Origin: a virus
Length of the DNA stretch: 47,400 nt
Strand: one strand, 5' to 3'
IMG/VR virus record: IMGVR_UViG_3300027749_000177
Coordinates: 1 to 47,400 of that record
Shown: piece after piece, positions 1 to 47,400 of the stretch
How positions within the stretch are numbered: the stretch's first letter is position 1
How the letters are laid out: each line of letters begins with the position of its first letter
Position numbers and translations under genes: made by a program
Notes under the pieces: generated by a model
Databases searched by the model: none
The model's input: only the letters and a program-made list of their open reading frames with translations
Told to the model about the DNA's origin: nothing

Positions 1-2467
1 CGATCATGTCTTCCATTTCTTTGGCGCCTTTGTTGATGCGGTCGTGCAGCGAGTCGTAGGAGTCCTGCATGGTGGTCAGCTCGCGGTTGGCCACCACGGG
101 CGCCTTCATGCCCGCCGACGTGGCCGCGTCAGCAATGGCCTTGCGCATCTCTTGCACCGATGGCGTGGTCGAGCCGCCCTTGGCCATGCTCTTCATCGGC
201 AGCGCCGGCGGGCGCGGCATAGCCATCGGGTTGGGCCTCATGGCCTGCATGGCTTGGCCTTGGGGCGTCATGGCTAGGATGTTGCTCTGCGGGCCTCTAG
301 GTGGTGCTGGTGGCGCTCCGGGCATGCCGGGAGGCATGGCGCCCATGGGCGGTGCTCCGGGCGGCGTAGCGCCCATGGGCGGTGCTCCGGGCAATCCGCC
401 GGGTTGCTGCGGGGGTTGGCCCGGAAGCATCTGCTTGCCCGGCATCTGCGGCTGGAAGTCAACGCCACCAATGGGCAGGCTGATCTTGTCTATGCCGGGG
501 CTCATGAACTCCTTGACGGCCATGTTGGGCGCCTCTTCAGCACCAATTTCCTTGATGTCAATGGCGCCGCCATCTGCCTTGTGCAGCACGAGGTGGGCGC
601 GCATCTCGTCCATCGTGGGCGCAGCGCTGCCGCCTTTGGACATAGTGTGAGTGCGTTTAGCAGCGCGCTTGGGATACTCAAACTCCAATTTCTCTTCTGG
701 GTCGTGGCGGTGCGCCAGTTGGAACTGGGCGGCAAAGCTCTGCTCAGGATGCCCCATGTACTCGTCAAACTGGCTTGCGCGGTGGGCTGCGTGCAACACG
801 CCCTTACCGCTGCCATGCACTGCGCCGCCTTCAGCCATGAACTTAATCGGCTGGGGTGGCGCGTACTCTTTGCCAGCGCTGACTTCTTGCGCGTGCGGCG
901 GGTCGATCTCATACTCACCGTTATTGTTTTGCGCGTGCTTGATGTGGCCCTCGTTCACGTGGTGGGTGAACGCTGACTGGTGCTGGACCGTGCTGGTCGA
1001 GGTAGTGGGCGTGGTCATCAGCAAGTGGCCGACGGTTTTGCCGTTTTTGGATTTGAACCGGTCTTTGGGCAGAAAGTCCTCATCCTTGAACCGCGAGTCG
1101 GTCGGGATCATGTGCGGCGTGCCGTCTTCGTTTTTTCCAACTTGCACCAAGCGTGGGTGCAGGATGTGCTGCTTCTGGTAGTCGTAGCGCTTGTCGTTAA
1201 GCGTGGTGTGTCCGAAGTGCGCCTTGTCGGGTGTTGTCGGCTTACCGTTGGGCCCAAAATGCCCCGCCGGGCCCTCAGCCTTTTCTTGCTCGTTCAACTC
1301 ATCTACCGGCCTGCCGGTGGACCAATACTTGGCATGGGTGATGGCCTTCTCCATCTTATTGGCCATGGGCGAGTCGCGCTTGACATCGGTCACCATGTAA
1401 GAGCCTTTAGGCGGCGTCTTGTGTCCATCGTCATTGACAGTGTCTTCGCCCTTGCCGTTTACCGCAAGAATGGTGGATCGCACGCGCTGCTTGTCACGGG
1501 CGATGTTCTCAGCTATTGAGCTGCTGTGCTTGGTCTTTGGCCCCACGTTGGAGTACGTGACGTAGTAGCCGTTCTCAGGGTCGTGCAGCTCGTTGGTCTT
1601 GCCGTATGAGTTCGCGGTGATGGGCGGCTTGTTCTCGGCAGCGCGCTGCTTGTTCAAACCGCGAATGACATGGCGCGATGACACGTCGGTCTCGTCCACC
1701 ACGTTGGGGCGAAACAGCAGACGGGTGTTTCTCTTGTCGGCCTTGTCGGCAGCTTCGCGCATAGAGCCGGTGTGGGCGATGATCCAGTCTTTGGTCATGG
1801 CCGGGTCGTGCTTGGCCTGCGCGTGGCAGGCCCGACGCACTGCGGCGTTGACGTACTGGCTCTCGGCGTTGGGCGCAAAGCATGTGCCCTTGCTGGTGTC
1901 GACCACACCGTTCTTGTCCGTGCCGCCACCGCAGCCTGTGGTCTGCCCGGCGCAGGTGTTAAGCACGTGGCGCTCGGTTTTATCGGCGTGGCCCGACGTG
2001 TACAAGGCGTGGCCAGCGATGCCCTTGGACGCAAAGCCTTCGTAGGTGCGCCCCTGTGCGTCGTGCTCGTGGCGCACGGTGTCCAACTTCTCGCTCTTGT
2101 CCAGCGTGTTGGCCGTCTTGCCAATGTGCTTGGCCATGCGCAGCCGGTTGAGCGCGTCTTGCTCGGCGCTTACCTGTTCGTCCAATGGCTTGGCAAAGTG
2201 CTCTTCCAGCGTTTTCTTGTGGGTCGAGCCCATTTGCCCAAGGGTCATGGGCGGACGGTTTTCAGAGCCGTAGACAGCCGCGCGGGCCTCGTTGATCTTG
2301 TCCATGCCCTCGGCATGTTGGGTGCCGTGCAACATGTGCCGGGGGACTACGATGCCCCGGACGCCGCCGGGTCCTTTGGCGTCGATCTTTATCCGCTTTG
2401 GGTTCGACGCATCGGGCTGTCCGCCTTTGGCCAGCGCCTGTTTCATCTGGGCTATCGTTGGTTGCAC
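1..2467 (-). CDS. Very large unknown phage protein with GG motifs, next to the terminase (3' end outside window)
   Basis: An open frame of 822 codons runs leftward off the window without a stop. The start is a GTG four bases after GGAGG; an overlapping ATG is out of frame and stops at once. The middle (about residues 172-215) has several Cys (NTCAG, TGCGG, GTCFAP, RRACH), followed by SRHVIRGLNKQR near residue 270; this faintly recalls the Cys-rich GP88-type phage proteins, but I cannot confirm it. The C-terminal third is rich in Pro, Gly and Met (PPMGA repeats near residues 680-720) and carries GG motifs MAEGGAV (about 544), MSKGGSA (607), KADGGAI (630) and MAKGGST (760). It starts 31 bases after the terminase stop, where a portal is often found, but it has no portal signature that I recognise. 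The GG motifs link it to the late-region proteins at 24.4, 42.2, 42.7 and 43.6 kb, so a virion or packaging role is inferred. Confidence 0.75.
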   Translation of the reverse strand, partial: MQPTIAQMKQALAKGGQPDASNPKRIKIDAKGPGGVRGIVVPRHMLHGTQHAEGMDKINEARAAVYGSENRPPMTLGQMGSTHKKTLEEHFAKPLDEQVSAEQDALNRLRMAKHIGKTANTLDKSEKLDTVRHEHDAQGRTYEGFASKGIAGHALYTSGHADKTERHVLNTCAGQTTGCGGGTDKNGVVDTSKGTCFAPNAESQYVNAAVRRACHAQAKHDPAMTKDWIIAHTGSMREAADKADKRNTRLLFRPNVVDETDVSSRHVIRGLNKQRAAENKPPITANSYGKTNELHDPENGYYVTYSNVGPKTKHSSSIAENIARDKQRVRSTILAVNGKGEDTVNDDGHKTPPKGSYMVTDVKRDSPMANKMEKAITHAKYWSTGRPVDELNEQEKAEGPAGHFGPNGKPTTPDKAHFGHTTLNDKRYDYQKQHILHPRLVQVGKNEDGTPHMIPTDSRFKDEDFLPKDRFKSKNGKTVGHLLMTTPTTSTSTVQHQSAFTHHVNEGHIKHAQNNNGEYEIDPPHAQEVSAGKEYAPPQPIKFMAEGGAVHGSGKGVLHAAHRASQFDEYMGHPEQSFAAQFQLAHRHDPEEKLEFEYPKRAAKRTHTMSKGGSAAPTMDEMRAHLVLHKADGGAIDIKEIGAEEAPNMAVKEFMSPGIDKISLPIGGVDFQPQMPGKQMLPGQPPQQPGGLPGAPPMGATPPGAPPMGAMPPGMPGAPPAPPRGPQSNILAMTPQGQAMQAMRPNPMAMPRPPALPMKSMAKGGSTTPSVQEMRKAIADAATSAGMKAPVVANRELTTMQDSYDSLHDRINKGAKEMEDMI

Positions 2468-2497
2468 ATCGCCTCCTATGGGGAATTGGCGCGGATT

Positions 2498-3916
2498 TTA
2501 CAGCGCATACGGATTCTCCCTCTTGCGCTGCCCGGCGTCAACATAGTCGTCCTCGTCCACCCATTCCTTGGGGAAGTCGATCGTGAGCCAGCCCGCGTCA
2601 CGCAGGTAGCGCAGGGCTTGGCTCATGGCGTCCACGAAGTCGTCGTGCGCCGTGCCCTCGGGGAAGCTGCATATCTGGCTGATCATGCCCTCGGCCCAGT
2701 CGCGCACAAAACCCTTCCTGTTGCTGGACTCCGGTATCCAGACGCGCCCGGCCTTGATCACGTTGGCCACGATGGACAGCCGCTGGACCTTGTCGGCCCG
2801 GCCCGGGTTGTAGGGGATCACGGGCACGCCTGCCCTGCGCAGGTCTTGTATAAGACTGATGCCCGCGCTCTTGTCCTCGACCAGCAGCAGGTCCACGCGC
2901 TTCTTGTTCTTGCCCTCGCCGTACACGACCTCGTACTCGTCAAGCACCTTGGGGCGCAGGTCCGGGTACTGCATGTGCTCCTGCCAGCAGTCGATCACCA
3001 GCGCGCACATGCCGCCGTCCTCGGGCTTGAAGATGCCCAGCGTGATGTGCGCCGTCGGGTCGTTCACGGTCTTCTCGCTGGTGGCGCAGTCCAGCGATTG
3101 CAGGATGAACTCGAACTTGGGCAGGGGCTTGCCCGATGGCCACAGCTTGAACCAGTCCCTGCGCACGATGCCGCCCTCTTCCGGGTCGATGATCTCGGCG
3201 TAAATCTCTTGGCGCCCGAGCTTGGTGCCCTCGTACTGCATGATCTGCTTTTGGAACGATGGCGCGAGGTTCTTGATGTTGCTGTACGTGCTGGCCCGCG
3301 TGACGGCCACGTCGTCACCATCGCGGGCGATCAGGTCCATGACCACGTCCTTGGGCTTGGGCGTGGTGGACGCGATGAGCTTGGTGTGCTGCCCGAGGCG
3401 GATGCCGAACTGGATCATGTCCCAGCTCTCTTGCAGGTACTCCCACGCGGCCAGCTCGTCGAGCCATCCGCCGTGGAACTGCGGGCCCCTGAAGCGCTCG
3501 GGCTCGGACGCCGGGATGCCCTTGATCAACGAGCCGTTGACCAGCGTCAGCTCGTGCAGGCTGCTGTTGTACTTCTCCACCAGCTTTGGGGGGATGACCG
3601 AGAGCAGCCCGGAGTCGCCCTCGTAGCACGTGCCGCGCAAGTCTGCTGATGTGGGGGCTGACACCAGCCAGCGCGTGCGGGGGTGCTCCCACGCCCACCA
3701 CCCTAGGTTCTCGGCGGCTGCACGGGTCTTGCCGGCCCCGCGGCCAGCGCACATGAGCCAAATGCTCCACCAGTCGCCCACGGGCTCTAGCTGGTGCTTG
3801 TGCGCCGCTATGAGCCAGCGTGCGCGCCACTCAAAGGCCAGCCGGTCGCGCTCGGGCAGCTTTGCGTACTGCTCGCGCACCTGCGGGCTCTGGAGCAGCT
3901 CGGCTAGGTCACTCAC
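2498..3916 (-). CDS. terL: Terminase large subunit (TerL)
   Basis: A 472-residue DNA-packaging motor ATPase and nuclease. Residues 57-64 (AGRGAGKT) are the Walker A loop, GGWLDE at 149-154 is Walker B with the catalytic Glu, and IASTTPKP at 181-188 matches the coupling motif. The nuclease domain shows its expected acidic residues at D275 (SLDCATS), E347/D348 (VEDKSAG) and D425/D426 (HDDFVDA). In the family this enzyme docks on the portal, translocates DNA into the prohead and cuts the concatemer. The start overlaps the end of the small-subunit gene by 8 bases, as usual for coupled terS-terL pairs. Length and motifs fit the Terminase_6-like, COG5323 type. The function is secure; the packaging mode (headful or cohesive end) cannot be read from the sequence. 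Confidence 0.95.
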   Translation of the reverse strand: MSDLAELLQSPQVREQYAKLPERDRLAFEWRARWLIAAHKHQLEPVGDWWSIWLMCAGRGAGKTRAAAENLGWWAWEHPRTRWLVSAPTSADLRGTCYEGDSGLLSVIPPKLVEKYNSSLHELTLVNGSLIKGIPASEPERFRGPQFHGGWLDELAAWEYLQESWDMIQFGIRLGQHTKLIASTTPKPKDVVMDLIARDGDDVAVTRASTYSNIKNLAPSFQKQIMQYEGTKLGRQEIYAEIIDPEEGGIVRRDWFKLWPSGKPLPKFEFILQSLDCATSEKTVNDPTAHITLGIFKPEDGGMCALVIDCWQEHMQYPDLRPKVLDEYEVVYGEGKNKKRVDLLLVEDKSAGISLIQDLRRAGVPVIPYNPGRADKVQRLSIVANVIKAGRVWIPESSNRKGFVRDWAEGMISQICSFPEGTAHDDFVDAMSQALRYLRDAGWLTIDFPKEWVDEDDYVDAGQRKRENPYAL

Positions 3917-4406
3917 TGGCTTGGCGCTTGAGTGCGAGGTTCTTGAGCATCTCGCCGAAGATATCGAAGCTGGCCTCGATCACCACGGGTGCTTGGTCGT
4001 CGCCTGCAAGGATCGTCTTGTCGCCGTACTTGCGCGGGTTCCACTTGGCCAAGAGTTTTAGGCGCGTCTCGATCTGCATCTTGCGCCAAGCGATGGAGCC
4101 GGGATCGTAGCGCTTGTTGCCCGCCTCGTCGAAAACTGCCAGTGGCTCGGTGTCCGAAAGCGCTGCGCATTCCTCAGCAATTACATCGTGCCCTTTATCC
4201 CGGGCGTGCGCGATGCGTTGGGCAAAGTCTTTGTCTTCCGCCTCCCAATCGTACATGACCGAGAAGTTTGGCATCCCGTCCTGCCGACAGAATTCGCGCA
4301 GCGTTTTCCCGTTGGAAATCCACTGCACCAGCTCGTCTTTGATCTGTTCCTTGTTTGGGTATAGGGAGGTGCCCGGAGGTCTCCCCATCTTCTTACCAGT
4401 TGCCAT
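3909..4406 (-). CDS. terS: Terminase small subunit (TerS)
   Basis: A 165-residue protein directly upstream of, and overlapping, terL. The N-terminal part has a basic GRPPG stretch followed by a helix-turn-helix-like segment (KTLREFCRQDGMPNFSVMYD, about residues 34-53), typical of small terminases that read the packaging site. A later segment (about 105-130) with SIAWRKMQIETRLKLLAKW and NPRKYGD is the conserved oligomerisation/core signature of Sf6-type small terminases. It would bind the pac or cos site and hand DNA to TerL. Start ATG at 4406. Confidence 0.88.
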   Translation of the reverse strand: MATGKKMGRPPGTSLYPNKEQIKDELVQWISNGKTLREFCRQDGMPNFSVMYDWEAEDKDFAQRIAHARDKGHDVIAEECAALSDTEPLAVFDEAGNKRYDPGSIAWRKMQIETRLKLLAKWNPRKYGDKTILAGDDQAPVVIEASFDIFGEMLKNLALKRQASE

Positions 4407-4460
4407 TTGTGCCCCTTAGCGCATCTCTCAGCGCGTGTGGGGCGAAGTTTAGCCGATTGG

Positions 4461-4628
4461 CTAGAAAGATTCCAGCCCGTTGTCAAACGCCCACTTGTTG
4501 GGGTCGATGGGCTCTTGCGCCTCGATGGCCGCGTCTGGCTCGTCGTTGGGCTTGTACTCTGCTTGGGCCTTGGCCACTAAGCGCTGGATGTCCAGCGCGA
4601 CCAGTTGGTCAAATTCTTGCTGTGTCAT
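4461..4628 (-). CDS. Small acidic protein of unknown function (55 aa)
   Basis: The start is ATG 4628 (MTQQEFDQLV), whose ATGA overlaps the stop of the upstream gene by four bases; a longer in-frame opening upstream has no ribosome binding site and is Arg-rich, so it was not used. The protein has one predicted amphipathic helix (about residues 3-23) and an acidic, disordered-looking tail. It lies just upstream of terS. No family recognised. Confidence 0.6.
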   Translation of the reverse strand: MTQQEFDQLVALDIQRLVAKAQAEYKPNDEPDAAIEAQEPIDPNKWAFDNGLESF

Positions 4629-4813
4629 GGTGTCTCTTCCTCTTCTGGGTACTCGTCGGGGTCCGCACGGTCTGCCTCGGTTTCGATGGCCGTGTGCGCC
4701 GCTTCCCAATCGCGCTGTATCTGTCGGAGGCGCTCCTCCTCGGCGTGCTGCTCTGCCGGAATGGCTTTGTACCGCGCCACTTGCTTTAACAATTCTTCAT
4801 CAAACATATTCAT
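4625..4813 (-). CDS. Small acidic helical protein of unknown function (62 aa)
   Basis: The start chosen is ATG 4813 (MNMFDEELLK) because AGGAG sits seven bases upstream; the open frame reaches further up to 4903, but that part overlaps the preceding gene. The protein is mostly charged helix (EEERLRQIQRDWEAAH) and ends in an acidic EEEE run. It is translationally coupled at its end to the next gene (ATGA overlap). No family recognised. Confidence 0.65.
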   Translation of the reverse strand: MNMFDEELLKQVARYKAIPAEQHAEEERLRQIQRDWEAAHTAIETEADRADPDEYPEEEETP

Positions 4814-4827
4814 GGTGTTCTCCTGCG

Positions 4828-5013
4828 TTACAGCGGGGAGCCCATTTCCGAGCCGTTTATAACCCGGTTGAGGCGGTCCCATTGGGCTAGGTCTTCTGGC
4901 CACTGCATGGCGCGCTGCATGGCGTCAAACTCCTTGTCGGTCAGCTCGATGACTGCGCGCTGCTTGCCGTCTGGCCCGTAGGCCACTATCTCGTTCACGA
5001 GTGTTGAGTCCAT
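4828..5013 (-). CDS. Small hypothetical phage protein (61 aa)
   Basis: An ATG start at 5013 follows GGGGAG. It encodes an acidic protein with a beta-like N-terminus (MDSTLVNEIVAYGPDGKQRA) and a helix containing KEFDAMQRAMQWPEDLAQWD. It is one of a series of small leftward genes between the terminase and the DUF932 gene. No known domain recognised. Confidence 0.65.
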   Translation of the reverse strand: MDSTLVNEIVAYGPDGKQRAVIELTDKEFDAMQRAMQWPEDLAQWDRLNRVINGSEMGSPL

Positions 5014-5023
5014 GGTGCTCCCC

Positions 5024-5200
5024 TTATGCGCGGGCGTTGAGGAAAGAGTACAGCTCGGTGTGGTGGATCGTCACGCGGTTGTGACCGCCGTCCACGGGCA
5101 CCAGCACGGTGATGTAGCCGCCGTACATGTTGGAGGGTGATGCGCGGTAGCCCGCTTTGTGCAGGCGGCTGACAGCGATTTCGAGAAGGGTCTTGGTCAT
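5024..5200 (-). CDS. Small hypothetical protein (58 aa)
   Basis: ATG 5200 follows GGAGATCACC and reads MTKTLLEIAVSRLHKAGY, ending ELYSFLNARA before a TAA. It has a short N-terminal helix and then alternating residues (GGYITVLVPVDGG, RVTIHH) that suggest a small alpha/beta fold. It is the first gene downstream of the perfect inverted repeat at 5235-5255, so it probably heads a leftward transcript. The competing open frame at 4995-5270 in another phase has no ribosome binding site. Confidence 0.65.
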   Translation of the reverse strand: MTKTLLEIAVSRLHKAGYRASPSNMYGGYITVLVPVDGGHNRVTIHHTELYSFLNARA

Positions 5201-5234
5201 GGTGATCTCCGGGTATGTGTGTTGAAGAGCCTCT

Positions 5235-5255
5235 ACTGTAACATAAAGTTACAGT
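5235..5255. promoter_or_regulatory. Perfect 8-bp inverted repeat, operator-like
   Basis: ACTGTAAC and GTTACAGT form a perfect inverted repeat around a 5-base centre, in the 85-base gap in front of the leftward gene starting at 5200. The half site AAAGTTACA occurs again at 12771-12779 and 19850-19858, both in regulatory regions. It is a likely binding site for a dimeric regulator such as one of the phage YdaS/Cro-like proteins; this is inference. Confidence 0.55.
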
Positions 5256-5285
5256 TTGTATCACGCCCACAGAAAAACATTTCTA

Positions 5286-5567
5286 TCAGTGCGGCTTGCC
5301 CGATAGCCTTTGCCTAATGTCCGTGGCCAACGTCTCCAGCACTCCGCGCACTGCGATGGCCTGCTCCTCGGCTGCGCGCTCCACGAGCCGTGCGCACTCC
5401 TCGCGCTCGATGGCGATGGCTTGCCTTGTAGTCTGGATGGCGATGGCCATGATCTCAGCCTTGGCGTGCGCCAGCTCCCGGTCGAACTCCTTTTGGGTGA
5501 ACATCGGCATGACGTTGGCGTGGCCAAGTAGCTGCCGGGCGAGGGGACTCAGTTCTTTCTCTTCCAT
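5286..5567 (-). CDS. Helical protein of unknown function (93 aa)
   Basis: ATG 5567 follows AGGAG with normal spacing. The protein is almost all helix: after a short N-terminus (MEEKELSPLARQLLGHANV) it has long heptad-like stretches (KEFDRELAHAKAEIMAIAIQ, REECARLVERAAEEQAIAV), predicting a coiled coil. Such proteins are common in phage early regions. No specific family recognised. Confidence 0.7.
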   Translation of the reverse strand: MEEKELSPLARQLLGHANVMPMFTQKEFDRELAHAKAEIMAIAIQTTRQAIAIEREECARLVERAAEEQAIAVRGVLETLATDIRQRLSGKPH

Positions 5568-5570
5568 GAT

Positions 5571-5783
5571 CTACTCCTGTGATTGGCCCATGACACGGGC
5601 CTCCATGATTTTGTTGGCCTTGCGCAGGCCTGCGTTCTCGGCCTTGAGCCTCTCGACCGTGGTGGTCAGGTAGGCAAGGCGGCTCTCGGCTTGCCGAATC
5701 CAGTCGGCCACCTCGGTGGGCATACGGTACTCCGCGACGGCTGCGGGCTCGTTTTGGGCTGTTTTAGGGGTCTTGGTGGCCAT
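5571..5783 (-). CDS. Coiled-coil protein of unknown function (70 aa)
   Basis: The start chosen is ATG 5783 (MATKTPKTAQNEPAAVAEYR), immediately after the preceding membrane-peptide gene; the frame is open further upstream but that part overlaps it. The C-terminal half is a leucine-rich coiled coil (RLAYLTTTVERLKAENAGLR). The stop lies three bases before the AGGAG-to-ATG unit of the next gene. No family recognised. Confidence 0.65.
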   Translation of the reverse strand: MATKTPKTAQNEPAAVAEYRMPTEVADWIRQAESRLAYLTTTVERLKAENAGLRKANKIMEARVMGQSQE

Positions 5784-5785
5784 GT

Positions 5786-5908
5786 TTACATCCAGTAGGC
5801 GATGGTTACGCCCAGCAGGGCGAACGCGAGTGTAAGGGCCAGCATGCCGAGGGCATAGGCCCACGGCGCCATGGGCTTGTGGACGGGGTAGTGCTCGCGG
5901 TATCTCAC
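5786..5908 (-). CDS. Single-span membrane peptide (40 aa)
   Basis: A GTG start whose GTGA overlaps the stop of the upstream gene by four bases opens a frame of 40 codons. After a charged N-terminus (VRYREHYPVHKP) there is one strongly hydrophobic stretch (MAPWAYALGMLALTLAFALL, then GVTIAYWM) that would span the inner membrane. It is far from the lysis cassette and next to early genes, so an early membrane function (for example exclusion or anti-defence) is as likely as lysis. Function unknown. Confidence 0.55.
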   Translation of the reverse strand: MRYREHYPVHKPMAPWAYALGMLALTLAFALLGVTIAYWM

Positions 5909-6192
5909 GGCAGCGTCTTCATGGTGTCCTGACCGATGTGCAGGCTGATGTGCTTGGTCATCGGCCCAAAGAGCTGGTCCACCGCCTCGGGCTCGCCCAG
6001 ACGATTGAGCTTGTAGTAGGCGTGCACGTACTCGCTGGTGCTCATGCTCTCCCCGGTCCGGGGAAAGTAGCGCTTCTCTGGCGTGAGCTTGATGCGCTTG
6101 GGTTTGCCGGTGATCTTGAGCAACTGCGACACAAAGTCGGTGCGTTGCTCGCGCACGGTGTAGCGGGCTTTGCCTAGGGTGATCGTTTGCAT
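5905..6192 (-). CDS. Hypothetical phage protein (95 aa)
   Basis: ATG 6192 follows GGAGAAGACT. The basic N-terminal half (KITGKPKRIKLTPEKRYFPR) is followed by a helix with EYVHAYYKLNRL. It sits 39 bases downstream of the DUF932-like gene and overlaps the membrane-peptide gene, so it belongs to the same leftward transcript. No domain recognised. Confidence 0.65.
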   Translation of the reverse strand: MQTITLGKARYTVREQRTDFVSQLLKITGKPKRIKLTPEKRYFPRTGESMSTSEYVHAYYKLNRLGEPEAVDQLFGPMTKHISLHIGQDTMKTLP

Positions 6193-6231
6193 AGTCTTCT
6201 CCGGTTGTGGCCCCCGAGGGGGCCGTTGGGG

Positions 6232-7095
6232 TTACAGGTAGGCGTGCTCGTGGGCCGCGATGAACTGGTCGGTGGCCTTGTCCAGCTTGAGCGCGGCCAT
6301 GGTATCGGCAAGGGTCCACAGCGCCTTGTTGAGCTTGACGTTCTCGGAGACGCCGCCCACGGCGCGGGTGGTGGTGCGCCGGCCAGTGGAGCTGCGTCCG
6401 GGCACGCCGCCCTTCATCATGTTCTCTTGGACCCGGTTGTAGACGGTCCACAGGTCGTCCTTCTGGTCCTGCCAGCGGCTGGCCTGCAACAAACGGCTGG
6501 CCAGCACCGGCTGGTCGTTGCCCCAGCGCACTTGCAGCGCCGAGGTGGCAAAAGCGATCTGTTCTTCGCGGTCCAGCGTGATGGCCTTGTAGTCGCCGAT
6601 GCGGCTGCCGATCTGCTTGGCGTCTTCGAGCACACGGGTGGCGCCCTCGATCACGTCGCCCACCACGTTGCCGGTGTGGCGAACGCGGATGTTGTTGAAC
6701 ATGTCGCCGGCAATCAGGCCGTTGGAGCACACGAAGCGGAACACGCCCGACATGATCTGGTAGCTGGAGCTGCCGTCGTGGCTGTTCAGGAGGATGATCT
6801 CGGGGACTTCGTCTGCCACGATGGAGCTAACGTGACGCATGCGCACCATGTGCTTGGTGTGCTCGCGCTTACCGGCGTCGCGCACCTTGGTCTGGCGAAT
6901 CTCGTAGGGCTGAAAACCCTCAGCCCGCAGGCCGTCGATCACTTGGATCGTGGGGATGAAGCTGTAGCGCTCGCCACGGCTCTCGTGAGCCTCGCTGGCC
7001 ATCACGCTGGGGGCGTGGTAGGCGATCTGCTCGTTGGACAGGGCAGACTGGCTACGGAAGCTGGACTGCTTGGAAGAGGATGCGAAACGGATCAT
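6232..7095 (-). CDS. DUF932-like phage protein (287 aa)
   Basis: The protein has the layout of the DUF932 family found on phages and plasmids: an N-terminal segment calling for YSFIPTIQVIDGLRAEGFQP, a central IILLNSHDGSSSYQIMSGVF and RFVCSNGLIAG block (about residues 98-130), and a helical C-terminus ending in DQFIAAHEHAYL. The biochemical role of the family is not settled; members are often near replication or early genes, as here. ATG 7095 follows AGGAG. Family assignment is good; function is open. Confidence 0.8.
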   Translation of the reverse strand: MIRFASSSKQSSFRSQSALSNEQIAYHAPSVMASEAHESRGERYSFIPTIQVIDGLRAEGFQPYEIRQTKVRDAGKREHTKHMVRMRHVSSIVADEVPEIILLNSHDGSSSYQIMSGVFRFVCSNGLIAGDMFNNIRVRHTGNVVGDVIEGATRVLEDAKQIGSRIGDYKAITLDREEQIAFATSALQVRWGNDQPVLASRLLQASRWQDQKDDLWTVYNRVQENMMKGGVPGRSSTGRRTTTRAVGGVSENVKLNKALWTLADTMAALKLDKATDQFIAAHEHAYL

Positions 7096-7117
7096 GATGT
7101 ACTCCTAGGGGTTTGGT

Positions 7118-7402
7118 TTAACGGGATGTAACGCGAACTGACACGCAGACAGTGTTCTTGGTGTAGGCATCGTAGACCTCGGCACCGTTCTGCTCAACGA
7201 AGAACTCCTTGTCAAAGACCTTGCGGTCCATGTCCACCAGCGTGGCCTTGAACAGCGAGCCCTCTTGCGACTCACCGCTTTTCTTGATCGCCTCTTTGAT
7301 CGCGTCGGCCTGATCGGTCAGGTCCTTGATCTGTGCGAGCAGTACGCCCAGACGGTCCACCGAGCCTTCGTTCAATTCCACCACCAGTTTTGCTTTAGCC
7401 AT
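7118..7402 (-). CDS. Small coiled-coil early protein (94 aa)
   Basis: ATG 7402 (MAKAKLVVELNEGSVDRLGV) follows GGAG; the frame extends further upstream only into the AT-rich non-coding block. The first half forms a helix with LLAQIKDLTDQADAIKEAIK, the second half is beta-like (FKATLVDMDRKVFDKEFFVE) and the end is VCVSVRVTSR. It is the first gene downstream of the TGCAAC repeat cluster and so the first product of the leftward DUF932 transcript. No family recognised. Confidence 0.7.
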   Translation of the reverse strand: MAKAKLVVELNEGSVDRLGVLLAQIKDLTDQADAIKEAIKKSGESQEGSLFKATLVDMDRKVFDKEFFVEQNGAEVYDAYTKNTVCVSVRVTSR

Positions 7403-7553
7403 TTTGATACTCCAATGTGTTTGTGTTGAGAAGTACCGCAGTTTTTGCTGCGATGGCTGAAGTGTACACGGCTTTTTGTTGTTACAACATCTTTTTTGTA
7501 AAATAATTCTATTGTTTTCTTTCCACCAATAGTTTTTGCAAATAATTACCAAC
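7403..7553. promoter_or_regulatory. AT-rich block with palindrome and possible leftward promoter
   Basis: This non-coding stretch in front of the gene starting at 7402 is much richer in A and T than its surroundings, especially 7471-7550. It contains the near-palindrome GTTGTTACAAC at 7478-7488. A weak leftward promoter could use TTGTAA (7482-7487) and TACACT (7461-7466), but their 15-base spacing is short. Next to the repeat cluster it could also serve as the DNA-unwinding element of an origin. Confidence 0.4.
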
Positions 7554-7667
7554 TGCAACGCAACAACCTCTGCAACATGCAACACTACCTAAAGGTAAGT
7601 GTTGCAAGTGTTGCACTTGCAACGTGCAACAAGATGCAACTGTTGCACAACTGTTGCAACTGTTGCA
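7554..7667. repeat. Cluster of 11 TGCAAC/GTTGCA repeats, candidate replication origin (iterons) or operator array
   Basis: In 114 bases there are eleven copies of the hexamer TGCAAC or its complement GTTGCA, starting at 7554, 7571, 7578, 7601, 7610, 7618, 7625, 7635, 7642, 7653 and 7662, in both orientations and 7 to 23 bases apart. The block lies between the end of the primase-helicase gene and an AT-rich stretch, the classic arrangement of iterons beside a DNA-unwinding element. It could instead be an array for a repressor. Direct sequence observation; origin function is inferred. Confidence 0.55.
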
Positions 7668-7676
7668 AGCACTTTT

Positions 7677-9725
7677 TTACGTACTCGCATTGTTTTGCGG
7701 CTTCGAGCCACCAAATATAGTCACGTGGCCATGGGCGTTCTGGGCCAAAAACCCGCCCTCGATAAGCGATTTCAAACTGCGACGGGCCATCTGGGGACGT
7801 GTATCGCGCTTGCCGGCATCACCCACGGGCATCTTGCTCACCGCCGCCGTGATCAATTCGTTCTCGGTTACGGGGCTCGCCCCGCTAAAGTCGATAAGGT
7901 CCTTGGCCGTCTGGAACACCAGCGCGTTGGTGTCGCCCTTGGGCCCCTTGGACGCCGCCACGGACTGTCTGCTGCCGTCGGTGAAGGACACCACGCAGGT
8001 CGTCTCGTCGTCGCCGTCCTCGTCCTGCCCCACCACGATGGTCTCTAGCCTAAAACCAAACTCTTCTCCATCGGCCCCGCCCTTCATCTTGGTGACGATG
8101 GCCACCCGCTCCTCGTCCGAGCGTATGACCTCAAACTCAAAGTCAGCCGCCGCCCTGAGCCCTGACCAGCCCCGAGCCCCTCTGGACTCGTCTTTGCCGC
8201 TGTGGTGGACCAGCCCGACCATGGCGCCCGTGACGCGGGTGATCTCCTTGCAGTGCCCCAGCACCTTGCCCATGTCCTCGCCGCTGTTCTCATTGCCGCC
8301 GGGCATGACTTGGGCCAGCGTGTCGATGGCCACCATGTCAAACTGGCCCTTGAGCATGATCTGCTTGACCAAGGCCTTGGTGTCGTCAATGTCCAGCAGG
8401 TTGGGCGCGTTGCTCACGAAGTGCATCTCAAAGTCGTTGGGGTCTATGCCGTGGTGCGCGCAGTACCCGGCCACGCGCTTGCGCATGTCCTCTTGGCCCT
8501 CAGCGGCCACCCAGCAGATGCGCGCCTTGCGGGTCTTGTGGCCACGCCACTCGATGCCCCGGGCCACCGCGGCCAACATCTCAAAAACAAAGAACGACTT
8601 GCCCGAGCCGGAAGCCCCGTAGAACACGCCTAGGTTCGCGTTGGGCAGCACGCCCTTGATGATCCACGAGGCCTTGCGGCGCACCACGAACTCGGAGGCC
8701 GTCTCCAGCTTGAACCGGCTTTCCTTGATGGCCTTGGCCTCGTTGGACTTTTTTAGCTGCTCGGCGACCTCCGGGTCGCTGGTGAGGTCGTCAAAGTCTG
8801 AGAGGATGCTGTCACGGGTGATCGCCTTGGGCTTGGCCTTTTGGCAGTGCTCGACCCACAGGTAGGCCAGAGCCCGCTCGGGGTCCTGCCTGCGGTGGGA
8901 CAGCGCTATGTCCATCACCGGCTGGCTGGCCGCGAAGATGGACAGCACCGTGGCGTCGTTGTACCCAGCGCTGTAGAGCTGGACCCCAGCCGCATGCAAC
9001 GCCCCGGAGCGGTCGCCAACGTCCTCGCTCGGCCCATGCAGCAGCAGCTCCTTGGTGGCCTCTGGCAGCTCCATGTCCTGCACATCGGGCAGGGCCAGCT
9101 CGTGTATGAGGTCGGGCATGGCAATGTTGATCACGGGAGCGGCCTTGCGGGTCTTGCCATGCTGCTCGAACAAACCGGCAAGCACCTCGGCCTTGGCCGG
9201 GACCATGGGCCGGGGCTTGGCGGTGTGGCCCGTGATCGTGAGGAAACGGGCCGTGTGGCCACCGTAGACCTCGATGCCCACGTCGTGGTTGTTCCAGTCC
9301 ATGTCGGCGCCGCCGTGGGCCAGTATGCGCAGGCCCGTGCCGCTGGGACTGATCTCGGTGTAGCTGCCCATGGACTCGACGATCTCGCGTGCCCACGGGT
9401 CAATCTGGCCGTCCTTTCGGCAGTTGTCAAGGTCGATGCCCACCACGTCCGAGATGTCGGTGAGCACCAGCCCCAGCCCGTGGTAGCGCGTGGGGTTCAG
9501 GCGCAGCGTGGCCGCGGCGCTCTCGTAGTCGCCCCAGTCGGTCACGTTCTTGGTGGAGAGCCCCCGGTGCATGGCGCTGTAGGGCACCTTGTCGTACTTC
9601 TGGCGGCTCTCGTTCCAGATGGCCTTCCAGACCGCCCAGCGGCGCAAGGCCTTCAGCTCCGCGGGTATGTTGGAGCCGTTGAAGACCTGTCCGATCGGTG
9701 GCAGGTCTGGCGTTGTGTTTGTCAT
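7677..9725 (-). CDS. Primase-polymerase / RepA-type replicative helicase fusion (682 aa)
   Basis: The N-terminal part (about 20-165) resembles phage primase-polymerase domains: LRRWAVWK, KVPYS, a GIDLDNC acidic motif (97-102) and SPSGTGLRI (126-134). A linker leads to an AAA+/RecA-like helicase of the RepA type with Walker A GASGSGKS (370-377), ICWVAAEGQEDM (403-414), Walker B VAIDTLAQ (465-472) and LVHHSGKDESRGARG (505-519). One protein could thus unwind DNA and lay primers at the fork for the family A polymerase encoded at 15.2 kb. The ribosome binding site in front of ATG 9725 is weak (GGAT), so an in-frame alternative is possible but none is better. It ends directly beside the repeat cluster that may be the origin. 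Domain calls rest on motif reading. Confidence 0.82.
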   Translation of the reverse strand: MTNTTPDLPPIGQVFNGSNIPAELKALRRWAVWKAIWNESRQKYDKVPYSAMHRGLSTKNVTDWGDYESAAATLRLNPTRYHGLGLVLTDISDVVGIDLDNCRKDGQIDPWAREIVESMGSYTEISPSGTGLRILAHGGADMDWNNHDVGIEVYGGHTARFLTITGHTAKPRPMVPAKAEVLAGLFEQHGKTRKAAPVINIAMPDLIHELALPDVQDMELPEATKELLLHGPSEDVGDRSGALHAAGVQLYSAGYNDATVLSIFAASQPVMDIALSHRRQDPERALAYLWVEHCQKAKPKAITRDSILSDFDDLTSDPEVAEQLKKSNEAKAIKESRFKLETASEFVVRRKASWIIKGVLPNANLGVFYGASGSGKSFFVFEMLAAVARGIEWRGHKTRKARICWVAAEGQEDMRKRVAGYCAHHGIDPNDFEMHFVSNAPNLLDIDDTKALVKQIMLKGQFDMVAIDTLAQVMPGGNENSGEDMGKVLGHCKEITRVTGAMVGLVHHSGKDESRGARGWSGLRAAADFEFEVIRSDEERVAIVTKMKGGADGEEFGFRLETIVVGQDEDGDDETTCVVSFTDGSRQSVAASKGPKGDTNALVFQTAKDLIDFSGASPVTENELITAAVSKMPVGDAGKRDTRPQMARRSLKSLIEGGFLAQNAHGHVTIFGGSKPQNNAST

Positions 9726-9786
9726 TGTTCATCCATGTGCTATCCAATGAAGGAACGACGGCGGGCGTGGATAAGGCGCTTTCAGT

Positions 9787-9803
9787 GTGGGGAGCTACCC
9801 CAC
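9787..9803. promoter_or_regulatory. Small inverted repeat upstream of the primase-helicase gene
   Basis: GTGGGG and CCCCAC are separated by AGCTA in the 105-base gap between the YdaS-like gene and the primase-helicase gene. It could be an operator or a weak hairpin that limits read-through from the small-gene chain; there is no T-tract on either strand. I see no clear promoter in this gap. Confidence 0.3.
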
Positions 9804-9830
9804 CCCTAGCCGGGTTCGAGAGGCAGTCTA

Positions 9831-10043
9831 TCAGATGTCGTTGGGCGCCAGCAGCTCGGCCAGTGCCGGGTTGATCAGACGCTCACGGGGGATGCCACTG
9901 GCCTGCTCCACCGCCCTGATCCACTTGGTGGGCACGTAGCCCTTCTTGAGCATGGTGGAGACGTTCTGTTGGGTGCAGCCTAGGACGTCGGCCATCTTGG
10001 CTTGCGAACCAACGGCGTGGATGGCTTCTTCTATTCCGGTCAT
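9831..10043 (-). CDS. YdaS/Cro-like DNA-binding protein (70 aa)
   Basis: A small helix-turn-helix protein. The pattern EEAIHAVGSQAKMADVLGCT followed by QQNVSTMLKKGYVP, then WIRAVEQASGIPRERLINP, is typical of YdaS/Cro-type proteins (DNA recognition around residues 13-35). It would bind an operator as a dimer and repress early promoters. It is the last gene of the overlapping leftward chain (ATGA overlap with its neighbour), just before the primase-helicase gene. A second protein of this type lies at 19.6-19.8 kb. Confidence 0.75.
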   Translation of the reverse strand: MTGIEEAIHAVGSQAKMADVLGCTQQNVSTMLKKGYVPTKWIRAVEQASGIPRERLINPALAELLAPNDI

Positions 10044-10300
10044 TGTGTGCTCTCGATCATCTTGAGGGTTGAGTTGTCGTAGTCACGCACGGCGTGGCTG
10101 TAGGGTATGGTGAGCCGGGGTCGGTCCATGAACACGCGCCTATGCAGCGTATCCCGGTTATGGAACAGCTTGGGGCGTGTCTCTTGAAGCTCGGCTATGT
10201 AGGCCTCAAGGCGCACGTTGGCCTTGGTGTAGTCCGGCTTGGGGTCGCCCGTTTTCCATGCTAGGTCACGCAGGCGTATCTTTTGGTAGCTGTCAAACAT
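10040..10300 (-). CDS. Hypothetical early protein (86 aa)
   Basis: ATG 10300 follows GGAAGATAACC and overlaps the preceding gene by 8 bases; its TGA overlaps the next start. The protein is basic with a central helix (NVRLEAYIAELQETRPKLFH) and RVFMDRPRLTIPYSHAVRDY. No domain recognised; part of the twelve-gene overlapping chain. Confidence 0.65.
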   Translation of the reverse strand: MFDSYQKIRLRDLAWKTGDPKPDYTKANVRLEAYIAELQETRPKLFHNRDTLHRRVFMDRPRLTIPYSHAVRDYDNSTLKMIESTQ

Positions 10301-10559
10301 GGTTATCTTCCTTAGTCGGTTTGGGTTGGTTGGGCGGTACGGGCACGGCGATGTACACCGGGCGCCAAGCGACGCTCTTGTAGCCCTTGGTCTTGGCGGT
10401 GTGCTCCCAGCGGTCCACGTACACGTCGGGCATGTTGGGCAGCGCTAGGCGCACGGTGTCACGTCGCAGCCCGGTCATGTAGCAGATGGCCACCACGGTG
10501 AGCCCGTCGGGCATCTTCCTGAGCGCCTCACGGATGTCGGCGTGGGTTGACTTACGCAT
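10293..10559 (-). CDS. Winged-helix-like DNA-binding protein (88 aa)
   Basis: The first half reads like a winged helix-turn-helix: THADIREALRKMPDGLTVVA, ICYMTGLRRDTVRLALPNM, followed by a beta-like wing (VYVDRWEHTAK). The second half is Pro-rich (PVPPNQPKPTKE). It may be an early transcription regulator or an accessory protein. ATG 10559 with GGAACGCA overlaps the preceding gene by 8 bases. Confidence 0.6.
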   Translation of the reverse strand: MRKSTHADIREALRKMPDGLTVVAICYMTGLRRDTVRLALPNMPDVYVDRWEHTAKTKGYKSVAWRPVYIAVPVPPNQPKPTKEDNHV

Positions 10560-10797
10560 TGCGTTCCTTGAGTTTGGCTTCTATGGCTTGGGCAAAGTCT
10601 TTCACCCGCATTTCACCCGGCGCGTACTTGATGATTCCTTCCCATATTTGCATGGCTTCCGCATCCGTCAGGTTTATCCACGGGCGCTTATAGACTTGGA
10701 TGTCGTCGTCATCATCATCTTTGCGCTTGGTGTGATGCACAAGGTACATCCCTTCCTCGTCCAGCGCCGCTGCCTTTTTGCTTTTGAATCCTGTCAT
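10552..10797 (-). CDS. Hypothetical early protein with Asp run (81 aa)
   Basis: A small protein with a basic start (MTGFKSKKAAALDEEGMYLV), a run of six Asp (KRKDDDDDDIQVYK) and a helical C-terminus (FAQAIEAKLKERNA). The Asp run could mimic nucleic acid charge, as in several known host-inhibitor phage proteins, but this is speculation. It overlaps both neighbours in the chain. Confidence 0.6.
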   Translation of the reverse strand: MTGFKSKKAAALDEEGMYLVHHTKRKDDDDDDIQVYKRPWINLTDAEAMQIWEGIIKYAPGEMRVKDFAQAIEAKLKERNA

Positions 10798-10811
10798 GTT
10801 GTTCCCCTTGC
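10794..10811. repeat. 18-bp repeat (copy 1): ribosome binding site plus stop/start junction
   Basis: On the leftward strand GCAAGGGGAACAACATGA contains a ribosome binding site, the stop of one gene and the start of the next. An identical copy lies at 11018-11035. Because the reading frames match, both upstream genes end in the same ARGTT tail. Confidence 0.8.
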
Positions 10812-11021
10812 TTTGTATAGCGGGATGGCGCCATCACCACCTTTGTCTGTCTCAAACCAAAGACGCAAGTCTGTGTCGTAGCCAAACCAGCCTACGCAGT
10901 CTTGCTCTAAGGCCATGCCACCAACAACGTGAATCAACCTTTTGATTTCAGTTACCAGCGCCGCCGTTGTTTCCATGTCCACCGGAACCATTGCTCCGGG
11001 GAATAGCCACTCTTCTTTCAT
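10794..11021 (-). CDS. Hypothetical early protein (75 aa)
   Basis: A small protein with an N-terminal MVPVDMETTAALVTEIKRLI helix, then QDCVGWFGYDTDLRLWFETD. It starts within one copy of the 18-bp junction repeat and ends within the other, giving the C-terminal tail ARGTT shared with its upstream neighbour. No family recognised. Confidence 0.65.
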   Translation of the reverse strand: MKEEWLFPGAMVPVDMETTAALVTEIKRLIHVVGGMALEQDCVGWFGYDTDLRLWFETDKGGDGAIPLYKARGTT

Positions 11022-11035
11022 GTTGTTCCCCTTGC
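11018..11035. repeat. 18-bp repeat (copy 2): ribosome binding site plus stop/start junction
   Basis: This is identical to 10794-10811. It holds AAGGGG, the last codons of the gene at 11018-11326 and the start of the gene at 10794-11021. The two copies flank exactly one gene, which suggests that the gene was inserted or duplicated as a cassette. Confidence 0.8.
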
Positions 11036-11326
11036 GCGGATTGATTCAATTGCCAGCTTTGGTGTAAAGCCACAAATCAAACAGCCGCCTTTGTCATTCT
11101 GGGCAAACTGCACCAATGCAGGCGCACCTTCAAACATCTGCGCTATGGCCTCACGCTCATGTGCTGCACCAGCCTCGTAGCCTTCTTGCCAAGACATAAG
11201 GGACTTAGGGTCAATGTTGGCTACCACCAATTTGGCAAAGGCTTCAAGCTCACCCCAAGACCAATCGACACCGCCGGGCCTTGCTGGCTCGCCATTGGCC
11301 TGCTTTGCTAGTTCAATGATGTTCAT
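11018..11326 (-). CDS. Hypothetical early protein (102 aa)
   Basis: The start chosen is ATG 11326 (MNIIELAKQANGEPARPGGV) because GGGGGAA lies directly upstream and it overlaps the preceding stop by one base; a TTG at 11338 would add four residues. The protein has a helix-rich body (ELEAFAKLVVANIDPKSLMS, EAGAAHEREAIAQMFEGAP) and a GGCLICGF segment near the C-terminus that could bind a metal together with other ligands. It shares the ARGTT tail with the next gene. Confidence 0.65.
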   Translation of the reverse strand: MNIIELAKQANGEPARPGGVDWSWGELEAFAKLVVANIDPKSLMSWQEGYEAGAAHEREAIAQMFEGAPALVQFAQNDKGGCLICGFTPKLAIESIRARGTT

Positions 11327-11550
11327 CACTTCCCCCAAATTAAAAAAGCCAGCAGCGTTATTGCGCCGGTTACAGCAATCACGGCGATCAATGCTTTAAA
11401 AGTCTCAGTAACATCGTTGTATGGGTCGGCAACTTTGCCCCAGTTTCCCCTTGCAATGTACGCATCATCTGCTTCTTTCATACGTTGCTTGCGTATAGGG
11501 CAATCACGGCCTTGGGTGCAAGTTCCTATGTCGTTACAGCAATTAGTCAT
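11326..11550 (-). CDS. Small Cys-rich membrane protein (74 aa)
   Basis: The N-terminus has closely spaced Cys (TNCCNDIGTCTQGRDCPIRK) and the C-terminus one clear membrane segment (TFKALIAVIAVTGAITLLAF, then LIWGK). This suggests an inner-membrane protein with a metal- or disulphide-stabilised head. It overlaps both neighbours in the chain. No family recognised; a superinfection-exclusion or anti-defence role is possible but unproven. Confidence 0.6.
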   Translation of the reverse strand: MTNCCNDIGTCTQGRDCPIRKQRMKEADDAYIARGNWGKVADPYNDVTETFKALIAVIAVTGAITLLAFLIWGK

Positions 11551-11747
11551 TTAATTTTCTCCTTAATTAGTTTAGTAAAGCAAGGGGAGCAGCATACAAA
11601 GCTTAGGTACTCATGCTCAGAGCAATCAATGCCTAGCACATCAGTGGTTTGCTTGCACACTTGGCATACATCTACTGCGGCATCAACAACAATAGAGCGT
11701 CCATGTGCACGTTCTTCTGATTCGTAAACAACCTCCCATTTAGTCAT
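11547..11747 (-). CDS. Small zinc-ribbon-like protein (66 aa)
   Basis: It contains CQVC (C28, C31), a single Cys at 42 and VCCSPC (C52, C53, C56), a layout expected of a small zinc ribbon, between short beta-like stretches. Such proteins often bind nucleic acid or host polymerase subunits. It overlaps its neighbours by four bases at each end. No named family recognised. Confidence 0.6.
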   Translation of the reverse strand: MTKWEVVYESEERAHGRSIVVDAAVDVCQVCKQTTDVLGIDCSEHEYLSFVCCSPCFTKLIKEKIK

Positions 11748-11911
11748 TTGTTTCTCTCCTTAATTTGTTTGTATACATCAGCGTACAAATTCGCCAACTC
11801 TTTTGGCGGCACACCTGCTGCGTGGCCTGCATCAACCACAGCCATGATTGAGCGGAAGAATTTAATCTGCTCTGCTTCAGGTAGTGCTTTAATTTGTTCT
11901 TGGAATGTCAT
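11744..11911 (-). CDS. Small hypothetical early protein (55 aa)
   Basis: ATG 11911 overlaps the upstream stop (ATGA) and the TGA overlaps the next ATG. The product, MTFQEQIKALPEAEQIKFFR followed by SIMAVVDAGHAAGVPPKELA, is helical with a possible second short helix. Its place in an unbroken chain of overlapping genes is the main support. Confidence 0.6.
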   Translation of the reverse strand: MTFQEQIKALPEAEQIKFFRSIMAVVDAGHAAGVPPKELANLYADVYKQIKERNK

Positions 11912-12108
11912 TTGGCACGCTCCTTGAGCATGGCGTCTGCTATTTCGTAAGCACTCAATGCAACATCTTCAAAGAAAATATCATCATGAATTAACGCTTG
12001 CATAGCCAGCCCAGCAAACTCATCACGCAGGGTCATGTCCCTTGCAAAGCCGCCGGTCTTTACCATCCAGTCTGTGTAGTCCCGTGCTATCTCTTGGTTG
12101 TCTTTCAT
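11908..12108 (-). CDS. Small hypothetical early protein (66 aa)
   Basis: The protein has a pattern common in phage accessory genes (DYTDWMVKTGGFARDMTLRD, FAGLAMQALIHDDIFFEDVA, ending AYEIADAMLKERAK): a small all-helical protein. ATGA overlaps join it to the genes on both sides. No function known. Confidence 0.65.
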   Translation of the reverse strand: MKDNQEIARDYTDWMVKTGGFARDMTLRDEFAGLAMQALIHDDIFFEDVALSAYEIADAMLKERAK

Positions 12109-12308
12109 TTGTATTCCTCCAGTCGTGCGTTAAGGCGTGTGATTCGGTTGACGTTGTAGTCCACAATGCTCTGTGAAAATTCAACCCCGGTTTCGGCTTG
12201 GAGCTTGGCCAGATGGGCCTCAGCCAGCTCGGCGGCAATCACCTCCAGCGGCGTGGGCTTTTTAAACGGCGCTTCAAGCAGCTCGCGTAATCCTATGCGG
12301 CGCATCAT
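12105..12308 (-). CDS. Small helical early protein (67 aa)
   Basis: It starts at ATG 12308 inside the stop of the upstream gene and ends in an ATGA overlap. The sequence is nearly all helix (LEVIAAELAEAHLAKLQAET, SQSIVDYNVNRITRLNARLE). No domain recognised. Confidence 0.65.
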   Translation of the reverse strand: MMRRIGLRELLEAPFKKPTPLEVIAAELAEAHLAKLQAETGVEFSQSIVDYNVNRITRLNARLEEYK

Positions 12309-12694
12309 GACGTACCCCCAACGGCCTGTGCCGCGGCTTTCTCGGCCTTCTTGCGGGCACGGTAGGCCGCGGCGTACTCGCGCTGCTTGGCCTTGGTCCT
12401 TTGCTTGGCGTAGTAGGCCCGCTGGTACTCACGGTGCTTGAGGCGCTTTTGCTCGGCGGCATCAGCCACCTCGGCCTCGGTGAACACCGGCGCGCCTTCA
12501 CTGCGCACGGGAGCCGCGGCGTAGGGATTGAGCTGTTTGTTCATCTCTTGCAAGCGGTCTTCTAAGGTCACCACCCACTTGCCAAGCGTGTCGAGCACGG
12601 TTAGGGTTTTGGTGTGCATCGCCTCTAGTTCGGCGACGCGTTTAATGTGCATTGCCTCTAGTTCAGCGATGCGTTTGTAGGGGTTCCAGTTCAT
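12305..12694 (-). CDS. Coiled-coil, basic protein; first gene of the leftward early chain (129 aa)
   Basis: The start chosen is ATG 12694 (MNWNPYKRIAELEAMHIKRV) with GGAG upstream; the frame extends 14 codons further up into the promoter region without a ribosome binding site. The N-terminus holds two tandem 11-residue units (KRIAELEAMHI, KRVAELEAMHT), then a helix, and the C-terminal third is a strongly basic helix (HREYQRAYYAKQRTKAKQRE) likely to bind nucleic acid. It is the promoter-proximal gene of the twelve-gene chain. No family recognised. Confidence 0.68.
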   Translation of the reverse strand: MNWNPYKRIAELEAMHIKRVAELEAMHTKTLTVLDTLGKWVVTLEDRLQEMNKQLNPYAAAPVRSEGAPVFTEAEVADAAEQKRLKHREYQRAYYAKQRTKAKQREYAAAYRARKKAEKAAAQAVGGTS

Positions 12695-12727
12695 GTGGGT
12701 GTACTCCAAAAAGTTGTAGGGAAGCGA

Positions 12728-12756
12728 AGCATACAACAGAAAGTTGTGGTTTACAA
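12728..12756 (-). promoter_or_regulatory. Candidate leftward early promoter
   Basis: On the leftward strand TTGTAA (12751-12756) and TATGCT (12728-12733) are 17 bases apart, each matching four of six consensus bases of a sigma-70 promoter. It would drive the overlapping gene chain starting at 12694. Repeats of the AAAGTT(G/A) type overlap it (12710s, 12741, 12771), suggesting repression by a phage regulator. Confidence 0.5.
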
Positions 12757-12815
12757 CAAATATTTTTTAAAAAGTTACAGCAACTGCCCAAAATGTGATG
12801 TAAGATCGCCGCTCC

Positions 12816-12828
12816 CACAATAATTGTG
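12816..12828. promoter_or_regulatory. Palindrome in the divergent control region
   Basis: CACAATAATTGTG is a perfect 13-base palindrome with one central base, 24 bases in front of the first rightward gene, within a wider CCACAA...TTGTGG dyad. It is placed to overlap the start of a rightward transcript. Likely operator; I see no good -35/-10 pair for the rightward promoter. Confidence 0.45.
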
Positions 12829-12852
12829 TTGTGGAACAACGGAGATACACAC

Positions 12853-13242
12853 ATGAGCCTAGAAGACACAATCCGGGGCCTCACCGACGCAGTGAACGCC
12901 CTCAACACGACGCTACAGAGCGCCCGCATACCCGAGCCAACCTTCGTTACCGAGGTGGTCTACCCAAAGGACAAGGCGCCCAAAGCCGCGAAGGCCGAGG
13001 CGCCAACAGCTACCGCCAAGGCGGAATCAGGAGCTACGACCGCTACGACCGACTCCCCGGAGACAACCTTTACGCAAGCGACGACCGCTGGTATTAGCTA
13101 CGACATGGTGGCCAAGGCCATCACCGACACCTTCCCCAAGGACCGGGCCAAGGTCTTAGCGGCGCTGGCCAAGTTCGGCGCGGCCAAGGGTCCCCAGCTC
13201 AAGCCTGCCGACTACCCGGCCTTCTTGGCAGAGCTGGCATGA
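12853..13242 (+). CDS. Hypothetical protein heading the replication operon (129 aa)
   Basis: The start chosen is ATG 12853 (MSLEDTIRGLTDAVNALNTT) with GGAGATACAC upstream; the frame opens 9 codons earlier without a ribosome binding site. A helical N-terminus is followed by an Ala/Thr/Lys-rich linker (about 45-80) and a compact C-terminal domain (SYDMVAKAITDTFPKDRAKV, then LAALAKFGAAKGPQL) that recurs in phage recombination operons in my reading. Its stop overlaps the DUF2800 nuclease start by four bases, so it may be a partner or regulator of it. Function unknown. Confidence 0.65.
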   Translation: MSLEDTIRGLTDAVNALNTTLQSARIPEPTFVTEVVYPKDKAPKAAKAEAPTATAKAESGATTATTDSPETTFTQATTAGISYDMVAKAITDTFPKDRAKVLAALAKFGAAKGPQLKPADYPAFLAELA

Positions 13243-14393
13243 GCGAACACGCCCAGCTATCACCCAGCAGCGCAGTGCGCTGGATGACCTGCCCCGGCTC
13301 GGTGGCGCTATCCAAGAACATCCCCGACACATCATCGTCCAGCGCCGAGGAGGGCACGATGATGCACACCGTGGCGGCGCACTGCTTGGCCGCAGGCACT
13401 GACGCCTCTGGTTACGTCGGCGTGACCGACACCGAGACCGGGTTGATCTTGCAGGTAGAGCAGGCGCAGGCGGTGCAGAAGTACGTGGACCACGTGCGCT
13501 CTGTTGTCAAGGCCACCAACGGGCGCTTGCTCGTGGAGCAGCGCGTGGGCATCGACCACCTCACCATGGAGCCCGGTGCGCAGGGTACAGCAGACGCCGT
13601 GATCCTGACACCAGACGAGCTGATCGTGCTGGACGCCAAGTTCGGGCGCGGCGTCGAAGTGGAGGCCGAGAACAACCCGCAGCTCCTGATGTACGCCTGC
13701 GGTGTGCTCAGGGAGTGGGACATCGCCTACGACTTCCAGCGCGTGCGCGTTGGCATCGTCCAGCCCCGCCTTGGCGCGGCGCCTGAGTGGAGCCTGAGCG
13801 TAGACGAGCTGAACAACTTTGCTGTTGAGGTGCAGTTCTTGGCCGAGCTGACTTACCAGCCGGACGCGCCGCTCGTGCCCTCGCCCAAGGGTTGCCAGTG
13901 GTGCAGGGCCAAGGCCACGTGCCCGGCCATCCGCACAGCGGTGATGAACGACTTCGATGCCGTGGTCCCCGCAACGGCGGACGACGACGATTTGGCCCGT
14001 GTGATGACCAACGCCGACATGATCGAGAAGTGGGTCAAGGCCGTGCGCGCGGAGGTTGAGCGGCGCCTGCTGGCCGGTGAGCCTGTGCCCGGCTACAAGC
14101 TGGTGCAGGGCAAGAAGGGCAACCGGCATTGGTCCAAAGACGACGACGCCGAGGCCTTGCTCAAGTCCATGCGCATCAAGCACGACCAGATGTACGACTA
14201 CAAGCTGGCCAGCCCCACCAGCCTTGAGAAGCTGGCCAAGGCAGGCGAGATCGGACCACGTCAGTGGGCCAAGATCGTTGAGCTGATCACCCAGTCCGAG
14301 GGCTCCCCCTCGGTGGCCCCTGTTTCCGATAAGCGTCCCGCACTGGTTACGTCAGCGACCGCTTCTGATTTTGACGACGTGACAAACCCTTAA
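13239..14393 (+). CDS. DUF2800 Cas4/RecB-like exonuclease (384 aa)
   Basis: A PD-(D/E)XK nuclease with the active-site pattern GTADAV (D119) and VLDAKFGRG (D132, K134) followed by NNPQL (Q148). Cys19 together with C219, C222 and C228 (KGCQWCRAKATCP) is the layout of the iron-sulphur cluster in Cas4/AddB-like exonucleases. It probably resects DNA ends for recombination or replication restart. In many phages DUF2800 sits directly before a DUF2815 gene and a family A polymerase, exactly as here. Confidence 0.85.
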   Translation: MSEHAQLSPSSAVRWMTCPGSVALSKNIPDTSSSSAEEGTMMHTVAAHCLAAGTDASGYVGVTDTETGLILQVEQAQAVQKYVDHVRSVVKATNGRLLVEQRVGIDHLTMEPGAQGTADAVILTPDELIVLDAKFGRGVEVEAENNPQLLMYACGVLREWDIAYDFQRVRVGIVQPRLGAAPEWSLSVDELNNFAVEVQFLAELTYQPDAPLVPSPKGCQWCRAKATCPAIRTAVMNDFDAVVPATADDDDLARVMTNADMIEKWVKAVRAEVERRLLAGEPVPGYKLVQGKKGNRHWSKDDDAEALLKSMRIKHDQMYDYKLASPTSLEKLAKAGEIGPRQWAKIVELITQSEGSPSVAPVSDKRPALVTSATASDFDDVTNP

Positions 14394-14410
14394 CCTTTGG
14401 AGATTTCCCC

Positions 14411-14947
14411 ATGAAAGTAAAACTTAACAACGTGCGCCTGTCTTTCCCCCAGCTCTTTGAGGCCAAGACCGTTAACGGCGAGGGCAAGCCTGCCTTCTCC
14501 GCTGCGTTCCTGATCAGCCCCAAGGACCCGCAGATCAAGGTCATCACCGAGGCGATCGACGCCGTGGCCAAAGAGAAGTGGGGCGCCAAGGCCGACGCCA
14601 TGATGAAGACCATCCGCGCAGCCGACAAGACCTGCCTGCACAGCGGTGACCTCAAGGCCAACTACGACGGCTTTGAGGGCATGATGTACATCAGCGCCCG
14701 CAACGCGATCAAGCCCTTGGTGATCGACGTGAACAAAACCCCGTTAACGGCGCAGGACGGCAAGCCTTACGCTGGCTGCTACGTCAACGCCAGCGTCGAG
14801 CTGTGGGTGCAGGACAATAACTACGGCAAGCGCATCAACGCCACGCTGATGGGTGTGCAGTTCTACAAGGACGGCGAGAGCTTTGCAGGCGGCGGCGTGG
14901 CCGACTCTGACGACTTTGACGACCTGAGCGCAGACGACTTGGTTTGA
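14411..14947 (+). CDS. DUF2815 single-strand-DNA-binding-like protein (178 aa)
   Basis: The N-terminus (MKVKLNNVRLSFPQLFEAKT) and the core (GKPAFSAAFLISPKDPQIKV) match the DUF2815 pattern, and the C-terminus is very acidic (DSDDFDDLSADDLV), like the protein-interaction tail of SSB proteins. Proteins of this family sit between DUF2800 and polymerase genes and are thought to act as SSB or annealing partners; that role is family knowledge plus inference. ATG 14411 is preceded by GGAGATTTCCCC. Confidence 0.8.
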   Translation: MKVKLNNVRLSFPQLFEAKTVNGEGKPAFSAAFLISPKDPQIKVITEAIDAVAKEKWGAKADAMMKTIRAADKTCLHSGDLKANYDGFEGMMYISARNAIKPLVIDVNKTPLTAQDGKPYAGCYVNASVELWVQDNNYGKRINATLMGVQFYKDGESFAGGGVADSDDFDDLSADDLV

Positions 14948-15042
14948 TTTTTGGGGGGAAAGCGAATGCTGACAACAATGTGGGTTCATCCACGATCAGT
15001 GCAGCGAGTACCCCCACCTTACACACATACACGGAGAAATTT

Positions 15043-15246
15043 ATGAGCAAAATGAAAAATCAAATATGGGACGTTGCCGAAGCAATTGACGAGATATTTG
15101 GGGATGGCTACGCCAAAAAGAACCCCGAGTTAATTGGGCGTATTTTTCAAGCACGAGCCCAAGGGCAAGCGATGTATGAATCAGCAGATTTGATCCACTT
15201 CGCTATAAATTCACTGGCCGACGCCGTTTCAGCCAACGCGCAGTGA
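15043..15246 (+). CDS. Small hypothetical protein (67 aa)
   Basis: ATG 15043 (MSKMKNQIWDVAEAIDEIFG) follows GGAGAAATTT; the upstream part of the open frame lacks signals. The product is an all-helical, acidic small protein. Its stop overlaps the GTG start of the polymerase by four bases (GTGA), so polymerase translation is probably coupled to it. The 95-base gap before it holds nothing I can identify. Confidence 0.68.
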   Translation: MSKMKNQIWDVAEAIDEIFGDGYAKKNPELIGRIFQARAQGQAMYESADLIHFAINSLADAVSANAQ

Positions 15247-17300
15247 AGACGCTTTATCTGGACTTGGAGACCTACTCCGAGACCCCCATCGCCCATGGCA
15301 CGCACGTGTACGCCGCAGACGCAGAGATACTGCTGGTGGCGTATGCGTGGGACGATGAGCCCGTGCAGGTCATAGACCTTACTCTGCCCGATACCCGGCC
15401 CGACGGGATAAGGGCCGTGCTCAGGGACCCCAAGGTCAAGGTGGTGATCCATAACAGCCACTTTGACCGCACGGTGATCCGGCATGCGTGGGGCGTAGAC
15501 ATTTCCCCAGCGCGCATCCACGACACCATGGTCCAAGCACTGAGTCACGGCCTACCGGCGTCCTTGGGCATGCTCTGCGAGGTGCTGGGCCTGCCCTCGG
15601 ACAAAACCAAGGACAAAGACGGCAAGCGCCTGATCCAGCTCTTTTGCAAGCCGCTGGGCAAGAACCGCATACTGCGCCGGGCTACCCGCGAGACGCATCC
15701 AGCCGAGTGGGAGCGCTTCAAGGCCTACGCGGCCTCGGACATCGAGGCCATGCGCGAAGTGATGCAGCGCATGCCCATGGTGAACATGACCCCGGCGGAA
15801 ACGGCGCTGTGGCAGCTTGACCAGACCATCAACGACCGCGGCGTGGCCATCGACATGGACTTGGTGGACGCGGCCATTATGGCCGTGGGCAAGGCGCAGC
15901 ACGAACTGAGCGAGCGCTCGGTGGAGCTGACCGACGGCCACGTTGCCAATACCACGCAAGGCGCAGCGCTGCGCTTACACATACTAGAGGCCTTTGGCAT
16001 CGACATGCCGGACCTCCAGATGGCCACCGTGGAGAAGACACTGGCCATGGACGTGCCCTCAGCGCTCAAGGAGCTGCTCTCGGTGCGCTTGCAGGCCAGC
16101 TCCACCAGCACGGCCAAGTACAAGGTGCTGCGCAAGGGCACGAGCGCGGATGGGCGCCTGCGCGGGCTATTGCAGTTCAATGGCGCGGCGCGCACTGGCC
16201 GCTGGGCCGGGCGGCTGTTCCAGCCTCAGAACCTGCCCCGGCCAACGCTCAAGCAAGAGCAGATCGACCTAGGCATCGAGGCGCTCAAGGCCGAGTGCGC
16301 CCACTTGATAACGGACAACACCATGGAGCTGATCAGCTCGGCTATCCGTAGCTGCATCGTGGCGCCCGATGCGCAGAAACTAGTTATTGCCGACTTGGCC
16401 AACATCGAGGGCCGGGTGCAGGCGTGGCTGGCCAACGAGGAGTGGAAGCTCAAAGCCTTCCGCGACTTTGACGAGGGCACTGGCCCTGACCTGTACAAGA
16501 TGGCCTACGGCAAGTCCTTCGGCGTGGCCCCTGACAAGGTCACCAAGGACCAGCGGCAGGTGGGAAAGGTCCAAGAGCTGGCGTTGGCCTACGAGGGCGG
16601 CGTGGGGGCCTTTGCGACCTTTGCCGGGGCCTACGGCATCAACCTCGAAGACCTTGCTATAAAGGTACTAGAGCTGGCCGACGAGGAGCTGGTGGCCAAG
16701 GCCGACAAGTTCTTGGAGTGGGCCATCAAGGACAAGCGCCCGCGCTACGGGCTGTCCGATGACGCCTTCGTGGCCTGTGACGTGCTAAAGCGCGCGTGGC
16801 GTATTGCCCATCCCAACATCTCAGGCTACTGGGGCAGGCTCAAGAACGTGGTGCTGCAAGCCCTGCACACCCGGGGCCAGACCTACACCACGCTGGGCCT
16901 GAAAATCAAGGCCGCAAAGAGCTGGCTGCTGATCACGCTGCCCTCGGGGCGCGCTCTGTGCTACCCCTCACCCAAGGTCGTGGAGGACGGCATCACCTAC
17001 ATGGGCATCGACCAATTCACGCGCAAGTGGGTGCGCGTACACACCCACGGTGGCAAGCTCTTTGAGAACCTGTGCCAAGCCATCGCCCGTGATGTGATGG
17101 CCGCAAACATGCCGTTGATCGAAGCGGCGGGTTACCAGATCGTGCTGACGGTGCATGACGAGATCATCGCCGAGGCGCCAGACAGCCCTGAGTACAACGT
17201 AGACCACATGGCCGCGCTGCTGGCCACACCGCCCTCGTGGGCACAAGACATGCCGCTGGCAGCAGCGGGCTTTGAGACACACCGATACAGGAAAGAATGA
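15243..17300 (+). CDS. DNA polymerase, family A, with 3'-5' exonuclease (685 aa)
   Basis: The replicative polymerase. The proofreading domain shows LDLET (D7, E9), HNSHFDRT (N71, D75) and YAASDIEAM (D166). In the polymerase part, ARTGRWAG (316-323) precedes motif A IADLANIEGR (catalytic D384), a helix QVGKVQELALAYEGG takes the motif B position (about 439-453), and motif C is VHDE with H638 and D639. It would copy DNA primed by the primase-helicase at 7.7 kb. The start is GTG 15243, overlapping the previous stop, and the end overlaps the VRR-NUC start by four bases. All catalytic residues that I can check are present. Confidence 0.92.
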   Translation: MKTLYLDLETYSETPIAHGTHVYAADAEILLVAYAWDDEPVQVIDLTLPDTRPDGIRAVLRDPKVKVVIHNSHFDRTVIRHAWGVDISPARIHDTMVQALSHGLPASLGMLCEVLGLPSDKTKDKDGKRLIQLFCKPLGKNRILRRATRETHPAEWERFKAYAASDIEAMREVMQRMPMVNMTPAETALWQLDQTINDRGVAIDMDLVDAAIMAVGKAQHELSERSVELTDGHVANTTQGAALRLHILEAFGIDMPDLQMATVEKTLAMDVPSALKELLSVRLQASSTSTAKYKVLRKGTSADGRLRGLLQFNGAARTGRWAGRLFQPQNLPRPTLKQEQIDLGIEALKAECAHLITDNTMELISSAIRSCIVAPDAQKLVIADLANIEGRVQAWLANEEWKLKAFRDFDEGTGPDLYKMAYGKSFGVAPDKVTKDQRQVGKVQELALAYEGGVGAFATFAGAYGINLEDLAIKVLELADEELVAKADKFLEWAIKDKRPRYGLSDDAFVACDVLKRAWRIAHPNISGYWGRLKNVVLQALHTRGQTYTTLGLKIKAAKSWLLITLPSGRALCYPSPKVVEDGITYMGIDQFTRKWVRVHTHGGKLFENLCQAIARDVMAANMPLIEAAGYQIVLTVHDEIIAEAPDSPEYNVDHMAALLATPPSWAQDMPLAAAGFETHRYRKE

Positions 17301-17566
17301 TGCGCGAATCTGACATTGAAAAGTACCTCGTCAAACGGGTAAAAGAGCTGGGCGGCGAGATACGCAAGGCCAAGTGGATTGGCCACGTAGGCGCACCGGA
17401 CCGCCGGGTCATGCTGCCGGGGCGCCAGCCCGTTTGGATTGAGCTGAAGGCGCCCGGCGTCAAGCCCCGCTCCACGCAGATACGCGAGCACAACCGCATG
17501 CGCAGGCTGGGCGAGTTTGTTGAGGTCATCGACAGCATGGAGGGCGTGGACGCGCTACTAACATGA
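17297..17566 (+). CDS. VRR-NUC nuclease (89 aa)
   Basis: A stand-alone VRR-NUC domain of the PD-(D/E)XK superfamily: after an N-terminal helix (RESDIEKYLVKRVKELGG) come GAPDRRV (D35), WIELKAPG (E49, K51) and Q61. Phage VRR-NUC enzymes cleave branched or flapped DNA and usually sit with an SNF2-type helicase, as here. Two ATGs are adjacent (17297, 17300); either could be used. It overlaps both neighbours by four bases. Confidence 0.85.
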   Translation: MMRESDIEKYLVKRVKELGGEIRKAKWIGHVGAPDRRVMLPGRQPVWIELKAPGVKPRSTQIREHNRMRRLGEFVEVIDSMEGVDALLT

Positions 17567-18945
17567 GACAAGTATTCATCCCCCGCCCTTATCAGGGCAT
17601 GATCATCGAGCACATACTGGACAGCAAGCGCTGCGCGGTGTGGGCCGGTATGGGCACGGGCAAGACCGTGGCCACGCTCACGGCCATTGAGGCGCTCTTG
17701 ATGGTGGAGGACGACCCGGTGCTGGTCGTGGCGCCCCTGCGCGTGGCCACCGGCACGTGGCCCGACGAGGTGCTCAAGTGGGAGCACCTGCGCGGCATGA
17801 ACGTCGTGACCATCACGGGCACGGAGAAGGAGCGCGTAGAGGCCGTGCGCAGCCCGGCGCAGGTCTACACCACCAACTACGAGCAACTGGTCTGGCTGGT
17901 GGCCTACTGGGGCGACAAGTGGCCCTACCGCACCGTGGTGCTGGACGAGTCCACGCGGGTCAAGTCGTTCAGGCTACGCCAAGGCGGCAAGCGCGCGCAG
18001 GCGCTGGGCTCCATCGCGCACACCCGCATCGACCGGATCATTGAGCTGACCGGCACACCGGCCAGCAACGGCCTCAAAGACCTGTGGGGGCAGGCGTGGT
18101 TCCTTGACGCAGGCAACCGCCTCGGGCGCACCTTCACGGCCTTTAGCCAGCGCTGGTTTCAGACGGCCCGCGACGGCTTTGGCTTGGAGCCCATGCGCCA
18201 CGCCCAGAAAGAGATACAGGACAAGCTGCGCGACGTGTGCCTGACCATCGAGGCCAAGGACTGGTTTGACCTGAAGAAGCCCATCATCAACGACATCATG
18301 GTGACGCTGCCGCCCAAGGCGCGCAAGCACTATAAAGAGATGGAAAAGGAGATGTTCACGTCGCTGGACTCCGGGCACGAGGTTGAGGCGTTCAACGCCG
18401 CAGCAAAGACCCAGAAGTGCCTCCAGATCGCCAACGGGGCCATGTACGTGGGTGAGGGCGCCGCTGAGTGGCGCGAGCTGCACAAGGCCAAGATAGAGGC
18501 CCTAGACTCGATTGTTGAGGAAGCCGCGGGCATGCCGGTGCTGGTGGCCTACAACTTCAGGAGCGACCTTGCACGGCTGCTAAAGGCCTTCCCGCAGGGG
18601 CGGCACTTGGACAAGAACCCGCAGACCATACGCGACTGGAACGAGGGCAAAATACCGTTAATGTTTGCCCACCCGGCAAGCGCCGGGCACGGCCTTAACT
18701 TGCAGGACGGCGGCAACATACTGGTGTTCTTCGCGGTTGATTTCAATTTGGAAAACCACCTTCAAATTATTGAGCGGATTGGGCCTGTTAGGCAGTTGCA
18801 AGCAGGGTACGACAGGCCGGTATTTATTCACCGAATACTGGCTAAAGGAACAGTGGACGAACTGGTGCTAGAACGTTTAGAAACCAAACGTGAAGTACAA
18901 GACATCTTGCTAGACGCCATGAAACGCTATAAAAAGCTAAAATAA
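17563..18945 (+). CDS. SNF2/superfamily 2 DNA helicase (460 aa)
   Basis: A DEAD/SNF2-like ATPase with Walker A AGMGTGKT (28-35), motif Ia region VLVVAPLRVA, a DEST box (128-131) in place of DEAH, motif III LTGTPASN (162-169), a C-terminal helicase domain with HPASAGHGLNLQDG, and QIIERIGPVRQ as motif VI. It probably remodels branched or protein-bound DNA with the neighbouring VRR-NUC enzyme. The last ~75 codons (18721-18945) fall to about 44% GC, against about 63% just upstream, and the low GC continues into the HNH gene; this may be a co-conversion or recombination boundary. Confidence 0.88.
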   Translation: MRQVFIPRPYQGMIIEHILDSKRCAVWAGMGTGKTVATLTAIEALLMVEDDPVLVVAPLRVATGTWPDEVLKWEHLRGMNVVTITGTEKERVEAVRSPAQVYTTNYEQLVWLVAYWGDKWPYRTVVLDESTRVKSFRLRQGGKRAQALGSIAHTRIDRIIELTGTPASNGLKDLWGQAWFLDAGNRLGRTFTAFSQRWFQTARDGFGLEPMRHAQKEIQDKLRDVCLTIEAKDWFDLKKPIINDIMVTLPPKARKHYKEMEKEMFTSLDSGHEVEAFNAAAKTQKCLQIANGAMYVGEGAAEWRELHKAKIEALDSIVEEAAGMPVLVAYNFRSDLARLLKAFPQGRHLDKNPQTIRDWNEGKIPLMFAHPASAGHGLNLQDGGNILVFFAVDFNLENHLQIIERIGPVRQLQAGYDRPVFIHRILAKGTVDELVLERLETKREVQDILLDAMKRYKKLK

Positions 18946-18946
18946 C

Positions 18947-18981
18947 GAAACCCCAAGGGCCTGCAAGCCGCGTGGGGTTTC
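18947..18981 (+). terminator. Hairpin at the end of the replication operon
   Basis: GAAACCCCA (18947-18955) pairs perfectly with TGGGGTTTC (18973-18981), a 9-bp stem with a 17-base loop, directly after the helicase stop. The T-tract that follows is short (TTTCTCATC), so it is a weak or factor-assisted terminator, or an mRNA-stabilising hairpin. Confidence 0.5.
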
Positions 18982-19005
18982 TCATCAACACGAAAGACAC
19001 TTCGC

Positions 19006-19500
19006 ATGACTACAAACATTTTAACTCAAGCTCGCCTGCGCGAGTTGCTGCACTACGACCCAGAAACTGGCATTTTTAGGTGGCGTGTTTACCGGGGGCA
19101 TTTGGCTCGTGCAAACGACATGGCGGGAACTTTTGATTCGCACGGACATCGACAAATATGTGTAGAACGGAAACTTTACGGGGCGCACAGACTAGCATGG
19201 TTTTACGTTTACGGTTGTTGGCCAAGCAAAGATATAGACCACATGAATCGGGTCAAAGATGACAATCGCATATCCAACTTACGAGATGTTCCAACCGCAC
19301 TTAATTGCCAAAATGCGGTAGCCGCTCGCTCAAACAGTAAAAGTAAATTGTTGGGCGTCCACCGCACCAAATACAGTTTTATTGCGCAGATAGCTGTGGG
19401 CGGTAAAAAGACTCACATAGGATCATTCAAGACAGCGCAAGAAGCTCACAAAGCGTATCTTGCGGCTAAGATAGAACTTCACCCCGGAAACTTGGAATAA
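19006..19500 (+). CDS. HNH homing endonuclease with AP2 domain (164 aa)
   Basis: A free-standing homing endonuclease. The HNH part includes HRLAW (H61), DIDHMN (D78, H79), and DDNRISNLRDV with NCQNA; the C-terminal part (LGVHRTKYSFIAQIAVGGKK, then THIGSFKTAQEAH) is an AP2-type DNA-binding domain. Such enzymes cut a phage allele lacking the gene and spread by repair. GC (about 49%) is below the surrounding replication genes. The insertion lies directly after the helicase terminator. Confidence 0.88.
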   Translation: MTTNILTQARLRELLHYDPETGIFRWRVYRGHLARANDMAGTFDSHGHRQICVERKLYGAHRLAWFYVYGCWPSKDIDHMNRVKDDNRISNLRDVPTALNCQNAVAARSNSKSKLLGVHRTKYSFIAQIAVGGKKTHIGSFKTAQEAHKAYLAAKIELHPGNLE

Positions 19501-19505
19501 AACAA

Positions 19506-19691
19506 ATGGCTGATTTCGCCGCATGGAAAAGAGAAAACCTAGCGCGCCTAGCCCACGACCTGACCGATGAGAACCAACGGCTCAGGGAGGACAACAAGAT
19601 GCTGTTGGACCAGTGGCGCAAAGCGGTCACCGAAAGATGTCAGGACGAAGCTCCTGCCGGGTCACCAGACCCCCAGTGGCCTTCTCAATAG
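19506..19691 (+). CDS. Small coiled-coil protein (61 aa)
   Basis: ATG 19506, five bases after the HNH stop, has only a weak GGAA site. The product (MADFAAWKRENLARLAHDLT, then ENQRLREDNKMLLDQWRKAV) is a coiled coil with a Pro-rich tail. Its last 65 bases overlap, on the opposite strand, the 3' end of the mini-repressor gene. Plausible real gene, but less certain than its neighbours. Confidence 0.5.
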   Translation: MADFAAWKRENLARLAHDLTDENQRLREDNKMLLDQWRKAVTERCQDEAPAGSPDPQWPSQ

Positions 19692-19827
19692 CGAGCGCCA
19701 GCACCGGGGATGCCTGCCGCCTGCCCGCGACAAGCAGCGCCATCCACGTGGGCGTGATCTTGAGGTATTCGGCCATCTCGCTCTTGGCGCCGCGCACGTC
19801 GGTCTTAAAGTATTCGGCTAGGGTCAT
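19627..19827 (-). CDS. YdaS/Cro-like mini-repressor, probably leaderless (66 aa)
   Basis: MTLAEYFKTDVRGAKSEMAE, then YLKITPTWMALLVAGRRQAS, shows the helix-turn-helix of YdaS/Cro-like proteins, followed by an AIEKATGGLVTRQEL dimer-type helix. The start is set at ATG 19827: a TATAAT box ends only seven bases upstream, so the transcript would begin at or next to the ATG (leaderless). A TTG at 19845 would extend it through the promoter and is unlikely. The upstream AAAGTTACA motif suggests self-regulation. It is a second protein of this type beside the one at 9.8 kb, with little sequence similarity. Confidence 0.7.
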   Translation of the reverse strand: MTLAEYFKTDVRGAKSEMAEYLKITPTWMALLVAGRRQASPVLALAIEKATGGLVTRQELRPDIFR

Positions 19828-19834
19828 GGCTTGT

Positions 19835-19862
19835 ATTATACTCAAACCTAAAGTTACACTAA
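19835..19862 (-). promoter_or_regulatory. Promoter of the mini-repressor with overlapping operator motif
   Basis: On the leftward strand TATAAT (19835-19840) is a perfect -10 box; a weak -35 (TTAGTG, 19857-19862) lies 16 bases upstream. The motif TAAAGTTACA (19849-19858) covers the spacer and the -35 edge and recurs at 5244-5253 and, in shorter form, at 12771. Divergent transcription towards the gene at 19875 may start in the same interval. Confidence 0.6.
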
Positions 19863-19874
19863 CCGGAGAACCCT

Positions 19875-20117
19875 ATGATGACCGAAGACGACCTGAAACG
19901 TATCCTCATGGACTGCAAGAGCCAAGACCCCAGCCAGCCCATCGACCCCAAGGGCCTGTACACCGACAACCTCGACATCGTGGAGTTCGGGCAGAAGGTT
20001 GAGGAGAAGCTGGCCCTGAAGTACGCCCGCATTGAGCGCGCCGAGTGCATCAAGTTCGTGAAGTCGCTCAACGCCGAGGTGGCGCGGGCACTGAGCGAGA
20101 AGCGCGGGGCTATGTAA
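19875..20117 (+). CDS. Small hypothetical protein (80 aa)
   Basis: ATG 19875 follows GGAGAACCCT. The product is helical and acidic (MMTEDDLKRILMDCKSQDPS, LYTDNLDIVEFGQKVEEKLA, RAECIKFVKSLNAEVARALS). It faces away from the mini-repressor gene and ends just before the convergence terminator. No family recognised. Confidence 0.68.
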   Translation: MMTEDDLKRILMDCKSQDPSQPIDPKGLYTDNLDIVEFGQKVEEKLALKYARIERAECIKFVKSLNAEVARALSEKRGAM

Positions 20118-20123
20118 AAAAGA

Positions 20124-20143
20124 AGCCCCCAGTTACGGGGGCT
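20124..20143 (-). terminator. Intrinsic terminator where the two transcription directions meet
   Basis: AGCCCCC and GGGGGCT form a 7-bp GC-rich stem around AGTTAC. Read leftward the stem is followed by TTCTTTTTT, a proper T-tract, so it ends the long late leftward transcript; read rightward there is no T-tract but the hairpin may still help. Confidence 0.75.
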
Positions 20144-20172
20144 AAGGGTCAGAATTGACCTAGGAGACAATC

Positions 20173-20235
20173 ATGCTTGGATGGATTTTGTTAGTATTGT
20201 TTTTATCCGCTGCCATGGCTTGTGGCCGAAAATAA
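20173..20235 (+). CDS. Candidate 20-residue membrane micropeptide
   Basis: ATG 20173 follows TAGGAGACAATC, a strong ribosome binding site, and encodes MLGWILLVLFLSAAMACGRK, one hydrophobic segment ending in Cys-Gly-Arg-Lys. The stop is one base before the end of the convergent late gene, so the frame fits its gap exactly. The AMAC end loosely resembles a lipoprotein cleavage site. A short toxic or lysis-related peptide is possible; real translation is unproven. Confidence 0.4.
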   Translation: MLGWILLVLFLSAAMACGRK

Positions 20236-20236
20236 T

Positions 20237-21529
20237 TTATTGGTTAATCAAGCCGCGTCCCGCGCCAATTTGTCTTGCGTATCGCCCTTTTTGGCTGGCG
20301 GGTGACTGTAACCCCATTTTTATTACATCGGGATCGTTGTACATGCCCAACGCCGCCCACTGCCTTACTTGTTCTGGATTTTCCCTAGCGTAATCCAGTG
20401 AAAGAGGCGGGGCCATAGTGGCAAACCCAACAAGAGGGTTAGCTACGCCCATAGCGGTTTTTGCTACCGCGCTTGGCATACGAAGCTGCCCGGTCATAAC
20501 ACGTTTTGCGTAATCAGATTGTGTTTCGGCGGGTTGTGCCGGTTCTGTTGCTTCGCCGTAGCCTTTGGCCACATCTGCTGCGCCTGCGCCAAACATAGCA
20601 AGAGGGCTCACGTACTTACGCACACCTTGCCGCAACATTTCAGGCATAAAATTGCTTGCTAAATCCGCTGCACTGCCTAACCCGCTTGTAACATGGCCCA
20701 ACGCTTCTGCCGTATTGGTGCCCCATGTGTCCATGGCTTCTTGAGCTTGGTTGGCTAAATTCATGCCGTGCAAAGCTCCGTAAGCCGATGAGCCAAACAA
20801 ATTGCCTACATTTTTTGCGCCGCTACTAACAGCTTTTCCAAAAGAGGGTTCTTCAGCAAGCGCAGCACTTCTTGCTGCTTCATTAGCAGCTTCAGCATTT
20901 TGCATGCGAAACAATAATCGGTCAATTAAGCTATCGGGCTCGCCCGGCAACTTTGGCCCATAGAGCTTATCCAGTTTTCCCGATACAGGGCCTTTATTTT
21001 TTAAGCGTTGGTATTTAGAACTAACCTCTTGTACCGAACCTTTTCCTACACCATATCCTGTTGGCTTACTCCATTTTTCACCAGAGGTAAGGTCTTCCCC
21101 CGAAGTGCTTAAACCTTTAAGACGATCCGTTAACCCCGGTATGCGGCTAAAAGCGTTTGCGAGGATGTCGGCACCTTTATTTTCTACAAAAGACCCGATA
21201 CCCCTTGCTATAGGCCCCGCCGCGCCCACAACGGTTCCAATTTCTCCACCGGACCAAATATTGGCTTCGCGCTTTGCTTTTTGTATGAGCTTGGTGAAAT
21301 CCTCTGGGGGTTTACCTTGTTGCAAATACTTTAATCCTTCATCCCCATCTGTTTGATCTGAAGACGCGGGTTGCGCTGTTTGCGCATCAGCAACAGGGGC
21401 CGCAACAGGGGCCGCAATAGGGGCCGCAATAGGGGCCGCAATAGGGGCAGCTTGCTTTGTTTGCAAAGCGGGCGCAGACTTTTCTTTCTTCTTAACAGAA
21501 GGGCTTAGATAGTTAAAGTCATCATCCAT
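20237..21529 (-). CDS. Probable virion/ejection protein, last late gene (430 aa)
   Basis: After a basic start comes a low-complexity tract of A-P-I/V-A units (residues about 27-46, coded by the 12-base repeat at 21391-21450), then an Ala/Gly-rich helical body (GEIGTVVGAAGPIARGIGSF; DLASNFMPEMLRQGVRKYVS; SAVAKTAMGVANPLVGFATM) with several moderately hydrophobic helices. This resembles DNA-ejection proteins stored in podovirus heads, but no named family is recognised. Its ATG overlaps the stop of the upstream gene by one base (TAATG). GC is clearly lower than in the replication genes. Confidence 0.65.
   Translation of the reverse strand: MDDDFNYLSPSVKKKEKSAPALQTKQAAPIAAPIAAPIAAPVAAPVADAQTAQPASSDQTDGDEGLKYLQQGKPPEDFTKLIQKAKREANIWSGGEIGTVVGAAGPIARGIGSFVENKGADILANAFSRIPGLTDRLKGLSTSGEDLTSGEKWSKPTGYGVGKGSVQEVSSKYQRLKNKGPVSGKLDKLYGPKLPGEPDSLIDRLLFRMQNAEAANEAARSAALAEEPSFGKAVSSGAKNVGNLFGSSAYGALHGMNLANQAQEAMDTWGTNTAEALGHVTSGLGSAADLASNFMPEMLRQGVRKYVSPLAMFGAGAADVAKGYGEATEPAQPAETQSDYAKRVMTGQLRMPSAVAKTAMGVANPLVGFATMAPPLSLDYARENPEQVRQWAALGMYNDPDVIKMGLQSPASQKGRYARQIGAGRGLINQ
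21391..21450. repeat. Five tandem 12-base units (Ala-Pro-Ile/Val-Ala repeats)
   Basis: Five consecutive 12-base units (caacaggggccg and variants) lie in frame in the ejection-protein candidate, giving (A-P-I/V-A)n. Slippage at this site could change the linker length between isolates. Confidence 0.8.
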
Positions 21530-23199
21530 TACTGTGCCCCCTTGGTTTTCAAAGACTCGTAGTTAAAACCGGGTTTATACGCATCAGGCACAGTCAATGC
21601 CGTGGGAAGTTCTAACCTTTCTGCAAATTGCGGAAGAGCCCTGTGTAACGCAGACCAGTGCCTGTTGTATTCCGCAACCCTATCGGAATTAAGCATACTT
21701 GATATGGGGTGGCCCGCCGCCGCATAGGGTTCAAGGATATAGGGCAATGAACTTAGCCGCTGTATTTTATGTAACTCTTCAGCAGCTTTAAGAATTGCTG
21801 CCTTCGGTTGCATTTCAGGACTTATCGCAGAAAATTGTTCTAAAGCTAACTGCTTATTTGTCTGCGCCTTTTGCATTTGATTGGCGTACTGTTGCTCCGA
21901 TGCCAGATTTTGAATGTATTTTTGTACATCAGAAACCAAGGTTTTGGAATCTGTTGGTAATAAATTGTTTGTGCCAGCAACCATTTTTGATATAAAAGCA
22001 GGCATTGACTCGCTAGTTAAAGCGCTCCGCACAATGCTTGCAACAGAAGATGGGTCGCTCCTAGCAAGCCAAGTTTGCACAGTAGGTTTGTGCAATTGAT
22101 CCACTATGTTTATTAAATTTTCCCGACGATTAACCGTGCTTGTATCGTTTGCTAAAGCCGCAATGTTGTTTACGTATTCCGTAGAGCCCTTTGTGTTTTC
22201 TTTTAAGTAAGAATTTTTGGCTTCAATGTCTAAATCAGCGGGGACCGCTGGTTTAGGCACCGGGTACTCTTTATGCGACCAAGCCGGTGGGTACTGCCTA
22301 TAGTAGTCTTGCAATGCTGCTTTGGTGGCCGGGTCTTTTTTAGCAGCTTCTTCAAAATCTTTAAGACCTGCATCTGTTAATTTTTCACCATAAAAAGTAA
22401 TAGGTTTAGTAGCGTCCACAGGTGGGTTTACCGCAGTGCCCGCTCCAGCAGTGCCCGCTCCAACAGTGCCCGCTCCAGCAGTGCCCGCTCCAGCAGCAGC
22501 AGTATCCCCGCCAACAGCGCTTGTAGTGCCTTGGCCTTTAGTAACAGGGTTTTCTGACGGTAAACGCACTTCAGAAGGCGCTTTTGGGCCATACATTTCT
22601 TTTGCGGCTTGTAAAGCGGCGTTTAATTCATCTATGGTTTTGTAACCATGATTCATGTTTTTTAGTTCAATTTCTTTTAGGGCTTGGCCGTATTGGCTTG
22701 ACCGTGAACTTATTTCGGAAGACTCTAATTGGCGGTTTTGAGTCATTGTGGCAAGTTCTGCCGCCGCAGCTTTTGCTTGAGGAGAATCTGGCGCAGTATT
22801 TGTTAATTTAGCCACATACCCCGGCGTTACTGGCTCGCCCTTGGCAAGCCTATTAGATTCCATCGCTACAGCTTTTTGATTTTGCTCAAATTGGTTTCGC
22901 ATGATGGCGTTTTGCGCCCGCATTTGAGCTACCGGCAATTCATTAGCGCGCTGCTTCTCTAGGTTCTCGCCAAGGGCTTGAGATGCACTGCCCAAAGACG
23001 CAAAAAAGCCGCCCAGTTGGGGTTTGGCAAAGCCTGCGGCTACGTTAAACCAGTTGGGGTTGGCATAACGCTGTTGGAGCGCGGCTAACCCCGCTTCGTT
23101 AGCATCAAGTAATTCTTGTTGCGCAGACTTGGGCGTGTCATACAGGTTTGCCTTGGTAATGTCAACAATAGGTAATCCGCCAGTTTGTTCGTTAGCCAT
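21529..23199 (-). CDS. Probable virion/ejection protein (556 aa)
   Basis: A mostly helical protein with Gln/Asn/Ala-rich stretches. The N-terminus reads MANEQTGGLPIVDITKANLY, then a helix with QELLDANEAGLAALQQRYAN and a Gly-Phe-rich part (GFAKPQLGGFFASLGSASQA) typical of phage internal virion proteins. The middle has a G-A-G-T linker (coded by 15-base repeats at 22434-22493), followed by a Pro-rich part and long helices to the end (AQMQKAQ-like segments). With its three large neighbours it forms a four-gene block where ejection proteins are expected. Low GC (about 45%). No specific family recognised. Confidence 0.65.
   Translation of the reverse strand: MANEQTGGLPIVDITKANLYDTPKSAQQELLDANEAGLAALQQRYANPNWFNVAAGFAKPQLGGFFASLGSASQALGENLEKQRANELPVAQMRAQNAIMRNQFEQNQKAVAMESNRLAKGEPVTPGYVAKLTNTAPDSPQAKAAAAELATMTQNRQLESSEISSRSSQYGQALKEIELKNMNHGYKTIDELNAALQAAKEMYGPKAPSEVRLPSENPVTKGQGTTSAVGGDTAAAGAGTAGAGTVGAGTAGAGTAVNPPVDATKPITFYGEKLTDAGLKDFEEAAKKDPATKAALQDYYRQYPPAWSHKEYPVPKPAVPADLDIEAKNSYLKENTKGSTEYVNNIAALANDTSTVNRRENLINIVDQLHKPTVQTWLARSDPSSVASIVRSALTSESMPAFISKMVAGTNNLLPTDSKTLVSDVQKYIQNLASEQQYANQMQKAQTNKQLALEQFSAISPEMQPKAAILKAAEELHKIQRLSSLPYILEPYAAAGHPISSMLNSDRVAEYNRHWSALHRALPQFAERLELPTALTVPDAYKPGFNYESLKTKGAQ
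22434..22493. repeat. Four tandem 15-base units (Gly-Ala-Gly-Thr linker)
   Basis: Four copies of cagtgcccgctccag (one with a single change) lie in frame within the 556-residue virion protein, coding an A-G-A-G-T type linker. It is a likely flexible hinge and a slippage hotspot. Confidence 0.8.
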
Positions 23200-23212
23200 A
23201 ATCTATTCCTTA

Positions 23213-24361
23213 TTAATCTGGAACCCAAACCGGATTATTTTCTTCGTCTTGTTCCCAATGACCGGTTCCCGCCCCAGTGCCGTCTTCTTTTACTGGAAGG
23301 TTGGTTTTGGTGTCTACGTAGCCGCCATGGCCATCCGAAATAACGCTTGGGGGCGTGTAACCTACTGAACCGCCCGGTTGCCCGCCGGTTTGAGGAGCAT
23401 TTCCGGTATCCCCATAAGTAGGCGCAGGCCCTTTTTCACCTTTGCTGATCCAGTCCATAAACCGTTCAGCGTAAGATGGCCCGCCGCTTTTATCTTTTGC
23501 AAACGCCGCTGCACCAAGGGAGCCCAAGGTCGCAATTTTGGACAGTGTAGAACTGTCCATTGTGCTGGTGGTGGACGTGGGTATCGACGCGCCGCTCAAG
23601 AGGCTTGCTTTCTTGGCCAACACGTCCAGCGGGAATAGCTCTTTGTTCTGCTCTATCTGCTGCTTTTGCGCGCCAGTGGTAAGTAACTGGTTCACATCGG
23701 TGAGGCCCGAGGTCTGTCTTTGGGTGCCCAAGTTCACGCTGCTGGTGGCTGCATCCCGAATTTTCTGGGCTTCTGCCGTGGCCATGTTGCCTGCGATCTG
23801 GCCTACGTTAACCTGATTCGCGCGCTGGGCCTGCGCGGCCTTGAGCGCATCAGAGTAACCTGATTGCAGCGCTGCGGCCTGCTGGGACAGCGCGCCAATG
23901 TCGGCGTTGGAGATGCCCAGCGCCAGTGCATTGGCGCCGCGCTGCGAGCCAAACTGGCCAGCGCCCACCGCACCAGCGGTAATGCCCGGCGACAAGTTTT
24001 GGGCGATGTTCTGTTGGTTGGCCATCCTGATCTGGTCCACCACGTTCTTGGTGTAGGGGTTCATGTACCCGCCCACCAGATCGGCGGAGCTGGACGTGCC
24101 AGCAGTCAGGTACGGGTTTGCGGCCCCGGTGATGTCTACCGCCGCGCTCTTATTTATCAGGTTACCCGCGGTGTCTAAATCAGGCTTGTAATTGCCCATG
24201 TTGGTGTTCGCTAATTCAAACCCCTTGGTTTGCAAGGGGTCGGCGCCGACGTAATTAGGCGCAGCCGCGCCACCTTGCGTAGCAAGGTCCGTCATGTACT
24301 TGGTGTAATACTCCGGCGTTGTCGTAGTCGTCGTTGCCGATGATTGACCCATATCAGCCAT
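23213..24361 (-). CDS. Structural/ejection-type virion protein with YMNPY motif (382 aa)
   Basis: It belongs to a type common in aquatic phage genomes: a Thr-rich start, PEYYTKYMTDLATQG, then GGYMNPYTKNVVDQIRMANQ and a helical array (NIAQNLSPGITAGAVGAGQF; GSQRGANALALGISNADIGA; LSQQAAALQSGYSDALKAAQ). The C-terminus is Gly/Pro-rich (GGQPGGSVGYTPPSVISDGH). I recall the YMNPY segment from annotated phage structural proteins but cannot name a family. Its start overlaps the end of the upstream 836-residue gene by 8 bases. It probably acts in the virion interior or in DNA delivery. Confidence 0.65.
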   Translation of the reverse strand: MADMGQSSATTTTTTPEYYTKYMTDLATQGGAAAPNYVGADPLQTKGFELANTNMGNYKPDLDTAGNLINKSAAVDITGAANPYLTAGTSSSADLVGGYMNPYTKNVVDQIRMANQQNIAQNLSPGITAGAVGAGQFGSQRGANALALGISNADIGALSQQAAALQSGYSDALKAAQAQRANQVNVGQIAGNMATAEAQKIRDAATSSVNLGTQRQTSGLTDVNQLLTTGAQKQQIEQNKELFPLDVLAKKASLLSGASIPTSTTSTMDSSTLSKIATLGSLGAAAFAKDKSGGPSYAERFMDWISKGEKGPAPTYGDTGNAPQTGGQPGGSVGYTPPSVISDGHGGYVDTKTNLPVKEDGTGAGTGHWEQDEENNPVWVPD

Positions 24362-26864
24362 GTTTTTTCCCCTTTGAGGATTTCAGGTATTCTAGTGGAG
24401 ACTTTGCATCCGGGGGGAGCTTGTCGGGGGGTGCGGAACGTGCCCGAGCTCGGATAGCCTGCACCATCTGGTCCAGTTCCTTGGCCCCGGCCTTGTTGGA
24501 GCCGTTGCCCAGCGCCGAGACTACGTCGGCGGAGAAGACATACTCACCGTTGGCCAGCATCGCGGCGATGTCGTCGCTAGTGCCGTCGCCCTTACCCTCA
24601 ACGTACTTGCCGCCGAGGCTATCAAGGCCCCCAGTGCGGAACAGCGGCGTGCCGTCGTAGTGCGGGTGCGTATGGTCCGGCTGGCCACCTTCGGCCAAGC
24701 GCATGCCCCGCGAGTGCAAAAGCGCCGCGAGCTGGGGTATCACGCTCATTTGCTGCAAAGAGCGCTGCTGGCTTGGCGGGCCCACCTGCTTGAGCGAAAA
24801 CATTTGTCCTTTGGGCTGGGCCAACCCGGTATCTAGGTTACCTAGGTTCTTGAGCGCCGATTGCATGTCGGTATTGGCGTACGAGTCGATCATGGCTTGC
24901 ACATCGGGCTGGCTACCTTCAGCAAAGCGCTGCACCGTACCACCATCGGCGTATATCTGCGGTACTACGTCCTTTTCGGCGTCAGGCGCATACGCTGCCA
25001 GCGCGGCCAAGGCCTTGTTTAGATCGACGTTAGACGGTGCTGTATCGGCTTGCATGGCCAACTCCTTGCGTTCTGGTAGGGTGAGTTGTTTCAAGTGTTC
25101 GTTGTACCCCATCTCTGAAGACCCCATCTTCCCAAGTTTAAATACGTTTCCAGCCGGAGCGTTCATCTCGGTTGTCGTTGGTAGCGCGCCCGTTGGCGCT
25201 GCTGCGGTAGGCGCAGGCGTGGCTGGCGCTTTAGGCACGGCTGGTATTTTAGGAATGGCCGGTATCTTAGGGACAGCCGGTACTTTAGGCGCCACGGTGG
25301 TCGGCAGCGCTGGCTGGCGTATCTCCACCGGGGGCAGCGTCAAGTCCGTGGGTTCTGGGGGCAACGCTTTTTCGCGTATCGTTACGCGATCAAGCGCGGG
25401 GTCCGTTGTACCCACGTTAGGGCTGACCGGTAGCGCCGAATCCGTTCTTACATTGTTTCCGTTAACACCGGTGTTTGTGTCCGTTGTATCTGGGGTCAAT
25501 GCTTTTTCGCGTATCGTTACGCTATCAAGCGCAGAATCCGTCGTGCCCACATTAGGGTTGACCGGTAGCGCTGAGTCCGTTCTAACATTGTTTCCGTTAA
25601 CACCGGTGTTTGTATCTGTTGTGCCCACGTTAGGGCTGACCGGCAAAGGAGAATCCGTTATGGTGTTGTTGCCCGCAGTACCAGTAACTGTTACAGGCGG
25701 CAGTGTCAACTCAGAATCCGTTACGGTATCTGTGGTTGATGGCAAGCCACCGATTGGTTCCGCCGCACGCGCAGCTTCACGCGCAGCTTGCTCTCTATCC
25801 GCTTGCTCTTGGGCAATCTGTTCGGCTGTTGGGGGGTTGAGGGCCGCTACTTGACCGGTTTCAAGCGGAGCCGTACTTATTGGGGCGTTGGTGGTCGATG
25901 GGAGGCCACCGCTTGGCTCTGATGCGCGTATGGCCTCACGCGCAGCTTGCTCCTTATCCGCCTGCTCTTGCGCTTGAGCGTTGCGTTCTCTAAGGAGATT
26001 ATTTTCAATTTGTTGGTCAAACGTGTACCCCATGCTGGATTCGGGCGTAGTTGGAAGACCAGTTTTTTCGTTGGATAGCTTACCCGCAGGCGTGTTATTT
26101 ACGTCGTAAGTTGTGCCGTCAACAGTAACGCCTGTTGGCGTCTTTGAAACATTGCTTCCAAGTTTTTGCGCGACATCAACCATCGCGTTTATGTCGCCGT
26201 GGGCCACCGCACTAGCGGTGTTAACAAGGTTTAAAGCACTTTTTGCGTCTACGGGCACGCCGGGTATGTTGGACGCCGCGTTGGCTATCTTTAATGGGTC
26301 ACCGCTTTGCACCGCTTTGACTATGTTAGCCCCGGTAGACACGTTTTTAAGCATGGCAGTGGTGCTTGGGTCTAAGCCGGGAATGATCTTCCCTGCGCCC
26401 GCAAGTTGAGCCAAAGCTGATAATGGATCACCACGATCTAAAGCCTGAATCCCCCTATACGCAGAGATAAACGGCGCTGCTGGTGGGTACGCCATGGACA
26501 GCACGTTCAACGCAAAATCAGCGAACCCCGGATTGCCTCGGTCCTGAATCGAAGTTTGGCTCCCGCTAGTATCAAAATTAACGTACTGGCTTTTTCCGTT
26601 GTCGTACCGATAGCCAATAGGCGCGCCGTACTCCACTGGCTGTGATGTTCCCGAGCCATGCTGCACTTGTCCTGTAGCATAGATTGGTTCAAGCTCATGG
26701 CCTAATTCTTGTTCTTTTGCAAGAATTTCTGGAGGCTTAGGAACATTAATTTTTCCCGCGCTTACATCCGGCACAACAGGCGCGTTAATTACGTTCCCAA
26801 ACCTATCAATTGCAGGAACAGGGGCATCACTTGGGGCTTCTGGTCTATTTCCGGGGCCGGGCAT
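24354..26864 (-). CDS. Large repeat-containing virion protein with a C-terminal GG-motif domain (836 aa)
   Basis: The start chosen is ATG 26864 (MPGPGNRPEAPSDAPVPAID) with GAGGAGATAGGT, two bases after the upstream stop. The N-terminal half has a modest hydrophobic region (FALNVLSMAYPPAAPFISAY), the middle holds two tandem 45-residue Thr/Asn-rich repeats (DNA at 25366-25635), then a Pro-Lys linker of P-K-I-P-A type. The C-terminus has IYADGGTVQRFAEGS, RLAEGGQPDH, FRTGGLD and then DDIAAMLANGEYVFSADVVS with ALGNGSNKAGAKELDQMVQA, a conserved C-terminal domain of phage virion proteins. It probably is an ejection or internal head protein. Confidence 0.68.
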   Translation of the reverse strand: MPGPGNRPEAPSDAPVPAIDRFGNVINAPVVPDVSAGKINVPKPPEILAKEQELGHELEPIYATGQVQHGSGTSQPVEYGAPIGYRYDNGKSQYVNFDTSGSQTSIQDRGNPGFADFALNVLSMAYPPAAPFISAYRGIQALDRGDPLSALAQLAGAGKIIPGLDPSTTAMLKNVSTGANIVKAVQSGDPLKIANAASNIPGVPVDAKSALNLVNTASAVAHGDINAMVDVAQKLGSNVSKTPTGVTVDGTTYDVNNTPAGKLSNEKTGLPTTPESSMGYTFDQQIENNLLRERNAQAQEQADKEQAAREAIRASEPSGGLPSTTNAPISTAPLETGQVAALNPPTAEQIAQEQADREQAAREAARAAEPIGGLPSTTDTVTDSELTLPPVTVTGTAGNNTITDSPLPVSPNVGTTDTNTGVNGNNVRTDSALPVNPNVGTTDSALDSVTIREKALTPDTTDTNTGVNGNNVRTDSALPVSPNVGTTDPALDRVTIREKALPPEPTDLTLPPVEIRQPALPTTVAPKVPAVPKIPAIPKIPAVPKAPATPAPTAAAPTGALPTTTEMNAPAGNVFKLGKMGSSEMGYNEHLKQLTLPERKELAMQADTAPSNVDLNKALAALAAYAPDAEKDVVPQIYADGGTVQRFAEGSQPDVQAMIDSYANTDMQSALKNLGNLDTGLAQPKGQMFSLKQVGPPSQQRSLQQMSVIPQLAALLHSRGMRLAEGGQPDHTHPHYDGTPLFRTGGLDSLGGKYVEGKGDGTSDDIAAMLANGEYVFSADVVSALGNGSNKAGAKELDQMVQAIRARARSAPPDKLPPDAKSPLEYLKSSKGKKHG
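25366..25635. repeat. Two tandem 135-bp units (45 codons each)
   Basis: Two near-identical 135-base units (starting at 25366 and 25501, both with gctttttcgcgtatcg) lie in frame in the 836-residue virion protein, with a partial third copy beginning near 25620. The differences are mostly silent, so the duplication is kept under selection or recently homogenised. Confidence 0.8.
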
Positions 26865-26866
26865 AC

Positions 26867-27109
26867 CTATCTCCTCAGCGCGTTGTTGAACGCAAACGCC
26901 CAGTCCTGCCACGTCGCAAAGTTGCGGCTGTCAGGAACGCTAGGGAACCGGCCAATACCGGCAATGCCGTCGGCCCACGTGGTCCAAAGGCTCTCGGGCA
27001 CTGTGCCCAGTTGGTTGGCCGCGAACAGCTCGGCCATGAGCGCGCACCAAGCGTCCCACGTGACGCCGCGAGGGTCGTAGACCTGCTTTGATTGATTGAT
27101 TGCGATCAT
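26867..27109 (-). CDS. Small Trp-rich virion-region protein (80 aa)
   Basis: ATG 27109 overlaps the upstream stop (ATGA). The product is rich in Trp and Ala (TWDAWCALMAELFAANQLGT, SLWTTWADGIAGIGRFPSVP, TWQDWAFAFNNALRR), probably helical. It lies between the tail-plug candidate and the ejection-protein block. No family recognised. Confidence 0.65.
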   Translation of the reverse strand: MIAINQSKQVYDPRGVTWDAWCALMAELFAANQLGTVPESLWTTWADGIAGIGRFPSVPDSRNFATWQDWAFAFNNALRR

Positions 27110-28869
27110 GGGTTGCCCGTTCCGCGGACATCGCCCGTGGTGATAGACAACAGCACGCGGCCCGTCTGGTACGTCCCACCAGCGGTGTTTGATTCAAAGC
27201 GCAGCCGCATTTCGCGGCGCTGCTCGCGCATGTCAATCTTGAGCGTGCCGGGCGAGAAGACGTAGGGGTCCGAGTCCACCACGGTGTCGTCGGCGTAGCC
27301 TTGGCCGGTCACCACCACGGTCATGTCGCCCTCTTGCACAAAATCAGGTTCAATGCGCTCTAGGCGCGTCCATAGGTTGTCGCCGGGCTGCTGCACCGAG
27401 CCCACCAGCCCGCCCAGCGTGCCGATGCTGTAGGTCTCAAAGTAGCTCTGCACGGCGTCCACGTTGGTCAGGTAGATGCTGTCCACGCCGGTCTCGTGCT
27501 GCCACAGCGTGTACTTGCCCGCGGTGTTGGCCTCGTTGCCCGCCCAAATGGGCTTGAAAAACACCTCGGAGAACACGCCAGCAGAGCGGCGCGCGCCGAT
27601 AGCCTCCCCGGCGTCGTACCACGTCTTATCGCGCACGTTGTAGATGATCGCGTCGGTGCATTCGGTGGCGTCGCCCTTGGGGTAGAACCACCAGATTTCA
27701 CCATAACGCGGGACCTTGGTCGCCCAGACCTTCTGGCGCTGGGTCATGTTCACGTTGTCAAAGAAGTAGTTTTGGTTGTTGCCGTTGGGGATTTCTTGCA
27801 CCACGCCGTTGTACGACAAAAAGCGGTCCACACCAGCCCAGTAGAAGATGCCATCGTACTCGATGACCGAGCTGGAGGACATGATAGAGGTCTGGCTGCT
27901 CACGAGGTCGTAGGCCCAGTAGTAATTCACGCCGCCCGAGGACGATGGCTGGAAGCTCACACGGATTAGGGCGTCAACGGCCCAGAACAGGCCAGAGGGC
28001 GACGTGGAGCCACCACGGATAGGTAGCCCCCTGACGATCTTGCCGGTGGCCACGTTGGTCGCGTTGGCGTCCGGGCTGACCCAGTTGGCAAAGTCGCCGG
28101 CGCTGGAGTTGCGGATCAGGCCGTTGCTGCCGTACACGAACAGGTACGGGTGGATCACCACGCAGCCGCCCGATACGGCGATGTTGTTGTCAAAGGTCGC
28201 CGTGATGCTGCCCGTGGCGGTCGCTGCGGCGGACATCGTGACAGCGGTGCCCACCACCAAGGTCACCGTAGTGCCTGACGGGATGCCCGTGCCGCTGATG
28301 CTCTGGCCCGCGGCCACGCGCACGTTGTTGGCCGCAAGGGTAAAGGTAGTGGTGCTATTGGTTGAGCCCGCAGCCGTGAACACGCCCACCTTGGACATCG
28401 TGAGCGATGAGTAGCTGCCGGGGAACTCGCCGTACAGCACGGGCGTCTCGACCGTGGAGGTGATGAAGCTGAGGTTCTGCCCCGGGTGCGCCACCAAGTT
28501 GTTGGTGTTGTTGCCGGTGGAGTCATACGCGATGTCAAACTGCCACAAATTGTTGGCGTTGGCCGTGAAGTTGGACAAGGAGTAGGCATAGGGGCCCGAA
28601 CCCAGCCCGCCGCTGGTCCCAGTGATCCACTGCTCAAGGCCACCACTGTACCCAGATACCACGTAGTTAAAGCCGTTCACGGCGGTCATGGCCATGCCGC
28701 GTGATATGCCGGTTGCGTTCAGAAAGATGGCGTCGTAGCCGCCTATCTTGCGGGGCCTGCCACGTTGGAAGCGCACCCAGCGGCCATCGACAAAACACGG
28801 CGCATCGAACACCGTGCCGTCGCGCTGTATTCCCGGGGGGACCTCCATTGAGATGACTTTTTTAGTCAA
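27106..28869 (-). CDS. Tail hub/plug-like protein with inserted Ig-like domain (587 aa)
   Basis: The N-terminus (VPPGIQRDGTVFDAPCFVDG, then RWVRFQRGRPRKIGGYDAIF) and repeated Trp/Tyr-containing strand motifs (LFWAVDALIRVSF, YYWAYDLVSS, IFYWAGVDRFLSYNG, IWWFYPKG) suggest a beta-propeller like the packaged-DNA stabilisation protein gp10 of P22; I give this as a candidate only. Residues of about 175-225 (TFTLAANNVRVAAGQSISGT, TVTLVVGTAVTMSAAATATG) interrupt the propeller with an Ig-like phage domain. Its ATG overlaps the upstream stop. With the adaptor genes nearby it fits a short-tail hub. Confidence 0.55.
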   Translation of the reverse strand: MTKKVISMEVPPGIQRDGTVFDAPCFVDGRWVRFQRGRPRKIGGYDAIFLNATGISRGMAMTAVNGFNYVVSGYSGGLEQWITGTSGGLGSGPYAYSLSNFTANANNLWQFDIAYDSTGNNTNNLVAHPGQNLSFITSTVETPVLYGEFPGSYSSLTMSKVGVFTAAGSTNSTTTFTLAANNVRVAAGQSISGTGIPSGTTVTLVVGTAVTMSAAATATGSITATFDNNIAVSGGCVVIHPYLFVYGSNGLIRNSSAGDFANWVSPDANATNVATGKIVRGLPIRGGSTSPSGLFWAVDALIRVSFQPSSSGGVNYYWAYDLVSSQTSIMSSSSVIEYDGIFYWAGVDRFLSYNGVVQEIPNGNNQNYFFDNVNMTQRQKVWATKVPRYGEIWWFYPKGDATECTDAIIYNVRDKTWYDAGEAIGARRSAGVFSEVFFKPIWAGNEANTAGKYTLWQHETGVDSIYLTNVDAVQSYFETYSIGTLGGLVGSVQQPGDNLWTRLERIEPDFVQEGDMTVVVTGQGYADDTVVDSDPYVFSPGTLKIDMREQRREMRLRFESNTAGGTYQTGRVLLSITTGDVRGTGNP

Positions 28870-30140
28870 AACGCGCCCCCGGAGATTCCGGTAGTAAACG
28901 TGCCGGTGGTCCCGGACACCGCGCCACTAGCCGCCACCTTGCCGACTATGGTAAAGCCCGTGGAGTCGTAGTACCCCGCCGAGGCGTTTGCGATAACAAA
29001 GCCAACCTGCCCGGTGCTGGGCAGGTAAATGCCCGAGTTCAGGTCACCGGTGAACTTGATAGACGGAACGCTTAAAGAGCCGTTGCCCACCGTCAGCGTG
29101 GTGATTGAGCTTGACGAGCCCGAAGCGGCGTTGTAGACGTTGGTCCCATCGCACACCAAGGCTATCGACGTGTTTTGTGGGATAGTTACCGTCGCGCCGC
29201 CGCCCACCGCGGTCTTCACCGTGAAGGTGTACGCGCCCGTGGTGTTGTTGGTGATGATGTAGAACTGGACCGTGGATGGCACGATCAGAATTTGGTTGCT
29301 GGTCAATGCGCCGGAGTAATACTGGATCGTGTTGGCAGCTTGCGTGGAGGTGAGCGTCGTGGTCCCGCCGGTCACCGACAGCGATAGCTGGGTGTAGGCG
29401 AAGGTGTTGGACCTGCCGTAGCCAAAGGTGTTCCAGTTAGAGCCGTCTGACACCAGCACCAGCGACTCGGTTAGCTGGAGCTGCTGGTTGGCGTTGCCGT
29501 CGATGGTGTTCGTGCCGTTAGGGGTTAACGTCAGGATGCCCGTGCCGCCGTTGCGGATCATGCAGAACCAATTTGCGCCCACCGATGATGCGGAGGGTAG
29601 CGTGAACGTGCCCACGCCGCTGCCCCAGATAACGAGCTGCGAGCGCACCGTGGACGGCAACGTAACGCTGCTGTAGTAGGTATTGGTGACGTAGGCTTGG
29701 TTCAGTGTAAGCCCGATGGGGGTCAGGCCGTACCCGGCAAGCGCTGCGGCGTTGGCGGACGATGTGCCGGCGCCCAGCACCACGGAAGACCACGTGCCGC
29801 CTAGCGTGCTGTTGTTGGTCAAGAAGATGTACTGGGCTACGCCAGAGGACACCAGTATGATGGTAGCGCCCGTGTAGTCCGTTACCGTGAAGGTGTTGGC
29901 CGTAATGCCAATGTTGCGAATAATGACGGTCTGGCCGGTCGATACCTGCGGCGCAGGCGGCAGCGCTAACTTATAGCCCGGCGCCGTGGCCGTTACGTCA
30001 ATGATGTTGCTGGCTGGGGTGTTGATGTTGCCGTTTATCGGCCACTCAAGTACCGTATCGCTTGATAGTGTGATGGCCTCGTAGCTAACCGACGATGGAC
30101 TGACAGTCTGGCCAGTAAACGGATTCGTGTATGTTGTCAT
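28866..30140 (-). CDS. Tail-fibre-like protein (424 aa)
   Basis: A Thr/Ser/Gly-rich, beta-type protein without charged helices (VTATAPGYKLALPPAPQVST; GGTWSSVVLGAGTSSANAAA; LTLTPNGTNTIDGNANQQLQ). The C-terminal part (VPSIKFTGDLNSGIYLPSTG, then QVGFVIANASAGYYDSTG) is typical of phage fibre shafts, and the final GISGGAF resembles the end (GGIAGGAF) of the 78-residue protein at 35.0 kb. It probably binds the host surface or forms a fibre stem. Start MTTYTNPFTGQTVSPSSVSY at ATG 30140. Confidence 0.65.
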   Translation of the reverse strand: MTTYTNPFTGQTVSPSSVSYEAITLSSDTVLEWPINGNINTPASNIIDVTATAPGYKLALPPAPQVSTGQTVIIRNIGITANTFTVTDYTGATIILVSSGVAQYIFLTNNSTLGGTWSSVVLGAGTSSANAAALAGYGLTPIGLTLNQAYVTNTYYSSVTLPSTVRSQLVIWGSGVGTFTLPSASSVGANWFCMIRNGGTGILTLTPNGTNTIDGNANQQLQLTESLVLVSDGSNWNTFGYGRSNTFAYTQLSLSVTGGTTTLTSTQAANTIQYYSGALTSNQILIVPSTVQFYIITNNTTGAYTFTVKTAVGGGATVTIPQNTSIALVCDGTNVYNAASGSSSSITTLTVGNGSLSVPSIKFTGDLNSGIYLPSTGQVGFVIANASAGYYDSTGFTIVGKVAASGAVSGTTGTFTTGISGGAF

Positions 30141-30142
30141 GG

Positions 30143-30784
30143 TTATGAGTCCTGAGCAATTGCTTGGCGGTCGCCGATGCGGAGCTGGTCTTCGGCCTTG
30201 AGCGCGGCCATGGCGCTGTCAAATAGCCCCGACCAGATAGCCAAGCGGGGGTCGTCCTTCACAAAGGGCGCGGTCTGCTTTAGCGTGCCGTAGAGCATCG
30301 CGTTGGGCGCATTCTGGGTGAGCCAGTTGGTCTGGTTAACGGAGGACAACGGCTCTAAACGGGTGTAGCACAGCGCCTCGAACGAGAAAGCGGCGCTGGG
30401 CGTGGGCGCTATGAACCAGTGGTCGTAGTCGTAGTCGGCGTAGTACAGCGGCGTGCCGGTAGCGGTGACGTTGGGCCAGTAGCTCGACAGGTACTCCAGC
30501 TTGCGCAGGTACATGGGCGTCTTGACCCCCGTGGCGTCCACCATGGTCATGGAGACCGTCTTGCGCCAGCGCGCAGGCTTGGCCAGCACCGGGTTGCTGA
30601 TGTTCATGGTGGCGTCCACCACCTCCATCTGGCCAAGCGTCTTGATGTCTTGGGCGATCTCAAACTCGGCTAAGGTGATGGCCACCGGGATAAATGCGAC
30701 GACGGCGGGATCGCTACGCTCAAGGTACTGGAGAACCGTACTTGTGAGGCTGTCGTAGGTTAGAACGTAGGATGGCGTCGTCAT
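30143..30784 (-). CDS. Phage adaptor-like protein (213 aa)
   Basis: The N-terminal helices (LTSTVLQYLERSDPAVVAFI, PVAITLAEFEIAQDIKTLGQ) and the following beta part (MYLRKLEYLSSYWPNVTATG, HWFIAPTPSAAFSFEALCYT) look like the SU10-type adaptor proteins that link portal and tail; the C-terminus is helical (SAMAALKAEDQLRIGDRQAI). It sits beside the tail-plug candidate and fibre. Family assignment is from memory and moderate. Confidence 0.55.
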   Translation of the reverse strand: MTTPSYVLTYDSLTSTVLQYLERSDPAVVAFIPVAITLAEFEIAQDIKTLGQMEVVDATMNISNPVLAKPARWRKTVSMTMVDATGVKTPMYLRKLEYLSSYWPNVTATGTPLYYADYDYDHWFIAPTPSAAFSFEALCYTRLEPLSSVNQTNWLTQNAPNAMLYGTLKQTAPFVKDDPRLAIWSGLFDSAMAALKAEDQLRIGDRQAIAQDS

Positions 30785-30796
30785 TTTCAGTCCTTG

Positions 30797-31231
30797 TTAC
30801 CCTTGATTGTAAGGGCGGGTGCCTTGTTTGTCGATAATCAGCACTTGGCCGCGAGGCTTGCCTTTGGGGTCGTTGGGCACCGATATATGCGTCCAGCGGT
30901 CAAACTCGCGGATTAGTTGGTCAAAAGGCAGTTTTGCCGCCATCACGGCCTTGACTACAGCGTCGGGGGCCATGCCGGGTACACGAATGTCAGCAGCACA
31001 GCCGACCCGATGCTGGCTAGTGTCTTTAGAGCCCACTGCGTCATTTACTTGTTTGCTCCGAAATGCGCTGTTGACCATGATCGGTACGCCTCCCAAAACT
31101 CCTTTAACTTGCTCCAGCAGGCTTGCAATCCGCTTGAGATTTTCTGTTTCAGTAGGGTTAGGCTCATTCTTAAACTCCCGGTGATCGGTTACGGTTAACT
31201 CTTCCAAAGTGAAGTTCTTGGTCAAGTTCAT
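30797..31231 (-). CDS. M15-family peptidoglycan endopeptidase (endolysin, 144 aa)
   Basis: The zinc-peptidase signature is clear: NSAFRSKQVNDAVGSKDTSQ ahead of H74 (QHRVGCAADIRV, with D81) and E109 before WTHIS with H115. These correspond to the zinc ligands and catalytic Glu of Peptidase_M15_3 (D-Ala-D-Ala carboxypeptidase/endopeptidase-like) enzymes. It would cut peptidoglycan cross-links during lysis. No signal peptide is seen, so export depends on the holin. The upstream stop overlaps its start by four bases. Confidence 0.9.
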   Translation of the reverse strand: MNLTKNFTLEELTVTDHREFKNEPNPTETENLKRIASLLEQVKGVLGGVPIMVNSAFRSKQVNDAVGSKDTSQHRVGCAADIRVPGMAPDAVVKAVMAAKLPFDQLIREFDRWTHISVPNDPKGKPRGQVLIIDKQGTRPYNQG

Positions 31232-31635
31232 TTTGCTGCCACGCCTTGCATCTTCTCAGCAGTGCGCATACCGCCCAAGCCCAGCATACCCAGCAGTAGC
31301 GGCATCATGGTTCCGGTGTCCATAGTGGGAAACTTGACCGGGTGACCTGCCAGCGCAGAACCCCACTCAGCCAGTGGGCCAATGACGAACTGCACAGCAA
31401 ACCCAGCGCCGCATATCCACCCAATAGCCGGACGCCAGCCAGAGACAAAAATACTGGAGCTTGCAGCCTCAATCTTGTTAATGTCCATCTGCCCCGCAAT
31501 CTGGGTTAACTCACCAGACTGTTGGAGTTTCATTAACTCTAGCTTGGCACTAGCTGCTTGCGCAGGATCAGGGAATACCCTATCAAAGACTTTGCCGCCG
31601 ATGTCAAGCAGTGCGGATACTGGATCAAGTGCCAT
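31228..31635 (-). CDS. Three-span holin-like protein (135 aa)
   Basis: After an amphipathic N-terminus (LLDIGGKVFDRVFPDPAQAA, KLELMKLQQSGELTQIAGQM) there are hydrophobic segments around FVSGWRPAIGWICGAGFAVQ, VIGPLAEWGSALAG and MMPLLLGMLGLGGM. The WRP motif and layout match the family of three-span holins first described for gene-transfer-agent release. It sits directly before the M15 endolysin gene with a four-base overlap, as expected of a lysis pair. Confidence 0.82.
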   Translation of the reverse strand: MALDPVSALLDIGGKVFDRVFPDPAQAASAKLELMKLQQSGELTQIAGQMDINKIEAASSSIFVSGWRPAIGWICGAGFAVQFVIGPLAEWGSALAGHPVKFPTMDTGTMMPLLLGMLGLGGMRTAEKMQGVAAK

Positions 31636-31867
31636 TTGGAGGCTCCTCTTCTTTGTGTGCGCCTACTTTTAGGCCCGATAGCCAACCAATCAAGCCACCG
31701 ATGATGGTCTGAAAAGCTGGGCCAATAATTTCAAAAATCTTGGTGTTGTCTACTTCCTTGACAAACAGGCCGTGAATCAGCGCCCAGATCAAGGACAGCA
31801 CAACAGCGCACAAGGTAGCGGTGACCATGTAGGTCACTACGTTTACCAACTTATCTTTATCGTTCAT
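31625..31867 (-). CDS. Two-span membrane protein of the lysis cassette (80 aa)
   Basis: Two hydrophobic stretches (VTYMVTATLCAVVLSLIWAL and IGPAFQTIIGGLIGWLSGLK) are separated by a charged loop (FVKEVDNTKIF); the tail is acidic (KEEEPPNGT). It overlaps the holin gene by 11 bases. Probably a second holin or antiholin; no family recognised. Confidence 0.65.
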   Translation of the reverse strand: MNDKDKLVNVVTYMVTATLCAVVLSLIWALIHGLFVKEVDNTKIFEIIGPAFQTIIGGLIGWLSGLKVGAHKEEEPPNGT

Positions 31868-32178
31868 CTTGCCTTCTCCATGATCTTGGCTCTGAGCAAA
31901 GGGCTATCTGAAGTACCCGCCCACTCCGGTAGGGCATTCCAAATTATCAAGTAATCATCCGGGCTGCACTTTGACTTATCCAACCATTGCAGCATGGCCT
32001 TGTGGCGCTCTGCGGGGTCATGCAGCGTCCAACCAATAACGTATAACTCTTGCACCGCGCAGCTTGTCTGCTTGGGCTTCTCCTGCTTCTTGGGCGGCGG
32101 GGGTTCGGTGGACAGAATCAATCTGTCCTGCGCCAAAGCCACCGACAACAGCAACACCAAAAAGATAAAAAAGCGCAT
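31864..32178 (-). CDS. Exported protein of the lysis cassette (104 aa)
   Basis: The start chosen is ATG 32178 (MRFFIFLVLLLSVALA, then QDRLIL), which gives an ideal signal peptide of about 16 residues; an upstream TTG extension was ignored. The mature part has a Pro/Lys linker (STEPPPPKKQEKPKQ), two Cys and a helical domain (HDPAERHKAMLQWLDKSKCS; IIWNALPEWAGTSD). Its place in the lysis cassette and its export suggest a spanin-like or accessory periplasmic role, but it lacks the usual spanin signature, so this stays open. Confidence 0.6.
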   Translation of the reverse strand: MRFFIFLVLLLSVALAQDRLILSTEPPPPKKQEKPKQTSCAVQELYVIGWTLHDPAERHKAMLQWLDKSKCSPDDYLIIWNALPEWAGTSDSPLLRAKIMEKAR

Positions 32179-32188
32179 AAAGCATGGC

Positions 32189-32404
32189 TCAAATTCCAAT
32201 TAGTTTCTTCACGAACTCAGCCGCAACACCCGGCCCCAAGAGTACAGCCAAGATGACTACATACAAGAGGTACTCAATCTTGGTCATGCGCTTGGAGCCT
32301 TCGTCAAAGCGTGCTTGTATTCCTTCGTACCGTTGGGCACAAATTGCTTCGTGCACAGACAAGCGCTTGTCGGTCTCCGTGGCGAGTTCGTGAACTGCTT
32401 CCAT
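32189..32404 (-). CDS. XhlA-like membrane-anchored lysis protein (71 aa)
   Basis: A helical N-terminus (EAVHELATETDKRLSVHEAI, then RYEGIQARFDEGSKRM) leads to one C-terminal membrane helix (IEYLLYVVILAVLLGPGVAA) and a short basic tail. This is the layout of XhlA/haemolysin-type and phage holin-associated proteins. It lies at the start of the lysis cassette. Four bases separate it from the upstream gene. Confidence 0.6.
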   Translation of the reverse strand: MEAVHELATETDKRLSVHEAICAQRYEGIQARFDEGSKRMTKIEYLLYVVILAVLLGPGVAAEFVKKLIGI

Positions 32405-32407
32405 TTT

Positions 32408-32635
32408 TTACTCAGCTATTGCTGCCTCTGCTGGCTGCTCGGCCAATGCCTGCTTGAGCATATTGAGAAAGGCATCGCGTCCAACTTGCAACTGATCCAC
32501 GTTGAACTTTGCTGAAGCCACTTTGCGCTCCAGATCAGCAACGTGATCCAACAAGATTTTTTGCTGGTCAGTCATAGACTCAATGTCGTACTCAACGCCG
32601 TCAATGATGAGTTGGGGTTTTGTGTTATTGCCCAT
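32408..32635 (-). CDS. DUF6447-like small helical protein (75 aa)
   Basis: The start chosen is ATG 32635 (MGNNTKPQLIIDGVEYDIES) with AGGA upstream; a longer reading adds MKRKHE. The pattern of a short beta hairpin (LIIDGVEYDIESM) and a coiled coil (LLDHVADLERKVASAKFNVD, RDAFLNMLKQALAEQ) resembles DUF6447 proteins of aquatic phages. Role unknown; possibly fibre-associated. Confidence 0.62.
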   Translation of the reverse strand: MGNNTKPQLIIDGVEYDIESMTDQQKILLDHVADLERKVASAKFNVDQLQVGRDAFLNMLKQALAEQPAEAAIAE

Positions 32636-32684
32636 TTCATGTTTCCTTTTCAAATTGCCGCCAAGGCCGGGTGGCGGCTTCCCG

Positions 32685-32975
32685 TTACCAAGGCACGCCA
32701 GTGGCGGTTACCGGATTCTTTTGCAGCGCAATGTTATTGGCGAGGCTTGCCTCTGTTGCGTCCTTGTCCACGCCGTTAGCCCAGCACCAGTCCAGAACCT
32801 CTTGCTCAGTTACTTGGGAGTAGGGGATAGCAGGGGTTGCTGAGGCAAAACCGCAAGTACCGTATGCACCAGCAGTGAAGTCACCGTCTACAGCGCTTAC
32901 TGTCCAATGGGCCGTGGTGATAAATCCGTCTGCGGTGAGGCGGTCACATTGAGTTATTTTCCAAGTAGTAATCAT
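32685..32975 (-). CDS. DUF7936-like fibre-region protein (96 aa)
   Basis: The sequence TTWKITQCDRLTADGFITTA, HWTVSAVDGDFTAGAYGTCG, IPYSQVTEQEVLDWCW and ASLANNIALQKNPV has the shape of the small DUF7936 proteins that accompany phage tail-fibre genes (strand-rich start, then the VTEQEVLDW helix and a KNP end). It follows the S74 fibre gene. ATG 32975 has AAGGAAATATC upstream. Confidence 0.6.
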   Translation of the reverse strand: MITTWKITQCDRLTADGFITTAHWTVSAVDGDFTAGAYGTCGFASATPAIPYSQVTEQEVLDWCWANGVDKDATEASLANNIALQKNPVTATGVPW

Positions 32976-32990
32976 GATATTTCCTTTAGG

Positions 32991-35024
32991 TTAAGCGATG
33001 CCTGCGTCTGCTAGGCGTTTACGGAGGGATTGGATTTCCTTGACCAGCATTGGGACTAGCTTTGAATAGTCCACGCCCATCATCTCGTCTGGGTCTTCTG
33101 GTTGGCTGACTGCCTCTGGAGCAACGGTGACAAGTTCCTGCGCAATGAAGCCGTAGCGTTGGTGTTCACCGCCCGCTTTCCAATCAAACTTCCGCACTTG
33201 AAGCGCGTCTATTAGGCTAGCTGCGTCATCCGCGTCGGCAACATTTTCTTTAAGGCGGGCATCGGATGTGAGGTTGTACAGAACCGCAGTCCCTGATCCG
33301 CTTTGTGTAACAGAACCTATAGAAGACCCATTGAAGGCAAACTGCAAATACCCATTTCCATCCGCTGTGCCACTAGCGTGGCCAATACCAATGCTTCCTA
33401 TATTGGTATTTTTCATCAAGGTAATACCTTGAGATGGGGTATTACTTGCAGTCGTAGCCCCCACCAGCAAGTTACCGCTGGTGTCGATACGGGCGCGTTC
33501 TGTGTTTCCGGTCTGCCATACATGAGCGCCCGCCGAACTTCCGCTAGAGTTGTAAACAACGTCTGTTCCAGTGCTATTGGAAATGTAAACACCTTGCGTT
33601 GATGATCCAGCATAAAACGCTGTAGAAGCAGCGGCTGCAATAGTAGTTAATTTTCCGTAGCTGCTTGGGCTTATAGTCCCTATCCCTAAGTTACCGCTGG
33701 CATCCAGCGTCATCGCCTGAGTAAAGCTAATGGTGTTACCTGCTGTGCCTGATGGGGCAGTGCTCCAAACGTGTTGGCCGCTATTTTGGTTGTACTTTGA
33801 TGCAAACCCATTATTGATGTACTTTTCAGTACCATCCGAAAACGAATTTTGCGTAATCGTCATGTTGGAATTGTTAAAATTCCAGATAGCTCCAGCAGGA
33901 GTTTGTAATGCTTTTTGACCACTTCCCCAAGCACTAGGAGTAACCCCCAAGCCCAAGTTACCGCTGGAGTCAATACGCATTTGTTCAACACTTGCTGAAT
34001 TAAAAAAAGCAATAGTGCTTGTGCCAGAACTTGGATTTTTTATGTACGGAAAATAACCAGATGTACTATCTCCAAAAAGTGTAGAACGCCCACCATTAAT
34101 TTGAATGTCACCGCCAGATATTGTAAATTTAGAACCGGGAGAACTTGTCCCTATCCCTACGTCACCAGCGGACGTAATACGCATACGTTCTGTAGTGCCA
34201 CTTGAGTAAAATGCAAGTGCGCCCGTTCCTGTAGGCATAGCTACAAGAAAAGAATCTGTCCCTATATTTTGAAAATTTAATTTTGCGCTTGCTGTACTAT
34301 TTACACTAAGACAAGTGCCAGAATCGTTTCTAATAGCTAAAGATGAACTAAATCCAGCAGGATTTGAAGTCCCTATCCCTACGTTAGTACCATCAAACAC
34401 AAAGGTGCTACCAGTAGTCAGTACCTTGCTGCCGTTAAGGTAGGCTACCCCGTTGGCTGTGCCGCCTAATAGGGTCAGGTTCGTACCGTCAAACGTCAAG
34501 TTGGCAGAATCAGTCTCAAGGCCACCAGTGGTAGAGTACACCACACGGCCCGATGTCAAGCCGGTGTTGGTGATGGAGCTAAACCGGCCAGTACCAGCAG
34601 TCGTTGCCCCGATGTTCATGCCATCAATCGTGCCAGTAGTACCAGACGAGATCGTGATCGTGCCAGCACCAGTGGTGGTGTACGACTGGTTATTGGTCGT
34701 GGTGTTGTGCAGGATCGCGCCAGTAGCCGTCAAGCCAGTCGTGGCCAGTACGGTGCCGCTCCAAGTCAAGTTGGCGGACGCACCAAACACGCCGCTGCTG
34801 TTGAACTGAATTTGGGTGTTGGAGCCAGCGGCTGGGCCACCGCCGCCTGAGCCTGCCAGCAGCGTCACCACGCCCGAACTGTTCTTGTAGTACAGCTTGC
34901 CATCGGCGTAGTTCAAAGCCAGTTCGGCGCCCGATGCGCTGCTGGTCAGGTTCGCCGCCAAGGGGACGTTTGTGGCCGTGCCGCTTGCGTAAATCAGGAT
35001 GGGGGTGTATCCGCTTTGTGCCAT
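32991..35024 (-). CDS. Tail fibre with C-terminal S74 intramolecular chaperone (677 aa)
   Basis: The start chosen is ATG 35024 (MAQSGYTPILIYASGTATNV) behind AAGGAAAACATC. The shaft has many repeated fibre motifs (GIGTSNPAGF, GIGTSSPGSK, GNLGLGVTPSAW, GNLGIGTISPSS). The last about 95 residues begin at SDARLKENVADADDAASLID and include FDWKAGGEHQRYGFIAQELV, GVDYSKLVPMLVKEIQSL: a Peptidase_S74 chaperone that trimerises the fibre and then cuts itself off at the Ser of SDARLK. It is a receptor-binding fibre candidate. Upstream stop is fused to its ribosome binding site. Confidence 0.85.
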   Translation of the reverse strand: MAQSGYTPILIYASGTATNVPLAANLTSSASGAELALNYADGKLYYKNSSGVVTLLAGSGGGGPAAGSNTQIQFNSSGVFGASANLTWSGTVLATTGLTATGAILHNTTTNNQSYTTTGAGTITISSGTTGTIDGMNIGATTAGTGRFSSITNTGLTSGRVVYSTTGGLETDSANLTFDGTNLTLLGGTANGVAYLNGSKVLTTGSTFVFDGTNVGIGTSNPAGFSSSLAIRNDSGTCLSVNSTASAKLNFQNIGTDSFLVAMPTGTGALAFYSSGTTERMRITSAGDVGIGTSSPGSKFTISGGDIQINGGRSTLFGDSTSGYFPYIKNPSSGTSTIAFFNSASVEQMRIDSSGNLGLGVTPSAWGSGQKALQTPAGAIWNFNNSNMTITQNSFSDGTEKYINNGFASKYNQNSGQHVWSTAPSGTAGNTISFTQAMTLDASGNLGIGTISPSSYGKLTTIAAAASTAFYAGSSTQGVYISNSTGTDVVYNSSGSSAGAHVWQTGNTERARIDTSGNLLVGATTASNTPSQGITLMKNTNIGSIGIGHASGTADGNGYLQFAFNGSSIGSVTQSGSGTAVLYNLTSDARLKENVADADDAASLIDALQVRKFDWKAGGEHQRYGFIAQELVTVAPEAVSQPEDPDEMMGVDYSKLVPMLVKEIQSLRKRLADAGIA

Positions 35025-35034
35025 GATGTTTTCC

Positions 35035-35271
35035 TTAGAAAGCGCCGCCAGCAATGCCGCCGGTGATAGTGCCGTTTGCCGCGTTTGCGGTTATGGACGA
35101 GTTTACCAATTGTGGGAGGTTCCCGGTAGTGGCTGTGACAAAGGCCAAATAATTTGTGGCGCCCGATGACGCAGCCGTAACCGCTACGTTATTAGCGTTG
35201 GTCGCGGTCGTAACAACACCAGCCGCGCTTGTGTTTTCGGCAAGGATGGATAGGTTACGTGGCAGGCTCAT
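35035..35271 (-). CDS. Small fibre-associated protein (78 aa)
   Basis: MSLPRNLSILAENTSAAGVV, then Ala/Thr/Asn-rich sequence ending ANGTITGGIAGGAF. The C-terminal GGIAGGAF resembles the GISGGAF end of the 424-residue fibre protein at 28.9 kb, so both ends may serve one docking or folding role. Its stop (TAA) is fused to the ribosome binding site of the S74 fibre gene. Confidence 0.65.
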   Translation of the reverse strand: MSLPRNLSILAENTSAAGVVTTATNANNVAVTAASSGATNYLAFVTATTGNLPQLVNSSITANAANGTITGGIAGGAF

Positions 35272-35623
35272 AATTTATCCAATCTTTTGCTTGTTCTACC
35301 CAAATGTATTGTTTTCCATCATTAGGCATAGGTTTTGGTGGATTCCATTTACAAGTTTGTTCGTCTAAAACGTAATTACCATCTGGCTTTGGCGGTATAA
35401 ACGCATCCCTTTGTACATCATAGGTATAGCCAATCCCGGCGTAGTTCTTACGAAACGGAGTGCCGCCTAGTAGGTGTTCACCAGCAAACGTGTTGTAACT
35501 GGTCTTTTTCCAAACGTGTCCGGTTGTCTGTGCGTAGATACCTTCGCCATCATGCGGCTCGTCCACACCAACGATTACTTGGACAACAATGTTGTTTTCA
35601 TCAAGTTGTGCAAAATGTGCCAT
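35255..35623 (-). CDS. Aquatic-phage fibre-region protein (122 aa)
   Basis: The protein follows a scheme common in aquatic phage genomes: MAHFAQLDENNIVVQVIVGV, then TTGHVWKKTSYNTFAGEHLL, GYTYDVQRDAFIPPKPDGNY, LDEQTCKWNPPKPMPNDG. These small proteins accompany tail fibres; their role is not known to me. ATG 35623 lies three bases after the stop of the glycine-rich gene. Confidence 0.72.
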   Translation of the reverse strand: MAHFAQLDENNIVVQVIVGVDEPHDGEGIYAQTTGHVWKKTSYNTFAGEHLLGGTPFRKNYAGIGYTYDVQRDAFIPPKPDGNYVLDEQTCKWNPPKPMPNDGKQYIWVEQAKDWINYEPAT

Positions 35624-35625
35624 GA

Positions 35626-36615
35626 TTAAAATTGAAATGTTCCAGTGCCAGAAGTAAATTTATAAACTTTGTATCCAGCGCGAGATGCGGTATCTGATGC
35701 TGGGACATTAGAACCTGTAGTGGTTACTCCGTTAACAACCATACCCGCTGAAAATGAACGAATGTCTGCGTAAGTATTTGGGTAAGCAAGAATAACAATG
35801 CCTGAACCACCATTACCGCCAGATGAAATTACACCGCCGCCACCGCCACCACCACCAGTATTTACTGTACCAGCAACTCCATTAACAGTGTTTCGACCAC
35901 CAGCGCCCCCAACACTTGAGCCTCCCGCACCGCCAGTACCGGCAGTAGTACCAGAACCTCCACCGCCACCGCCAGCATAAGCAGTGCTTGTACCTGAGAT
36001 TGATGAGGATGATCCCGCACCGCCTGCTGTTCCGTTAACATTAGAGTTTGTAACACTTGCTGCACTAGCACCGCCGCCACCTGTGCCACCAAAATTTGTG
36101 CTGGTAGAGGAATTAGCACCTAAAAATCCTTGCCCAGAAGTTCCAGCACCTCCAAGATAACCAGTCCTACCAAAAGCGCCGCCGCCAGAGCCGCCAGCAG
36201 CACCATTACTTCCTGCATTATTGCCACCGCCACCACCCCCTGCGATAGAAGTTATAGTACTAAAGACAGAATTTGAGCCGTTACCACCAGCTATGCCAGT
36301 ATTATTTGCTCTCCCAGTACCACCACCGCCAATCGTGACGGTATACGCGGTTGACACGGATACCGCAAATCCAGTTGCAGTGAGATACCCTCCAGCACCC
36401 CCGCCTCCGCCCCCTCCAGCAGAGTTATCCGCAGAACCTCCGCCGCCACCGCCAGCAACTACTAAGTAATCAACACTGGTGGGGGCAGCACCGGGCCATA
36501 AAGAGCTTTGCAAACCCTGCATTACTTCATTGGAACGCCAAATTCCAACAGCCGAAGCACTGCTCAAAGTAGCCGCCGTAGCAGCCATAATAGAGCCTTT
36601 GTACCTAGTAGACAT
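35626..36615 (-). CDS. Glycine-rich adhesin-like tail protein (329 aa)
   Basis: After a short start the sequence reads VDYLVVAGGGGGGSADNSAG and continues with blocks of 4-9 Gly alternating with Ser, Thr, Asn and Ala, ending with SGIVILAYPNTYADIRSFSA and GYKVYKFTSGTGTFQF. Poly-Gly proteins of this type form bundled polyglycine helices, as in fibre-tip adhesins of T-even-like phages, and display variable loops. It lies beside the fibre genes. Its start overlaps the upstream stop by one base (TAATG). Confidence 0.78.
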   Translation of the reverse strand: MSTRYKGSIMAATAATLSSASAVGIWRSNEVMQGLQSSLWPGAAPTSVDYLVVAGGGGGGSADNSAGGGGGGGAGGYLTATGFAVSVSTAYTVTIGGGGTGRANNTGIAGGNGSNSVFSTITSIAGGGGGGNNAGSNGAAGGSGGGAFGRTGYLGGAGTSGQGFLGANSSTSTNFGGTGGGGASAASVTNSNVNGTAGGAGSSSSISGTSTAYAGGGGGGSGTTAGTGGAGGSSVGGAGGRNTVNGVAGTVNTGGGGGGGGVISSGGNGGSGIVILAYPNTYADIRSFSAGMVVNGVTTTGSNVPASDTASRAGYKVYKFTSGTGTFQF

Positions 36616-36986
36616 TAGGTAATTGCCTCGTAAGATGCAGTTAATTCAATTGCCGATGCCGTGCCAACAGTCACCACAATAGACTGCGCTTCACCAAGGT
36701 AAAACGCCGTGCTTTTATCCGCAACAACAATTGAAGCGTTTACCGGAAGAGGCACTTGGTACACCAAACGATAGTTAGTACCCGCACCAGCAGCAGCACT
36801 ATTGATTGCTACGGTTACATTTGCAACAGATGCTGTTACGTTTGTAGCAACAATGTTGTCTATCTTGTTGACCGTGCCAGCCGCAGGCGTGAGCGCAGTC
36901 CAAGTCGTAGCAGATGTAGTGCTAGGAATTAAATAAGACGTGTTTCCGTAAATTGATGTTACGTTAACGATATTAGGGTTTGCCAT
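36615..36986 (-). CDS. Small virion structural protein (123 aa)
   Basis: MANPNIVNVTSIYGNTSYLI, then VNKIDNIVATNVTASVANVT, YQVPLPVNASIVVADKSTAF and LGEAQSIVVTVGTASAIELT form an all-beta protein of a type known from many aquatic phages (often annotated as structural). Its stop overlaps the glycine-rich gene start by one base. Probably binds the fibre complex. Confidence 0.65.
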   Translation of the reverse strand: MANPNIVNVTSIYGNTSYLIPSTTSATTWTALTPAAGTVNKIDNIVATNVTASVANVTVAINSAAAGAGTNYRLVYQVPLPVNASIVVADKSTAFYLGEAQSIVVTVGTASAIELTASYEAIT

Positions 36987-36995
36987 GTCTGTTCC

Positions 36996-39900
36996 TCAAT
37001 AGCCGAAGATCATCGCCATTGCGATACTTTTGCCTGTTGTTACGCCGGTTACGGAAGTGGTGATAACAAGAGCTTCCACAATGTCGCCTGCCGCGCAAGC
37101 TACGCCAAGGGTGAAGTCTGTTCCGCTAGAGGCAGTGTAATCAGAGCCGGTTAGTAATACACCATTTACGTAAATCTGAAGGTAGCCTACCGCATAAGTA
37201 ACTGTAAACGCCGTTTGACCAGCCGTAGCGGTAAAAGTTGTCCTGCTGTATGCGCTTGCACCGCCACTAGCGGCGTTGATCGTAACCACGCCTGTGCCGC
37301 CCCCCGGTGAAATAGTTACGTTTGTTCCCGCAACAATTTGGGTCACGCCACCAGTTGCCGCCGCCCACGATGCCGTAGTTCCATTAGAGGTCAGGACGTA
37401 GCCGGTTGTGCCGATGCCGAGCCGGGTAGCGCTATTTGTGCCGTTGCCGATGATCAGATCGCCGGTGGTCGTTACCGGCGATAGCGCGTTAAAGGCCGCG
37501 CCTGCGGTTGTTTGGCCCGTGCCGCCGTTAGCGATGGCCACCGTGCCGGTGACGTTCCCGGCTGTGGCCGCATTTAAGTTGGCCACCTGAGTGGTCGATG
37601 CCACGGTAAACGGGGCCGTGCCGGTAGCCACCGTGGACGTAATCGCCCCAGAGGCCGATACCGTGGTGAACGCTCCTGTGGTGGCCGTAGTCGCGCCAAC
37701 AGTGCCGTTGATGTTGATAGAAGCCGTGCCTGTCAGGTTGGTGACCGTGCCGCTGCTAGGCGTGCCTAATGCGCCGCCGTTAACCACAAAGGCGCCAGCA
37801 GTGCCAGTATTTACGCCCAAAGCCGTTACGACGCCTGTGCCAGTGGTGGTGGTGCTCGGAGCAGCCCCGGCGCCGCCGCCTATCACCAAAGCGTTTGTGG
37901 TCAACACAGCAGACGATGCCCATGCGCTTGCGCTTGAAAAGTAGGGTATGCCGCCCGAAGTGCCCGCGACTGTTAAGGCCAAAGTGCCACTTGTTGTGAT
38001 CGGGGAGCCGCCAACCGAAATAATGCCGCCGGTAAAGCTCTGCGCCACGCTTGTGACCGTGCCGCCTGTGCCAGTGGCCGATATGGATATCGTTCCCGCG
38101 CCGTTGGTGATTGAGACGCCGGTTCCGGCTGATAGCGTAGCCCGCGTAAAGCCCGTCCCGTTTCCTATGTCTAAGGCCCCGTTCGCGGGGGTCGAGGTGA
38201 GCCCCGTACCGCCGTTAGCTACGGCCACCGTGCCGGTCACGTTGGCTGCGTTGCCCGAGATGTTGCCGCTTACCGCACTGCCAGAGATCGCAATTGACGT
38301 GTTGGTGACGCTGGTAACTTGGCCTTGGGCGTTGGTGACAAATACCGGCACTTGGCTCGCCGAGCCGTATGTACCCGCCGTGCCAATGTTAGCAATAGAA
38401 AACTGGTTGGTTACAAGGTTTAACCCCGTACCAGCCGTGTACGTCTGGACCGCCGCAAATTGGATAAAAACAATGGACGTCGTGCCTACCGTGATAGGCA
38501 GGGGCGTCTGCTGGACCCAAGACGTATTGGCGTTGGTAGTGCCCGATATAACCAAAAGCAAGTCGCCAATGTCTATCTCGTTGGTCCCAGAGCCGCTGGT
38601 GTCATAGTCCGTGGCGCGGGTTAAGACGTACGCAACACCAGCCGTGCCTGCGGTGGTCAGCGTGTACACGCCGTTAAATGCCGCGCTGGGGGTCGTGTTG
38701 TTGACGTAGGACCCAACCTCGTTCTTTATGAGGATGCGCTTGCCAACGTCGCCAGATACAAAGGTGTACCCGTCAATAGTCAGAGTGCCGACCGCATTAG
38801 CGGTTATCGTTGCGCCCACCCCGCTTGCGCCGTTGTTATAGGTATAAGCAGACAAAGCCGCTGCGGTAGCGTAGTTACAAGCCGCATGAAAATTGATACC
38901 CGTGGCAATTGAGTCAGCGTATGACTTGTTTACAATGTCGTTGCTCGAACTTGGGGCCGTGGTAATTGTGCCCGTTGTTAACGCTATTGACGTGATGTCG
39001 GTGTTCGCGCCGCTCTGGGCTGCGCTCAGGTTAGTCCTAGCGCCTGCCGCGGTTGTGGCGCCAGTGCCGCCGTTGACCACCGCGACTATGCCAGTGACGT
39101 TGGCCGCTGTGCCAGTGGTGTTCTGGTTCAGCGTCGGGACATCCCCCGCAACGATGGCCGCAAGGACCGCATTTGTGCCGTTAGAGCGCAGGTAATAGCC
39201 CGAGGTCTGCGCGCCGGTCAAAGCGGTGATAGCCGCAGCAGCCGTCGTCTGCCCAGTGCCGCCGTTAGCAATTGGCAAGGCCGTACCAGAGTAGCTGATC
39301 GCCAGCGTACCGGACGTGGTGATCGGACTACCTGAGATGGACAAGAACGCGGGGACCGTCGCCGCCACGGATGTGACCGTGCCGCCCGCACCGGTGGCCG
39401 ATAACGTACCGGCAGCGAATAAAACGCCCGAACCGATGGTCACGTTGCTGAACCCACCAGAGCCGTTGCCGTAAAGGATAGACGCGCCGCTAGTTGCCGG
39501 GGCGTAGTCAGTACCGGACACTGCCGCCGAGATAGCCGTCCCGTTGCCTTTTAAGAGCCCAGAAACCGACGTAGAAAGCGTTATCGCGGGGGTAGTGGTG
39601 CTGGTGGCCACCGTGCCAGAAAAACCGTTGGCAGAGACAACCGACACGCTCGTTACCGTGCCGCCCGGATTGCTTGAGTTAATTGTCTGGTTTGGCCAAG
39701 TACCCGTTATGGTGACATTCGTACCGGCTACTAAATTTGGTGTTGTTGTCCCTGTTCCGCCGTTGGCTACGGGAAGCGCGCTGCCGGAGTAATCTATGGC
39801 CAGCGTGCCAGACGTGGTGATCGGGCTACCAGATACGGACAAGAACGCCGGAACCGTAGCCGCAACCGAAGTCACCGTGCCGCTACCGCTAGTAGTGCTT

Positions 39901-40730
39901 ATGGTCTGGTTAGGCCAAGTGCCCGTGACGTTTATGTTGGACCCGGCAACTATCGAGGGGGTGCTGGTCCCAGTACCGCCGTTGGCGACGTTGAGTATCC
40001 CACTAAGTGTAATAGCCCCCGTGGAGGCCGTAGACGGGCTAAACCCAGTCGTTCCCGCGCTGAAGGTAGTTACCCCGCCAGCAGAGCCGTTTGAGGCCGC
40101 TGTGATGCGCCCTTGGGCATCCACGGTCAAGTTGGTGTTGGTGTACGAGCCCGCCGAGACCGCGGTGTTTGTGAGCCCGATGGTGGGGTTGTTGGCGCCG
40201 TTGCCATCGGTAACCGTGATCTGGCCAGCAGTGCCGGTTATGGTGCGGTTGGCTATGGTCGTACCGCCCACGATGGCCAGCATGCCTGTACCAGACGAAC
40301 TGGCGATAGCAGCGGCCACGCCGGTCAATTGGAAGGTCGGGTTACCCGCGATGCCGTCACCGCTAGTGACCGATAGGCCCAAGCCGCTGGTGCTCAAGGT
40401 ACGGGCCGCGAGGGCCGTGGAGCTAGTCTTAGCCACGATGCCCGTTCCGAGGCTGTTTAGATTAGCCAGCGCGCCGGCAAGGTTAACCTGTAGCGTGCTC
40501 TGCGAGCCACCATCGGCCAAACTGAGCCCAGAACCCACCGCAAGGGCGCGGCTGTTGGGCAGTGTAGGTTCGTTGTTGGCCGTCAGGAAGCTCTGCGTCT
40601 GGATGGGCGACCCGGCCAGCGCAGCGGTCGTGGTCTGCACCGTGACGCCGTTTTGGACAATAGGCACCGCTTCCGTCCCAGTAATCGTCTGGGCTTGTGG
40701 AAGCTGGGTGATGGTTACATTGATCGACAT
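36996..40730 (-). CDS. Giant tail fibre with NGGTG repeats (1244 aa)
   Basis: A very long fibre, rich in Thr, Gly, Val and Ala. Repeats of the type VANGGTG(T/A)TT(P/A), SGSPITTSGTLAI and PNLVAGTNVTITGTWPNQTI occur many times; the fold expected is a triple beta-helix shaft. A distinct domain of about 190 residues interrupts the shaft in the middle (NDIVNKSYADSIATGINFHA; GYTFVSGDVGKRILIKNEVG; GVAYVLTRATDYDTSGSGTN). The C-terminus (TFTATAGQTAFTVTYAVGYL, QIYVNGVLLTGSDYTASSGT) is a separate phage fibre tip domain. Near-identical DNA stretches 500 bases apart (39262-39385, 39765-39885) can recombine. It is the likely main receptor-binding fibre. Confidence 0.82.
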   Translation of the reverse strand: MSINVTITQLPQAQTITGTEAVPIVQNGVTVQTTTAALAGSPIQTQSFLTANNEPTLPNSRALAVGSGLSLADGGSQSTLQVNLAGALANLNSLGTGIVAKTSSTALAARTLSTSGLGLSVTSGDGIAGNPTFQLTGVAAAIASSSGTGMLAIVGGTTIANRTITGTAGQITVTDGNGANNPTIGLTNTAVSAGSYTNTNLTVDAQGRITAASNGSAGGVTTFSAGTTGFSPSTASTGAITLSGILNVANGGTGTSTPSIVAGSNINVTGTWPNQTISTTSGSGTVTSVAATVPAFLSVSGSPITTSGTLAIDYSGSALPVANGGTGTTTPNLVAGTNVTITGTWPNQTINSSNPGGTVTSVSVVSANGFSGTVATSTTTPAITLSTSVSGLLKGNGTAISAAVSGTDYAPATSGASILYGNGSGGFSNVTIGSGVLFAAGTLSATGAGGTVTSVAATVPAFLSISGSPITTSGTLAISYSGTALPIANGGTGQTTAAAAITALTGAQTSGYYLRSNGTNAVLAAIVAGDVPTLNQNTTGTAANVTGIVAVVNGGTGATTAAGARTNLSAAQSGANTDITSIALTTGTITTAPSSSNDIVNKSYADSIATGINFHAACNYATAAALSAYTYNNGASGVGATITANAVGTLTIDGYTFVSGDVGKRILIKNEVGSYVNNTTPSAAFNGVYTLTTAGTAGVAYVLTRATDYDTSGSGTNEIDIGDLLLVISGTTNANTSWVQQTPLPITVGTTSIVFIQFAAVQTYTAGTGLNLVTNQFSIANIGTAGTYGSASQVPVFVTNAQGQVTSVTNTSIAISGSAVSGNISGNAANVTGTVAVANGGTGLTSTPANGALDIGNGTGFTRATLSAGTGVSITNGAGTISISATGTGGTVTSVAQSFTGGIISVGGSPITTSGTLALTVAGTSGGIPYFSSASAWASSAVLTTNALVIGGGAGAAPSTTTTGTGVVTALGVNTGTAGAFVVNGGALGTPSSGTVTNLTGTASININGTVGATTATTGAFTTVSASGAITSTVATGTAPFTVASTTQVANLNAATAGNVTGTVAIANGGTGQTTAGAAFNALSPVTTTGDLIIGNGTNSATRLGIGTTGYVLTSNGTTASWAAATGGVTQIVAGTNVTISPGGGTGVVTINAASGGASAYSRTTFTATAGQTAFTVTYAVGYLQIYVNGVLLTGSDYTASSGTDFTLGVACAAGDIVEALVITTSVTGVTTGKSIAMAMIFGY
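39262..39885. repeat. Pair of ~120-bp imperfect repeats inside the giant fibre gene
   Basis: The stretches 39262-39385 and 39765-39885 are alike at most positions and code the same VAATVPAFLSxSGSPITTSG unit followed by TLAI. They mark a shaft repeat period of about 500 bases and are the best site for deletion or duplication of fibre segments. Confidence 0.6.
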
Positions 40731-40732
40731 GT

Positions 40733-41074
40733 TCAGGGCTGCGGGGCCAGTCCGCTGTTATTGCCGTTGTTCTCCGGCGTGTTCGTGTTCTGCTCGGTGC
40801 TGAGTATCTCACCGCCATAAGGCGTCGTGACTATGTCGCCGCCAGTAACTGCCACGCTCACATCAGGGCGCGGAAAGCGGATCGTGATGCGCTCAGTCTG
40901 GCGAGCAGCCAGCCGGTATGGGTCAATCTGGTCTGCGCAACCTTGGTCGCACACCAGCAGGCCGGGGAAGTTGGGGTCGTTGCGCGCAGTTGAGTGCGCG
41001 CGCTTCATCTTGCACCTGTCGCATACGAAGATCGCAATGTCGGAGCCGCCACGGGTGTCAAGGAACCGGGGCAT
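40733..41074 (-). CDS. Zinc-finger-like protein before the fibre gene (113 aa)
   Basis: The N-terminal half has C18xxC21 and C42xxxC46 (IFVCDRCKMKRAH; LVCDQGCADQ), a probable zinc-binding fold, then FPRPDVSVAVTGGDIVT and an Asn/Thr-rich tail. Zinc-finger proteins of this type stand near the tail genes of several aquatic podoviruses in my recollection. ATG 41074 follows GAGGTAGATACT. Role unknown. Confidence 0.65.
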   Translation of the reverse strand: MPRFLDTRGGSDIAIFVCDRCKMKRAHSTARNDPNFPGLLVCDQGCADQIDPYRLAARQTERITIRFPRPDVSVAVTGGDIVTTPYGGEILSTEQNTNTPENNGNNSGLAPQP

Positions 41075-41079
41075 AGTAT

Positions 41080-42150
41080 CTACCTCGAATAGACCGAAAT
41101 ATTAGGCGCCAAAAATATGGGCGACTTGTCGCGCTCTTCTTGCTCGGCCATTTGGAAGTATTTTTCCGCTTGGCCTTCAAGGTACTGGATGCGCGGCATA
41201 TCAACGCCGGGAAGCTCCTGTGCCATCTGGTGGCCCAGCATGTTCTGGATGGCCATGAGCCAGCGGTCAGGGATGGCCAACTGGCCGCTCAAGGCGCCCA
41301 CGTCCTGCACATAGGCCGAGTACCAGACCGTCATCTGCACAAACGGGTCCGAGGGCGTTGGCCACACCGTTATGGTGGCCTGCGGGATCGTGCGGTTAAG
41401 CCAGAACTGGAACGGCTGGTTGGCCGTAAAGTTCTTATTGGGCAGGTTGGTGTAGTCATCGCGGTTGAGCCGCGACATAGTGATCTCGGTGGAGTTGTTG
41501 CCCACGTAGAACTCAGCCACGCTCAAAGTGCCGCCGCCCGTCTCGCGCATGCGGTAATACTGCGCTGTGACGCCCGGATCAATGTCGTACCAGAGCCACT
41601 GTCCGCTTACCCACGTAACGACACCGGTGTCATACAGAGTGTTCCACGTGGAACCGTCGTTGGACCATTCCAGCAGGATGTGAAACGAGCCCGAGGTGGC
41701 GGGCAGGATACCGATTGACCCGGCGTATATTGAGTTGTTTGTACCGTAGTTGACGCCAATGTAGCCGTTGGGCGAGGTCTGGGTGTCCGCCGTGGCCGTG
41801 TTGTTGTCAAAGGCTAACTGGGCGTTACCCGAAGACGCAAAGTATCCGTTGGCAATATTTGGCGTAGGGCGGTTTAACGTGCGATAGAGCGCGTTTAGCA
41901 CATCGTTGCCACCTACGGGCAGCAGGTACTCGTACTGGTCAGGATTGAGGCCGATTACGGTTTTTTTGATGGCGAAATACTGGATGCCTTGGTTTATCAA
42001 GTTGCTCAGGATGTAAAACAGCGACTCCTTGGCCGCTTGCACCTGCTCAACCGTCAATTCCTCGGCCAACTTCCCAGCACGTCGCGCCCCATGGTCAATG
42101 AGCTTTTGGACCGTGATGATGGTCTGGCCAACAGTACCTGAGTAAGCCAT
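41080..42150 (-). CDS. P22 gp4-like tail adaptor with inserted sugar-binding-like domain (356 aa)
   Basis: The N-terminal helical part (VQKLIDHGARRAGKLAEELT; VQAAKESLFYILSNLINQGI) resembles the head-to-tail adaptor gp4 of P22, and the C-terminal part (DRWLMAIQNMLGHQMAQELP; RIQYLEGQAEKYFQMAEQEE) completes it. Between them, about residues 100-215, lies SGNAQLAFDNNTATADTQTS, NGYIGVNYG, FHILLEWSNDGSTWNTLYDT, YYRMRETGGGTLSVAEFYVG, the pattern of an F5/8-type galactose-binding-like domain. Without it the protein would have about the usual adaptor length. It would therefore sit at the portal-tail junction with an exposed domain that may bind sugars. Assignment of both parts is by motif reading. Confidence 0.6.
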   Translation of the reverse strand: MAYSGTVGQTIITVQKLIDHGARRAGKLAEELTVEQVQAAKESLFYILSNLINQGIQYFAIKKTVIGLNPDQYEYLLPVGGNDVLNALYRTLNRPTPNIANGYFASSGNAQLAFDNNTATADTQTSPNGYIGVNYGTNNSIYAGSIGILPATSGSFHILLEWSNDGSTWNTLYDTGVVTWVSGQWLWYDIDPGVTAQYYRMRETGGGTLSVAEFYVGNNSTEITMSRLNRDDYTNLPNKNFTANQPFQFWLNRTIPQATITVWPTPSDPFVQMTVWYSAYVQDVGALSGQLAIPDRWLMAIQNMLGHQMAQELPGVDMPRIQYLEGQAEKYFQMAEQEERDKSPIFLAPNISVYSR

Positions 42151-42159
42151 GGCTTTTCC

Positions 42160-42471
42160 TTACCAGCAAGGCGCTTTTGAGGACTTGGTAACGCTAGACA
42201 CGCGGCGGGTGGTTATGTGGCCACCTTTTTTGTACCGTGGAGCCGTTTGCAGCGCCGTAGATGCGGCGTTGATATTCTGCAAAGTCGGGTTTTGGTCTTG
42301 ATTTGGTGCGTTCGCGCTGTCGGGCTGGCCGCTTCCGCCGTAGCTAAGGTTAAGCGGTGGAGCCGCGCTTGGCGCTTTAGAGTTGTCTCCGGGCGGCGCG
42401 GTGAACCGGGAAGCCGTACCCACCACGTCACCAAGTGCGCCACCGTTTGCAAATTTTTTAACTTTGGCCAT
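42160..42471 (-). CDS. Small GG-motif protein with Cys-Trp tail (103 aa)
   Basis: A small, Pro/Ala/Asn-rich, disordered-looking protein with two GG motifs (KKFANGGALG near the start, RYKKGGHITT near the end) and a C-terminal SSKAPCW. It belongs to the GG-motif group with the proteins at 1, 24.4, 42.7 and 43.6 kb. ATG 42471 follows TAAGGAACGAAC, where the previous stop is fused to the ribosome binding site. Confidence 0.65.
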   Translation of the reverse strand: MAKVKKFANGGALGDVVGTASRFTAPPGDNSKAPSAAPPLNLSYGGSGQPDSANAPNQDQNPTLQNINAASTALQTAPRYKKGGHITTRRVSSVTKSSKAPCW

Positions 42472-42480
42472 GTTCGTTCC

Positions 42481-42729
42481 TTACCAGCCGGGACAGTTCC
42501 AGCGTTGCATTGATGCCCTTGCACGGCTACCGGGTTCGCTTTTATGAGCGACCGGCCCCATACGGGCACAGAAAGAATCGCGCCTTGCGCCACCTTTGGG
42601 CTGTGGAGCCTTCAGGTGCGATCCGGTTTCCCGATTGTAGCGCTCGCGTCCTTTGGCGGTAAGCCCTGCGCCTTGTTTGGCGGGGAGTTTCTCACCACGC
42701 CCGATAGCTAGAGATGGGTTTTTAGCCAT
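42481..42729 (-). CDS. DUF6321-like virion-region protein (82 aa)
   Basis: The start chosen is ATG 42729 (MAKNPSLAIGRGEKLPAKQG), two bases after the previous stop. The core AGLTAKGRERYNRETGSHLK, then APQPKGGARRDSFCARM, matches the DUF6321-type pattern of aquatic phages (LTxKGRxxYNRxTGSxLKxP and SFCARM). A basic protein, ending RWNCPGW. Role unknown; neighbours suggest a virion-interior protein. Confidence 0.75.
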   Translation of the reverse strand: MAKNPSLAIGRGEKLPAKQGAGLTAKGRERYNRETGSHLKAPQPKGGARRDSFCARMGPVAHKSEPGSRARASMQRWNCPGW

Positions 42730-42731
42730 GA

Positions 42732-43130
42732 TTACCAGCAAGACTTCATCATCTTGCCGCCTGATTTCATTTTGGTGGTTTTGGCTGAGTCTTTAAAAGC
42801 CTCGGCAGTTGGTGCGCCTTTGGAGCCGGGTTTGCGCATGTGCTCTTTAGAGCCATGGGCGATACGTTCACGTTTGGCGTTAATGTTGGCATACAAGCCG
42901 CCTTCGGCCATGTAGCCCATCTTGTGCCGTACTTGCTCAGGCAAGTTAGGCAAGCCTTTGTTGCTCTCAGGGATTTCTTTAAGAGACCCGCCGCCTGCCT
43001 TTTTTACGGGCGCGGCGCGCTTGGTGCTGTACGCAATCGCCACCGCTTGTTTGACAGGTTTACCCGCATTCACTTCGGCGGCGATGTTCTTCTTAAAGGC
43101 TTTTTCAGATTTGGATTTGATCAAAGGCAT
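42732..43130 (-). CDS. DUF6496-like basic protein with GG motifs and Cys-Trp tail (132 aa)
   Basis: The N-terminus (MPLIKSKSEKAFKKNIAAEV, then NAGKPVKQAVAIAYSTKRAA) is the small Lys-rich domain seen in DUF6496-like phage and bacterial proteins. Then follow KKAGGGSLKE, MAEGGLYANINAKRERIAHG and SKEHMRKPGSKGAPTAEAF, a unit common in aquatic phages, and KMKSGGKMMKSCW at the end. The strong positive charge suggests DNA binding, for example inside the head. ATG 43130 after TAAGGACGTATC. Confidence 0.72.
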   Translation of the reverse strand: MPLIKSKSEKAFKKNIAAEVNAGKPVKQAVAIAYSTKRAAPVKKAGGGSLKEIPESNKGLPNLPEQVRHKMGYMAEGGLYANINAKRERIAHGSKEHMRKPGSKGAPTAEAFKDSAKTTKMKSGGKMMKSCW

Positions 43131-43139
43131 GATACGTCC

Positions 43140-43544
43140 TTAGCTGTAGGTCTTAACCATTTCTAAAACAACGGTGTAGGTATCGCCAGAGCTTGCATCA
43201 GCGGTGCTAAAAACAATGTTTCCGTTTTTACCTGTGCCCGAATTGTTTGTGATGCCACCGATGCTTGAAAAATCATTCTCGTAATTGGTGTTGATCGTAC
43301 TAAGAAAAAACGGTACATCGGTTGAGGCATCCCAGTACATACGCACTTCCAAGCCGTGGCATACCGAAGTAATTTTGTTCACAATAACACCGGTGCAGGC
43401 TTTGCCAGAACCGCTGCTGGCTAAGTTGGCCACATTGACTTTGGTCACGGCGGTCTCGCCTGTGCCATCGCTAATATTGGTGAATTTCATGATAGCCAAG
43501 CGCTCACCGTCTATCAGCGTTTGGCTTGTAACTGCATCTGCCAT
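43140..43544 (-). CDS. Beta-type virion structural protein (134 aa)
   Basis: The start chosen is ATG 43544 (MADAVTSQTLIDGERLAIMK) behind GGAGATAGAT. The sequence FTNISDGTGETAVTKVNVAN, EVRMYWDASTDVPFFLSTIN and NNSGTGKNGNIVFSTADASS, then YTVVLEMVKT belongs to a type of beta-rich structural proteins common in aquatic phages. Probably a decoration or minor head protein. It lies between a terminator hairpin and the GG-motif genes. Confidence 0.68.
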   Translation of the reverse strand: MADAVTSQTLIDGERLAIMKFTNISDGTGETAVTKVNVANLASSGSGKACTGVIVNKITSVCHGLEVRMYWDASTDVPFFLSTINTNYENDFSSIGGITNNSGTGKNGNIVFSTADASSGDTYTVVLEMVKTYS

Positions 43545-43560
43545 ATCTATCTCCAATTAA

Positions 43561-43586
43561 AAAGTAGGGGCCGAAGCCCCTACTTT
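43561..43586 (-). terminator. Strong hairpin with UUCG tetraloop after the 357-residue GG-motif gene
   Basis: AAAGTAGGGGC and GCCCCTACTTT pair perfectly (11 bp); on the leftward strand the loop is TTCG, an exceptionally stable tetraloop, and the 3' arm is followed by TTAATT, so CTTTTTAATT forms a T-rich tail. It lies directly after the stop at 43588. It should reduce transcription of the genes downstream. Confidence 0.8.
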
Positions 43587-43587
43587 A

Positions 43588-44661
43588 CTAGCACTTGGCT
43601 CGTCCGCCGCCTTTGCGGGCCATGGGTGGATTTACCATCCCCCGACCTGCTCCAGCAGAAGGCTTCTTGCCCAGTAAACGCATCATTGCGTTCATCGCGT
43701 CAGACGGAGCGTTACGAATGGCATTGGCTATCCCCATATCGTCATCGCTTGGCCCAACAGACTTGCCGTAGGCGCCGCCGCTCATGTCGCGCATCGGCAT
43801 TTGCTGGTCATCCATGCTGCCGCCCATAGCTTTGCGCATAACCTTGCCACCCTTTTTGAAGGTGCCCGATTGCGCGGTGTTGCTTACTGGTTTTGACATC
43901 GGCTTGCTAGGCATTGCTACGGCGTGGCCAGCGTTGTTAACACTGCCCCCCGTAGCGAAGTGCTTTTTTGCAGCACCGCCTTTTTTGTAGCCGCCAGCAT
44001 TGGCTTCTTTGACTTCACCAGTTACGGTGTTGGTCTTGCCGGGTTTAGAAGTATCAGCCGGACGATTTTCCCAGTTGGTAGAGCCGCCGTTTTTGAAGCC
44101 GCCAGAGTTGGACATGCGCACGCCACCAGTGCCGGTAGCACTGTCTTTTTTGTCGCCATCCACTACCTTTGTCTTCATAAACTTGCCCGCGTTGCCTTCA
44201 ATGGTTCCGCCGGTTTTGTAGCCAGCCGGTTTGCCCATCTTGACCATTCCAGTGCCGTGGGCGCTGTCTTTCTTGTCGCCGTCAACTACTTTGGTCGTGC
44301 CGCCGTTCTTTAGCTTCAGCTTGGTGCCCTTGCCGCCTTCGTGCTCTTGCATGTCGTGCTGCTTAAAAGCCTTTTTGATCATGGCTTTATCTTGGGACAT
44401 GTCACCGCCTTTAGCCATGCCGCCTTTTTTCATCAAAGGAGCAGCCATAGCAGCGCGACGTGCCATCATAGAAGGAGCTTTGGGGGCAGCAGCCGGCGCA
44501 GAATACGAGGTGTCGGGCATGGTATTCATGCTCTTAGAACGCATATTCTCAAAGCCGTACTCGCCGCCGCGGTTCATGCCGACGTGACCACCTTTTTTGA
44601 GCTTCAGGATAACTGAGGGCTCAGTGGTCTCCATCTTCACCATTGGTTTAAATTGGCCCAT
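43588..44661 (-). CDS. GG-motif repeat protein of the head region (357 aa)
   Basis: A basic, low-complexity protein with about 13 GG motifs, among them LKKGGHVG, MKKGGMAKGGDMS, LKNGGTTK, YKTGGTIE, FKNGGSTN, YKKGGAAK, FATGGSVN, FKKGGKVM and AMGGSMD. A unit of TKVVDGDKKDSAxGTGxVxM occurs twice (about residues 123-146 and 166-186). There is no known domain. Its place between two capsid-type genes suggests an internal head, scaffold or DNA-binding protein. The C-terminus is ARKGGGRAKC. ATG 44661 after TAAGGAGAGTAACC. Confidence 0.68.
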   Translation of the reverse strand: MGQFKPMVKMETTEPSVILKLKKGGHVGMNRGGEYGFENMRSKSMNTMPDTSYSAPAAAPKAPSMMARRAAMAAPLMKKGGMAKGGDMSQDKAMIKKAFKQHDMQEHEGGKGTKLKLKNGGTTKVVDGDKKDSAHGTGMVKMGKPAGYKTGGTIEGNAGKFMKTKVVDGDKKDSATGTGGVRMSNSGGFKNGGSTNWENRPADTSKPGKTNTVTGEVKEANAGGYKKGGAAKKHFATGGSVNNAGHAVAMPSKPMSKPVSNTAQSGTFKKGGKVMRKAMGGSMDDQQMPMRDMSGGAYGKSVGPSDDDMGIANAIRNAPSDAMNAMMRLLGKKPSAGAGRGMVNPPMARKGGGRAKC

Positions 44662-44672
44662 GGTTACTCTCC

Positions 44673-45635
44673 TTATGCTTGAGTTACGCCGAGAGCACCA
44701 ACGCGGGTAGCGTTAGGGCCTACAGCAATTGCTGGCAGCGAAATGGCCATCACTGTACGAACGGTGCCGTCCGATGCAGTTGCCGGGGCGTAGGTTCCGC
44801 GGACGTCACCAGTACCGGTAGTGGCTACAGCAGTGTCTGCGGCAACAAACGTACCGGCATCTTGTGCCAGCGTGCTGTTGCTCTTGACGCTGATAACGTA
44901 GGCCACATTGAACACGCGGACTGGCAAGCCCAGAACATCGCTTGTGCCAATTAACACAGCAGTTGCCGAGCCAGCAATCGTTGCACCAGAGACTTGGAAG
45001 AACGCTTTCTTGCCGGTTACGGCAGTACCCGCAGTAGCCACGGTGATGACTTCGCTCATTGCTTGGCCGTAGTAGTCAAAACCACTTACGGTAAAAGCGC
45101 GGGCGGTAGTCGAGCAGTTCACTTTGATTGCGCGGGGCAGATCAAGCTGAAGTACGGTCGTGCCGTCGGTGCGAGTTACAGACTTTACCGAAGTACCAGC
45201 GGTCAAGGTCACTGCGCCTGCGCCAGCAGCAGTCTGCGATAGCGCGATGTTGTTGGTGACCGCAGCTTGTGGGATCACGTCCCATACATAAACGCGACCA
45301 ATTGGGCCGATACCCAAGTCCATCGGTGCAGGATCATCAAACTGGATGTTGCCGTGCGCGTACATGGCCGTGCTAGAAGCGGTAACCGACTGGTTGATGG
45401 TGTAAGTACCAAGACCACCAGCGCCAGTGCCAAAGCCGGTGATATACGTGCCGTCGGTTACGCTTGAACCGTCAACGTACATACCGATAACAATGGGGGC
45501 TCCTTGGCCCAACACAGTAACGGTCAGTGTCGTTCCCGACATAGAACCAGTAAAGGTCGTGGTGTAAGGGCGGATTCCGGTTCCCATGTACGTCTGGGCC
45601 GGACCTAAAAATAAATCGTCCGAAAATTGGGGCAT
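44673..45635 (-). CDS. Virion structural protein with inserted Ig-like domain (320 aa)
   Basis: The protein is beta-rich. Near the N-terminus, about residues 27-95, it has TFTGSMSGTTLTVTVLGQGA, then YVDGSSVTDGTYITGFGTGA, GGLGTYTINQSVTASST, a well-known insertable phage Ig-like unit. The remainder (FDDPAPMDLGIGPIGRVYVW; LQLDLPRAIKVNCSTTARAF; GFDYYGQAMSEVITVATAG) is typical of phage structural proteins without a named family. It directly follows the major capsid gene and its terminator. ATG 45635 with AAGGAG. Confidence 0.68.
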   Translation of the reverse strand: MPQFSDDLFLGPAQTYMGTGIRPYTTTFTGSMSGTTLTVTVLGQGAPIVIGMYVDGSSVTDGTYITGFGTGAGGLGTYTINQSVTASSTAMYAHGNIQFDDPAPMDLGIGPIGRVYVWDVIPQAAVTNNIALSQTAAGAGAVTLTAGTSVKSVTRTDGTTVLQLDLPRAIKVNCSTTARAFTVSGFDYYGQAMSEVITVATAGTAVTGKKAFFQVSGATIAGSATAVLIGTSDVLGLPVRVFNVAYVISVKSNSTLAQDAGTFVAADTAVATTGTGDVRGTYAPATASDGTVRTVMAISLPAIAVGPNATRVGALGVTQA

Positions 45636-45674
45636 GGTCTGCTCCTTGAAAAGTTTGACCGATGTTAATAAAAC

Positions 45675-45698
45675 GGGAGGGGTTAGAGGCCCCCTCCC
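45675..45698 (-). terminator. Terminator after the major capsid gene
   Basis: GGGAGGGG (45675-45682) pairs with CCCCTCCC (45691-45698) around an 8-base loop. On the leftward strand the stem is followed by GTTTTATTAAC. It follows the capsid stop by 15 bases and should keep capsid and decoration protein levels above those of later genes. Confidence 0.78.
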
Positions 45699-45713
45699 AA
45701 GCCTTAACGCTTT

Positions 45714-46628
45714 TTAAGCGCCGGGAGTACCGTACATCGCACGTGGGTCGGTGAAGCCGACATCGTAACGCTCGGTAGCCTTGTAACGCATGGAGTCGGT
45801 TTCGAAGTCACCTTCCATGGTCTTTTCCAGACGACGACGCATCAAGAGCTTCATGCCCTCGGGCGCATCAGTCTGGACCCACCAAGCGGTGGCACTGGTC
45901 AAACGGCTCAACACAGCAGCGCCCTCGTCCAACAAACCAATGGATTTCACTGGGTTGATGTCGTTGTTGGCGTTGCCGGTGCGCAGAACCGATTTAAGCA
46001 GCACTTCGGCTTGGAAGATGTTGCCCGGGGCCACCACCAATTGGCGGGGAACCAGACGAATCTTCTTGCCGTTGTTGTCCACGGCCTGACGGACTTGGAT
46101 CAACATTTGCTCAAGGGAGGTTTGCGACAGAACCGCAGCAGTAGCGAGTTGGTTGCTGAAAGTACCGTTCACGATGGGGTGAGCAGTATTGATCAGCGAG
46201 ACGCCATCGCCGCCGGGGTAGGCGCTGTTGAACGCTACGTTCAAGACGTTTGCGGACAACAGTTCCTTGGTTTCCACCAGCGATTGTGCCAAGTGACGTG
46301 CGTACACTTGACCCAAGCGGATGTGGTCGCCGTCTTCTACCAGCACTTTGGTCAGGGCAAATGCCAGACCATAGACCTTGTAGATGTAGCGCTTCAGGAA
46401 CAGAACGCCACCCTGTTGGTACGTGACGGGAGTACCGTCAGGCAACTGGGGCGCCGCGCCGAAACCGTACAGTACGGGCTCTTCGTGGTAGTTACGTGGG
46501 ATGCCGTCTTCTTCACGGAACACGCGGCTCCATTCGTCGGCGCGTTGGTCATAGACTCCGTCGAAGCATTCGTTGAGGATAGGCTCAACGATACTGCGAA
46601 AGTCCGTACTTCTCATTGGTGCAGCCAT
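45714..46628 (-). CDS. Major capsid protein (304 aa)
   Basis: MRSTDFRSIVEPILNECFDG, then RADEWSRVFREEDGIPRNYH, and the spine region QSLVETKELLSANVLNVAFN and LINTAHPIVNGTFSNQLATA, followed by LVPRQLVVAPGNIFQAEVLL and WWVQTDAPEGMKLLMRRRLE are typical of HK97-fold phage major capsid proteins. It forms the shell around the scaffold core. The ribosome binding site is AAGGAG, the start overlaps nothing, and the terminator at 45.68 kb ends the highly expressed unit. The start MAAPMRS at ATG 46628. Confidence 0.88.
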   Translation of the reverse strand: MAAPMRSTDFRSIVEPILNECFDGVYDQRADEWSRVFREEDGIPRNYHEEPVLYGFGAAPQLPDGTPVTYQQGGVLFLKRYIYKVYGLAFALTKVLVEDGDHIRLGQVYARHLAQSLVETKELLSANVLNVAFNSAYPGGDGVSLINTAHPIVNGTFSNQLATAAVLSQTSLEQMLIQVRQAVDNNGKKIRLVPRQLVVAPGNIFQAEVLLKSVLRTGNANNDINPVKSIGLLDEGAAVLSRLTSATAWWVQTDAPEGMKLLMRRRLEKTMEGDFETDSMRYKATERYDVGFTDPRAMYGTPGA

Positions 46629-46640
46629 TGTTTATTCTCC

Positions 46641-47222
46641 TTATGCAATAGCGGTGAATTGGCCGAAGTATTGTGAACGTGAATTCACAACGCGGACAAT
46701 AACGTAGGAATCGCCCCAAGCATTATCCGGGTAGGGAGCGATGTCCACCACACGCATATCGCCTTGAACGCCGTTACCGACAGCCGTCGAAACGCCAAGA
46801 GTGGCGGCAGACAGACCGGTGGTATTGGAACCAGCAGCAATGTTGGAGAAGTTGTACTCATTCCCGAGGGAGGTTTGAGCAATGGTCGCATCGGTTTGAA
46901 TTTCATAAACGATGTTGGCATCGTTGTAAAAATACGCAACGCAAGAACCGGTTTGGTAGGCAGTGTTAGCGGGCCAGTAATTGGACACGCGACGACGGCC
47001 AGTGGTATCAGTCCACTCAACACCAGCGAAGGCGCCGCTATAAGCAGCTCCAACAGTAGCGATGATGATAGTACCAGCGGATGGGTTGTACTTGACAGGT
47101 TGACCCTTCAAGATATCGGACGAATAGGCCGATGCAATACCGCCAGCAAGCGCCTGTGCGCGATCCAAACCAGAGGGGTGGAACGCAGGACGCAAGCCAA
47201 ACGGAGCAGAGGTAGCACTCAT
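46641..47222 (-). CDS. Capsid decoration/stabilising protein candidate (193 aa)
   Basis: The sequence (MSATSAPFGLRPAFHPSGLD, DTTGRRRVSNYWPANTAYQT, GDMRVVDIAPYPDNAWGDSY and VIVRVVNSRSQYF) is of the beta-rich type often found immediately before a phage major capsid gene and taken to be a capsid decoration or cement protein. It shares the transcript with the capsid gene (12 bases apart). ATG 47222 with AAGGAG. Confidence 0.65.
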   Translation of the reverse strand: MSATSAPFGLRPAFHPSGLDRAQALAGGIASAYSSDILKGQPVKYNPSAGTIIIATVGAAYSGAFAGVEWTDTTGRRRVSNYWPANTAYQTGSCVAYFYNDANIVYEIQTDATIAQTSLGNEYNFSNIAAGSNTTGLSAATLGVSTAVGNGVQGDMRVVDIAPYPDNAWGDSYVIVRVVNSRSQYFGQFTAIA

Positions 47223-47235
47223 ATAAACTCCTTAG

Positions 47236-47400
47236 TTAACCCGAAAATACGGGCATGCGATTGGTTTGCTTGTCAACAAAATTGCCCATCCCTTCACCCT
47301 CAACCTGCACCAGCGATTTGCCGTTGCTGTCCCGTGCGCCTTGAAGATTCTCCACTTGGACACGGATTTTTTCCGCTTCCTCTTGGGGCTTATCGTGGTG
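47236..47400 (-). CDS. C-terminal 54 residues of a truncated gene, possibly scaffold-region
   Basis: The frame enters from the right window edge and stops at 47236. The part seen (HHDKPQEEAEKIRVQVENLQ, VQVEGEGMGNFVDKQTNRMP, VFSG) is charged and helix-forming at first. Its place ahead of the decoration and capsid genes is where scaffold or protease genes are often found, but there is not enough sequence to say. Joining the two window ends directly gives a stop in both gene frames, so the two truncated end genes are not halves of one gene abutting at the cut. Confidence 0.55.
   Translation of the reverse strand, partial: HHDKPQEEAEKIRVQVENLQGARDSNGKSLVQVEGEGMGNFVDKQTNRMPVFSG

Follow-up and report, generated by a model that had tools for sequence, protein, structure and literature searches.

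CBM32, or discoidin, domains usually occur in secreted enzymes and tailspikes. In phages, a C-terminal discoidin-like domain has been described on the tailspike gp49 of phage LKA1 (PMC5701251), and discoidin-like domains are reported in jumbo-phage proteins (PMC7824862). Carbohydrate-binding inserts in the Dit protein of skunaviruses are described as necessary for full infection of EPS-positive strains and as enabling phages to adsorb to such hosts, and the type of insert tracks the EPS type (PMC10688798). Reports on the adaptors of T7 and SU10 describe a helix bundle, a beta domain that lies between the helix pairs and docks the fibres, and a C-terminal embracing segment (PMC6702177, PMC9509320). 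Here we describe an adaptor-family protein from a 47.4-kb virus record (the window, i.e. the whole stretch of DNA analyzed) that encodes a terminase, capsid protein, two adaptor-family proteins, fibre genes, and a nozzle-like protein. Its closest precedent is the evolved Dit of lactococcal skunaviruses.

An adaptor-family protein with an inserted domain

The product of ORF 41080–42150 is confirmed as an adaptor-family neck protein with ~125 extra residues (Table 1). It probably has a role in head-tail joining.

Table 1. Features of the window discussed in the text, with their coordinates and the evidence for each assignment.
Feature	Coordinates	Strand	Size or extent	Content and evidence
Window protein (product of ORF)	41080..42150	-	356 aa	
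Adaptor framework, N-terminal part	41872..42150	-	residues 1–93	Two bundle helices and first beta-strands; phrog_12985 positions 2–69, predicted helices/strands, alignment with insertless CRP-902 protein
Inserted CBM32/F5-8 type C-like beta-sandwich (predicted)	41497..41871	-	residues 94–218	PF00754, predicted fold, absence in orthologues, exchange
Adaptor framework, C-terminal part	41080..41496	-	residues 219–356 and stop	Rest of beta-strands, two bundle helices, C-terminal tail
Second adaptor-family protein, without insert	30143..30784	-	213 aa	PF24175 E 1.2e-19
Nozzle/packaged-DNA stabilisation-like protein	27106..28869	-	587 aa	phrog_3287 E 5.4e-27; 61% identity over 508 aa with 'phage stabilization protein' of MW202545
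Tail-fibre protein, N-terminus VTITQLP...	36996..40730	-	1244 aa	46% identity over 287 N-terminal aa with MW202545 tail fibre; N-terminus is the likely docking module
Small protein between adaptor and fibre	40733..41074	-	113 aa	55% identity with corresponding MW202545 protein (122 aa)
Major capsid protein (synteny anchor)	45714..46628	-	304 aa	PF25209 E 1.7e-11; 95% identity with MW202545

The framework is recognizable on both sides of the insert. Positions 2–69 of phrog_12985 (238 positions) are matched by residues 12–77 of the window protein and positions 98–189 by residues 221–313, so that the two matches flank the insert. Pfam SU10_adaptor (PF24175; curated cut-off 27 bits) aligned with residues 220–310 (E 1.3e-3, 19.6 bits) and scored higher on the C-terminal piece alone (41083–41502; E 1.1e-4, 23.1 bits), and it matched 24 of 25 homologues at E 0.01 or better. 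The original prediction had proposed a search for adaptor homologues lacking the insert, and these were found in Roseobacter phage CRP-902 (226 aa), Planktothrix phage Pag-Yong1 (215 aa), and MW202675 (230 aa). It had also taken the ends of the protein for a gp4-like adaptor of normal length; the length holds (flanks of ~231 residues in total vs 226 in the CRP-902 protein), whereas the label is better replaced by the SU10/T7-type adaptor family. Profile alignment of the insert-bearing and insertless families (hhalign, probability 99.9%, E 1.1e-32, query 2–353 on template 10–234, 223 columns) leaves out the insert only. Gene order agrees as well: compared with CRP-902 and two further insertless loci (L161 and L126), the window shares the major capsid protein (40–43% identity), a 138-aa gene directly upstream (34–36%), and the second adaptor-like protein downstream (27–29%). 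A sequence search of the insertless set against the PDB returned chance matches only.

Sized against the insertless orthologues, the insert comprises ~125 residues (~94–218). The ORF coordinates given in the original prediction are exact, and its three motifs lie in the ORF, at residues 128–136 (NGYIGVNYG), 162–174 (WSNDGSTWNTLYD), and 198–215 (YYRMRETGGGTLSVAEFY). Its claim of an F5/8-type interruption is upheld by the insertless orthologues and the predicted fold, the ~115 residues it allowed being somewhat too few. Pfam F5_F8_type_C (PF00754; curated cut-off 28.2 bits) matched residues 105–205 of the whole protein at E 2.1e-4 (21.8 bits) and the insert piece alone (41494–41871) at E 2.2e-5 (25.0–25.1 bits). 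At E 0.01 or better it matched 16 of 25 whole homologues, and 18 of the 25 inserts when these were searched alone (best E 2.7e-9). Among 16 related records, 10 had a PF00754 match, one each and always in an open frame of 353–364 aa, which is the size of the adaptor gene; one of the 16 passed the curated cut-off (G015, the record that holds locus L081; 30.4 bits). Comparison of the insert profile with solved CBMs gave a weak sequence match (best E 0.23), too weak to assign a ligand. Core residues of the insert are invariant in all 25 sequences.

The AlphaFold2 model of the window protein (25-sequence alignment, mean pLDDT 76.3) predicts a compact beta-sandwich for the insert with the CBM32/F5-8C (galactose-binding-like) fold. 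Confidence is highest in the insert (pLDDT ~90), mostly 72–89 in the adaptor part, and low at the ends and in loops. Outside the insert, the model contains helices at residues 14–24 and 34–53, strands at 61–92 and 220–294, helices at 295–312 and 318–342, and a tail at 343–356, a candidate embracing loop. Two helices, beta-strands, insert, beta-strands, two helices, and tail thus follow one another in the order of the T7/SU10 adaptors. The best Foldseek match in the PDB was CBM32 structure 5zu6 (E 4.2e-8), CBM32 structures filled the PDB matches of the whole model, and VIA comparison with the CBM32 domains of AlyQ and AlyB gave a Z of ~16 (16.1) with an rmsd of 2.1–2.3 over 121–127 residues. 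Among viral predicted structures, a 231-aa 'Tail tubular protein A' ranked sixth (E 6.5e-8). The fold of an uncultured phage protein of 350 aa matched over the full length (TM 0.73), indicating that the architecture of the window protein also occurs elsewhere. The model of an insertless orthologue, built from 17 near-identical sequences, reached a mean pLDDT of 40 and was left out of the comparison. A prediction for the whole protein had been called for at the outset, with a single continuous fold in all homologues as the contrary outcome; what emerged is a separate high-confidence beta-sandwich within a helix/beta adaptor framework, alongside homologues that lack it.

Several otherwise unrelated proteins of the window contain short repeats of the YKKGG, MAKGG, FANGG, and MAEGG type (genes 2–2467, 24354–26912, 42160–42471, 42732–43130, and 43588–44661, all on the minus strand). 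An ad hoc pattern matched 28 times across the tested genes, as against a mean of 7.2 and a maximum of 19 after shuffling, and 15 of the matches lie in the 43588–44661 protein. These motifs are possibly a virion or processing signal.

Distribution, exchange, and selection

Relatives of the window protein are encoded in at least 588 of at least 599 matched viral-contig stretches, the best 80 of which were fetched. By best match, 308 loci fell into the window class (82), the Caulobacter-phage class (RW, 79), and two insertless classes (CRP, 83; M, 64). Intact proteins of 351–361 aa are encoded at 78 of the 82 window-class loci, and the other four carry odd-length, truncated, or fused frames. The Caulobacter-phage class (328–345 aa) has a trimmed insert. 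Its ~328-aa proteins occur in Caulobacter phages RW, GB2A, RLK, and KcrB, whose host is a laboratory bacterium, and in many viral contigs (L173–L252; L083, 8001–8984), with ~28 residues gone, including the first strand region and some loops, and the trimmed insert resembles an intact lectin less closely. When the core alone was used for tree building, a single branch parted 45 insert-bearing from 26 insertless rows, a split that a single gain (or loss) could account for; this tree has long branches and was computed by a quick method after removal of near-duplicates and 12 irregular rows (L085 being put back as reference).

Irregular frames were also seen at individual loci. A 350-aa frame of the insertless class (L263, 3001 onward) has no insert but a C-terminal continuation that resembles the small neighbour protein, either through natural fusion or because a stop codon was lost. 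Two frames are broken, by a stop inside the insert after 203 residues (L040, 1796–2848) and by loss of frame after the insert (L172, 1–516; Akkermansiaceae MAG contig), reflecting either sequencing error or decay. At L019, a 199-aa frame (MTKIITRQEAKAAGLIRYFTGKPCSAAGHVDERYTRNGEC...) separates the adaptor from the small neighbour gene and, by eye, looks like a homing-endonuclease-type insertion.

Judged from these sequences, the insert behaves as an exchangeable cassette that is swapped as a unit between related phages. Across 63 window-class proteins (7 rows left out), mean identity was 78% in the framework and 63% in the insert, and the two values do not vary together. The window protein and that of locus L072 share 91% of framework residues and 42% of the insert, with nucleotide identity of 80–90% up to residue 90, a drop at residue ~91–93, ~33–63% inside the insert, recovery at ~217, and 83–95% over most of the remainder. 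L010 and L017 are related in the opposite way (framework 80%, insert 92%). In 314 pairs the N flanks are at least 85% identical; identity fell below 60% in 95 of these pairs for the insert and in none for the C flank. Three insert types (A, as in the window protein; B, as in L072; and C, as in L079) require six changes on the framework tree vs a minimum of two, a count made after removal of near-duplicates and from which well-supported branches alone force just two changes, of type A. Residues 120–124, 150–157, and 202–207 are examples of positions conserved in a type-specific manner. A framework clade of 25 rows, named ahead of the insert tree, was recovered by each flank alone (support 83 for the N-terminal and 99 for the C-terminal flank) and rejected by the insert (p-AU 2.5e-6).

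Faster evolution of the insert does not explain this pattern and was ruled out on two counts, namely that the L010 and L017 inserts are more alike than their cores and that the 25-row clade, though rejected by the insert, has the support of both flanks. Both parts are under purifying selection, with a median dN/dS in same-type pairs of ~0.17 for the insert (74 pairs) and 0.044 for the framework. Because of this selection and the fold match at Z ~16, the insert is well beyond chance.

Possible roles of the neck insert

We hypothesize that the neck-borne insert binds a glycan or capsule, that is, polysaccharide of the host envelope, with a probability of roughly 0.55. Exchange as a unit suggests that it helps to recognize differing bacterial surfaces, and the host-surface or capsule contacts first proposed for this locus become more likely with it. 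Weighing against this reading are the weak sequence matches to solved CBMs, the scores of the window protein below the Pfam cut-offs of both families, and the trimmed insert of the Caulobacter-phage class, besides the second adaptor-family protein and a residual link of the insert to neighbouring genes (see below). Ring position, copy number, sugar binding, and an effect on adsorption are what we infer in the following scheme. In a phage of the short-tailed type, ORF 41080–42150 would encode a portal-tail adaptor-family protein, into whose beta domain an ancestor may have taken up a CBM32/F5-8 type C-like domain. Since the beta domain of T7 and SU10 forms the fibre dock outside a 12-subunit ring, up to 12 copies of the insert should project from the neck near the fibre bases if the analogy holds. 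It would most likely bind capsule, exopolysaccharide, or O-antigen. On a phage lying near the cell, the lectin-like neck domain would come into contact with the polysaccharide coat and reinforce binding by the fibres, lending avidity or easing passage through the coat beside the receptor-binding fibres. Hosts vary their surface sugars, and phages would consequently swap the domain as a cassette while keeping the ring framework; swaps between near-identical frameworks are to be expected where variable host sugars exert selection on the part exchanged.

The main alternative is that the insert is a structural brace that binds no sugar and either widens the fibre dock or fills a gap between ring, capsid vertex, and fibre base. 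We consider this unlikely, though several observations are in its favour. The insert sits in the part of the protein that, in the adaptors described for T7 and SU10, docks the fibres (PMC6702177, PMC9509320), it occurs almost throughout two large clades instead of being scattered, and its trimmed form in Caulobacter phages suggests a role that survives the loss of loops. A brace should nevertheless co-evolve with the framework, against which the insert is exchanged.

The fibres bear on the same question, as fibre N-termini would be expected to follow the insert if it served docking. In the window, ~350 bases separate the adaptor gene from the fibre gene downstream. An ad hoc regular expression, a match to which is not proof of homology, picked out the N-terminal module of the fibre at 37 of 56 loci, and the module accompanies insert types A, B, and C alike, which speaks against a brace; at the other 19 loci, a stretch of 1.9 kb contained no such motif. 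Identity of the fibre N-terminus had a partial correlation of 0.63 with the framework and of 0.22 with the insert (0 of 1000 permutations as high in either case), and the insert correlated weakly with the small neighbour once core identity was removed (partial correlation 0.35). By these two values, some link of the insert to neighbouring genes remains, though a weak one, and it counts towards a brace. Profile searches (E < 1e-3) detected the module at 19 of 64 M-class loci, where it stands beside insertless adaptors, and at none of 79 RW and 83 CRP loci; the M class is the one for which its presence is proven in this way. The insert is therefore not required for that kind of fibre, which weakens both the idea that docking depends on it and the brace reading.

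A further alternative concerns the carrier. The window protein might have a different place in the neck or tail, as a further member of this family, with the 213-aa protein as the true adaptor, which we regard as doubtful. The smaller protein matches PF24175 far better (by E-value, 1.2e-19 vs 1.3e-3), and it resembles the Head-to-Tail adapter 9nwi (E 8e-5), from Pseudomonas phage Pa223 according to a table in PMC13299392, and the SU10 adaptor (gp11) 7z47 (E 0.0042). Profile comparison of the window-protein core with the paralogue set of the 213-aa protein was weak (probability 2.3%). Against this, the insertless orthologues of the window protein are annotated as tail adaptor or portal-adaptor, and they reach SU10_adaptor scores above the cut-off of 27 bits at L082 (52.4) and L088 (37.4) and just below it at L085 (25.7). 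Relatives of the 213-aa protein occur at both insert-bearing and insertless loci, which makes two adaptor-type rings possible in these phages; both proteins may form rings, and the window protein may be the second or other neck ring. Its exact ring position is unsure because the genome encodes a second adaptor-family protein, and the finding of an insertion stands whichever of the two is the portal adaptor.

Ig-like decorations are thought to bind environmental polysaccharide or particles. That the insert is likewise a binder of such material rather than of the host, or a tolerated decoration of little present use, is improbable: it evolves faster than the core, but purifying selection persists, core residues are invariant throughout the 25 sequences, and intact proteins prevail in the window class.

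Glycan binding at the neck remains our preferred reading. We suggest more tentatively, at somewhat under even odds, that as many as 12 exchangeable lectin-like domains in a ring on the neck form a second modular layer of host recognition, swapped independently of the tail fibres while the joint stays constant. Should the domain bind host sugars, a neck protein would partly set the host range of a large and mainly environmental group of phages, and host prediction centred on fibres and tailspikes would miss this protein, annotated as 'tail adaptor' or 'hypothetical protein'. The principle of the evolved Dit, a lectin in a ring protein, would then reach the head-tail joint of another tail type.

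Comparison with described systems

Discoidin-like domains on tailspikes and in jumbo-phage proteins and lectin inserts in Dit are already known; within open-licence PMC papers, we found no report of an adaptor with a discoidin, galactose-binding, or carbohydrate-binding domain, or of cassette exchange of such a domain. The CBM32/F5-8 type C (discoidin) domains of the alginate lyases AlyQ and AlyB and of Clostridium perfringens GH84C have the fold predicted for the insert and its length. The likeness is one of fold and length; such domains are typical of secreted enzymes and tailspikes, whereas the insert lies in an adaptor-family protein. LKA1 gp49 likewise bears a discoidin-like domain on a phage virion, but on the receptor-binding tailspike and not in the neck (PMC5701251).

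The gp11 proteins of SU10 and T7 share with the window protein the adaptor layout and adjacent fibre and nozzle genes; the excerpts of these reports that were available describe no lectin-like domain (PMC9509320, PMC6702177), whereas the window protein has its beta domain split by ~125 residues.

The evolved Dit comes closest. The function of Dit inserts has been tested experimentally, according to PMC10688798, and the window insert is known from sequence and a model. Both systems combine a conserved ring-type virion protein with an inserted domain of carbohydrate-binding type, and both include insertless orthologues and several exchangeable insert groups; the role described for Dit inserts beside the main receptor-binding protein is the one we propose here. 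The evolved Dit carries BppA-like inserts and makes up the distal tail ring in phages with long tails that infect Gram-positive bacteria (PMC10688798). In the window family, the carrier belongs to the adaptor family, the phages have a nozzle, and the insert is CBM32/F5-8C-like, making this family a parallel to the evolved Dit rather than a member of it.
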